A program made the position numbers and the translations under genes. This document shows, piece by piece, positions 1-35,298 of a DNA stretch of 35,298 nucleotides. Source of the DNA: a virus. The stretch covers positions 1 through 35,298 of IMG/VR virus record IMGVR_UViG_3300050821_001041, one strand, 5' to 3'. Under the pieces are notes generated by a model, which had not been told where the DNA came from, ran no database searches, and worked only from the letters and a program-made list of their open reading frames with translations. The first letter of the stretch is position 1. Each line of letters begins with the position of its first letter.

Positions 1-97
1 CTATTGCTAGGGCTAGAAAGCAAGGAAGTTTTCATGAAACAAATTAATAATAATAGAAAATCAAGCGGAGAGATAGCACTCGATGATTCGCTTGCCA
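1..97. repeat. Terminal direct repeat, left copy (circular closure)
   Basis: Bases 1-97 are identical to 35202-35298. Such a short exact end overlap normally means the assembler walked round a circular or circularly permuted molecule. It fits headful packaging, as in P22-like phages, where packaged ends are permuted. A true fixed terminal repeat of 97 bp is possible but less likely, because the repeat cuts into the end of the nuclease gene and a hairpin rather than lying between units. Confidence 0.9.
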
Positions 98-453
98 TCT
101 TCCCAACCATAGCAGAAGTGACCATCGAAACCAACGCCTTTCATTCTATCAATCCAAATTTCCTGATTAATCCAAGTTTCAGACTTCCTTGCTGATGGTG
201 GATAGTGCATATTGCGCTTCACTTCCAACCATAAGCCAGCATATAACTTGGTTTTGCTAGGGTAGGGAATGAACAAGTCACTCACACCTGGACGTAATCC
301 CATCAACTTTAGATTCCAAGTCTGGGCTTCCGTCCGCTTGCCCTCGTTATTATTCTTGTAAAAATATTCTTTCAGCAACGGGTGCAGACTCAACCACTTC
401 ACCAATGCCCTTTGCTCTTGATTCTCTGTTGGAATCAGAAATTTGCGTGTCAT
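61..453 (-). CDS. VRR-NUC family nuclease (possible Holliday-junction resolvase)
   Basis: 130 aa from an ATG at 453, chosen because GAGG lies six bases upstream; upstream in-frame ATGs at 468 and 465 are less well placed. Seen: an early NQEQRALVKW helix (Glu13), an NNNEGKR segment (34-40), the core PGVSDL (Asp59), a Leu-Glu-Val-Lys strand (Glu77, Lys79) and a later Gln97. This is the order expected of a PD-(D/E)XK VRR-NUC nuclease. Phage VRR-NUC proteins are thought to cut branched DNA or flaps during recombination and before packaging. It is the last gene of the leftward replication cluster, just before the hairpin that separates that cluster from endolysin. Family assignment is fairly sure; the substrate is inferred. 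Confidence 0.8.
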   Translation of the reverse strand: MTRKFLIPTENQEQRALVKWLSLHPLLKEYFYKNNNEGKRTEAQTWNLKLMGLRPGVSDLFIPYPSKTKLYAGLWLEVKRNMHYPPSARKSETWINQEIWIDRMKGVGFDGHFCYGWEDGKRIIECYLSA

Positions 454-538
454 CCTTGACCTCATCATTTCCGTATAAAATCTTCATCAACGCTAGAACT
501 TCCTGTTGGTCGCGTAAACTAACTGTCTTTCTTTTCAT
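350..538 (-). CDS. Small protein of unknown function overlapping the VRR-NUC start
   Basis: 62 aa from ATG at 538, with a GAGGA about 11 bases upstream. It begins within the last 20 bases of the preceding small gene and its final 104 bases lie under the start of the VRR-NUC gene in another frame. The first 35 residues (MKRKTVSLRDQQEVLALMKI onward) are charged and helical; the tail encoded in the overlap may be a by-product of the nuclease frame. I recognise no family. It may be real, or its ribosome binding site may only support coupled translation of the nuclease. Confidence 0.4.
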   Translation of the reverse strand: MKRKTVSLRDQQEVLALMKILYGNDEVKDDTQISDSNRESRAKGIGEVVESAPVAERIFLQE

Positions 539-683
539 TTGTCTTTGCTTCCTCTTCGTCCTTACATCGGCGTAAAAATATTTCTGATGCCTCATTAATG
601 GTCATGCTATTGGGTAAAAATCCTTTCACACAAGCAAGCCACGCAACAAACTTCTTTGCTTTCTCTCCTTGAATCGTACTCAT
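519..683 (-). CDS. Small helical protein of unknown function (54 aa)
   Basis: This 54-codon frame starts at ATG 683-681. The start overlaps the stop of the upstream gene as ATGA (stop 682-680), the classic sign of translational coupling in this phage. It reads MSTIQGEKAKKFVAWLACVK..., then a middle PNSMTINEASEIFLRR stretch and an acidic/lysine tail. The tail overlaps the next small gene. No family is recognised. Its place between the helicase-loader-like gene and the nuclease suggests an accessory role in replication or recombination, which is inference only. Confidence 0.6.
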   Translation of the reverse strand: MSTIQGEKAKKFVAWLACVKGFLPNSMTINEASEIFLRRCKDEEEAKTNEKKDS

Positions 684-895
684 TTCAGCTTCCTTTCTGG
701 GTAGTATTTCAACTGTTCGACCATCTCTTCATAGCATCTGATGGCCTCCTCTATTTTCTCATCAGGGTGAGCGTGTAACACTTCTTTGCAGTGTTGGCGC
801 AAAAATTCAATGTTATCACCGCCATGCCCATCAGAAACTTTTTTAATGAGTCCGCATAAATAATTCTTTCGCGCTATCCATAACGCCCTATGCAT
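680..895 (-). CDS. Small protein of unknown function in replication operon
   Basis: 71 aa; the ATG at 895-893 overlaps the stop of the loader-like gene (TGATG, one shared base). It contains a helix near the N-terminus (MHRALWIARKNY), a Gly/His turn (SDGHGG) and then two acidic/basic helices ending EQLKYYPERKLK. No domain is recognised. Tight coupling on both sides supports it being a real member of the leftward early operon. Confidence 0.6.
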   Translation of the reverse strand: MHRALWIARKNYLCGLIKKVSDGHGGDNIEFLRQHCKEVLHAHPDEKIEEAIRCYEEMVEQLKYYPERKLK

Positions 896-1806
896 CAGTC
901 ATGCGCCCAATTCTTGTAAACCTTCACGGGTTTACCTGCGCCACTTCTATCAGAGCCTTTCGGAGATGCAAACCCTTCCCGCTCTTTAGGCGGTACGTAG
1001 CCTTGCTTCTTTAACCATTCTGCTTGCTCTGCCATGTTTAAAAACTTATTTCTCTGCATTAAATACGTAGCTGGTAAAATCATGGTTTCCGTTTCTGGAA
1101 TGCCTATCAAGTACGCTTTGTACTCATCAAACACACCCTGATCGAACTCTTTGTGACCCTGCTTTATTTTGTTTGCATCAAATTCTTTGTAGGCTTTACC
1201 GCCTCCGGCTATCTTTTTCTCGCTAAGTATCTCTTGGCACCGAGTCATACATTCACGAAACGATTTCATCTCGTCTTTGTTCGGTATCTTATCAGGCGGT
1301 GGCAATTCCTTTGGCTTGGCGTTGAAGTCTGTTAACTTTTGCCAGCATTGTTGAGGCTCAGACTTGAAGGTATTAACCATCGTGTCGTATTGGTCACGCA
1401 CCAATTGGGCTATCTCTTTCTCGCTACCATTGGACAGCTTCCATGAACCAATCTTGTCATAGACCATCTTTACCACGGGATGGCTAAAGTCTTTTGCTGT
1501 CATCATGCGGATTAATTGCGAAGGTTCAGGAACACCGCTTGCTTTCAGGCATAGATCAATCAATTGCCCAAGGGTTGGCGGATATTCTTTGCAGGTTGCG
1601 AGTGCTACGCTAACCCCTTCGCGTAGTACGCCAAGGTCAAATTGTTGCAACTCTTCCAGCCAATCATCAGCGCACGCGTTCCAGTCGCCACCTTCACCTA
1701 GTCTTGTCGTCCAAATCTTACCGTAACGATTAGCAAACTTAGCAAATAGGCGTGTGATGATTTCCCGATTAACGGAGTGGGTCATATACGCTACCTGATT
1801 GCTCAT
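895..1806 (-). CDS. Replication P-like protein, putative helicase loader
   Basis: 303 aa, start ATG 1806 with AAGG eight bases upstream. Residues about 10-95 hold a helical domain with the pattern ITRLFAKFANRYG...W...LREGVSVALATCKEYPPTLGQLIDLC. This resembles the start of lambda P/DnaT-like loader proteins, where a conserved PSxGQF/L-W/LC stretch closes the domain. The remainder is a long charged linker with a Pro/Lys-rich segment (KELPPPDKIPNK) and a basic tail. It follows and overlaps the initiator-like gene by 38 bases, matching the lambda O-P arrangement. Role inferred: delivery of the host DnaB helicase to the phage origin. No Walker motifs are visible, so it is not a DnaC-type ATPase. 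Confidence 0.65.
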   Translation of the reverse strand: MSNQVAYMTHSVNREIITRLFAKFANRYGKIWTTRLGEGGDWNACADDWLEELQQFDLGVLREGVSVALATCKEYPPTLGQLIDLCLKASGVPEPSQLIRMMTAKDFSHPVVKMVYDKIGSWKLSNGSEKEIAQLVRDQYDTMVNTFKSEPQQCWQKLTDFNAKPKELPPPDKIPNKDEMKSFRECMTRCQEILSEKKIAGGGKAYKEFDANKIKQGHKEFDQGVFDEYKAYLIGIPETETMILPATYLMQRNKFLNMAEQAEWLKKQGYVPPKEREGFASPKGSDRSGAGKPVKVYKNWAHD

Positions 1807-2590
1807 AGGTCGTACCTTGTTGTTTGTTTTGGTTCATGAACTCGTTGAAGGAATCGCCAGGCTTTTTGTATTGCTTTGGGGCTTGTGATTGGCTTGCGTG
1901 GTATTTGATGTCTCGTTTAATCCAAGACATAAGCCTTTGTGGGCTTACCATTTGTGGCTCTGCTTGGGTTGCATAATGGGTAACACACTCATCGTGTATT
2001 TCCTCAAAACTCTTATCGTTTTTAACGTCTATGGGTAATTGTTCGTACAGTTCGTGGCATTTCTCATGCTTCACGGTCTTAGCTCTGAGCATCAGGGCTT
2101 TTCTTTGTTGTTCAGACTCCAAAAATAAATCGTGTTCCACGCTGTGTGTGTGATTGTTAATATCTTTCTTTTGTAAAGATCCTTTATTTGTTGTAGGTGG
2201 ATCTGCCTGATCACTGGTTTCTCCAGAAGGTGGGTTTTCAGGTATCTGGTTATGTACACCACATTCCTTGTTTTCCGTATTCTGGACTTCGGTGTATAAA
2301 ATCGTTTCCCATCTACATACTTGGCCACGGGTGTTCTTTACTGCAACGCTTTTCAAGAGTCCAATCTTCTTTAAATCAGATAGCCTTGCGCGGATAAAGT
2401 CACGCCCTTTGCCAAATCGGTTCTTTAAATTCGTTTCGGATATTTCCCAATCATCGGGTTTTGAGGTGAGATACAAGTAAATACCAAGAGATGCAGGGTC
2501 TTTTATAGCTTCGATGGTCTTATTTAGTACAGTGGTGAACGGAAATTGCGAGTGTTTTAAATAATGGGGTGTATTTTTAACGATGCTCAT
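1769..2590 (-). CDS. Replication initiator-like winged-helix protein (O-like)
   Basis: 273 aa from ATG 2590, chosen because AAGGG lies 10 bases upstream; an in-frame TTG at 2692 has no visible ribosome site. The N-terminal part (about 10-100) reads as a winged helix-turn-helix: HYLKHSQFPFTTVLNKTIEA, then PASLGIYLYLTSKPDDWEIS and RFGKGRDFIRARLSDLKKIG, typical of phage replication proteins that bind the origin. A Ser/Thr/Pro-rich, polar linker follows (about 105-175), then a helical C-terminal domain that includes a Pro-Gln-Arg-Leu-Met-Ser-Trp-Ile stretch, which may contact the loader. It is the first gene leftward of the control gap and overlaps the loader-like gene. The initiator role is inferred from fold and order. 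Confidence 0.6.
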   Translation of the reverse strand: MSIVKNTPHYLKHSQFPFTTVLNKTIEAIKDPASLGIYLYLTSKPDDWEISETNLKNRFGKGRDFIRARLSDLKKIGLLKSVAVKNTRGQVCRWETILYTEVQNTENKECGVHNQIPENPPSGETSDQADPPTTNKGSLQKKDINNHTHSVEHDLFLESEQQRKALMLRAKTVKHEKCHELYEQLPIDVKNDKSFEEIHDECVTHYATQAEPQMVSPQRLMSWIKRDIKYHASQSQAPKQYKKPGDSFNEFMNQNKQQGTTYEQSGSVYDPLR

Positions 2591-2699
2591 TATATAATTG
2601 CCCTTAGTGTATGGACGCACTGTGCCGATTTCTTGCCAAACATTGGCGTCCGGTAGTTCAAAAGCACGATTGATGGTCTTGGCGGATGACAATCATGCG

Positions 2700-2745
2700 A
2701 CTATAAAAAGTTCCAGCAGCATGGAACATGAAGTTGATTGCTGCT
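2700..2745 (-). promoter_or_regulatory. Inverted repeats near the leftward early genes
   Basis: GTTCC (2710-2714) and GGAAC (2723-2727) form one inverted repeat. AGCAGCA (2715-2721) and TGCTGCT (2739-2745) form a second, interlocking one. A leftward -10-like TATAGT is the complement of 2700-2705, but I see no good -35 at the right distance. The block may be an operator for the leftward unit. Confidence 0.3.
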
Positions 2746-2774
2746 AACCCTTCTAGTGTATCTAATTTTCAGTA

Positions 2775-2804
2775 ATCGTAATACAAAAATCATACCCATG
2801 TAAA
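2775..2804 (-). promoter_or_regulatory. Candidate leftward early promoter
   Basis: On the minus strand, TTTACA (complement of 2799-2804) is followed after 18 bases by TACGAT (complement of 2775-2780): five and four matches to the sigma70 consensus boxes. It would drive the initiator, loader and nuclease operon with a leader of about 180 bases. Other arrangements in this AT-rich gap are possible. Confidence 0.35.
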
Positions 2805-2821
2805 TACCAATATAATCTTTT

Positions 2822-2870
2822 AATCATTTTCGTACATTTTTTAATTTAGTGCTTGCATACGTAAATGATT
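2822..2870. promoter_or_regulatory. Imperfect inverted repeat, candidate operator
   Basis: AATCATTTTCGTA (2822-2834) is matched at 12 of 13 positions by the complement of TACGTAAATGATT (2858-2870). The right arm lies between the -35 and -10 of the rightward promoter, so binding there would block RNA polymerase. The natural candidate ligand is the ribbon-helix-helix protein encoded at 2924. Confidence 0.6.
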
Positions 2871-2881
2871 ATTGCTATATT
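2853..2881 (+). promoter_or_regulatory. Rightward early promoter (extended -10)
   Basis: TTGCAT (2853-2858), a 17-base spacer, then TATATT (2876-2881), preceded by TG one base before the -10 (TGCTATATT, extended -10). It is the best sigma70-like promoter in the divergent gap and lies about 40 bases upstream of the regulator gene. An operator arm fills its spacer, suggesting autoregulation. Confidence 0.7.
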
Positions 2882-2923
2882 TACTCACATCAGTAACTAA
2901 CAACAAAAAAGAGGATGTATAAG

Positions 2924-3115
2924 ATGGCAAAACTAGCGAACGGTATCAATACCTTCAACATGAGAATAGACAAGGATTTGTTAATATTTTTAAAGCAGAC
3001 TGCTATTAAACAAGACTGTTCTATGACTGCATTGGTCACAAAATGTTTAAGTGACTACAAAAAGAAGTTGGAAAAAAAGAATTCTTCCATCGATAATAAT
3101 GATGACGATAATTAA
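2924..3115 (+). CDS. Arc/MetJ-type ribbon-helix-helix transcription regulator
   Basis: 63 aa. ATG 2924 is preferred because GAGG (2911-2914) is nine bases upstream; the earlier ATG at 2915 touches the ribosome site. A short beta-strand (INTFNMRID) is followed by two helices (KDLLIFLKQTAIKQ, then SMTALVTKCLSDYKKKLEKK), the pattern of dimeric ribbon-helix-helix repressors such as P22 Arc and Mnt. The tail is Asn/Asp-rich. As first gene of the rightward unit, next to an operator-like repeat, it probably controls the divergent early promoters. Whether it supports lysogeny is unknown: no integrase or CI-type repressor is visible. Confidence 0.75.
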   Translation: MAKLANGINTFNMRIDKDLLIFLKQTAIKQDCSMTALVTKCLSDYKKKLEKKNSSIDNNDDDN

Positions 3116-3142
3116 ATAATTATTTAAGGAAATGTGTTTACA

Positions 3143-3316
3143 ATGGAAAATGACGCGGTTAAAATAGATAACAAAATTAAAGAGCAAATAGATCATATAT
3201 TTAATCTTCACAGCCCAGAAATGTTAAAGCATAAAGTGAATGACTTAGTATTTGAGTGGTATTTAAAAGGGTTTACAGCAGCAACGGAGTCGGTAAAAAG
3301 AAGTTTCAATGAGTAG
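3143..3316 (+). CDS. Small early protein of unknown function
   Basis: 57 aa from ATG 3143, with AAGGA at 3126-3130; a GTG at 3134 is also in frame but too close to that site. It is acidic/basic and helical (MENDAVKIDNKIKEQIDHIF..., then LVFEWYLKGFTAATESVKRS). It follows the regulator by 27 bases and is probably cotranscribed with it. No family is recognised. Confidence 0.5.
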   Translation: MENDAVKIDNKIKEQIDHIFNLHSPEMLKHKVNDLVFEWYLKGFTAATESVKRSFNE

Positions 3317-3329
3317 TAAATAAGTCTGA

Positions 3330-3354
3330 GGTTATAGGTTACGACCCTACAACC
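3330..3354 (+). other. RNA hairpin between early genes
   Basis: GGTTATAGG (3330-3338) and CCTACAACC (3346-3354) can form a nine-pair stem with one A-C mismatch and a seven-base loop. No run of T follows, so it is not a standard intrinsic terminator. It could be a processing site or partial attenuator. Confidence 0.35.
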
Positions 3355-3391
3355 CCGGTGTTCAAGTAACTACGTTTCAAAGGTGAATTAT

Positions 3392-3913
3392 ATGAACGCA
3401 TTAAGTTTAGCGTATTTTAACACGCAAAAGCAAACATCATGGAATGATGACCCGTTTGGTTTCAAGGGGCTAGTTACAGGAGTAACGAAAATTTCAGACC
3501 ATCAACGTAATCTAAATGATTACCTTCAAGAGCTAGTTTATAGCTATGGTAAACACATAGGCGATAACTACGAGCTTGACCTTGATAAACTTTCCTCACC
3601 CTGCCAGCTTGAGCTTGCCAGACTATACATAGAGTCAATTGATCGTGAAATAGAGTGGGCTTGCTATGGAGAAGATCAGACTTTAAATAGCGATTTTCTT
3701 TGCGCAATGCTTGCCATGTTCAAAGATTCTAACCCCAAAACACGTGCCAAATTCGCACAAGTTACGACTGTAAACGTACTCAAATACTACCACAAAACCT
3801 TGCAAGAACTGATTGATACCGCGTGCCAAGATTACTATTGCAATGAAATGCATGAAGCGGGTTATCGATCAGAGCAAGACATGGATCATGGTGATGTCGT
3901 ATGGAGACGCTAG
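3392..3913 (+). CDS. Early protein of unknown function (173 aa)
   Basis: ATG 3392 is chosen for its AAAGGTGA ribosome site (3379-3386); the in-frame GTG at 3383 lies inside that site. The protein is mostly helical and acidic: an N-terminal FNTQKQTSWNDDPFGFKG segment, helices rich in Asp/Glu/Leu, a Cys/Tyr-rich stretch near the end (TACQDYYCNEM) and a C-terminal acidic/basic tail. It has no recognised domain. Its early position downstream of the regulator is typical of host-takeover genes, which is inference. The next gene starts inside its last codons. Confidence 0.65.
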   Translation: MNALSLAYFNTQKQTSWNDDPFGFKGLVTGVTKISDHQRNLNDYLQELVYSYGKHIGDNYELDLDKLSSPCQLELARLYIESIDREIEWACYGEDQTLNSDFLCAMLAMFKDSNPKTRAKFAQVTTVNVLKYYHKTLQELIDTACQDYYCNEMHEAGYRSEQDMDHGDVVWRR

Positions 3914-4143
3914 TACGGGAAGACCGATACAGCTACTACGATTACGAGATTTGGGCATATCCAGACGATGACTACCCGGACACAAAGTATTACTACTACA
4001 AGATACTTGATAAGGGTGGGGAGCAACATTTCTGGTTAGGTTGCCCAATCATAAGAGAAGCAGACGAGTACTTTGATACAGCACAGGAAGCTGAGTTTGC
4101 AGCCATAGGACACATCGATTGCTTAGAAAGTGGAGAGGGATAA
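3901..4143 (+). CDS. Small aromatic-rich early protein
   Basis: 80 aa; ATG 3901 overlaps the end of the previous gene by 13 bases. It is unusually rich in Tyr and Asp (EDRYSYYDYEIWAYPDDDYP, then KYYYYKI), with a pattern of alternating residues suggesting a small beta-sheet followed by a helix (TAQEAEFAAIGHIDCLES). It is strongly acidic, which could suit a DNA-mimic or protein-binding role, but this is only suggested by composition. No family is recognised. Confidence 0.6.
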   Translation: METLVREDRYSYYDYEIWAYPDDDYPDTKYYYYKILDKGGEQHFWLGCPIIREADEYFDTAQEAEFAAIGHIDCLESGEG

Positions 4144-4207
4144 TGACTTATTTTATGAAAGATCAAGTAACAGCAGCCGAGAGAATGAATTTTAAGAGGA
4201 CAAGAAC

Positions 4208-4417
4208 GTGGAAAGAACTACTTTGGAGCAGGTCAAAAACTGGGTACAGCATCGAATCGACTATTGGGAAGACGAAGTTGAAAAACACCCTAACGACTTT
4301 GAAGCCTTCACAGACATTGGCGAAACGTGGCGTCTTGGTCTTGAACGTGGAGAAGAAAAAGGAATGCTTGCCGCTTTTTATATGGTTATTGAATGTATAA
4401 ACGGGCAGCGCAGATAA
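4208..4417 (+). CDS. Small early protein of unknown function (GTG start)
   Basis: 69 aa from GTG 4208 with AAGAGGA at 4194-4200, seven bases away. The sequence has clean amphipathic helices (TTLEQVKNWVQHRIDYWEDE, then GLERGEEKGMLAAFYMVIEC) and a balanced charge, so I prefer this frame over the rival one opening at ATG 4143, which becomes basic and low in acidic residues. The 4143 start does have a good ribosome site (GGAGAGGG), so its short N-terminal stretch may be translated too. No family is recognised. Confidence 0.55.
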   Translation: MERTTLEQVKNWVQHRIDYWEDEVEKHPNDFEAFTDIGETWRLGLERGEEKGMLAAFYMVIECINGQRR

Positions 4418-4424
4418 ACACTTT

Positions 4425-4470
4425 ATTCGCTTATTCGGTCAAAAAGCGAATTTAGGGCGAATGAGCGAAT
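4425..4470. repeat. Cluster of GCGAAT/ATTCGC repeats (iteron- or operator-like)
   Basis: Three direct GCGAAT copies (4446-4451, 4457-4462, 4465-4470) face an inverted ATTCGC (4425-4430) and a near copy (ATTCGG, 4433-4438). As a whole, ATTCGCTTATTCG (4425-4437) is the inverse of CGAATGAGCGAAT (4458-4470) with one mismatch. It lies in the 109-base gap before the Sak4-like gene, next to a perfect TATAAT (4505-4510). Likely a protein-binding array; it may serve transcription or replication. Confidence 0.6.
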
Positions 4471-4504
4471 ATGGGGTTTATCTACGCTCTTAAATGAGCA
4501 TAAT

Positions 4505-4510
4505 TATAAT
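4505..4510 (+). promoter_or_regulatory. Candidate -10 of a promoter for the recombination genes
   Basis: A perfect TATAAT lies 17 bases before the Sak4-like start codon, but no -35 is recognisable at 16-19 bases upstream. Such a promoter would need an activator, and the GCGAAT array ends 34 bases upstream, a plausible place for one. Confidence 0.35.
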
Positions 4511-4526
4511 TGTTAGGAGTTTTAAA

Positions 4527-5372
4527 ATGGCGTTAAAAGCAAAGAAACCATCAGTAGTTGATTGCAGACTTAAAGCATTGTTCTATGGGTCTGCCGGGGT
4601 AGGTAAAACTTATGCTGCGATTCAATTCCCAAAGCCCTATATCATTGATACGGAAGGGTCAACCAACAAGCCACAATACGTAAGGCTTATTGAGAAATCA
4701 GACGGTGCCGTACTCATGACCGTAGACTTTGATGAGATGATTAACGAAGTACGAGAGCTATTAACAACAAAGCACGATTATAAGACTTTGATTCTCGACT
4801 CCTTAACATTAGCGTACAACGATTTGCTGGAGAAAGCCGAGCGCAAAGTAGGAACAGACTTTGGCCGTCACTATGGAGAGGCCAACAAACGCATGAAGCA
4901 GTTGCTTAACCTGCTCTTTAGGCTCGACATGAATGTTATTATCACTTCGCACTCAAAGAACGAGTACGGGCAGAATTTGGCGGTTTTAGGGCAGACGTTT
5001 GATTGTTACAAGAAACTAGATTACCTTTTCGATCTCGTGTTTGAGATTCAAAAGCGCGGAACGCACCGTGTGGGTATCGTGAAGAAGTCACGCTTTGAGA
5101 CATTCCAAGACAGTGACACGTTCCCGTTCTCTTACGAAGAGATTGCAGGGCGTTACGGTAAAGCAGTTATTGAGCGTGAAGCAGTGGCGCAAGAATTGGC
5201 GGAGCCTGAGCAAGTCAAAGAGATTACACGATTAATCGATTTGCTTAAGGTGCCAGAAGAAACCTTTCAGAAGTGGCTTGATAAGGCTAGCTCTGAGAGC
5301 TGGGAAGACATGCAAAAGGATTCTATCCAGAAGTGTATCGACCATCTTAAATCTAAAATACAGGGAGAATAA
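4527..5372 (+). CDS. Sak4-like RecA-fold recombinase (AAA_24 ATPase)
   Basis: 281 aa from ATG 4527 (AGGAG at 4515-4519). Walker A is GSAGVGKT (residues 21-28), followed by the PKPYIIDTEGS strand typical of phage AAA_24/Sak4 proteins. Walker B is the hydrophobic strand ending LILDS, and a sensor-like IITSHSKNEYG segment follows. Sak4 proteins are minimal RecA/Rad51-like cores used by phages for strand annealing and recombination, usually with a phage SSB, and such a partner is the next gene, four bases downstream. The C-terminal 70 residues form helices after the ATPase core and are less typical. Confident as an ATPase of this family; the recombination role is from family knowledge. Confidence 0.8.
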   Translation: MALKAKKPSVVDCRLKALFYGSAGVGKTYAAIQFPKPYIIDTEGSTNKPQYVRLIEKSDGAVLMTVDFDEMINEVRELLTTKHDYKTLILDSLTLAYNDLLEKAERKVGTDFGRHYGEANKRMKQLLNLLFRLDMNVIITSHSKNEYGQNLAVLGQTFDCYKKLDYLFDLVFEIQKRGTHRVGIVKKSRFETFQDSDTFPFSYEEIAGRYGKAVIEREAVAQELAEPEQVKEITRLIDLLKVPEETFQKWLDKASSESWEDMQKDSIQKCIDHLKSKIQGE

Positions 5373-5375
5373 AGT

Positions 5376-5879
5376 ATGTTTCACTATGATGTAATGAGCG
5401 AGCAGGATGCAATGAACGAAAGGTTTCAGTTGATGAAGGAAGGTATCTATGACGCGGTTATTACTGCGTCACAAGATACAACGTCCGCAAACTCTGGCAA
5501 TCCTATGATGGACATGACCGTAACCGTGTACGATGAAAACGGCAAAACGCATGACGTTCGTGACTTTTTAGTGTTCACCAAACAAATGATGTGGAAGGTC
5601 GTTCACTTTGCAGAGTCCGCAGGTATCTTAAAAGAATATGAATCTGGAAAACTTTGTTCCCAAACGGCAATCAATAGAACAGTACAAGTTAAAATAGTTG
5701 TCGAACAGGGTAGCGAAATCCCTCAAGATAAGTTAAAAGGCAAACCCTTGGGTACTCGTTACTTTGATAAGAACAAAATCGAGGACTATATCAAGAAAGG
5801 CGATCAAGGGGCAAGCGGTGTACCGAATGGCGATACACCACCACCGCTTATTGACGATGATATACCATTCGATCTTTAA
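5376..5879 (+). CDS. SSB-like protein (DUF669 type) with acidic tip
   Basis: 167 aa from ATG 5376, GGGAG eight bases upstream. Residues about 15-135 resemble the OB-fold-like DUF669 proteins paired with phage recombinases: GIYDAVITAS..., TVTVYDENGKTHDVRDFLVF, and a TRYFDKN strand near the end. A Gly/Pro linker leads to a C-terminal IDDDIPFDL, close to the DDDIPF tip by which bacterial SSB recruits partner proteins. It probably binds single-stranded DNA and partners the Sak4-like protein. Confidence 0.75.
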   Translation: MFHYDVMSEQDAMNERFQLMKEGIYDAVITASQDTTSANSGNPMMDMTVTVYDENGKTHDVRDFLVFTKQMMWKVVHFAESAGILKEYESGKLCSQTAINRTVQVKIVVEQGSEIPQDKLKGKPLGTRYFDKNKIEDYIKKGDQGASGVPNGDTPPPLIDDDIPFDL

Positions 5880-5904
5880 TTTTATGACGGGGTAGATTTA
5901 AAGC

Positions 5905-5983
5905 GGAGATAACACGTGATAAGGCCGTAAATCACCCGCCTGTAAAGCGGGAAATCTAGGTGAAATCCCTAGCCCTGTCTCCA
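5905..5983 (+). tRNA. tRNA-Tyr(GTA)-like cloverleaf, non-canonical
   Basis: Acceptor pairs GGAGATA (5905-5911) with TGTCTCC (5976-5982), one G-T pair, then an A at 5983 as discriminator. The anticodon arm is CCCGC/GCGGG (5935-5939, 5947-5951) with loop CTGTAAA, the same loop as bacterial tRNA-Tyr. A T-like arm CTAGG/CCTAG (5956-5960, 5968-5972) has loop TGAAATC, and a D-like arm is TGAT/ATCA around a loop containing GG. Odd points: five unpaired bases before the D arm, three (CCC) between T arm and acceptor, a T loop lacking the TTC start, and no long variable arm as expected for bacterial tRNA-Tyr. It could be a decayed tRNA, a tRNA mimic or an unusual tRNA. Confidence 0.45.
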
Positions 5984-5998
5984 TAAACAAGGTTGTAA

Positions 5999-6118
5999 AT
6001 GAGAGTATTAAAAGCAATTGGAGTGACTTGTTTCGTGGTGGTTCTTAGCCATCACGTACAACTTGATTGGTGGGAAGGTTGTTTATTAAGCTTTGGAGCC
6101 ATGTTGATATTGGGATAA
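5999..6118 (+). CDS. Small membrane protein (39 aa)
   Basis: ATG 5999 follows AAGG (5989-5992). A hydrophobic stretch VLKAIGVTCFVVVLSHH (residues 3-19) and a second one, CLLSFGAMLILG, at the C-terminus flank a polar VQLDWWEG turn, so it probably crosses or inserts into the inner membrane. Its stop codon lies inside the very strong ribosome site of the next gene. No family is recognised. Confidence 0.55.
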   Translation: MRVLKAIGVTCFVVVLSHHVQLDWWEGCLLSFGAMLILG

Positions 6119-6129
6119 GGAGGTCATGA

Positions 6130-6339
6130 ATGTATTGTAACCAATGCGCGTCTTATAACTGCTTGCATATGCAAATGGGAAGCATGGGCTTGGCTCAACA
6201 ACAGCAAAGTATGCAGCAATACCAAGCTGCGTTACGCAATTATGCAGGAACAGAAATGGCCAACATTTTAGGTCAAGAAATGGCTAAAGCATATATAGCT
6301 AAAGCATCAAAGAAAAAACTATTATTATTAAGGAAATAA
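6130..6339 (+). CDS. Small Cys- and Gln-rich protein of unknown function
   Basis: 69 aa from ATG 6130 behind a near-perfect ribosome site, AAGGAGGT (6117-6124), the strongest in the early region, so probably abundant. The N-terminus holds three Cys and a His within 13 residues (CNQCASYNCLH), a possible metal site. A Gln/Met-rich helix (LAQQQQSMQQYQAALRNY) and a basic Lys/Leu tail follow. No family is recognised. Confidence 0.6.
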   Translation: MYCNQCASYNCLHMQMGSMGLAQQQQSMQQYQAALRNYAGTEMANILGQEMAKAYIAKASKKKLLLLRK

Positions 6340-6340
6340 A

Positions 6341-6628
6341 ATGGCTCTATTAAAATACAAAGACGTATTGATTCTTTGCAAGGATAAAATCAAGGAAGCT
6401 ATGGCACCGTTACGCGCCAGAGAGATGAAGAAGAAAGCCGAACTTGAAGTATGCAAAATTGAATCTCAAATTGCCGAAGGTGAACAAAAGATTCAAGAGT
6501 TAGCCAGTGAATACCCTATTGATTTTCACAAAATGATTGATGCGATTGACGACCTTGACTTGGTTAAACGCCGAAAAGAACAGTTCGAGTTAATCATTGA
6601 AGAAATGTTTGGTGAAGACGGTGAGTAA
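6341..6628 (+). CDS. Coiled-coil protein of unknown function
   Basis: 95 aa, ATG 6341, AAGGAA just upstream. It is almost entirely helical with heptad-like spacing (REMKKKAELEVCKIESQIAE, then RRKEQFELIIEEMFGE), so an oligomeric coiled coil is likely. A run of small genes follows with overlapping starts and stops. No family is recognised. Confidence 0.6.
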   Translation: MALLKYKDVLILCKDKIKEAMAPLRAREMKKKAELEVCKIESQIAEGEQKIQELASEYPIDFHKMIDAIDDLDLVKRRKEQFELIIEEMFGEDGE

Positions 6629-6845
6629 GTGCGAAAACTGTGATGAACTTGACAAGCGAATGCTCAAATGGCTTGACCATGTGGGCTGTTCGCCACGCAA
6701 ATTCCAGCGTTATGACATGCTTGTTGATTTTGTAAAAATGATTGCTGATGAATCCAATACAATAAAACCAGCGTCACCTGTTTTGGTTTGGATTAATCAA
6801 GCGTCAAACAACTTGCTAGAGGAAATAGGCGAAAAAGATGGTTGA
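6621..6845 (+). CDS. Small early protein with CxxC motif
   Basis: 74 aa from GTG 6621, which overlaps the previous stop (GTGAGTAA); an in-frame ATG at 6597 would extend it 24 bases into the previous gene. The N-terminus KCENCDELDKRMLKWLDHVG holds one CxxC pair. A helical domain with an aromatic/hydrophobic strand (ASPVLVWINQASNNLLEEIG) follows. The next gene begins eight bases before its end. No family is recognised. Confidence 0.5.
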   Translation: MSKCENCDELDKRMLKWLDHVGCSPRKFQRYDMLVDFVKMIADESNTIKPASPVLVWINQASNNLLEEIGEKDG

Positions 6846-7395
6846 TACTTATTTCACATCAGACACACACTTTGGACACAAGAATATCCTTGAGTATGAG
6901 AAGGAAGCTCGACCCTTTGAAACAGTGGAGGAAATGAATGAACAGCTTATTGCCAATTGGAATGATACGGTGCGTCCGAAAGACATTGTATTTCATCTCG
7001 GTGACTTTGCTTTTGGGGCTATCAATGTGCCTATTGCTGACAGGCTTAATGGCCACAAGCGTCTCGTTATGGGGAATCACGATTGTCATAGCTTCGATTT
7101 ATATGTTCGTCATTTTCAAAGGCTCTTTGGTGCGCACTATTGGAAGAGATGTATATTAACTCACATTCCCGTACACCCTGAACATCTAGGCCAGCGGTTT
7201 TGGGTTAATGTTCACGGTCACTTGCACAGTAAAGAAGTGAAGACAGGCGTTAGTTATGCGGTTGCTGAAAAAGCGTTTTGCGAAATGGTTTGGGTAACTG
7301 ACAAGAATTACTTTAATGTTGCCGTTGAGCGTCATAACTTAAGGCCAGTACACAGCAGTTTAATCATGGAACGACTAAAGGAGTTAGACCAATGA
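6838..7395 (+). CDS. Calcineurin-like metallophosphoesterase
   Basis: 185 aa. All five metal motifs are present in order: SDTHFGH (Asp9, His11), LGDF (Asp56), GNHD (80-82), LTHIP (His109) and HGHLH (126-130). This is the small YfcE-like/phage phosphoesterase family, which hydrolyses phosphodiesters or phosphomonoesters using two metal ions. The substrate cannot be read from sequence. In this neighbourhood, beside a Tad2-like gene, a nucleotide second messenger or host RNA/DNA end are reasonable guesses. The ATG overlaps the previous gene and its stop overlaps the next start as ATGA, so it is coupled in the operon. Confidence 0.85.
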   Translation: MVDTYFTSDTHFGHKNILEYEKEARPFETVEEMNEQLIANWNDTVRPKDIVFHLGDFAFGAINVPIADRLNGHKRLVMGNHDCHSFDLYVRHFQRLFGAHYWKRCILTHIPVHPEHLGQRFWVNVHGHLHSKEVKTGVSYAVAEKAFCEMVWVTDKNYFNVAVERHNLRPVHSSLIMERLKELDQ

Positions 7396-7766
7396 ACTTT
7401 TGCGATGCAATGGATTTGCTAAAAGCAGGAAAGAAAGTTACCCGGAATGATTGGCGTGATGGCCTGTACTTTGTAATGGAAGAAGGAAAAGTGCATTCGT
7501 ATCAACCAGTGTTAGAGCATTATTTATATACCGAAGACATTATGGTGTCGGATGGTTGGATGGTCGAAGGTGCGCCCGAGGCAAAGACCTTTTGCGAAAT
7601 CATCCCAGATTTGCAAAAAGGTACACGCGCTTGGATGAGTGATTGGAAGCCTGAGTTTTATATTTACCTAGACCCAACAGACGGGCTGGTATTACATAAA
7701 ATGTCACAGTTTTCTTTCAATCCTACCTTTGCGGATTTTAAAGCGGATGATTGGATCGAAGTATGA
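7392..7766 (+). CDS. DUF2829 (Tad2-like) protein, candidate anti-defence sponge
   Basis: 124 aa, coupled to the phosphoesterase by ATGA. The N-terminal signature MNFCDAMDLLKAGKKVTRNDW matches the DUF2829 pattern (F..A...LK.GKKV.R..W), and the protein ends FADFKADDWIEV, the usual closing strand. DUF2829 includes Tad2, which is reported to bind and sequester signalling nucleotides made by Thoeris. The middle is longer than in the minimal family, about 60 residues between the first strand and the last, with acidic and aromatic residues that may alter the pocket. A second, shorter member lies at 29420-29668. Family confidence is good; anti-Thoeris action is inference. Confidence 0.7.
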   Translation: MNFCDAMDLLKAGKKVTRNDWRDGLYFVMEEGKVHSYQPVLEHYLYTEDIMVSDGWMVEGAPEAKTFCEIIPDLQKGTRAWMSDWKPEFYIYLDPTDGLVLHKMSQFSFNPTFADFKADDWIEV

Positions 7767-7963
7767 ATGAAGAAGCTATAAATGAAATGATGAAACGCGG
7801 CGATAGAGCTGCTTTGCTGCTCGGGGAAATATGCGGAAGCCTAAGCGTTCTATCCAAAAAAGTCACTGAGATGGTGCACGGTGAAGAGTTAAAGAATGAC
7901 ATTGATCAGCTTTTCAATATGGTCATGAACCGCGTTAATTCAATTTATTATGAGAACAAATAA
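7763..7963 (+). CDS. Small helical early protein
   Basis: 66 aa from ATG 7763, overlapping the previous stop as ATGA; an in-frame ATG at 7751 lies inside the preceding gene. It is helical (MNEEAINEMMKRGDRAALLL, then VTEMVHGEELKNDIDQLFNM), with no recognised domain. It abuts the next gene with a shared TAATG, so translation is probably coupled along 7392-8869. Confidence 0.55.
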   Translation: MNEEAINEMMKRGDRAALLLGEICGSLSVLSKKVTEMVHGEELKNDIDQLFNMVMNRVNSIYYENK

Positions 7964-8289
7964 TGATGACACCAGAGGAAGCAATAGAAAAACATGATCA
8001 ATTATCAGCAAAGATAAGCGATTTAATGTGGGAATTTGCAGACAATAATAGTGAAGATTCAAAAGAAAAACTCCACCAGGCATTTTTTATCATACAAGCT
8101 GTACTTACAAAATGTTCATCAGCCGTAGAATATCAGGTCGCTAAAATGGCTCCGTTAACAGACAGACAGATTGATCACATTTGTTATCAAATTGGTGAGT
8201 GGTACATGATGATGAAGCCTTTGCTTGAAGGGCAACATAATCTTGGTTATATGAAAGAGAAACTTAAAACGATGATATGTGGTGAATAA
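7963..8289 (+). CDS. Helical early protein of unknown function
   Basis: 108 aa (or 107 from the second ATG). Acidic N-terminal helices precede a middle with Cys/Met residues and a conserved-looking PLTDRQIDHICYQIGEW segment. The pattern resembles small all-helical phage proteins of unknown role. Start and stop overlap both neighbours by one to a few bases. Confidence 0.6.
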   Translation: MMTPEEAIEKHDQLSAKISDLMWEFADNNSEDSKEKLHQAFFIIQAVLTKCSSAVEYQVAKMAPLTDRQIDHICYQIGEWYMMMKPLLEGQHNLGYMKEKLKTMICGE

Positions 8290-8471
8290 TGGAATACATA
8301 AGTTTAGATGAAGAAGATTTTCGGTGCTTGGTTCGAGGTGGAGTGATTAAATATGACGACCGTGTAAGTATCTGCTTAAAAGATATCGGCTACCCAACGA
8401 TGTACGATGCTATTGCTGATGTTCAAACTGGTATTGCAGAAATATACAAAGACCACATCAAGGAAAAATAA
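8289..8471 (+). CDS. Conserved small phage protein
   Basis: 60 aa. The pattern DFRCLVRGGVIKYDD..V.ICLKDIGYPTMYDAI resembles a small protein seen in many phages (a LxxLxRGxxV strand followed by an LxDIG turn), whose role is not known to me. It is coupled to the previous gene through TAATG and to the next in the same way. Confidence 0.6.
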   Translation: MEYISLDEEDFRCLVRGGVIKYDDRVSICLKDIGYPTMYDAIADVQTGIAEIYKDHIKEK

Positions 8472-8869
8472 TGGCTTTGATTGTAATGAATGAAAGAGAA
8501 TTAGAAGCATTGCGCAAACAAGCCGATGAACTTTTAAATAGCCGTGATTATTATTACCTACTCGATGACAATAAAAAACCCTACAAGTGCACATTGAGAG
8601 AATGGGGGGAATGGTTTCAAGATAGCCGAGGTGATGATAGACGAAGAGTTGCCGAGGACGAGATTGACGGCAAGAGAATCTCTACCGTATTTTTGGGAAT
8701 GGATCATAATCTGTACGGTGAAGGTCGCCCATTAATATTTGAAACAATGGTCTTCGATGAAAACGGACATGAAATGTATACGAATCGTTACTCATTGTGG
8801 GAAGAATCTTTAAATGGACATGAAAAAGCAAAGGAATGGGTGAAAAATGGATGCAAAGACGAAGAATAG
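8471..8869 (+). CDS. Conserved phage protein (STVFLGxDHN type)
   Basis: 132 aa. The core ISTVFLGMDHNLYGEGRPLI then FETMVF, with a preceding acidic/basic RRVAEDEIDGKR and a following NRYSLWEESLNGHEKA, is the signature of a widespread but uncharacterised phage protein of early regions. The Asp-His-Asn stretch could be a metal or catalytic site, which is untested. It ends overlapping a 55-codon gene. Confidence 0.7.
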   Translation: MALIVMNERELEALRKQADELLNSRDYYYLLDDNKKPYKCTLREWGEWFQDSRGDDRRRVAEDEIDGKRISTVFLGMDHNLYGEGRPLIFETMVFDENGHEMYTNRYSLWEESLNGHEKAKEWVKNGCKDEE

Positions 8870-9014
8870 CAGACTTGGCACGATTCTTGCGCGAGTTAAA
8901 TGTAGTGTTCTAGGCCATGATAGAACGCAACACAGAGACTTTTACGGGTTCCTAACCAATGGAGAACCCATTTATGTTCAACGATACGATAAATGTATAA
9001 GGTGTGGTAAATGA
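8847..9014 (+). CDS. Small zinc-ribbon-like phage protein (55 aa)
   Basis: ATG 8847 lies within the end of the previous gene, and the TGA at 9012-9014 overlaps the next ATG as ATGA. Cys19 and His24 (CSVLGHD) pair with Cys50 and Cys53 (KCIRCGK), the layout of a tiny treble-clef or zinc-ribbon protein common in phages. A strand-rich middle (DFYGFLTNGEPIYVQRY) lies between. Probably structural or nucleic-acid binding; function unknown. Confidence 0.6.
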   Translation: MDAKTKNSRLGTILARVKCSVLGHDRTQHRDFYGFLTNGEPIYVQRYDKCIRCGK

Positions 9015-9199
9015 GTTACAAAGATAAAAGTTATTGTGCAAGCCCAGCCTGTGAAAATAAATGTGGCCGTAAATTAAACGAACAAGATAGAAAATTTATT
9101 GCTGGCCATCCGTGGATGCCTGTATCATACGCCTACTTTTGCGGCGAACCTGTCGAGGACACGCCACAAAGTAACCCTAAGCCCTCAAAGCCTCTGTAA
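9011..9199 (+). CDS. Small Cys-rich phage protein
   Basis: 62 aa. Cys at 9, 14, 18 and 44 (CASPACENKCGR, then YFCGE) suggest a metal-bound or disulphide fold. It is probably cytoplasmic since no signal sequence is present, so metal is favoured. It is last gene of the coupled run before the reversed cargo gene, and its final codons form the left arm of a long inverted repeat. Confidence 0.6.
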   Translation: MSYKDKSYCASPACENKCGRKLNEQDRKFIAGHPWMPVSYAYFCGEPVEDTPQSNPKPSKPL

Positions 9200-9246
9200 A
9201 TCCTAACGCTGTTTAGCTCTATTAGGTACGCTCAAGATGAGGGCTT
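9179..9246. terminator. Candidate bidirectional terminator between convergent genes
   Basis: AAGCCCTCA (9179-9187) is exactly complementary to TGAGGGCTT (9238-9246), and CCTAA (9202-9206) pairs with TTAGG (9223-9227) inside it. A T-rich ACTTTTATTT follows on the plus strand. It sits between a rightward gene and the leftward cargo gene, where a terminator is expected. The large inner loop weakens the case. Confidence 0.4.
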
Positions 9247-9250
9247 ACTT

Positions 9251-9586
9251 TTATTTCAAGCCGATATGAACAGCATTAAAGCTATTGGCATTGAATATAC
9301 AGTAAGTATTTGCATTGGCTACACAATCAGACAACTTATAGCCTGTAGTATTTACCCTTATTCCTGCGTTCGGGTAATTGGTATGATTGGTTGTTCGAGT
9401 TTTTATGTATAAATCCAACCCTGTTGCTGTGTAATTTTGACAAGACATTTGTGCTTTTCCATCTAAACACAAAGTAATTGGCACATTAATTGCATCGCTT
9501 GAAGACTGCACATCGAACAGCAAGCCACCGCAAAATGCCGCATTAGACCCCAAACTTAAAATAGCAGCTAGTAGTTTTATTTTCAT
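9251..9586 (-). CDS. Secreted Cys-rich cargo protein (moron), Legionella-like module
   Basis: 111 aa, the only leftward gene inside the rightward unit, flanked by its own candidate terminator and start region (AAAGGA upstream of ATG 9586): a typical moron. A signal peptide is clear: basic MKIK, hydrophobic LLAAILSLG, then NAAFCGG near the cleavage site; the residues before Cys do not make a good lipobox. The mature part holds SCQNYTATGLDLYI, a YPNAGIRVNTTGY strand and CVANANTYCIF, with paired Cys suited to disulphides in the periplasm or outside. From memory, this SCQNYT...NH.YPNAGI..NT.GY...NGYC.F pattern recurs in secreted and surface proteins of Legionella and relatives. It may alter the surface of an infected host cell or lysogen, or be carried on the particle; role inferred. 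Confidence 0.65.
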   Translation of the reverse strand: MKIKLLAAILSLGSNAAFCGGLLFDVQSSSDAINVPITLCLDGKAQMSCQNYTATGLDLYIKTRTTNHTNYPNAGIRVNTTGYKLSDCVANANTYCIFNANSFNAVHIGLK

Positions 9587-9643
9587 CTATGATTTATCCT
9601 TTGTTTTTTCAAGACAACCATACTGTAATATAAGGATATATTT
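9587..9643. promoter_or_regulatory. Divergent start region of cargo gene and next early gene
   Basis: This 57-base AT-rich gap separates two divergent starts. Leftward it holds the cargo ribosome site AAAGGA (complement of about 9597-9602). Rightward it holds AAGGA (9632-9636) before ATG 9644. Since the cargo gene faces away from its neighbours, its promoter must lie here or in the first part of the 9644 gene. I see no convincing -35/-10 pair. Confidence 0.35.
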
Positions 9644-9940
9644 ATGTCACCAATGAATGTGATATACAAGTACGAATTACCCCTTCAAGATGGAATAATC
9701 ACAGTAAAACTACCTAAGAATTCACACATTTGCGACATCAATAATCAAGGCGATAATATTTTCTTATGGGTTGCGCTTCACGAAGAAGCTGAATTTGAAG
9801 AAAGATATTTTAAAATTTACGGCACAGGTCACAAGATTGACCACATGGAGCAATTACGCTTCTATAAAACATTGCATATGCCCAATGGTTTAGTTTGGCA
9901 TATCTTTGAATTGCCAATGCAGGAACGAAATACCCACTAA
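9644..9940 (+). CDS. DUF7352-like conserved phage protein
   Basis: 98 aa. The N-terminal IYKYELPLQDGIITVKLPKN, the middle FLWVALHEEAEFEERYFKIY and GTGHKIDH are the pattern of a small conserved protein common in phages and prophages (DUF7352 as I recall). It probably forms a compact beta fold. No enzymatic motif is visible and the role is unknown. Start ATG 9644 has AAGGA seven bases upstream. Confidence 0.65.
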   Translation: MSPMNVIYKYELPLQDGIITVKLPKNSHICDINNQGDNIFLWVALHEEAEFEERYFKIYGTGHKIDHMEQLRFYKTLHMPNGLVWHIFELPMQERNTH

Positions 9941-9963
9941 AACGGACGTTTCAGTGCTAAAAC

Positions 9964-10020
9964 AAGGTAATTTCGTACCTTTGACAAGGAGGTTTTTTTA
10001 TGAAACAGGGAGAGTGTTGC
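9964..10020 (+). promoter_or_regulatory. Structured leader with mini-ORF and competing hairpins
   Basis: AAGGTA (9964-9969) pairs with TACCTT (9976-9981). Alternatively CCTT (9978-9981) pairs with AAGG (9986-9989), hiding the strong ribosome site AAGGAGG. That site serves a 19-codon frame at 10000-10059 (MKQGECCYGLPSRGKSKKQ) which overlaps the start of the 10022 gene. This could tune translation of the downstream pair. Confidence 0.35.
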
Positions 10021-10021
10021 T

Positions 10022-10252
10022 ATGGATTACCGAGTCGAGGTAAAAGTAAAAAACAATAATATTCTAAAGCGCATTGCTGGCCTATGGTCTGCATATATGG
10101 GTCATCATATTGATTCGCTGGATGTAGCCAAAATGATGATTCTTTTAAAGGTGTCACGGGCAAAGCATAACAACCATAGAGACAGTTACGTTGATATTGT
10201 TGGCTATGTTGAATGTGCCGATCAGTTACTTAAACAAGGACAACCACAATGA
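10022..10252 (+). CDS. DUF6378-like small phage protein
   Basis: 76 aa, ATG 10022, with GGGAG nine bases upstream. The helix pair DVAKMMILLKVSRAKHN and the acidic DSYVDIVGYVECADQLL match the small DUF6378-type phage protein (M..KI.R...N..H.D.W.DI.GY). In relatives this motif is associated with an all-helical MazG-like fold, though it lacks the acidic metal cluster of active MazG. Role unknown. Its stop overlaps the next start as ATGA. Confidence 0.6.
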   Translation: MDYRVEVKVKNNNILKRIAGLWSAYMGHHIDSLDVAKMMILLKVSRAKHNNHRDSYVDIVGYVECADQLLKQGQPQ

Positions 10253-10875
10253 CACAAGGAAAATTTAAATTAACACCACCTCATGAATCAGAATGCACCG
10301 TCATTGGCGCAATGATTTTAGATTGCCAGCTTTACCCAATCGTTAAAGAGAACCTTTGCGAGAATGACTTCTATTTTAATAAGCACAAAAGAATTTTTCA
10401 TGTCATGGGTGAACTATGGAATAAGCACCAACATTTTGACGCGCCTATGATTGTCGATCAAATAGACTATGTAAAAGAAAGTGGCTTATTAGAAGAAGAC
10501 ATCTATGGATTAGCCAATGATTGCCCCTCATTAAAAAACATCCGCGCCCATGTGGATATCATTCGTGAGAAATCAGTTCAAAGACAATTGCTTAAAGTAG
10601 CCAATGAAATAGCAGAAGAAGCAGCCCATCCAAAAACAAATAACATCAAAGACATTTTGGACAAGGCAGAAGAAAGCGTCATGAAGTTAGCCGAAGCTTA
10701 CGAAATTAATATTTGCCCTGTTCAACATCGTTTAGTTTGTTTCATGGAAGAGTTTGCAGCCGAAATTAAAGCCACTGATTTAACCGTGGAATATATTAAA
10801 GATTGCATGTATGAAATGAACAAAGCTTTTGTCGATGTTATCGATCACCTCGAAGAAGAACACGAAGAAGAATAA
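10249..10875 (+). CDS. Stand-alone DnaB helicase N-terminal-domain protein
   Basis: 208 aa. Residues about 8-112 match the DnaB collar domain: PPHESECTVIGAMILD, DFYFNKHKRIFHVMGELW and NIRAHVDIIREKSVQRQLL. Residues about 113-150 match the DnaB linker helix (NIKDILDKAEESVMKLAEA). The RecA-like ATPase domain is absent; instead a new 60-residue acidic helical tail ends in EEEHEEE. A normal DnaB is over 400 residues. It cannot be a helicase by itself. It could join or cap the host DnaB ring, or occupy primase or loader binding sites. Coupled upstream by ATGA. Domain match is good; function inferred. Confidence 0.75.
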   Translation: MTQGKFKLTPPHESECTVIGAMILDCQLYPIVKENLCENDFYFNKHKRIFHVMGELWNKHQHFDAPMIVDQIDYVKESGLLEEDIYGLANDCPSLKNIRAHVDIIREKSVQRQLLKVANEIAEEAAHPKTNNIKDILDKAEESVMKLAEAYEINICPVQHRLVCFMEEFAAEIKATDLTVEYIKDCMYEMNKAFVDVIDHLEEEHEEE

Positions 10876-10911
10876 TTCTATCGCTGAATACTTTGACTAC
10901 ACTTTCCAGCA

Positions 10912-10941
10912 TGAGTCTGGTTATTACAATAATCAGACTTA
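10912..10941 (+). other. Strong RNA hairpin after the DnaB-domain gene
   Basis: AGTCTGGTTAT (10914-10924) pairs with ATAATCAGACT (10929-10939) with one G-T pair and loop TACA; the stem can extend two more pairs. No T run follows, so it is more likely an RNA processing or stability element than an intrinsic terminator. Confidence 0.5.
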
Positions 10942-11047
10942 GTGCGCATGAAATAGGCTAAGTCATTGATTTATATGCATTAAACACTAATACCAATTTG
11001 ATAGAAATTAGTAGGAAATTAGTACTAACAATTTGGTTAACTTTTAT

Positions 11048-11090
11048 ACCGTATTTTAGTACCGAATTTAACCGAATATTACCGAACATG
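11048..11090 (+). repeat. 10-bp-phased ACCGAAT repeats (iteron or operator)
   Basis: ACCGAATTTA (11061-11070), ACCGAATATT (11071-11080) and ACCGAACATG (11081-11090) are head-to-tail with exactly 10-base spacing, and a fourth ACCG occurs at 11048-11051. One helical turn of spacing puts every site on the same face of DNA. It lies within a 234-base gap before ATG 11110 that also holds GAAATTAGTA repeats near 11005-11024. Similar to the GCGAAT cluster at 4425-4470. Confidence 0.6.
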
Positions 11091-11109
11091 AACAAATAGG
11101 ATAATTATT

Positions 11110-11295
11110 ATGAAAGAAGAGTGTAAACACCAATTTGACGACCGACACCCTACATTTTTGCAATGTACACGATGTGATTATACAATTCCAGTTCTCCGGA
11201 TGAATCCAATGTCACAAGAAGCATTCGCCGAATTATTCCCTTCTCTATCCCGAACTGTCGGAACTATTATAATAGATGATCCCTTAAATGAATGA
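11110..11295 (+). CDS. Small zinc-ribbon-like protein
   Basis: 61 aa, AGGAT eight bases before ATG 11110. Cys5 and His7 (CKHQF) with Cys19 and Cys22 (LQCTRCD) give a plausible zinc ribbon. The second half (PMSQEAFAELFPSLSRTVG) is a helix and strand without metal ligands. No family is recognised. Directly downstream of the phased repeats, so its expression is the most likely target of any regulator bound there. Confidence 0.6.
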   Translation: MKEECKHQFDDRHPTFLQCTRCDYTIPVLRMNPMSQEAFAELFPSLSRTVGTIIIDDPLNE

Positions 11296-11530
11296 TCTGA
11301 ATAAAATGCGCTTAGGCGTATTGCGTGAATTAAAGAATGTTCATAAGTTCCTAGACAACATGGAACGCAGTGTTAAAACCAGAAATCCCCAAGCAATCCA
11401 AAAATCTTACATGTTCCTCGTTCACCTTGTGCGAGAAATGAATGAAGGGTGTCTCACGCCTGATTCAATTGCCCTTGATGTTGAGCTAGCAAAATTACTG
11501 GGAAATGTACAGGAAGATGAAGGGAGTTAA
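11288..11530 (+). CDS. Small helical early protein
   Basis: 80 aa; ATG 11288 overlaps the previous gene by eight bases. Helical with alternating charge (KMRLGVLRELKNVHKFLDNM, then SYMFLVHLVREMNEG), ending in an acidic tail. No recognised domain. Confidence 0.6.
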   Translation: MNDLNKMRLGVLRELKNVHKFLDNMERSVKTRNPQAIQKSYMFLVHLVREMNEGCLTPDSIALDVELAKLLGNVQEDEGS

Positions 11531-11537
11531 ACTTTCA

Positions 11538-11603
11538 GGGAAAAGTCACGGTTGAGTTTTTCCGCTTTTCCCGTTTTCCCATGGGAAATTTCCCGGGAAA
11601 AAA
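11538..11603. repeat. Array of TTTCCC/GGGAAA palindromes
   Basis: Seven half-sites lie in about 66 bases, including two perfect palindromes side by side: TTTCCCATGGGAAA (11575-11588) and TTTCCCGGGAAA (11589-11600). GGGAAAAG (11538-11545) is exactly inverse to CTTTTCCC (11565-11572). Coding is absent here. A multi-site operator or replication element is likely; it ends 34 bases before a promoter-like pair. Confidence 0.65.
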
Positions 11604-11636
11604 TTCACGCTAAGGATAGTCTTAGAATGAATTGAC

Positions 11637-11665
11637 TTGCATCAGAGATCATGATTTTGTACTAT
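11637..11665 (+). promoter_or_regulatory. Candidate promoter for the last early genes
   Basis: TTGCAT (11637-11642), 17 bases, TACTAT (11660-11665). The -35 box is the same as in the main rightward promoter at 2853. A small stem (TATGCC 11663-11668 with GGCATA 11678-11683) follows in the leader. It would drive the 45-codon gene and the WGR protein. Confidence 0.45.
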
Positions 11666-11692
11666 GCCAACTTTTTAGGCATAAATAAGCGA

Positions 11693-11830
11693 ATGACATT
11701 CTACGTAGAGGGTCTACAACTGGACGTACAAGACCCTTCTTTCTTTATGGACGAAGACAATTATCGTGAAATTAAAGAAACACTAGATGAGATGTTAAAT
11801 ACCTATGCTGATTTACCAATGGCTCAATAG
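11693..11830 (+). CDS. Small acidic protein (45 aa)
   Basis: ATG 11693 to TAG 11828-11830. It is acidic (MTFYVEGLQLDVQDPSFFMD, then REIKETLDEMLNTYADLPM), with a strand and a helix. No good ribosome site is visible, but the frame fills the space between the candidate promoter and the WGR gene and its codon choice resembles neighbours. Its start overlaps an AGCGAAT copy of the 4425 type. The end overlaps the next gene by 26 bases. Confidence 0.45.
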   Translation: MTFYVEGLQLDVQDPSFFMDEDNYREIKETLDEMLNTYADLPMAQ

Positions 11831-12038
11831 AGCGAAAGACAGATTTTATAAGATTGCCGTGCAGGAAGATGATAATAGGATTAGGCTTGATTACAGTTGG
11901 GGTAGCTGTAATTCAAATCGTGGTGGCAAGAAGAATATTTTCTTATGCTCCGAAGAAGAAGCGAAAAAAACCATTGAGCAAATGATGAAGAGGCGCAAGA
12001 GTCGGGGCTATGAACTGATTGCGCCCTTAATGAATTAA
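11805..12038 (+). CDS. WGR-domain protein
   Basis: 77 aa consisting of little more than one WGR domain: RFYKIAVQEDDNRIRLDYSW start strands, the Trp-Gly signature (residues 32-34, WGS rather than WGR), a Gly-rich NRGGKKNIFLCS turn, the EEEAKKTIEQM helix and a closing SRGYELI. WGR domains occur in PARPs, where they contact DNA ends or phosphate, and in short bacterial proteins. Here it may bind nucleic acid. It is last in the rightward unit, and its stop shares bases with the stop of the convergent gene. Confidence 0.7.
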   Translation: MLIYQWLNRAKDRFYKIAVQEDDNRIRLDYSWGSCNSNRGGKKNIFLCSEEEAKKTIEQMMKRRKSRGYELIAPLMN

Positions 12039-12253
12039 GCGGCTTCTCTCTGTTCAGGAACAGGTTCCAACTCGCTACTTTCTTCGTCTGAAAGTTTGGA
12101 TTCGGATTCTTTTTCTGTTTCTAACGCACGCTTTTGCATGGCTTCCACCATTTCAATTGCGCCGCAAATTTTATGATATTGCTGAAATGCAACTTCTTTG
12201 TTTTGATGTAATGCTGCAAGTTCTTGCGATAATTGATTTGAATCATACTGCAT
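12035..12253 (-). CDS. Small coiled-coil protein at the end of the late unit
   Basis: 72 aa, AAGGAG eight bases upstream of ATG 12253. A long helix (QLSQELAALHQNKEVAFQQY...) is followed by an acidic Glu/Ser/Pro tail. It lies just downstream of the tail fibre genes, a usual position for fibre assembly chaperones, but there is no sequence evidence beyond helix and place. Its stop (12035-12037) overlaps the stop of the rightward WGR gene (12036-12038), the palindromic TTAA serving both. Confidence 0.6.
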   Translation of the reverse strand: MQYDSNQLSQELAALHQNKEVAFQQYHKICGAIEMVEAMQKRALETEKESESKLSDEESSELEPVPEQREAA

Positions 12254-12273
12254 TTTAACTTCTCCTTGTTGTT

Positions 12274-12459
12274 TTAAATATATTCCGTAACGATTATAGT
12301 GCCAACTGTTCCCGCTGTGCCAGTGTTAGTAACGGTACTACCTGATGGCTGTGAATATTGTATAGAACCCGGGCCACCACATCCAAAACCACCACCAAAA
12401 TAACCGGGGCCTGAAAGTTGCGCACTTGCTGAACCAGAACTTGCAGAATACCAAGCCAC
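12274..12459 (-). CDS. Small glycine-rich protein, possible tail tip (start uncertain)
   Basis: 61 aa from a GTG at 12459 without a visible ribosome site. It starts with AWYSASSGSASAQLSG, echoing LAWYAANGTTVSG in the adjacent fibre, then a Gly-rich block (GPGYFGGGFGCGGPG) and a strand-forming TVTNTGTAGTVGTIIVTEYI. Gly-rich surfaces are used by some fibre-tip adhesins. A second frame begins at ATG 12482 (MVTEFIYKW...) and overlaps; joining the two needs a frameshift around 12459. Confidence 0.45.
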   Translation of the reverse strand: MAWYSASSGSASAQLSGPGYFGGGFGCGGPGSIQYSQPSGSTVTNTGTAGTVGTIIVTEYI

Positions 12460-12500
12460 TTGTAAATAAATTCAGTAACCATAATCCATTCACTAACACT

Positions 12501-14681
12501 CTAATTTGTTGTTACCGTACAAGAACGCGCGACTAAAGTAGCTTTTGCCGCTAGTCCTGTGGAACTTGGTGTCGCAGAAGTTCCACCACTTAAGTTTACA
12601 GTTAAAGAACTCCATGCGGTTGTACCTCCAGAACCATTTAAATTAGCTAAAGAAACTAAAATACCATCGACACTAGCTTGAGTTAATGCCGCATTTGTTA
12701 ACGTAACATTACCTGCAATTTTTAATAACCCACTATTAAATGAAAATGTAGTTAGTCCTGTAGCAGTCGTACAACCAAACGAGCCACTATTAATATTTTG
12801 TAATGCAGGTAAACTAAATGAAGTTAAAGCACTTCCAACGGTTAAAGATAAAGAATTACATGAAGCTAATGAATTAAGATTAATACTACTAGCACTTACA
12901 GTATTTAATAAAATTTGTCCCGCACTAGCTAAAAGTGGAAAACTTACAGAAGTAGCCGCCGCAAAAGTACAGTTTAATGCTTGAGCAGTTATCATTGTTG
13001 TTAAAGCTGGAAAGGACACTGATGTCATGGCCGCCCATACTAAAGTAGTTCCTCCCATATATTGCAAGTTTGTAAAAGTAGATGATGTTAAATTTGGCGC
13101 AGTTAATACTAAATTTCCACCCATATATTGTAATGAAGGAAAACTTATTGATGTTCCATTCCAAGTATTTGTAATTGCTAATGATGAACCCACATACGCT
13201 AATGCCGGGAAACTTAACGTAGTTGCCGCAGGAAACATTGTAAATACAGTAAATACAGCTCCTATATATTTTAAATTTGCCATGCTAACTGTAGTAACAT
13301 TCGCACATGTAGCATTTAAATTACCTGAAACATTAACTAATGATGGTAAACTAAAACTTGTAAATCCAGCGTTACTATAAGTTCCACCAAAACTTCCATT
13401 GATATTAATAAGGGCAGGCATACTTAAACTTGTTAACGCCGCCATTGTGGGTGCCCAAGCCATATTAATATTTATTAATGAGGGAGCAGACAAAGAAGTT
13501 AAATTTGTGAAAGTACCACTTATAAATCCTCCTGTAATTGGAGTTTGTAAAAGAGTTTGAATACCACCTAAGTTTAAAGTATCTAAAAGTGGTTCTGAGC
13601 CATTAAAAATATTAAAATCCGCAATAAGCATCGAAGAATTAAAAGTAGAATTATAATATCCTGCGCCTTGCCAGAAAGTAAATAATTCCCAATTTATAGG
13701 AGCAACCACACCGTTTATTGTGGCACCTGTAACGGTATAAGAGGGGTTGACCACTAAATTGGGAGTAGTCAAATTAATATTAGTAGCAGAAAGTCCAGAT
13801 GGCAATGTAGTACTGATGCTTGGAACTGAACCAGCCGATGTAACCAAAACACCCGATGCAGCGGTTGCCAATCCTGAAACTGTTGTTCCGTTAGCTGCAT
13901 ACCAAGCCAACTGATTTATCAATCCTGAACTTACTATTCCCGATGCCGTTGCAGTTGTAGCCAATGTTCCGCTTGTAGGGAAAGTTACGTTTGTTGCAGC
14001 GGTGAAATTAAAAACCGCAGAAAATGCTCCAACGGTTGATAAGTTGCCAGCTAACGTAAGGGTGTTTGTTCCATTATTTACCCCGGTTCCTCCTCGTACT
14101 GGACTTAATGTTCCAGTCCATCCAAGAGTGATAGAAGTAGCTTGAAGTAACGCGGTTGCTGGCGTACCACCGAGTGTTATAGTTACGTTTGTGTCTGGCG
14201 TGGCCGTTAATGGGGAAGGTGTAACGGTTGGAATCATTGCGGTAGTTGCTAAGGTTCCAGATGTAGGAAAAGTAACATTAGTACTTGCTGTAAAATTAAA
14301 CGTTGCTGGAAATGCTCCAACGGTTGTTAAACTACCGGCTAAAGTTAATGTGTTAGCTCCATTATTTACACCTGTTCCACCATAAGCTGGGCTAATAATC
14401 GTACCATTCCAAGTTCCTGATGTAATCGTGCCAAGAGTAGTTATTGATGCTTGCCCCACATAATTAGCGGCAATATCTAGGATTGGATTTACGCCACCTG
14501 TTGAGGTGATGCGATTTGTCGTACCTGAAACACTTTCAACGAAGGTTCCAGTCAATAAGTCGAGGACTTGCTGAATAGTTATTTTGCGCGTCACAGGGCC
14601 GGGTAATTGATCCGCTGGGAATACGTCTGTTACTTGTGCGGACGTGGCCGCTGGTAAGGCACTAATCTCTATACCTGGCAT
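12501..14681 (-). CDS. Tail fibre with LRR-like (BspA-type) solenoid
   Basis: 726 aa. After an N-terminal segment (1-50), a module SPAYGGTGVNNGANTLTLAG through FPTSGTLATTA (about 97-148) is repeated with changes at 193-244, a known phage fibre module. Residues about 345-690 form an irregular repeat of about 22 residues, with units such as SFSLPSLVNVSGNL, SFPALAYVGSSLAI and SFPSLQYMGGNLVL. Leu/Phe, Pro and Gly positions match leucine-rich repeats of BspA or receptor-L type, so a right-handed solenoid is likely. A short closing module (QASVDGILVSLANLNGSG...) ends in CTVTTN. It is probably the receptor-binding fibre. Confidence 0.75.
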   Translation of the reverse strand: MPGIEISALPAATSAQVTDVFPADQLPGPVTRKITIQQVLDLLTGTFVESVSGTTNRITSTGGVNPILDIAANYVGQASITTLGTITSGTWNGTIISPAYGGTGVNNGANTLTLAGSLTTVGAFPATFNFTASTNVTFPTSGTLATTAMIPTVTPSPLTATPDTNVTITLGGTPATALLQATSITLGWTGTLSPVRGGTGVNNGTNTLTLAGNLSTVGAFSAVFNFTAATNVTFPTSGTLATTATASGIVSSGLINQLAWYAANGTTVSGLATAASGVLVTSAGSVPSISTTLPSGLSATNINLTTPNLVVNPSYTVTGATINGVVAPINWELFTFWQGAGYYNSTFNSSMLIADFNIFNGSEPLLDTLNLGGIQTLLQTPITGGFISGTFTNLTSLSAPSLININMAWAPTMAALTSLSMPALININGSFGGTYSNAGFTSFSLPSLVNVSGNLNATCANVTTVSMANLKYIGAVFTVFTMFPAATTLSFPALAYVGSSLAITNTWNGTSISFPSLQYMGGNLVLTAPNLTSSTFTNLQYMGGTTLVWAAMTSVSFPALTTMITAQALNCTFAAATSVSFPLLASAGQILLNTVSASSINLNSLASCNSLSLTVGSALTSFSLPALQNINSGSFGCTTATGLTTFSFNSGLLKIAGNVTLTNAALTQASVDGILVSLANLNGSGGTTAWSSLTVNLSGGTSATPSSTGLAAKATLVARSCTVTTN

Positions 14682-14684
14682 GGT

Positions 14685-14834
14685 TTATTCCTCTTCCGTG
14701 ACTAATATGTTTTCACCAAGGTTTGTAAGAATCGGATCGCCGCCCTGCGTAATAAGATACAGTGATTTATCCACCACATTCTCACTCGCGGCATACATTA
14801 TGATAACGATTAACCCACCGTAAACGCCTGGCAT
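14685..14834 (-). CDS. Small late protein (49 aa) before the fibre
   Basis: ATG 14834 to TAA 14687-14685, AAGGA eight bases upstream. It reads MPGVYGGLIVIIMYAASENV, then LYLITQGGDPILTNLGENIL and VTEEE. The first part is hydrophobic enough to be a buried strand or membrane segment. The second part has the strand-turn rhythm of small tail proteins. It shares the start MPG with the fibre three bases on, suggesting coordinated translation. No family is recognised. Confidence 0.6.
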   Translation of the reverse strand: MPGVYGGLIVIIMYAASENVVDKSLYLITQGGDPILTNLGENILVTEEE

Positions 14835-14848
14835 CTGTAATTCCTTTT

Positions 14849-14872
14849 AAAAAGGGGGAACGAATCCCCCTT
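14849..14872 (-). terminator. Intrinsic terminator, leftward
   Basis: On the minus strand GGGGGA, a five-base loop and TCCCCC (complement of 14854-14870) are followed by TTTTT (complement of 14849-14853). It directly follows the 14878 gene. The ribosome site of the next small gene begins just after the T run, so downstream fibre genes are expressed only by readthrough or another promoter. Confidence 0.8.
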
Positions 14873-14877
14873 GTCAT

Positions 14878-15864
14878 TTATACCGTAGCAACCGTTCTAT
14901 AATAAACGTCAACAATCCAAGTACTGTCACCAGTCGTAAACGCACCACTTAAGTTACTTAAATAGATTCCAGCGTTTGCAGCATTAGCAAATGGTGCGCC
15001 AGTAGCAACGCCACTTCCTAAACGGAACATTGTGCTTGCACCTGCGAAGAAGTCTGCAGCGGCCTCGGTAGAACTTGCAGCAGAACCTGCGCCATGAACA
15101 GTACTACCGTATTGAGCGCCAATCACGCCACCATCAGCATAAGCCGCAGATACGAAAGTCATGCCAAGGGTAATTTGTTCAACCACGTTGATTTTGTTAG
15201 CACCGGGTGCAGCTACCAATAAGAAAGGAGCCGCATACATTCCATTCCATTGAGCAGCAGTCATAGCCACACGAGCATGTTGCAGAACGTTAGATACGTT
15301 AAATCCTGAATCTTGCGCAGAACCAGCAGTATCAACAGCAGAGATGAAGTTGCCAGCGGTAAATCCTGATCCAGCAGAGGAAACAACATCAGGGAGCGCG
15401 TTGTTAGTGGCAGCTTTTGCACCCGCTGTGCCCATTGCAGCACTCAAGGGAGAGGATAAGTACACAAACGCATCCACACCAATGTTTTGAGGTAAAGGTT
15501 CAACTAGACAGAAAGCAGCACCAGCGTTAACTGTACCTGCTCCTATCAGAATGAATTGACCTGCTTTCAATTGCTCAAGGCTTTGTTGGTCAAAGGCACG
15601 AGCAAGAACAACTGTTGAGGCAATTAATTCAACGATATAAACGCCATTTTGAAGTGCGGCTGTTTGATTCTGTAAAAGAACCCTGTCACCAACACTTAAA
15701 ACCACGCTATCGACTGTTAAGGAGCTAGCAGCAACGGTAAGGGTAGCACCCACTCCATTGTTATTAGGGCCATTGTAATAAGTTCCAGCAACGTTGGTTA
15801 AAGACACCACTCGCGCTGGGGTTAAATCGTTAAACAGTACTGTTTGTCCTAAACTTGTGCTCAT
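14878..15864 (-). CDS. Virion structural protein, probable tail appendage
   Basis: 328 aa. Near the start, NVAGTYYNGPNNNGVGATLT, then SVVLSVGDRVLLQNQTAALQ and NGVYIVE form a module I recognise from many phage tail proteins. The C-terminal half is Ala/Gly/Ser-rich with strands ending STWIVDVYYRTVATV. There is no enzymatic motif. It is followed at once by a strong terminator, which sets a high-expression boundary before the fibre genes. Likely part of the tail spike or decoration. Confidence 0.65.
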   Translation of the reverse strand: MSTSLGQTVLFNDLTPARVVSLTNVAGTYYNGPNNNGVGATLTVAASSLTVDSVVLSVGDRVLLQNQTAALQNGVYIVELIASTVVLARAFDQQSLEQLKAGQFILIGAGTVNAGAAFCLVEPLPQNIGVDAFVYLSSPLSAAMGTAGAKAATNNALPDVVSSAGSGFTAGNFISAVDTAGSAQDSGFNVSNVLQHARVAMTAAQWNGMYAAPFLLVAAPGANKINVVEQITLGMTFVSAAYADGGVIGAQYGSTVHGAGSAASSTEAAADFFAGASTMFRLGSGVATGAPFANAANAGIYLSNLSGAFTTGDSTWIVDVYYRTVATV

Positions 15865-15886
15865 TTTAATATCCTTATTAAATGAT

Positions 15887-15919
15887 TAGTAATATTACTA
15901 CTTGAAGTTAGCTAACTTC
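15887..15919 (-). other. Two perfect palindromes between tail genes
   Basis: TAGTAATATTACTA (15887-15900) and GAAGTTAGCTAACTTC (15904-15919) are both perfect palindromes. The second covers the stop codon of the 15912 gene. They may form hairpins in leftward mRNA or be protein sites. No T run supports termination. Confidence 0.4.
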
Positions 15920-16214
15920 CCCATACGATCCCTGTCGCTGTTGTTCCAGCCGAATTAATCTTGATAGAAAAAATCGGATGCCATACACCAGCAGCCAAGC
16001 CCGTAAGAGTCTGGTTAGTGCCATCCCATTTTGTATAAGAGACGTCACCAGTCACGCCAACGTAAAGCCAGCGTGCGAATTCAACGGAGTTATTGGCTCC
16101 AAAATACGTGTCATTTGTAACCGTTCCTGTCCGAGCAACGCCAGACATTACCCGAGTTGGGCCTGTGTAAGCGTTCGGATCTAAAGCGGGTATATTACAT
16201 AATTGAACTGCCAT
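15912..16214 (-). CDS. Small virion protein of unknown role
   Basis: 100 aa with beta-rich pattern: MAVQLCNIPALDPNAYTGPT, then FARWLYVGVTGDVSYTKWDG and LAAGVWHPIFSIKINSAGTT. The GD(V/I)...LTG..AG..HP pattern resembles small proteins lying beside tail spike genes in other phages, possibly a spike-base or decoration protein. It lies between two tail appendage genes. Confidence 0.55.
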   Translation of the reverse strand: MAVQLCNIPALDPNAYTGPTRVMSGVARTGTVTNDTYFGANNSVEFARWLYVGVTGDVSYTKWDGTNQTLTGLAAGVWHPIFSIKINSAGTTATGIVWGS

Positions 16215-16225
16215 TTCTGGACTCC

Positions 16226-17818
16226 TTAAAGTTTAATATAAATATTCATGAATGATGTTAACGGCAATGTAGGAACGGTGAACGGTGTAGACGTTCCGGG
16301 GCCATTTCCTGTGTTTCCGGCACCTGTAGTCAAGTTCGTTCCTGATGCAAAACCAAAACCAAACCCAGCCCCAACCGTTGTAAAGGTATAGGTATGTGAG
16401 TGAGGTGGCAAGTTTGCAGCACCCAGAGTAATTGACGCACTGTTAGCCCCTGCATTTTGACCAAGTACGGCACCCATTCCAGTTGCCGCAATCGACCTTC
16501 CCAATGAAAGAGGTAACTGCAAGGCTTTATTAGCTATAAAGTCCGCTTGAGCCGTTGCACCCCGTCCACCTGTTACAGGCGCATAAGTATTTGATACAGC
16601 ATCCCAAAGGGTTTTATACAATTGGAACGTGAACTGCCCGACTGCAAGTGTGCCACCTGAACCATCATTTCCTATCGTACCATCATTCATAGGAAGCCAG
16701 CCAAGAGGAGCAGAAGACCAATAAGTTGCTTTGACATCTCCGCACCGGGGCGTTTGGTCTATTGAGTCAATCATGTCGTATGAATCAAACTCTGTATCTG
16801 GATCAGCAGAACCCAAGAACAATGCAGGTTTTATAAATAATATGTCACAAGGAGTACCCAAAGGCATATCAATCTGTATATATAAAGCGTCATCATCCGT
16901 TTGCATTCCCGGCGTTCCCAAAGAACCACCTGCTACCGTTGGAACTACAAAATTAATGGGGAACCATTGCCAAGTAGTGGATAATACCGCCGAACCAATG
17001 TTAACTCGGGTGCTGGTTGATTCAGGTGTAGCACCTGTTCCAGACCCGTAATATTGACGTGAATAAATATTAACTGTCTGAGTGCCAGACCCACAAGCCG
17101 CCCAAAAACCAAATGTCATAGGCTGGTTCGATAAGTTTTTGACCTTTTGGGTTATAGGGAACTGAAAGCTCTTGTATGTTTCACCTGTTGGCGTATTGGT
17201 ACATTGATACCTCACATACTCAACGGGTGTAACGTCTCCGGTTAAAGGTGCAGCGGACAAAGCAAAAGGCACAAAGGTTATTGAATCGACCGCGTTGGTA
17301 TTGTTCTTCACAAAACGAATATCCGGGCCAAGTACTCCGTAGGTTCCTACAATTGGGTTTGTAAGAGCCGGAGTAAAGCCTTTATGATTAGATGGGGCGA
17401 TAACCAAGTTGGTAGGGAGAGGACCCGCTTGCGCCCCAATGTGGTTGATAAATTGGTTGTTGGTAATGTAGTTTGTGACGGTTATATAGGTCGTCACATT
17501 TCCACCACCACCCGATCCACTCGCTGGAAAGTCATTTGCTTGCCAGAGTAGATTACCGTCTTTATCGTAAACTTCTACATAGTACAAGTCGTCTGGGTTT
17601 GCGCTATCCTCTTGCCAATAAAAAGGGCCTTTCGTGCCATTTAAATTGAAGATTACAGGATTTGGCCACGCCAAGGTTCCGGCTGGGTCTTGATACACAG
17701 GTTTAGGTTGACGGGTTATAGAGTCATAAGTAAACATTTGTGCGCCGCCAGCCGCAAGGCCATCGTTACCAACGATGTACCAAAGTGGCGGAAACGCTTG
17801 TACGTAAGTAATTGCCAT
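16226..17818 (-). CDS. Tail protein with collar-type C-terminal domain
   Basis: 530 aa from ATG 17818, AAGGA eight bases upstream; an in-frame GTG six bases earlier is less likely. The N-terminus (PPLWYIVGNDGLAAGGAQMF...) is a module that attaches phage fibres. A beta-rich middle follows. From about residue 395 comes a collar-type domain: LGWLPMNDGTIG, PLSLGRS, LPPHSHTYTF, with a Gly-rich tip near the end (GAGFGFGFASG). Phage tail-collar domains trimerise and carry a buried metal or His pair. Likely a second fibre or spike. Confidence 0.7.
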   Translation of the reverse strand: MAITYVQAFPPLWYIVGNDGLAAGGAQMFTYDSITRQPKPVYQDPAGTLAWPNPVIFNLNGTKGPFYWQEDSANPDDLYYVEVYDKDGNLLWQANDFPASGSGGGGNVTTYITVTNYITNNQFINHIGAQAGPLPTNLVIAPSNHKGFTPALTNPIVGTYGVLGPDIRFVKNNTNAVDSITFVPFALSAAPLTGDVTPVEYVRYQCTNTPTGETYKSFQFPITQKVKNLSNQPMTFGFWAACGSGTQTVNIYSRQYYGSGTGATPESTSTRVNIGSAVLSTTWQWFPINFVVPTVAGGSLGTPGMQTDDDALYIQIDMPLGTPCDILFIKPALFLGSADPDTEFDSYDMIDSIDQTPRCGDVKATYWSSAPLGWLPMNDGTIGNDGSGGTLAVGQFTFQLYKTLWDAVSNTYAPVTGGRGATAQADFIANKALQLPLSLGRSIAATGMGAVLGQNAGANSASITLGAANLPPHSHTYTFTTVGAGFGFGFASGTNLTTGAGNTGNGPGTSTPFTVPTLPLTSFMNIYIKL

Positions 17819-17843
17819 ATTCACATTCCTTGTGAAGTTTTAT

Positions 17844-19478
17844 TTATTTGCTCTTACCAAAAAGCTCATTGTAAAAACCTAAAGCCCCAGCTCCTAAAGC
17901 ACTTCCTGTGCCTATTCCTGCTAGATAAGGGTGACTCTTAACCAATTTTCTCATTCGCATTGCATTATGATATTTACCACGCTTTGCATAAAATGCTCTC
18001 TTAGATAATGAATTTACTAATTCATCAGGAGAAGATTCACCGCGCATAAACTCATTGATGGCCTTATTCTTATAAGGAACCACTTCGTTTCGATAACCTT
18101 CTTGAAGCTCGCCATATTTTTGCTTCATTCCCTCATGTATCTTACCATCAGGGCCTTTAAACATATTGTTATTAATGCTGTCAATTGCATTATTTACAGC
18201 ACCCAATTGTTGGCGTTCAGCAGTTCGCAATGTAGTTAGTTTATCTAAATCTCGCTTAATACGTAATAGGTCACTTTTTGCATTGTGCGCATTTTGCAAG
18301 GTGGGATTAGCTTCAAAGTCTTCCAATCCTTTAATTCCACGACCGGGAGAATATTTTTTGATTGTTTCCATATCTATATCAATCAAATTTTTAGGTTTTG
18401 GCTTAGAAATTAATTTGACTACCGGACTTTCTTCATCAATAGATTCAAATCTTTTGTATGGCTCTCCAAGATATTCTCCATTAACTTCTTTAACATGGGG
18501 ATTGTATTCAAATTTATACCCTTCTTTTTCCAGAGATTTATATAATTTCATTGCATCATGTGATACAACGCTATCTGATTCAAAACCTAATCCTTTTTCA
18601 AGAGCGTCATTAATTGCTTCTTTATAAAGTGCTTTTCCAATGCCTTTTCCACGATGCTTTTCTTCAACAACAGCGTGTATAACTCGGGCATTATTTCCAT
18701 TTTTTATTAATCCTATATTATTAGTAGGTAATTCTGTATTTCCAGCATTATGTGAAACACCAAATTGATTACCACTTTCATATTTTTCAAAAGGAATATT
18801 TGCTTGATTATTTCCTCTAGTATGTGATAAATCTCCTAGTCCTTCTGCCTCGGATTCTTTCCACAAGTTTTCATAACGATTTCCATATTCTCCAATATTT
18901 TTTTCACGTGTTTTCAAAACATCTTTGGCAATATTTTTAGCTGTAAGATTTAAAGGATTTAAAGCTCCAGCTACCTTTCCAGCAGGAATAATATTTGTAG
19001 CATTTCTTACCAATCCTCTCGTCAATGCATCTCCGGGGTTCATTTCTTTGCCCGTGAATTGGTCTAATGCGCCGGATATGTCATCTTGATAAGGAATTTT
19101 ATCCGCCCATCCTTTAGGTAATAGGTTAAGACGCTTCTCTAAGTAGTTAGCTATGCCATGAGGTGCATTAAGCGTGTTATGCCCAAGCTCTGCAAGACCT
19201 GCAATCACGTTTTTACTGCGTGTGATCGGATGTCTCAATCCATTAATTGGGTTTAAAAAGGCTGGAACTTCCGTCTTTGCCTTTTCCCAATACTCAGGTG
19301 CACTTTCAAGCGCACCCTTTCCGGCATTCAATAAATCCTCACCAACCCTGAAAGGTGCATACTTTGCTGCTTGACCAATACTTTCTTCCGGTTCTTCCAT
19401 TTCTAAGAAGTCTCGGGGTTGGTAAGTTTGCTTTGCAGGATTGTAACTACCTTCTAAAAAATCGCGTGGCGTTCCCAT
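17844..19478 (-). CDS. Putative ejected virion protein with embedded GNAT acetyltransferase
   Basis: 544 aa, in the position of the P22 gp16/gp20 ejection proteins. N-terminal about 1-190 and C-terminal about 370-515 are helical and charged, as in internal virion proteins, with a duplicated PRDFLE (4-9, 21-26) and a Gly/Ala-rich hydrophobic C-terminus (AGIGTGSALGAGALGFY) that could cross a membrane. Residues about 255-328 are a compact GNAT core: VIHAVVEEKHRGKGIGKALY with the acetyl-CoA loop RGKGIG (276-281), then an SHDAMKLYKSLEKEGYKFEY end strand. This stretch is more AT-rich than the flanks. Acetyl-CoA binding is predicted; the target is unknown. Coupled to the previous gene by TAATG. Confidence 0.7.
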   Translation of the reverse strand: MGTPRDFLEGSYNPAKQTYQPRDFLEMEEPEESIGQAAKYAPFRVGEDLLNAGKGALESAPEYWEKAKTEVPAFLNPINGLRHPITRSKNVIAGLAELGHNTLNAPHGIANYLEKRLNLLPKGWADKIPYQDDISGALDQFTGKEMNPGDALTRGLVRNATNIIPAGKVAGALNPLNLTAKNIAKDVLKTREKNIGEYGNRYENLWKESEAEGLGDLSHTRGNNQANIPFEKYESGNQFGVSHNAGNTELPTNNIGLIKNGNNARVIHAVVEEKHRGKGIGKALYKEAINDALEKGLGFESDSVVSHDAMKLYKSLEKEGYKFEYNPHVKEVNGEYLGEPYKRFESIDEESPVVKLISKPKPKNLIDIDMETIKKYSPGRGIKGLEDFEANPTLQNAHNAKSDLLRIKRDLDKLTTLRTAERQQLGAVNNAIDSINNNMFKGPDGKIHEGMKQKYGELQEGYRNEVVPYKNKAINEFMRGESSPDELVNSLSKRAFYAKRGKYHNAMRMRKLVKSHPYLAGIGTGSALGAGALGFYNELFGKSK

Positions 19479-20827
19479 TACAGTACTCCTTGCGCTTTTA
19501 ATTTCTTCCTGATTTCCGCAGGTGATGTTTTGTATTTTTCAGCCATATACTTGATGTCTTCTTCCGTAGGTTTATCACGCAATAATTCATCAGTTCGCTT
19601 CTCAATAGCACTTACATCGACCATTTTGTTTGCTTGCTTAACAGCATCAGATAGATTGACGCCTTTATCAAGCAACCCTGAGATAATATTGTTCTTCTTT
19701 TCTGCAATGTCATGAAGTGCAATAGCTGATTTTAGTTTACCTTCGGCGACATGAATTGGATCGCTTGGGCTAATCTTTTGACGTTGCGCTAAGTCAAACT
19801 CACGCACCAACGGCTTACCACTGAACCCTTGGACAGTTGATGCAATAAAACTTTCAGAAGTCGATAAAAAGTCACCAATAAGTTTCTTTTGCGCAGGGGT
19901 TCCGGTCTTCATCAAATAATTTAATTGCTTATCTTGGAAGAAAGGAATCTTATTGCGCATTTCTTGAAACTCAGGATTTTTAATAATATCAGTCATACGA
20001 CCCAATACGGCACCTGAATGACTTAAGCCAAGTTGACTGTCGCCAATCTCTTGTTGCGCCTTGGCACGATATTTTCCGGCCTCTTCGCCTTGCTTTTCTT
20101 CGCCTTTAAATCGGCCTGTTTTCTCAGCCCATGTGGGTTCAGTTTCTTCAATCTGAACATCTTCATTAGGCGTTTGAACATCTTCCTCATAAACAGGATT
20201 GCCATTCTTGTCATACCATTGTTGACCTTCAACAGTGACACCACCTTTTGGCCTTTTTCCAGGAACAGCATTCATTGCTGGATTACCCATTGGCTGTTCA
20301 GGAGCTTGTGGCTGTCCTTGGGGCATTTGTTGCTGTTGAGGCATTTGTGGCATTGCTTGAGCCGCTTGCGCAAATGGATTGTTTCCTTGCCCTTGGCTTT
20401 GGCCTTGTCCAAGAAAACCTTTAAGGGCATTCTTTAAGTAGCCAGCAAAGTTATTGGTCGAAGGTTGGCCAACACCTGTATGTTGTGGTGCTTGAGCTTG
20501 TGGCATCTGTGCTAAAGGGTTTCCAGAATTATTAACACCTGCCCGAGAGACCAATCCTAGGATTTGTTTTTTCTGGTCTTCTGACATGTTCGCCAAGGCA
20601 CCTTCATTGCCTAAAAGTTTCGATAGGAATTGTGGCCCCATCAAATTTGCATAGGCAAGCTTACTCGCTGCTTCCGCTTGTGAGGTTAAAGGCATGTATT
20701 GAGCTTTGATTTGGTTAATCTTCTTCTCAATCATTGCATTATGTAAGGCGTTAATCCCACCCATAGCAGTGACCAAACCACCACCGGGGCCAGTATCGGG
20801 AACAACTCTTGGTAATGGAAGTGCCAT
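19478..20827 (-). CDS. Internal virion/DNA ejection protein
   Basis: 449 aa. An N-terminal Gly/Pro stretch and helix (VTAMGGINALHNAMIEKKIN), then a Gln/Pro/Met-rich low-complexity linker (about 105-185), then long helices with many charged residues (about 215-449) ending in KKLKAQGVL. This composition and place, second of three genes after the tail hub, match P22-type ejection proteins that leave the capsid with DNA and form a conduit through the envelope. No enzymatic motif is visible. Confidence 0.6.
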   Translation of the reverse strand: MALPLPRVVPDTGPGGGLVTAMGGINALHNAMIEKKINQIKAQYMPLTSQAEAASKLAYANLMGPQFLSKLLGNEGALANMSEDQKKQILGLVSRAGVNNSGNPLAQMPQAQAPQHTGVGQPSTNNFAGYLKNALKGFLGQGQSQGQGNNPFAQAAQAMPQMPQQQQMPQGQPQAPEQPMGNPAMNAVPGKRPKGGVTVEGQQWYDKNGNPVYEEDVQTPNEDVQIEETEPTWAEKTGRFKGEEKQGEEAGKYRAKAQQEIGDSQLGLSHSGAVLGRMTDIIKNPEFQEMRNKIPFFQDKQLNYLMKTGTPAQKKLIGDFLSTSESFIASTVQGFSGKPLVREFDLAQRQKISPSDPIHVAEGKLKSAIALHDIAEKKNNIISGLLDKGVNLSDAVKQANKMVDVSAIEKRTDELLRDKPTEEDIKYMAEKYKTSPAEIRKKLKAQGVL

Positions 20828-20836
20828 TTTATATCC

Positions 20837-21442
20837 TTATAAAAAGCTGCCGAGCATACTTAATCCGCCGCCAATGGTGTTCCAGAAGTCATTTTTCTTT
20901 CCTGCTTCCTTCCCATAGGCTGCTTCACCCATTTTTCCGCCCATTTGATTGTACATATCGGTCAATGAATTAGCCGCGTTTTGACCACCGTTTTTCAAAT
21001 CTTTTTGACCTTCCCCATATTGCGTATTAATTCCCAATACGTTTTGCAGCCAAGAGTTCATATCACCAGAAGCAATTTGACCAGCGTTTTGCATTTGTTG
21101 CTGCATTAATGCGCTACTTCCCATCATACCACTAGCGGACGCTGAGTTATTCCCGGCATTCATTGCTTGCTGTTGAAGCATATGCGCATAAGGGCTTTCT
21201 TGGTAATTACCCATTAAGTTATTAATAAAACCGCTTGGGTCTTTCTGGCCTTTTAGCCATTCCTGATAATTTCCAAGACCTTCTTTACCTGCATCTAAGT
21301 AAGGTTGTTGTACTCCTTGACCCATTTGCATGTACTTTTGGTATTGCTCCATAGCTTTGTCATAGGGTTTGCCGGAGTCGCCAAACATGCCACCCAAAAA
21401 CCCACCAAGGCCACTTCCAAACTGTCCGCTATCGAAAGCCAT
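20837..21442 (-). CDS. Internal virion/DNA ejection protein (gp7-like position)
   Basis: 201 aa from ATG 21442, with AAGGA eight bases upstream, the same start context as the 17818 gene; a GTG six bases earlier is also in frame. Gly-, Met- and Gln-rich: FGSGLGGFLGGMFGD at the start, a YDKAMEQYQKYMQMGQGVQQ helix, a MLQQQAMNAGNNSASASGMM stretch and a hydrophobic C-terminus (FWNTIGGGLSMLGSFL). Small Gly/Ala/Met-rich ejection proteins are typical first members of the P22 set. Probably packaged and injected. Confidence 0.6.
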   Translation of the reverse strand: MAFDSGQFGSGLGGFLGGMFGDSGKPYDKAMEQYQKYMQMGQGVQQPYLDAGKEGLGNYQEWLKGQKDPSGFINNLMGNYQESPYAHMLQQQAMNAGNNSASASGMMGSSALMQQQMQNAGQIASGDMNSWLQNVLGINTQYGEGQKDLKNGGQNAANSLTDMYNQMGGKMGEAAYGKEAGKKNDFWNTIGGGLSMLGSFL

Positions 21443-21469
21443 AGTCACATTCCTTGTGCTAATTAATCG

Positions 21470-21769
21470 TTAAACAATAGTTGTCCATTGTCCATTACCT
21501 GCAACCACTTGCCATATTTGTAATGAAGCCGTCCTTGGCAACGTTGGCGAATTGGCGTCACTTACGTAAATCATTTGCCCTTCTACAGGCGTTTGTATCA
21601 AAGCCTTTTGTGCCTTGGTAAGGCGTGGGATAAACATGCCACCGGATGACATATATTCACGTAATGATTCAACGAATGTGGCCATAAAATCGCCCCATAC
21701 GTTACTCAAATAAACCTGATCCCTTACTAAAGGGTCATAGGTTGGGAAATAGTCAAAGTCACGAGCCAT
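21470..21769 (-). CDS. Small virion protein after the tail hub
   Basis: 99 aa: MARDFDYFPTYDPLVRDQVY, then a helix (WGDFMATFVESLREYMSSGG), the segment IPRLTKAQKALIQTPVEGQM and a closing strand SLQIWQVVAGNGQWTTIV. It occupies the P22 gp26 (needle) position but lacks a long coiled coil, so it is not an obvious needle. The PRLTKAQ...L..P..GQMIYVSD pattern resembles short tail proteins with a surface loop. Function unassigned. Confidence 0.55.
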   Translation of the reverse strand: MARDFDYFPTYDPLVRDQVYLSNVWGDFMATFVESLREYMSSGGMFIPRLTKAQKALIQTPVEGQMIYVSDANSPTLPRTASLQIWQVVAGNGQWTTIV

Positions 21770-21773
21770 CTAT

Positions 21774-23588
21774 TTACTCCGGTAAAATCTCAAAATTCCA
21801 AGCGGCACCCAAGATGATGAAGGGGATCTCACTGAAAAATTCGACCCTAGGAACGAACCCTTGGCCTCTTGGTGTGGTTCCAATCTTTCGCCACACGGTT
21901 CTATGTGTTCGCTCACCTGTTTTGCCCATTGTCGAGTGCAGATTATTACCATAGCTTTGGCCTCCATCTTTTGATACAGACAAATAAACGGTAGGTTGAG
22001 CATTAGGTGCGTAAGGAATCGTCAAAATATTGTCGAGACCATGATCAGGAGTAAATCCTAGTGCACCCGTGGACAATGCGCCCTGTAATAAATCAAGGTG
22101 CCATCGGTCAATGCGCAATCGCTTGTAACCTTCTGGACTCATTTGACGGCCTATTCTCATACGTCTGATGCGCTCACCGTTATTTGTAGTGACCTGATCG
22201 CTTACGATGTAAAATAAAGCCTTCTCATAATCTCCATAGAAATTAACACCAGCAAAATAAGCGTGAGTTTGGGCGGGGTGCCTATCGCCATTGATGACCT
22301 CCTCTTCGTGCCATTTAGGAGACTCAGAAGTACTCATCGACACGTTTAATACAAATGTATGATTCGCAGCCGTAAAATTAAGACGGTAAAATATAAGGCC
22401 ATTTTCTTTAATTAATATGCCCCGAGCATCAGATACACCCGGGCCAGCAGCGTATTGCGCCAACTGGTAATCCAATGCCCTGTTGCTTACAGGTAATGAT
22501 TCAGTTCCCTTAACTTCCATCACGCCAGCCAATCCATCACGGTCTTGCGCTAAAAAGAACATACGGTCAAATCCCACGGCCACACTTCCAATTGCTGGCG
22601 TTCCTACTTCCATCAGCAAGGAATTATTGCGTCTGAATGGCAGGTTCGTACCCAATCCGGCATTTTCCCAAACCTCTGTATAGAACTGAGAGAATAAAAA
22701 TATTCGTCTGTGAAGTGTTCTACAAGCAACAATGGTTCCCGGGTGAGAAGTAATACTTCCGAACTGCAATTGCCCTGATACCGTTATGGTATTAGTCGGT
22801 GCGCCAGCCGTTGTAATGTCTATGGCAATACCAGCTATGGCATTTGCGTAACTTGTAGCCAATTTGATTGTTCCCGGGTTTGTTGTCGGGGTTCCAACCA
22901 TAATCACATAATAGGTTGTTGTAGTATTTAATGGCGCTGGTAATGTTCCCGTGGTCGTGAAAGTCACAGGTACGCCCGTCTGGAAGTTAGCATTGCTGCT
23001 ACTCAGTGTTAAAATATCGGTTGCAGCGTTGGCCGTAAAAGTGGCACTTCCACCACTCCAAACCATCCCTTGATTAATCAGGGATAAGTAAAAGTTGTTA
23101 GTACCGCCAGCGGCAACCAAAAAGTATCCATCCAAATAACAGACATCAATCGGGTTTGCTGGAAATCCCACATCAGTAATCGGTTCAAAAGTAGTCGCAT
23201 TTGTATCCCATATGTACCCTTCTACACCATCCACGAAGATAACTTGATACTGATTCGCATCAATTCCAACGTAGCCCGTTGCAGTAACTAAAGTACCAAG
23301 CAATGACTTTGTTAATGAGTCTAGTGTTCCAGTAATTAAAAATAATGATGAACCAAAGACCTGATAAATAGCATTGTTAAATACAAATGTACCCCTAGAA
23401 CCCCCTGTTTCAGGCGAGAAATCTAGGGCTGAATTAACTAATCCAGAGGTCGAAATCATGGCTTTAGGACGTTTGCCATTAGTATCTAAGTACTCAAAGA
23501 CATTCACGCTACGTTCGGCGTTAATCGTACTGATACGCTGATTATCGTAGCTACCCACAAAGTCATAATCTTTGCATTCACTCGCCAT
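21774..23588 (-). CDS. P22 gp10-like tail hub (packaged-DNA stabilisation)
   Basis: 604 aa. The N-terminal GSYDNQRISTINAERSVNVF... then LDTNGKRPKAMISTSGL is the classic start of the P22 gp10 family, which closes the portal vertex after packaging. Beta-propeller-like strands follow and the end is YGNNLHSTMGKTGERTHRTVW. Residues about 177-275 (about 22764-23060) are a Thr/Ala-rich beta module (ATDILTLSSSNANFQTGVPV, then a KLATSYANAIAGI strand) that seems inserted between MVWSGG and LQFGSITSHPG, which would normally be close. Start ATG 23588 lies just after the gp4-like stop; the weak ribosome site suggests coupling. Confidence 0.85.
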   Translation of the reverse strand: MASECKDYDFVGSYDNQRISTINAERSVNVFEYLDTNGKRPKAMISTSGLVNSALDFSPETGGSRGTFVFNNAIYQVFGSSLFLITGTLDSLTKSLLGTLVTATGYVGIDANQYQVIFVDGVEGYIWDTNATTFEPITDVGFPANPIDVCYLDGYFLVAAGGTNNFYLSLINQGMVWSGGSATFTANAATDILTLSSSNANFQTGVPVTFTTTGTLPAPLNTTTTYYVIMVGTPTTNPGTIKLATSYANAIAGIAIDITTAGAPTNTITVSGQLQFGSITSHPGTIVACRTLHRRIFLFSQFYTEVWENAGLGTNLPFRRNNSLLMEVGTPAIGSVAVGFDRMFFLAQDRDGLAGVMEVKGTESLPVSNRALDYQLAQYAAGPGVSDARGILIKENGLIFYRLNFTAANHTFVLNVSMSTSESPKWHEEEVINGDRHPAQTHAYFAGVNFYGDYEKALFYIVSDQVTTNNGERIRRMRIGRQMSPEGYKRLRIDRWHLDLLQGALSTGALGFTPDHGLDNILTIPYAPNAQPTVYLSVSKDGGQSYGNNLHSTMGKTGERTHRTVWRKIGTTPRGQGFVPRVEFFSEIPFIILGAAWNFEILPE

Positions 23589-23590
23589 AA

Positions 23591-24328
23591 TTAGTACGCC
23601 AAAATATTTTGCCAGTAGAACGGCTCGGCTCGGCTAAGAACAGCAGAGGGTCGTACTGTGACATCGGTTTCGTTAGCGTTCTTAATGGCACTGTAATAAT
23701 CGTTGTACTCATCTTCGGATGTTTGAGGCCAGTTACCAGATGGGTAATAGGACAAAAACTTACGCGCAAGACAGTACTTTAAGAACCCGTAGTAAAAAGG
23801 TGGTAACGCTTCAAGAGTTTGGTTTTGCGCCAAACTATTCATCATGCATTTAACGCCTAACCGACATGGGTAGGGCTGATCGGGTGCAGGATAAAGGGTA
23901 ATAATGCTTTCTACGTCTTGCTTATCAAGGAAGATAAAACCCGGTCTAGTATTTAGGGGTAATAGCCTTGTAACACCGTAGTATTGTGCTTTGTTAATGA
24001 TTTGTAGTGGATAAATGATACCTTGGCCAGCACTTGGCACTGTGTAGTTTGCAAAAGACAAATCAACGATTCTGTCAGCAACCACATCAGGATTAGGAAC
24101 CATGTCCGAAATAACATAAGACGCTTGAGCAACAACAAGATTGAAGTTCAACTCAGTCAAATAGGGTATATAGATACTGTCTTCGGCAAATTTAGCTAAC
24201 AGTTCATTAATTAGCTCAAGTCCTGAACTGAGCATAAAAGGATCGGGTGTTTCACCAACGCCTAACTCGCCAATCAGGTACAGTGAATTGATGATCAACT
24301 GGTTAACAGTCTTGACGATTTGGGTCAT
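23591..24328 (-). CDS. P22 gp4-like head-to-tail adaptor
   Basis: 245 aa from ATG 24328 with AAGGAG seven bases upstream. The start VNQLIINSLYLIGELGVGET, the helix SGLELINELLAKFAEDSIYI and the strand QASYVIS are characteristic of P22 gp4-type tail accessory factors that bind below the portal and receive gp10. The C-terminal half has the expected aromatic-rich helical segments (PPFYYGFLKYCLARKFLSYY). It lies directly before gp10 as in P22. It is first gene after a leftward terminator. Confidence 0.8.
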   Translation of the reverse strand: MTQIVKTVNQLIINSLYLIGELGVGETPDPFMLSSGLELINELLAKFAEDSIYIPYLTELNFNLVVAQASYVISDMVPNPDVVADRIVDLSFANYTVPSAGQGIIYPLQIINKAQYYGVTRLLPLNTRPGFIFLDKQDVESIITLYPAPDQPYPCRLGVKCMMNSLAQNQTLEALPPFYYGFLKYCLARKFLSYYPSGNWPQTSEDEYNDYYSAIKNANETDVTVRPSAVLSRAEPFYWQNILAY

Positions 24329-24347
24329 GGCTCATCTCCTTATGATG

Positions 24348-24389
24348 AAAAAAAGCGAAAAAATCGACACATCACAAGGACATGTCGAT
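24348..24389 (-). terminator. Intrinsic terminator, leftward, after the capsid genes
   Basis: On the minus strand ATCGACA and TGTCGAT (complement of 24383-24389 and 24363-24369) form a stem, followed by a T run (complement of 24357-24363) and a second T run (24348-24354). It lies in the 70-base gap between the capsid small genes and the gp4-like gene and should lower expression of the tail machine relative to coat. Confidence 0.7.
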
Positions 24390-24398
24390 CATATCGAT

Positions 24399-24602
24399 TT
24401 ATTTCAAAGGAAATGCATCGTCTAAACCTTTACACAGTTTACGGCCGAACTCTTTTGCGTTTTCGCCATCATTGCTCATATACGCATTGAATTCTTCCAT
24501 TTCCTTTTTCATCTTAGGACGGTCGCCCATCATCTTTTTTTGCTTGGCTTGTTCAGCTCTAACAAATGCGTTGTTAGATTGAACCATTTTATTGTCTTTC
24601 AT
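24399..24602 (-). CDS. Small charged protein after the coat gene
   Basis: 67 aa from ATG 24602; GGAG seven bases upstream, start overlapping the previous stop as ATGA. Strongly charged (FVRAEQAKQKKMMGDRPKMK, then MEEFNAYMSNDGENAKEFGR), helical. No family is recognised. Place suggests a minor capsid or assembly role. Confidence 0.55.
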   Translation of the reverse strand: MKDNKMVQSNNAFVRAEQAKQKKMMGDRPKMKKEMEEFNAYMSNDGENAKEFGRKLCKGLDDAFPLK

Positions 24603-24805
24603 GGCTTATCTCCTTTAATTTGTCCACGGGCTTTAGGCTTTGCAGCTTCGGCCTTTTCTTTTCTCACATCATCTTCGACCCCTTCCTTATAGGCTCGCGC
24701 CTTGGCTGGACAGTCAAACCAAACGCCTGATTCAATCAGACGTTCGGCTTCATCATGTTCAACCACTCGGTAGTGATCTAACGGGTGATAAATACAAGTC
24801 AGCAT
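24599..24805 (-). CDS. Small capsid-neighbour protein
   Basis: 68 aa. The start MLTCIYHPLDHYRVVEHDEA then GVWFDCPAKARAYKE is a pattern I have seen beside coat genes in other podoviruses, with Cys4 and His7 near the start and a Lys-rich tail (KAEAAKPKARGQIKG). Function unknown; may bind DNA or decorate the head. Confidence 0.6.
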   Translation of the reverse strand: MLTCIYHPLDHYRVVEHDEAERLIESGVWFDCPAKARAYKEGVEDDVRKEKAEAAKPKARGQIKGDKP

Positions 24806-24817
24806 GTGCTTACTCCT

Positions 24818-26029
24818 TTAAGACAACACACGAACCGCATATTGTGCGTGCCACTTAAAGCCGCAAAGTAAGTCGATACGCATATAGTTTTGGTAACCTA
24901 AGATGTCACCAGTTTGCGTTACCGCAAGTGATAAACCAGTCTCAGGGTCAACCGCTACAGAAGCATAAGGAACTTGAAGCTTGTAAAGTGGAGGACAAAC
25001 GATATCTAAACCACGGCTTGGGTAAGCCACGTTCACGTTATGCGAACCAACCAAGGTAACAGCAGCGTTATCAGGGATAGGATTGCTCACGTTACGGTTA
25101 GGGTTCATCGTATCAGAGATGATTATTGGAGCAACTTGTACAGTTAAGTTACCACTAACATCAGAGCTAGCATTGGCAGTTACTACCCATTGCATATCTT
25201 GACCAGTAGATGCACGACCTACAGGGTTGACAGACTGAACACCACTGATTGAGAACACATCACCAACTAAGAAATAGTTAGTAACGCTCGCTGTTGCGCC
25301 GTCCATAACGATTGTGTTACCAGAAGTAACTTGACCGTTAACCAATAAAGCATCAGAAGAATGCAAAGTTGGGCCAGCACCAGCTTGGTGACGTTTGATA
25401 TTTTGAGATTGGAAAATGTCGAAATAGGACAAGTGACCAATAGCAGAAGAACGAACGATGTCTTCGTTGAATACAGGGGTGAAGTTGTTTAACAGCGCAC
25501 CTTTCAAGCTAGAACCGTCTCGCACTGTCATTGCCATATAAGCATCAGACGCAATATTTACGCCCTGCTCAAGCAATTTAGCACCAGCCATATCTACAGT
25601 GGTGAACGAGTTAATCGCAACGCCAGCAGTACCCGTGAAGAAGTTAAGCTCTTGTTCAGCAGAAGCTGCAATATCCTTTTCCATTTGAGTAATTACTTCC
25701 TGAATCGCAGGAGCAATAAACAAACGAGAGAAGTCTTCAATTCGCAAAGACAAATCTTGGATAGTGTACGCAATCAGAGCATGGTATTGATGCTGAATAA
25801 CTATCGTTTCTACAGTCTCAATGATTGATTGAGGAGTAGCAACGGAGCCATCACCAACGATAAAATGGTTCTGTCTTCGTACTTGTAATGTATCGCCTAT
25901 CTTATACCCAGAAGATACGAAGTCATCTTGGTAAATACGTGATGCTGTCATCACGAAAGGCGCGTTGTTCGCGAACATTGCCAACGCGGTATTTGATACC
26001 AGGTCGGTCGTAATAAATTGGTTAGCCAT
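24818..26029 (-). CDS. Major capsid protein, P22 coat type
   Basis: 403 aa, GGAG eight bases upstream. The start MANQFITTDLVSNTALAMFA, the ASRIYQDDFVSSGYKIGDTL N-arm strand, an E-loop-like QVRRQNHFIVGD and the spine helix EVITQMEKDIAASAEQELNF match the P22 gp5 coat family (HK97 fold). Middle residues about 225-340 form the inserted domain expected in this family, with ending strands near VDPETGLSLAVTQT. The length is close to that of P22 gp5. The leader holds two strong hairpins. The neighbour upstream is the scaffold. Confidence 0.85.
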   Translation of the reverse strand: MANQFITTDLVSNTALAMFANNAPFVMTASRIYQDDFVSSGYKIGDTLQVRRQNHFIVGDGSVATPQSIIETVETIVIQHQYHALIAYTIQDLSLRIEDFSRLFIAPAIQEVITQMEKDIAASAEQELNFFTGTAGVAINSFTTVDMAGAKLLEQGVNIASDAYMAMTVRDGSSLKGALLNNFTPVFNEDIVRSSAIGHLSYFDIFQSQNIKRHQAGAGPTLHSSDALLVNGQVTSGNTIVMDGATASVTNYFLVGDVFSISGVQSVNPVGRASTGQDMQWVVTANASSDVSGNLTVQVAPIIISDTMNPNRNVSNPIPDNAAVTLVGSHNVNVAYPSRGLDIVCPPLYKLQVPYASVAVDPETGLSLAVTQTGDILGYQNYMRIDLLCGFKWHAQYAVRVLS

Positions 26030-26039
26030 TTGCTAGTCT

Positions 26040-26112
26040 CCATTTAATCCGTTAAATGGGTACATAGCGGTGTATCAAGGGTCTCTCGGTTTGGGTTTCG
26101 TCCTTGAAACCC
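26040..26112 (-). promoter_or_regulatory. Coat gene leader with two hairpins
   Basis: CCATTTAA/TTAAATGG (26040-26047, 26052-26059) forms an eight-pair stem whose last bases run into the coat ribosome site. GGGTTTC/GAAACCC (26093-26099, 26106-26112) forms a seven-pair stem nearer scaffold. Neither has a T run. They may guard the coat mRNA end or regulate translation against scaffold. Confidence 0.5.
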
Positions 26113-26117
26113 TTAGA

Positions 26118-26936
26118 TCACTTCCATGTACCAGCCTTCATACGCCTACGGATTTCACCCGGAGGCGTTTTGCCTGTAACAGCAGTGGAAGAACTCACTG
26201 GATTTTGTCTAATGCCACCCATAGGGGTAGTTTTTTGGTTAGCAGTCGGTTTCCCGTGGTTCCCCATTAAACTAAATGACAGCTTGTTAACTTCCCTTGC
26301 CTGATCTAAGGGATGGAGTTTTGAAATACGTTCAAGTTCGGAACGATTTTTGCCTAACCTGTAAGCTACCTCAGCCGGATTTTCAACGAGTAACAGTGCA
26401 TCCCGCACATGTGGGGTAAAGGGAACATCGCTACCTCTAACCACATCGTCAAAATCGTCGTACTTGTCGGATGCATGATCAAACTCATCATTCAAGCGTT
26501 GATACTGCTTGTGTACATGCGTTTGCATTTCTGCATTTTTGGCCTGTTTCTCTTCATGTTCCTTCATTCCAAGAGCCAAGCGTACTGCGTGCTGTATTCG
26601 CTCCTCTTCATTCATTCCGGGCGGCGTTGGCTGTCCGGGTGAATCATAAGGGTTGTGATGTATCTGTTGGCCGGGGTTCGCGCTATCACCGCCTCTCATG
26701 GCCTCCATGTGCGATATACGATCATGAAGTTCACGAATTTCCTTGCGGTGGTTACGTTTGAGTGCATGTACTCTCTTTTGCACAGAAGATAGTTGTCCTT
26801 CACCGTCTTCGTGGTTCTCCTCGCCTACTTCCTGAGCTTCCTGCTCCGATTCGTAGCCGGGATCGACAGCACCCGTTTGCCCATCCTGATCATCACCACT
26901 TACTTGTTCAGCTAAAGCGTTTTCGTCCTCGTGCAT
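26118..26936 (-). CDS. Scaffold protein, P22 gp8 type position
   Basis: 272 aa from ATG 26936, chosen because GGAGAAG lies about five bases upstream; the frame opens 36 bases earlier. It is acidic and disordered in the first third (DENALAEQVSGDDQDG...), has a coiled-coil region (SSVQKRVHALKRNHRKEIRE), a Pro/His-rich linker and a conserved-looking DHASDKYDDFDDVVRG segment. The basic C-terminus (PPGEIRRRMKAGTWK) fits a scaffold helix that binds coat. Order portal-scaffold-coat supports the call. Confidence 0.75.
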   Translation of the reverse strand: MHEDENALAEQVSGDDQDGQTGAVDPGYESEQEAQEVGEENHEDGEGQLSSVQKRVHALKRNHRKEIRELHDRISHMEAMRGGDSANPGQQIHHNPYDSPGQPTPPGMNEEERIQHAVRLALGMKEHEEKQAKNAEMQTHVHKQYQRLNDEFDHASDKYDDFDDVVRGSDVPFTPHVRDALLLVENPAEVAYRLGKNRSELERISKLHPLDQAREVNKLSFSLMGNHGKPTANQKTTPMGGIRQNPVSSSTAVTGKTPPGEIRRRMKAGTWK

Positions 26937-26972
26937 CTCAACTTCTCCATGTTGACATCTCCAAGATGTCAC

Positions 26973-27101
26973 TCGTCATTCGGTTGACAAGTAACCCTAG
27001 ACCTTCCGGCGGCCTGAGACCCTAGGCAAATCCTTTGCCCGATAGTTAAATATTAGACCCATTGCAAGGGTCTTTCGACCCCATATGTACGACCCCACAA
27101 T
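26973..27101 (-). other. Structured untranslated gap between portal and scaffold
   Basis: No gene is seen in these 129 bases. In minus-strand RNA, GGGTCGAAAGACCC (complement of 27068-27081) is a five-pair stem with a GAAA tetraloop. The same segment can instead pair with GGGTC (complement of 27056-27060). GGCAAA and TTTGCC (about 27024-27038) make a third stem. Alternate folds suggest attenuation or processing. Confidence 0.45.
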
Positions 27102-29309
27102 TTATTTTGTGGATTTATCGTGTGGGTTATGATGTTTATGGATGTCGGCAAGAACAGTCGCAATTGTCTTGGAGAAATCTTTCTCGGCTTTATCAGCGTC
27201 AAGAAGTAGTTTCCCGTGGTCAATTTTGATTTTCTGTTCTTCCATTCCCATCTTCGATTGCATTTGCTGTGCTTTCAGAATCATTTCAGCCTGATCGAGC
27301 ATGTGTTTCTCTTTGCGAATCTGGAGTTCTTCGGCGCGTTCTTTCAATGCCTCTTCCTCTAGCTTCATTTTCTGCTCGTTCATCATCATGGTTTGCTGTT
27401 GCTGCTTCATTTGCTGCATCATCATCATTTCTTGGGGATTAGGTTGTTTAGGTGGTGCGGGTTTTCCTTCTTCTTTCGCTATGATTTCAGGTGGTACAAG
27501 CGTTTTAAACCGCTCAGCAATTTGAGGCATATATTGAACGTCAAGATTCTTAGCCCATAAATCAGCCACAAGAGGGAAAGTTTGAGGAGCAGCAGCAAGC
27601 GTTTGCTGGAAGAACTCAAGCGCAATATCCTTCTGAACCGCAAAGCTTGGCCCGGTGTCAATCTCAATATCGTAATCGCCAGAATCAAGTACGTTCTCTC
27701 TGATTGGGTTGCCGTCTTCATCATCACCAACTACCTTGTTCAATACGATTGAATCAGTACGACCATCCGCTTTAGAAATAACCATTGGACGCTCAAATTC
27801 CCCGGCAATCACTGGCAATAGGTCAAGTACAACCCGTCCGCCTTGCTCTACTGCTTGATTAAGGTTATCGAACCAGACATAAGCCGACATTGAACCTTCC
27901 ATTTTGCGCTCACGGCGTGCTTTGCCTGATATGTCTTTGCCTTGCAGTGCTTCGTTCTCTGAAAACCCGAGAATCTCGCGTATATCCTGTGAACCACGTT
28001 GGTATTGAGCCAATAATGAAGGGGAAATTTCCCAAGGTTGCATTTTTTGAGGCATTGCACCCGTTTTAGGGTCGGGTTTTGCTACCAATATTCCATTTTG
28101 TAGCTCAGGATTACGCCACATTTGTTCATTGCCTTGGATGTTATCCGGGGTTCCAAGCCATTGTTCACGGCGTCTGTTCTTCACTTCAGCTGCAATTTCA
28201 GAGCCTACATAGTTCACAAACTTCTGGGCATCTTTGGCCTCATGAACAAACGAACGAGTGTATTGTTGGCCGTCAATGAAGTTTGAATCACCATCAACGA
28301 ATATTAAGGGCAAGTATTTAGATGGCCAGTCATTGAATTTAATGATTTGATTCTGGGTTAGCATGTATTGGCGAATCTTGTAGTCTTTGCTCAAGCGTTC
28401 CGCATGAACTTCTGGAATGCTTTTGCGTATCATGTCGCCTACTACTTGGGAACTATCAGCTAGAGCGCGTTTAAACTCTAACTCTTTTTTCATGTCTTCC
28501 CATTCGTCCTCTGTAACCGTTGAACCATCAGTTAACAGTAATACTTTTATTGGAAACCATTCTTTACGGGTGTACTTACATACCACGATTGAGTCGCGCG
28601 TTTCCCACTGGAAATCGAGTAATGAACGCGGATCGGAGTAGCTAATAGGGTTAAGCACATGAGGATATGTCGCATAGAATTCTTCCTTCTTATAAACAAA
28701 TTGCCGAGAACAAAAGTTTCCATCTCCTTTGTGTGGCTTCATGGCTGTTGGGTCAAAGGCTGTTCTTGTTACATCGGGGATAATGTCATAACGAATCACT
28801 TGGTTAAATGATTTGGGGCTTTCATATTCAAGCAGAATTTCAAAGGCACCATGACCCATCATTAAGGCTTGCTTAAAGGCTGTCTGATAAACTAAATCGT
28901 TTTGTGATTGATAGGATATGGTTCGCACCAAGTCGGCACGTAAATTGATTTGGTCTTGTGAGGCATTCCCAGTGATTGAACGCACCATTAAATCAGGTTT
29001 ATTCTTGCGCTGTTCGCCTAAAATCTTTTTAATTGGATCATAGAGTTTGTTAAAAACCATCGGAGGTTTAAACAATCTACTAAATTCCGAACGCTCTACT
29101 GCCGACCATTGATCGCGCAATACAAAGTTCATATCATCTTTTCCGCGTACTTGGTTTTCACCAAAATACCCATCCCATTGCACCATGTCTTCACGGGCTT
29201 TGGTCAACACTTCTGCTTCGTCTATCCCAGCATCATAGAGAGAAGCTTGTAATTCTTCGTTTATGCTGTCTATGTCTTCGACAGCCAATTGTTCAGCAAT
29301 GATTTCCAT
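27102..29309 (-). CDS. Portal protein, P22 gp1 type
   Basis: 735 aa from ATG 29309 with GGGGA upstream; an ATG at 29336 has no ribosome site. The N-terminal part includes FVLRDQWSAVERSEFSRLFK, PPMVFNKLYDPIKKILGEQR and KNKPDLMV, typical of the P22 portal family. The wing and crown follow, and the C-terminus has a long Gln/Met-rich helix (MMMMQQMKQQQQTMMMNEQK) and coiled coil, as in the P22 barrel. It forms the dodecameric DNA channel and docking site for terminase. Confidence 0.85.
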   Translation of the reverse strand: MEIIAEQLAVEDIDSINEELQASLYDAGIDEAEVLTKAREDMVQWDGYFGENQVRGKDDMNFVLRDQWSAVERSEFSRLFKPPMVFNKLYDPIKKILGEQRKNKPDLMVRSITGNASQDQINLRADLVRTISYQSQNDLVYQTAFKQALMMGHGAFEILLEYESPKSFNQVIRYDIIPDVTRTAFDPTAMKPHKGDGNFCSRQFVYKKEEFYATYPHVLNPISYSDPRSLLDFQWETRDSIVVCKYTRKEWFPIKVLLLTDGSTVTEDEWEDMKKELEFKRALADSSQVVGDMIRKSIPEVHAERLSKDYKIRQYMLTQNQIIKFNDWPSKYLPLIFVDGDSNFIDGQQYTRSFVHEAKDAQKFVNYVGSEIAAEVKNRRREQWLGTPDNIQGNEQMWRNPELQNGILVAKPDPKTGAMPQKMQPWEISPSLLAQYQRGSQDIREILGFSENEALQGKDISGKARRERKMEGSMSAYVWFDNLNQAVEQGGRVVLDLLPVIAGEFERPMVISKADGRTDSIVLNKVVGDDEDGNPIRENVLDSGDYDIEIDTGPSFAVQKDIALEFFQQTLAAAPQTFPLVADLWAKNLDVQYMPQIAERFKTLVPPEIIAKEEGKPAPPKQPNPQEMMMMQQMKQQQQTMMMNEQKMKLEEEALKERAEELQIRKEKHMLDQAEMILKAQQMQSKMGMEEQKIKIDHGKLLLDADKAEKDFSKTIATVLADIHKHHNPHDKSTK

Positions 29310-29344
29310 GCTTTTCCCCGTCCGTTGGGTAAACATAATTAAAT

Positions 29345-29414
29345 CGTGACTTCAACAAATCTATGTCAAAGTCACGTTTTAAACGCTTTAAATCGTCTCT
29401 TCCTGAAACGACTT
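29345..29414. other. Two hairpins before the portal gene
   Basis: CGTGACTT (29345-29352) is exactly inverse to AAGTCACG (29369-29376), and TCGTCTC pairs with GAAACGA (about 29394-29412, one G-T pair). On the plus strand TTTT follows the first stem, on the minus strand only TTTA follows the second. They may be weak terminators or mRNA processing sites between the DUF2829-like gene and portal. Confidence 0.35.
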
Positions 29415-29419
29415 TGCAG

Positions 29420-29668
29420 TTATGCTGCTTCTTGCTGCACTTCTGCTTCTACTGGCACAACTGGCTCTTCATACTTAACCCAATCATCACCTTCAAAATC
29501 TGCAATTGAGAATATGAAGTTTCCAGCATTAGGATTAGGACGAGTTACGATTTTCCAAACATAGTCCATATCAGGAAGGACTTTCAAATATCCCTCTGTA
29601 TCAGCCCATGCAGTACGTCTCATGGCATCACCTGCTTTCAGTTGCGCTAAAGCTTCTAAAAATAACAT
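29420..29668 (-). CDS. Second DUF2829 (Tad2-like) protein, late region
   Basis: 82 aa from ATG 29668 with GGAG eight bases upstream; the open frame extends earlier without a ribosome site. The signature MLFLEALAQLKAGDAMRRTA then W aligns with the early copy (F..A...LKAG...R..W), and SIADFEGDDWVKY closes the domain as in the early FADFKADDWIEV. The remainder is a short acidic tail ending EVQQEAA. Length is near the minimal family. Placed directly before portal, it would be made late or even packaged. Family call reasonable; role inferred. Confidence 0.65.
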   Translation of the reverse strand: MLFLEALAQLKAGDAMRRTAWADTEGYLKVLPDMDYVWKIVTRPNPNAGNFIFSIADFEGDDWVKYEEPVVPVEAEVQQEAA

Positions 29669-29688
29669 CCTTATTTCTCCTCTTTGGT

Positions 29689-29949
29689 TTATGGTAAAAC
29701 GGTTAATTGGCAAGAGCCATTTGTGAACACTGGCTTGTATATTTGGTGACCATCCGAAGCCACGCAAAAAACAAAGTCAGTCGCTAACAAACTGTTGTTT
29801 GAAGTTTTTAAGTAATTGTCTAGGAACCCAGCAGCAGTAACTTGCGAGAGGGTATTGTTTGCAGCATACAAGCGACCCATTCTTGGAATAACTTCATTGT
29901 TTTCACCTGCAAAGTTTAATAAAAGTGTAACCACGGCTTGAGTTGTCAT
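29689..29949 (-). CDS. Small late protein near the portal
   Basis: 86 aa: MTTQAVVTLLLNFAGENNEV, then GRLYAANNTLSQVTAAGFLD and FVFCVASDGHQIYKPVFTNG. The AAGFL...L..TDFVFVVASDG..I pattern recurs as a small protein next to structural genes in other phages, possibly a decoration protein. No firm function. Confidence 0.55.
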   Translation of the reverse strand: MTTQAVVTLLLNFAGENNEVIPRMGRLYAANNTLSQVTAAGFLDNYLKTSNNSLLATDFVFCVASDGHQIYKPVFTNGSCQLTVLP

Positions 29950-29960
29950 TTTAGATCTCC

Positions 29961-30116
29961 TTATCGATCAGCTAGGCGAAGCATCACTTCTTGTAATGCC
30001 TTGTTGTTTTTTAACTTCTGAAACGTAACTTCGTATTGACTCTTACATTCCTTACACATTTTGTCATCTTTTGTATGGTTATAGAACCTACCGCAATACT
30101 TGCATTTGCTAGACAT
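29961..30116 (-). CDS. Small zinc-ribbon protein (51 aa)
   Basis: Start ATG 30116 is preferred (SSKCKYCGRFYN follows directly); the open frame extends to 30206 with a hydrophobic, unrelated stretch. Two pairs, CKYC and CKEC, make a typical four-Cys zinc ribbon, then a helix (FQKLKNNKALQEVMLRLADR). The start overlaps the previous gene by eight bases. Likely nucleic-acid or protein binding. Confidence 0.55.
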   Translation of the reverse strand: MSSKCKYCGRFYNHTKDDKMCKECKSQYEVTFQKLKNNKALQEVMLRLADR

Positions 30117-30390
30117 ATTTAAACCCCATTCCATGACATGATTTGCATTTGTTAGACTGCCCACAATCAGAAATAGGTGAGATATAAAAAGTTCCACGAC
30201 CATCACATTCTTTGCAAACCTTGCGTTCAGGTGTTTTTAATTCCATTTTGGCATATAAATAAGCTATATGCTCTCTCATGTCATCAATGATTCTAGCCAT
30301 TGCCGCATTCTCAGAATGTAAGTTTTTTTGCATAGTCATGAAATCAATCTTCATAAACTTCAATTCATCTTCGACAGTCTCTTTCTTCAA
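30109..30390 (-). CDS. Coiled coil with DnaJ-type zinc finger
   Basis: 93 aa from TTG 30390 with GAGGA eight bases upstream, starting right at the terminase stop. An N-terminal amphipathic helix (about 1-50) is followed by CKECDGRGTF and CKSCHGMGF, the two CxxCxGxG motifs of the DnaJ zinc finger, enough for one zinc site. It has no J domain or substrate domain, so it is not a full chaperone. Such fragments are found as small phage proteins; it may help assembly or host interactions. Confidence 0.6.
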   Translation of the reverse strand: MKKETVEDELKFMKIDFMTMQKNLHSENAAMARIIDDMREHIAYLYAKMELKTPERKVCKECDGRGTFYISPISDCGQSNKCKSCHGMGFKYV

Positions 30391-31950
30391 TTAAAAAATC
30401 CTCATCACTGGGTTAAACATGTTTTCGTGCTTCGTACCACCGAATTTATCTTGCGCTACTTGGTCGCTAGCAATCTCTAAGCAACCATAACCTAGGGCGT
30501 CCATTGGGTGAGATGACATATTCTTTGTGGGCTTGTCCTTGTAACGCTCCTCACCTGATACCGCAACCCGGGCATAAACATACTTCTTCACAAAGCCTTT
30601 GAAGAGTGTAGGACAATTCTTTTTATCAAGTAACAACGCAGGTTTTCCATCAACCATGCGATTCAAGAAGTATCTAACTGCTCCAAGTCTTGGCTCTAAA
30701 TCATTGGTTCGTGCGGCATTAGTAGCAATCTGTAATGAATTAAGCTCACCTATACAAGACATTTCCTCATGAATCTGATCGCGCGCATTACCTGCCGGGT
30801 CTGCTACAGACATTCCAATTTGGCAATAGGGGAAATCCTTGCGTAAGTTAGGGATTACCACCATTTCGGCAAAGGTTCTAATTCCCAAACCATCACTCAC
30901 ATATTCTTTGAGAATAAGTAATTGGCCTCTTGCTGAAAGTTGCAATACCACACAAGCAGGTGTTAAACCGAAATCCCAGCCCAATATGAGCTTTTCGCCT
31001 TGAATGGCTTCTAAGGTATCAACTGCGTGTACATCGGCGTTAAACTCAGGATAAACGCGCTTATCGAAGCCTACCGCTCCATATTCCCCGAGACAAAATA
31101 CCTTAATGAACTCTTGAGACTGTCCACTTGCTAAGTTTTCGTAGTAATGATGGGGCAAATGTCCGGCATTATCAGCATCAGGGTTTCGTCTCCACTGATT
31201 ATCTTTGTTCTTAATCAATCCGGGTGGCTGTTTAAAGAGTATGTGATTGTCGGCGCAATTCTCTTCAAAGTCTTTGAATATCCAATGGTCATCTTCCGGT
31301 GGGTTAGTATCGGCTATAATTCCAGACCAATACGGTTCTTTGCAGAATGCCTTTGATGGGTAACGGTTAACCCGTCCTTTCATGTGGGCAAGTGCTGCTT
31401 TTGGCACCTCGGAAAGCTCATTGATATAGCATCCTGTTAGCTCCAAAGACTTAATCTTTCGCACGTCTTCGGGTCTGTCTAATGCGATAAAAAGTAATTC
31501 AAGCTCAACAATTCCTTTTCCATCGTTAAAGGTGTGTTCGTAGGTAAGCATGGGCTTTTGGCGTTTGCGGATATCTCCGAGTTCATCAAACCATGCGAGC
31601 CAAGTAGCTAGGGTTGTGGTTGCAAGCTCGCCAGAAGTGTTTCGCACAATTCCCCACCTGCTTCGTCTTCTACCGTTATTCCATACAGGCACTTCACAGG
31701 CTCGCTTAACGATTTCTGCAATTGATAGCGTAGATTTGCCACTTCCATAAGGCCCCATAATGACGCGGACAAATTGATCGCTGTCATGAAAAATAGCACC
31801 TGTGGCAGTTGGAACATAAATTTTATCTTGCTCATGCGCATGAATAATCATCCTATCGGGTAGAATCGTGAGTTGTTTCTGAGTACCTTTGTTAATCCCG
31901 GCCTCATACTCGTTGAATGTTTTTAATAGTTCAGCAGCAGATCGAATCAT
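30391..31950 (-). CDS. Terminase large subunit
   Basis: 519 aa; ATG 31950 overlaps the previous stop as ATGA. The ATPase has Walker A GPYGSGKS (66-73), a Walker B-like strand ending INELSE (about 176-181) and the coupling motif ADTNPPEDDHW (213-223). The nuclease starts with LILGWDFGLTP (Asp326) and continues with SVADPAG and a late acidic/basic stretch. It packages DNA through the portal and cuts it. With no cos site seen and a circular map, headful (pac) packaging is likely. Confidence 0.9.
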   Translation of the reverse strand: MIRSAAELLKTFNEYEAGINKGTQKQLTILPDRMIIHAHEQDKIYVPTATGAIFHDSDQFVRVIMGPYGSGKSTLSIAEIVKRACEVPVWNNGRRRSRWGIVRNTSGELATTTLATWLAWFDELGDIRKRQKPMLTYEHTFNDGKGIVELELLFIALDRPEDVRKIKSLELTGCYINELSEVPKAALAHMKGRVNRYPSKAFCKEPYWSGIIADTNPPEDDHWIFKDFEENCADNHILFKQPPGLIKNKDNQWRRNPDADNAGHLPHHYYENLASGQSQEFIKVFCLGEYGAVGFDKRVYPEFNADVHAVDTLEAIQGEKLILGWDFGLTPACVVLQLSARGQLLILKEYVSDGLGIRTFAEMVVIPNLRKDFPYCQIGMSVADPAGNARDQIHEEMSCIGELNSLQIATNAARTNDLEPRLGAVRYFLNRMVDGKPALLLDKKNCPTLFKGFVKKYVYARVAVSGEERYKDKPTKNMSSHPMDALGYGCLEIASDQVAQDKFGGTKHENMFNPVMRIF

Positions 31951-32132
31951 TTCTCTAATATCCTTCTAGGTGCAGGAGTCTTATAGTTTGGATTCTCTCG
32001 AATGTTTTCTTGCGTGGTGAATCGAACGCCGCATTTGATACACTCTCGGCGTCTAACGATTTTATTTAGCCTATCATCCCGTTTCGTTTCCACCACGCGA
32101 GAATCAGGATAGCTACAACTGTGACATTGCAT
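31947..32132 (-). CDS. NrdR-like zinc-ribbon protein without ATP-cone
   Basis: 61 aa. MQCHSCSYPDSRVVETKRDD, then RRRECIKCGVRFTTQENI, match the zinc ribbon of NrdR (C..C...D..V..S/TR...RRR..C..C..RFTT). NrdR then needs an ATP-cone to sense dATP/ATP, which is missing: the protein ends 15 residues later in a basic tail. It may bind NrdR-box-like DNA or act as a simple zinc-ribbon regulator or packaging cofactor. It is coupled to terminase by ATGA. Confidence 0.7.
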   Translation of the reverse strand: MQCHSCSYPDSRVVETKRDDRLNKIVRRRECIKCGVRFTTQENIRENPNYKTPAPRRILEK

Positions 32133-32318
32133 CTATTTCCTTATCCCTCGAAGTGTACGAACTAGGATTGAGGTAGCAGGTACAGAGAATCGTTTTTTTG
32201 GCTTCTTCGCATCATGCGCATAGGTATCAGCCAAAGGATCACGTTCATAAGATGGTGCCGTCTCATGCTCTTTTTTCTTCTTTATCTTCTCGACCCACGT
32301 ATTGCGGATAGTAGCCAT
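32133..32318 (-). CDS. Small basic late protein
   Basis: 61 aa with GGGATG about seven bases upstream. Lys-rich start (TWVEKIKKKKEHETAPSYER), a short acidic/His middle and a basic tail (KKPKKRFSVPATSILVRTLR). Likely nucleic-acid binding. No family is recognised. Confidence 0.5.
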   Translation of the reverse strand: MATIRNTWVEKIKKKKEHETAPSYERDPLADTYAHDAKKPKKRFSVPATSILVRTLRGIRK

Positions 32319-32348
32319 GTATCACATCCCTATGTGTTAAGTGCTCCA

Positions 32349-32561
32349 TTACTTCTTCTTTTTACCTAGCACTTTGTCAGCCTTAGCATCAATCTTAGCC
32401 TTGGATGACATGGACAACTTCCCTTTCTTTTCCATCTCGGAAGCTCTGGCCTTAGCATTCTTTGCGTGGGCTTTGTCTTCCATCGGGTATTTACGTTCAC
32501 CAGGCAAACCAAATTCACCCTTAGGTATCTTTCTTCGCTCTTTAGCATCTAACTTAGCCAT
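32349..32561 (-). CDS. Small conserved phage protein, Lys/Ala-rich
   Basis: 70 aa. GEFGLPGERKYPMEDKAHAK then NAKARASEME is a motif found in many phage small proteins (F..P..R.YPI.D..HA.NA.AR), often fused or next to head genes. The rest is Lys/Ala-rich helix ending KADKVLGKKKK. Likely a minor structural or DNA-contact protein. Confidence 0.6.
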   Translation of the reverse strand: MAKLDAKERRKIPKGEFGLPGERKYPMEDKAHAKNAKARASEMEKKGKLSMSSKAKIDAKADKVLGKKKK

Positions 32562-32570
32562 GTTATTTCC

Positions 32571-32753
32571 TTATAATTTAATTGCTATATCTTCTATCAG
32601 TTCAGCCACTAGATGTATTTCCCGTTCTATCTGTGTGGTAGATGTTGTATAAATATTATCAATAGCATTTTCAATCTTAGAAGATGAGGAATGGACAGCA
32701 TCAGTAAGCCTGTCCAATGAGTCGATAAGTGCTTGGCACTGTTCGTCCGTCAT
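32571..32753 (-). CDS. Small helical late protein
   Basis: 60 aa from ATG 32753 with AAGGA nine bases upstream; start shares a base with the previous stop (TAATG). One long amphipathic helix pattern (DEQCQALIDSLDRLTDAVHS, SKIENAIDNIYT, EIHLVAELIEDIAIKL) suggests a coiled coil. No family is recognised. Confidence 0.55.
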   Translation of the reverse strand: MTDEQCQALIDSLDRLTDAVHSSSSKIENAIDNIYTTSTTQIEREIHLVAELIEDIAIKL

Positions 32754-32851
32754 TACATGCAATCCTTCTTTGATTTCTTCATGTCTTTGCCGTCTTTCTT
32801 CTTCATGTCCTTTTTAGGGGCTTCTTTCTTCATAGGTTTTTTAGCTGGCAT
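32753..32851 (-). CDS. Very basic lysine-rich mini-protein (32 aa)
   Basis: Starting at ATG 32851 (or 32857), MPAKKPMKKEAPKKDMKKKD then GKDMKKSKKDCM is nearly half lysine. The stop shares a base with the next ATG (TAATG). It lies inside the late block between two coupled small genes, so it is translated if the neighbours are. Such a peptide could condense or neutralise DNA in the head or bind RNA. No family is recognised. Confidence 0.55.
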   Translation of the reverse strand: MPAKKPMKKEAPKKDMKKKDGKDMKKSKKDCM

Positions 32852-33011
32852 TTGCATCACCTGCTAAAGCTGGAACCTTGGCTTGTGCCCATGCGATTAC
32901 TTCGGTGGCTAAGGTATGTACTTGTTTGACTAGGAACTCGGCAATAGCTGGCTCTTGGGCTAGCAATTCAGCTTCGAGCTTAGGAAGGATAATAGAACTA
33001 AGTAAACTCAT
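32841..33011 (-). CDS. Small late protein (56 aa)
   Basis: ATG 33011 with AAGGA 10 bases upstream. Helical, Ala/Leu-rich: MSLLSSIILPKLEAELLAQE, then FLVKQVHTLATEVIAWAQAK. It may be a small membrane-associated or coiled protein. The end overlaps the lysine-rich gene. Confidence 0.55.
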   Translation of the reverse strand: MSLLSSIILPKLEAELLAQEPAIAEFLVKQVHTLATEVIAWAQAKVPALAGDANAS

Positions 33012-33023
33012 GGTGTTATGTCC

Positions 33024-33194
33024 TTATAACGATTCGATCATGTGATCGATTTCAATGATTGCGCCATTGATGTTCGCAATCTCCTTTTTGATTACCTTCA
33101 ATCTATCCTTGAGTAGGTCATGATCAACCGAACTCGTGGCTAAGGTTGAAGCTAAATCATCTCTACGCTTTTGCAATACTTCCAATGTAATCAC
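33024..33194 (-). CDS. Small helical late protein (56 aa, GTG start)
   Basis: GTG 33194 with GGGAG eight bases upstream. MITLEVLQKRRDDLASTLAT, then DRLKVIKKEIANINGAIIEI and DHMIESL: two charged helices, probably a hairpin coiled coil. The stop is 12 bases before the next start. No family is recognised. Confidence 0.55.
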   Translation of the reverse strand: MITLEVLQKRRDDLASTLATSSVDHDLLKDRLKVIKKEIANINGAIIEIDHMIESL

Positions 33195-33216
33195 GTGTAA
33201 CGCTCCCTGTATTAAA

Positions 33217-33231
33217 GGCGCATCATGCGCC
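33217..33231 (-). terminator. Small GC-rich hairpin at gene end
   Basis: GGCGCA and TGCGCC (33217-33222, 33226-33231) form a six-pair stem with a three-base loop that includes the stop codon of the 33223 gene. TTTAAT follows on the minus strand. It is a weak terminator at best. Confidence 0.35.
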
Positions 33232-33399
33232 CGTCACTCTTTCAAATCCCAATCTTGCATCGGCAATCTCTTCAAATCCTTCAAGAAATCGGACGATACC
33301 TTTTGGGTTACACTTAACAACCCAATATTTCACACCGTCAAACAGTATCTCGTATCGGGTGCGCTTGTATGTCTTGCTCGCAATAATGGGGTATCTCAT
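33223..33399 (-). CDS. Small beta-rich late protein (58 aa)
   Basis: ATG 33399 overlaps the previous stop as ATGA. MRYPIIASKTYKRTRYEILF, then DGVKYWVVKCNPKGIVRFLE and GFEEIADARLGFERV: strands then a helix, a small mixed fold. No family is recognised. Confidence 0.6.
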   Translation of the reverse strand: MRYPIIASKTYKRTRYEILFDGVKYWVVKCNPKGIVRFLEGFEEIADARLGFERVTGA

Positions 33400-33602
33400 G
33401 CTCTCACCCCACGCGCTACCATCTCATCAATATAATCCACACCTTTCATCATTGCACAGTTAAAAGATTTAACATCTTCCCAGCCAGCTATCAGTTCACC
33501 GCATGGCTTCTTAACGTCTACGATGTAGGTGCTATCTGCCATCTCGTAGATTGTCAGGTCAAAACCTTTGTACTCTTTATCGCTTACGTGGTTATACAAC
33601 AT
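33396..33602 (-). CDS. Conserved small phage protein (68 aa)
   Basis: ATG 33602, GAGGAG eight bases upstream. EYKGFDLTIYEMADSTYIVD, VKKPCGELIAGWEDVKSFNC and MMKGVDYIDEMV form strand-strand-helix; the pattern is familiar from phage small proteins of unknown role. It is the first gene after the strong late promoter, and its ribosome site can be hidden in a hairpin. Confidence 0.6.
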   Translation of the reverse strand: MLYNHVSDKEYKGFDLTIYEMADSTYIVDVKKPCGELIAGWEDVKSFNCAMMKGVDYIDEMVARGVRA

Positions 33603-33609
33603 TTAACAA

Positions 33610-33643
33610 CTCCTCATCACAACCATTAACATTCAATGAGGAG
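33610..33643 (-). promoter_or_regulatory. Leader hairpin that can hide a ribosome site
   Basis: In the leftward mRNA, CTCCTCAT (complement of 33636-33643) is exactly complementary to ATGAGGAG (complement of 33610-33617), which contains the GAGGAG ribosome site of the 33602 gene. The loop is 18 bases. The transcript from the promoter at 33645-33673 would begin at or just before the left arm. Confidence 0.6.
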
Positions 33644-33644
33644 C

Positions 33645-33673
33645 ATTATATATTTACTTATTTAATTAAACAA
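33645..33673 (-). promoter_or_regulatory. Strong leftward sigma70-type late promoter
   Basis: On the minus strand TTGTTT (complement of 33668-33673), 17 bases, then a perfect TATAAT (complement of 33645-33650) in AT-rich DNA. It lies in an 85-base gap after the lysis and TerS genes and before the small-gene and packaging block. Confidence 0.75.
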
Positions 33674-33687
33674 GTATTTATGTACAT

Positions 33688-33861
33688 TTATTTCATGTAA
33701 CCTTTCTTACCGTAGTTCGCTTTGCTTTGAGCTGGTAGATTGCGACATGCTCCGGCCTCTGCATAAGTGCGCACCTCTTGTTTCTGTTCACGCTCAAGGT
33801 AAATGTTGTTGCGAGTAGCTTGATAGCCATCTGGTTTAGGTGATGTGTATTTAGCGCCCAT
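33688..33861 (-). CDS. Small late protein (57 aa)
   Basis: ATG 33861 with AAGGAG eight bases upstream; the open frame extends to 34008 but that part is a shadow of the Lar-like gene. MGAKYTSPKPDGYQATRNNI, then LEREQKQEVRTYAEAGACRN and LPAQSKANYGKKGYMK: basic and polar, probably disordered or nucleic-acid binding. Overlaps the Lar-like gene end by 11 bases. Confidence 0.55.
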   Translation of the reverse strand: MGAKYTSPKPDGYQATRNNIYLEREQKQEVRTYAEAGACRNLPAQSKANYGKKGYMK

Positions 33862-34033
33862 CGTTAGAACTCCTTCTATTCCAAGCATCCTTTGCTTGTT
33901 CCGGGTTAATGTGGTGTACCTTGCAAGTACAGTTCTTGCACTTAACAAGATACCACGTTGTAAGACTATTAAACCTCTGCGTCTGTGTCTTGATGTCATC
34001 ACTACCACAAAAAGGACAAGGTAAAAAGCTCAT
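33851..34033 (-). CDS. Lar-like restriction-alleviation zinc protein
   Basis: 60 aa, directly abutting TerS. PCPFCGSDDIKTQTQRFN, then WYLVKCKNCTCKVHHINPEQ and AKDAWNRR match the Lar family (CPFCG...Y.V.C..C...... A...WN.R), with four Cys for zinc. Family members alleviate type I restriction in E. coli prophage Rac, by modulating the host enzyme. The role here is inferred. Confidence 0.7.
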   Translation of the reverse strand: MSFLPCPFCGSDDIKTQTQRFNSLTTWYLVKCKNCTCKVHHINPEQAKDAWNRRSSNDGR

Positions 34034-34474
34034 TTACTCGTTATCTTCCTGTTCAATAGTTTTCTTGGCACCCGTCATCATATTCATACGCTCGTTAAGC
34101 TCTTTAAGCAGTACATTATTGCCGAAGTATTTAGGCCATCGTCTTTCCAATAGCCAAGCATCAGCTTGCCACCTCTCGGGTCTATCCGCGATTATGTCAA
34201 TGTGTTGTTGTACTTTGGTAAGCTCGGCTCTTTTTATAGCCTCCGAAAACTTAGTGTATTCTGTGTCCAATCCTTCGAGCTGATGAACCTTTGCAGTGTT
34301 CAACCAATCATACAAAGTAGACTCACAAATCCCGTTAGCCTCGGCAGCTAGTTCATAGGGAACTCTTCTTGATATGTCGTGAATGATGGCGGCTCTACGC
34401 TCAGGCGTAAACTTGCTATTTCTAGCAACGTCCTTGACCTCATCAGGCACGGTAAGCTTTGAATTTCTAGTCAT
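34034..34474 (-). CDS. Terminase small subunit
   Basis: 146 aa, AAAGG about 10 bases upstream of ATG 34474, in the loop of a CACTAA/TTAGTG hairpin (34482-34497). An N-terminal HTH is clear (ERRAAIIHDISRRVPYELAA, ICESTLYDWL), a central oligomerisation helix follows, then WQADAWLLERRWPKYFG, a hallmark of phage small terminases. It would recognise the packaging start site on concatemeric DNA for TerL. Confidence 0.8.
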   Translation of the reverse strand: MTRNSKLTVPDEVKDVARNSKFTPERRAAIIHDISRRVPYELAAEANGICESTLYDWLNTAKVHQLEGLDTEYTKFSEAIKRAELTKVQQHIDIIADRPERWQADAWLLERRWPKYFGNNVLLKELNERMNMMTGAKKTIEQEDNE

Positions 34475-34481
34475 TGCACTA

Positions 34482-34497
34482 ATCCTTTAGTGTATGT
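34482..34497 (-). promoter_or_regulatory. Hairpin over the TerS ribosome site
   Basis: In leftward mRNA CACTAA and TTAGTG flank AGGA, the core of the TerS ribosome site, as a six-pair stem with the site in the loop. The effect may be modest since the site itself is unpaired. Confidence 0.4.
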
Positions 34498-34514
34498 AAA
34501 ACTATAAATGTATA

Positions 34515-34733
34515 TTACTTTCTTTTGTTGCGTAACGCTACCATAACGATAAATAAAACAACAGTCTCAAAGCCGTCAGCCGTTCCTAGCAACGTGCTTA
34601 ATTCGTTCGCATCAATTTTGCCATCCGTTAATGCGCTGTAAAGATTCGTGCAAAACGTAACGAAGCATAATATTGCTGGAACTGATAATACAATATGTGG
34701 TTTGTTCTTCAAGAACTCTTTCAGCCAGTCCAT
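34515..34733 (-). CDS. Holin
   Basis: 72 aa with two membrane helices: HIVLSVPAILCFVTFCTNLY (about 13-32) and TVVLFIVMVAL (about 57-67), joined by a polar, acidic loop (DGKIDANEL), and a basic C-terminal RNKRK. It lies between endolysin and TerS. Holins form holes in the inner membrane that release endolysin or depolarise the cell. The pattern fits class II holins with both termini in the cytoplasm. No spanin gene was identified. Confidence 0.75.
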   Translation of the reverse strand: MDWLKEFLKNKPHIVLSVPAILCFVTFCTNLYSALTDGKIDANELSTLLGTADGFETVVLFIVMVALRNKRK

Positions 34734-34741
34734 AGCTCACC

Positions 34742-35155
34742 TCACACCACCAATTCAAAATGACCAGCATCATTGAGCTGTCCGGGTCTATCCAGTTTCC
34801 CGAGGCCATCCCATGAGCCACCCCAACGCACAGAATGAGACATTTTACCCTCATCCTTAAGTTTCTGGGCAATACCTAGCACGTAACCACCGAACCAGAT
34901 AGCCAATTTTTCATTATTAAAGTCGATAGGATAAGGCGTTACATCTACGGCCATTGAAGGATTGGCATTATGTTTGCCATGTGGGTAATGAAGTTTACTA
35001 TTGCCTTTTGCAAAGGCTGCTTCTTGGTCTGCTTCGTTTCTGTACCCTTCCAAAATGGTGCAGTCGAAAAACTTGATCACCTCGTAGAACAAGGCTTGTA
35101 AGTCGGGATGACAGGTACTTAGTTTCGAGAATGAACTTTGACTAAATTTTGGCAT
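34742..35155 (-). CDS. Endolysin, M15-family L-alanyl-D-glutamate-type peptidase
   Basis: 137 aa, AAGGA eight bases upstream of ATG 35155. A signature GKHNANPSMAVDVTPYP carries His62 and Asp71, and the C-terminal DAGHFELV carries His132; these three are the zinc ligands of VanY/M15C peptidases in phages. Asp/Glu and Trp residues around 110-115 (VRWGGSW) shape the site. It cuts peptide stems of peptidoglycan. No signal sequence or SAR is seen, so it relies on the holin. It is the first gene of the leftward unit after the replication block. Confidence 0.85.
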   Translation of the reverse strand: MPKFSQSSFSKLSTCHPDLQALFYEVIKFFDCTILEGYRNEADQEAAFAKGNSKLHYPHGKHNANPSMAVDVTPYPIDFNNEKLAIWFGGYVLGIAQKLKDEGKMSHSVRWGGSWDGLGKLDRPGQLNDAGHFELVV

Positions 35156-35196
35156 GATAACTTTCCTTGTCTTGTTGATTTAAGTTTAGCAGTAAA

Positions 35197-35216
35197 TAGC
35201 CCTATTGCTAGGGCTA
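35197..35216 (-). terminator. Perfect GNRA hairpin between nuclease and endolysin genes
   Basis: TAGCCCTATTGCTAGGGCTA has eight-base arms and, on the minus strand, a GCAA tetraloop. It spans the circular junction (35197-35201 continuing into 1-15). TTTAC follows on the minus strand, giving only a weak terminator. It is well placed to divide early replication transcripts from lysis genes and could need antitermination. Confidence 0.5.
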
Positions 35217-35298
35217 GAAAGCAAGGAAGTTTTCATGAAACAAATTAATAATAATAGAAAATCAAGCGGAGAGATAGCACTCGATGATTCGCTTGCCA
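35202..35298. repeat. Terminal direct repeat, right copy
   Basis: Identical to bases 1-97. Together they show the sequence closes on itself. Confidence 0.9.

Follow-up and report, generated by a model that had tools for sequence, protein, structure and literature searches.

The third ejection-cluster gene and its acetyltransferase domain

The window, i.e., the whole stretch of 35,298 nt of viral DNA analysed here (IMG/VR record IMGVR_UViG_3300050821_001041), carries a P22-like head gene cluster on its minus strand. The gene order is large terminase, P22-type portal (PF16510, 1.7e-102), scaffold, P22-type coat (PF11651), a gp4-like gene, head closure Hc3 (gp10-like), a small gene, a gp7-like gene, a gene at the gp20 position and a gene encoding a GNAT (acetyltransferase) domain, which is followed by tail-fibre-type genes. 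The features of the ejection cluster are as follows:

20837-21448, minus strand: gp7-like DNA ejection protein, 203 aa (phrog_598, "DNA ejection", E 8.5e-7)
19478-20827, minus strand: ejection-cluster gene assigned to the gp20 position by its place, 449 aa, with a one-base overlap between its stop and the start of the GNAT gene
17844-19478, minus strand: third ejection-cluster gene (P22 gene 16 position), 544 aa, with a built-in GNAT (ORF, gene order, gp7-like PHROG, family alignments, weak gp16 profile link)
18837-19478, minus strand: N-terminal block, residues 1-214, mostly helical, common to enzyme-less relatives (alignment with L001, L021 and others; low-confidence AlphaFold2 model)
18402-18770, minus strand: GNAT fold as modelled, residues about 237-359 (AlphaFold2, Foldseek)
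18636-18653, minus strand: acetyl-CoA pyrophosphate loop RGKGIG, residues 276-281 (RGKGxG invariant with the Drulisvirus homologues)
18561-18578, minus strand: SDSVVS motif, residues 301-306 (SDSxV common to the Drulisvirus domains)
18423-18437, minus strand: DEESP motif at the domain end, residues 348-352 (DExSP common to the Drulisvirus internal core proteins)
17844-18383, minus strand: C-terminal block, residues 366-544 plus stop, its C-terminal segment YLAGIGTGSALGAGALGFY being mildly hydrophobic (alignment, linker survey, sequence)

The third gene is a continuous ORF of 544 codons and starts on the last base of the stop codon of the gp20-position gene (TAATG). The gene order is alike in P22, in which the end of gene 20 and the start of gene 16 both lie at 11484, and the order gp7, gp20, third gene is found again in those coat-related contigs in which it could be read. 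In P22, gp7, gp16 and gp20 are injected proteins (PMC8402733), and an inner-membrane location has been proposed for gp16 (PMC10883804). The similarity of the window gene's family to P22-type gp16 appears weak but specific: in hhalign, the family profile matched a five-sequence gp16 profile weakly over the C-terminal block (E 6.6e-4, probability 27%), the gp20- and gp7-position families used as controls giving 0.2-0.3, and in hmmsearch P22 gp16 came first among six P22 proteins (E 4.8e-4 in this tiny set). Because this similarity is weak, we infer packaging and ejection of the 544-aa protein mainly from position, with the profile link in addition. P22 gp16 (Lederbergvirus) resembles the window gene in position and in the one-base overlap with gene 20, with a weak profile similarity over the C-terminal block, but it has 609 aa and no enzyme domain, whereas the window-family proteins with the linker slot described below are highly diverged and about 300-450 aa long when empty.

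The initial annotation, made from the letters alone, had placed a GNAT core with the loop RGKGIG within residues about 255-328 of a protein at a P22 ejection-protein position; this observation is confirmed, and the interpretation built on it is partly supported. Four Pfam GNAT families matched the domain with E values of 5e-6 to 4e-5, three of them above cutoff at residues 255-316, namely PF13508 (residues 262-316, 27.3 bits, cutoff 27), PF00583 (261-314, 26.8, cutoff 20.7) and PF13673 (255-313, 23.9, cutoff 23.6), and PF14542 slightly under its curated cutoff. The loop fits the R/Q-x-x-G-x-G/A acetyl-CoA loop of the GNAT superfamily. An AlphaFold2 model of residues 200-366, built on a four-row alignment, reached pLDDT values of 73-92 over residues 250-359 (10-residue-block means) and showed, in order, three strands, a helix, short strands, a helix and more strands. 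The initial annotation had made its claim depend on a predicted GNAT fold, and this fold was obtained: Foldseek against the PDB gave 90 matches at E<=0.001, the matches listed being acetyltransferases at probability 1.00 and the top GNATs reaching E 5e-5. PDB GNATs were reached by sequence too, with the domain profile, at about 1e-4. The best viral structural match in BFVD was the GNAT within the 895-aa A0A516MAL9 (E 2.7e-8, rmsd 2.8), followed by several GNATs within proteins of 840-1290 aa. The GNAT domain of the 544-aa protein is genuine. Residues 200-236, on the N-terminal (acceptor) side of the fold, had pLDDT values below 50, and in the modelled domain the acceptor-side elements could be reduced.

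The full-length AlphaFold2 model of the protein was of low confidence and readable only as mostly helical. The flanking blocks matched no PHROG or Pfam family and no enzyme or LPD domain, so the GNAT alone, rather than two or more disparate activity domains, was recognisable in the protein.

Empty alleles, the mosaic tract and the linker junction

A search for relatives lacking the domain, which the initial annotation had proposed as a way to map the insertion ends, was successful. The same gene is present in three metagenomic contigs (L001-L003) as a 402-aa form without the GNAT, and comparison with this form delimits the following features:

18384-18818, minus strand: 435-nt insert, residues about 221-365, missing from L001-L003 and other slot-type relatives (DNA alignment with the empty allele, linker survey)
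18261-19280: diverged mosaic tract around the insert; identity to L002 is about 78% on the 5' side of the insert and 69% on the 3' side, and the outer flanks are nearly identical

The insert corresponds to gene nucleotides about 661-1095. The gene is nearly 100% identical to the empty allele in its first roughly 190 nt and again from about nt 1180 onwards, the outer flanks of the empty alleles reaching up to 100%, and the tract around the insert covers roughly 1 kb at about 70-78% identity (about 78% and 69% in the direct flanks). Because the diverged tract lies between near-identical ends, it bears the mark of a divergent allele brought in by homologous exchange at 18261-19280, and such an allele probably carried the GNAT with it. 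Since the insert sits inside divergent sequence, we did not retain the reading of a simple in-situ insertion. None of the relatives found so far was the donor of the divergent allele. The more distant relatives L004, L009, L010 and L024-L031 are also without the GNAT, which makes gain the parsimonious direction of change. The later acquisition proposed by the initial annotation thus stands with regard to the flanking protein, given the empty alleles in close and distant relatives, but as a recombined stretch of a divergent allele and not as a clean insertion in place.

The same proposal had been based on local AT-richness. The insert has a GC of 0.305 and a GC3 of 0.113, and 0 of 3497 same-length stretches in the other late-strand genes were as low in GC. 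However, the empty relatives of the gene are also AT-rich at times (gene GC 0.32-0.42, GC3 0.13-0.30) and can come near the insert in this respect; low GC alone is therefore no proof of a foreign source, and this argument was set aside. Within the gp20-position gene, another mosaic exchange is seen at 20481-20660 of the window, where identity to L002 falls to 40-73% between nearly identical flanks.

The linker between the two blocks was surveyed in 60 distinct third-ejection proteins, collected from a coat-protein scan (80 related contigs taken in out of 202 coat relatives matched) and a gene-family scan (47 loci). Both blocks were present in 41 of the 60, and in 38 of these 41 the linker comprised 13-42 aa. 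The outliers were the window (171 aa, GNAT), L099 (142 aa; the same contig as L154) and L172 (204 aa, with a different C-terminal family). Since one of the 60 distinct proteins carries a GNAT, the domain is a rare accessory in this family; Pfam scans gave no other GNAT in the third-ejection proteins of the relatives. A third-ejection-type protein of 936 aa with a very long charged coiled-coil-like middle is encoded at L164:3980-6790.

The L099 protein carries a different insert at the junction used by the window GNAT, directly ahead of the DVNPQLIED/IDIDMETIKK helix:

L099:14031-15437 (= L154): third ejection protein with an insert beginning NLYHGTSEDFANKILENGL... (alignment, linker survey)

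In this insert, the matches to Pfam KptA/Tpt1 (0.058) and PARP (0.076) were both sub-threshold, and the PDB and PHROG searches pointed to RNA 2'-phosphotransferase (KptA, 0.033; PHROG 5470, 0.0035). On account of these four weak concordant matches and of an HGT motif, an ADP-ribosyltransferase (ART)/KptA-type fold is probable; the assignment is tentative, as no homologue of the insert was found in phages or plasmids. The linker of the third ejection protein thus seems to serve as a loading bay for enzymes that are delivered when infection starts.

Related domains and known systems

A search of 50,697 phage records matched the window GNAT at E below 0.01 only inside Drulisvirus (Autographiviridae) internal virion (core) proteins, which carry an endolysin domain, in SFN6B, ZH5, myPSH1235 and KpV48 (E 7e-5 to 4e-3), the SFN6B database record itself annotating an N-acyltransferase domain there. 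Scanning of viral contigs with the GNAT alignments A1 and A4 added no match beyond the same three Drulisvirus records, and direct tblastn of the whole 544-aa protein against phages gave none. In bacterial genomes, the GNAT scan gave just short generic GNAT motif matches in varied phyla, and a scan for the gene-16 family gave no match; in plasmids, the GNAT scan gave one weak match. The window and Drulisvirus domains have RGKGxG, SDSxV and the C-terminal DExSP in common at 25-34% identity, and the Tyr of LYKSL in the window is Trp in the Drulisvirus homologues.

The domain is missing from most relatives in Drulisvirus as well. The three GNAT-bearing core proteins read have 1420 aa, and those of K1-1, KpV71 and PSK2 have 1232 aa and are without just the GNAT part; of 250 records matched by the SFN6B segment, seven did so over most of the segment and nearly all of the others covered the flank only. 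The Drulisvirus carrier is of T7 gp16 type and unrelated to the window protein, and the context of the insert differs; the Drulisvirus insertion is independent of, and parallel to, that in the window. These carriers are Klebsiella/Shigella phages, and the GNAT-bearing core proteins of L011/L018 (Shigella phage SFN6B), L012 and L013 would allow the same question to be addressed in cultured, tractable phages.

That injected phage proteins can contain enzymes, GNATs included, has already been published: GNATs occur within the injected polyvalent proteins of phages and conjugative elements, are of RimI-like type and probably modify proteins (Iyer et al., 2017, PMC5512222). These polyvalent proteins share with the window a GNAT, a late-virion-gene setting and predicted injection, and ART domains are another typical member, but they are larger and hold several enzymatic and LPD domains, whereas the window has one enzyme in a short P22-type ejection protein. 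In the P22-coat phages BA3, VvAW1 and 41E34.2, a giant protein lies at the gene-16 position, annotated as DarB-like in VvAW1 and with methyltransferase and LPD38 matches in the two that were scanned, BA3 and 41E34.2:

L042:22266-30161 and L045:11719-19725: methyltransferase/LPD38 polyvalent protein, 2631-2668 aa, at the gene-16 position of P22-coat phages

Like the window gene, these giants are enzyme-bearing proteins behind a gp7-like ejection gene, but at 2600-3600 aa and with a methyltransferase they replace rather than extend the gp16-type protein. The candidate phrog_37402 (2639 aa, weak GNAT match) was rejected as a giant of the BA3 type; BA3 matches phrog_15406, with methyltransferase and LPD38 and no GNAT. 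AcrVA5 is a GNAT anti-CRISPR (PMC9114340), a stand-alone protein of mobile elements that disarms the defence enzyme Cas12a by acetylation; its likeness to the window is one of kind, not drawn from sequence. In Xanthomonas phage PBR31 (P22-coat), an annotated acetyltransferase lies just upstream of the internal proteins (L044:16846-17217); it had no Pfam or PHROG match. Domain swapping among ejection proteins has been reviewed, and the term "acetyl" does not occur in that review (PMC8954989). The new elements are a P22-type ejection protein with a single GNAT, an empty site at base level, a junction with two unrelated inserts and the independent Drulisvirus case.

Possible action at the start of infection

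The explanation that we favour, and regard as fairly probable, is that a P22-like podophage carries an exchangeable GNAT cargo in its third ejection protein, which is ejected with the DNA and acetylates near it. In this mechanism, the module would occupy the linker between the N-terminal and C-terminal blocks as an exchangeable cargo, most relatives having a short empty linker, the window a GNAT and L099 a probable ADP-ribosyltransferase/KptA fold. The virion would contain the third ejection protein and eject it, together with the other two, ahead of the DNA, and the linker of the third protein would finish on the cytoplasmic side of the inner membrane, with acetyl-CoA at hand. The tethered putative enzyme would acetylate a host protein (or another amine) beside the DNA as it enters; a factor of host defence or one related to RNA polymerase would be the most plausible target, whereas the initial annotation had also suggested toxin targets. 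Acetyl-CoA, needed by the GNAT, and NAD+, needed by an ART, are cytoplasmic, and for this reason we infer that the junction faces the cytoplasm after ejection. If ejected, the GNAT-bearing protein probably passes the portal channel unfolded, which counts against this explanation, as do the weak gp16 similarity, the rarity of the domain among the relatives and the low-confidence acceptor side of its fold.

It is also conceivable, though unlikely, that the GNAT acts late in the producing cell and acetylates a virion or host protein during assembly. A GNAT gene adjoining internal virion proteins has been equated with T7 gp13, for which a role in morphogenesis has been suggested (PMC6775973); its association with the ejection cluster is like that of the window GNAT, the PBR31 gene is placed similarly, and acetyl-CoA is plentiful in the cell when a late gene is expressed. 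However, both of these cases are separate genes, whereas in the window and in Drulisvirus the GNAT is fused inside an ejection-type protein, which would be odd for a late soluble enzyme, and close relatives evidently manage without the domain. No T7 gp13-type Pfam family matched the 544-aa protein, the scan giving just Acetyltransf_1/7/10/CG.

That the inserted fold is no longer an enzyme and serves as a spacer, binding or assembly module is less likely again. The seemingly reduced N-terminal region of the model and the rarity of the domain in the family agree with this, and other inserts are tolerated, e.g., the long middle of the L164 protein; against it, the domain has kept an intact RGKGIG loop and intact flanking motifs, which it has in common with the Drulisvirus domains at so low an identity, which suggests that acetyl-CoA binding is retained, and the L099 insert in the same slot is enzyme-like too. 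It is improbable that the third gene is a non-structural gene placed there by chance: its flanking blocks have no assigned family and its gp16 link is weak, but the recurring gene order, the translational overlap with the gp20-position gene, the helical make-up and the ejection or DarB-like proteins at the same position in other P22-coat phages speak for an ejected virion protein. A chance motif or contig misassembly, to which the restriction of the GNAT to one contig might point, is scarcely credible in view of several independent GNAT models and fold matches, a continuous ORF, a coherent mosaic pattern and an in-frame insertion at the junction also used in L099.

Beyond the favoured explanation of a GNAT cargo ejected with the DNA, the junction may be a dedicated exchangeable cargo slot that brings single cofactor-dependent enzymes into the cytoplasm with the DNA, a trick that Drulisvirus would have evolved independently; this wider proposal is plausible but falls short of being probable. 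Further enzymes, beyond the GNAT and ADP-ribosyltransferase types, would then probably be delivered via the slot. Which phage proteins are active within seconds of the start of infection, ahead of phage gene expression, is a long-standing question, and it can be tested directly with a natural pair of ejection-protein alleles of which one has an enzyme and the other has none: since the empty form evidently works as a conduit, a phenotype of the filled form could be attributed to the enzyme. The slot shows a place at which an ejection protein can accommodate an additional folded domain, and its use by different enzymes would be a natural marker of topology, given where their cofactors are found. 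If the cargo-slot reading is true, the slot marks the cytoplasm-facing part of a gp16-type conduit.

Elsewhere in the window, a 726-aa late protein (12501-14681) matches L001:10349-11089 (246 aa) at its N-terminus, and its C-terminal part is different and repeat-rich (leucine-rich-repeat-like) and looks like a swapped receptor-binding end. By eye, a 208-aa early protein (10249-10875) resembles just the N-terminal part of a replicative DnaB-type helicase, with no ATPase part, and L001 has a similar ORF of 203 aa.
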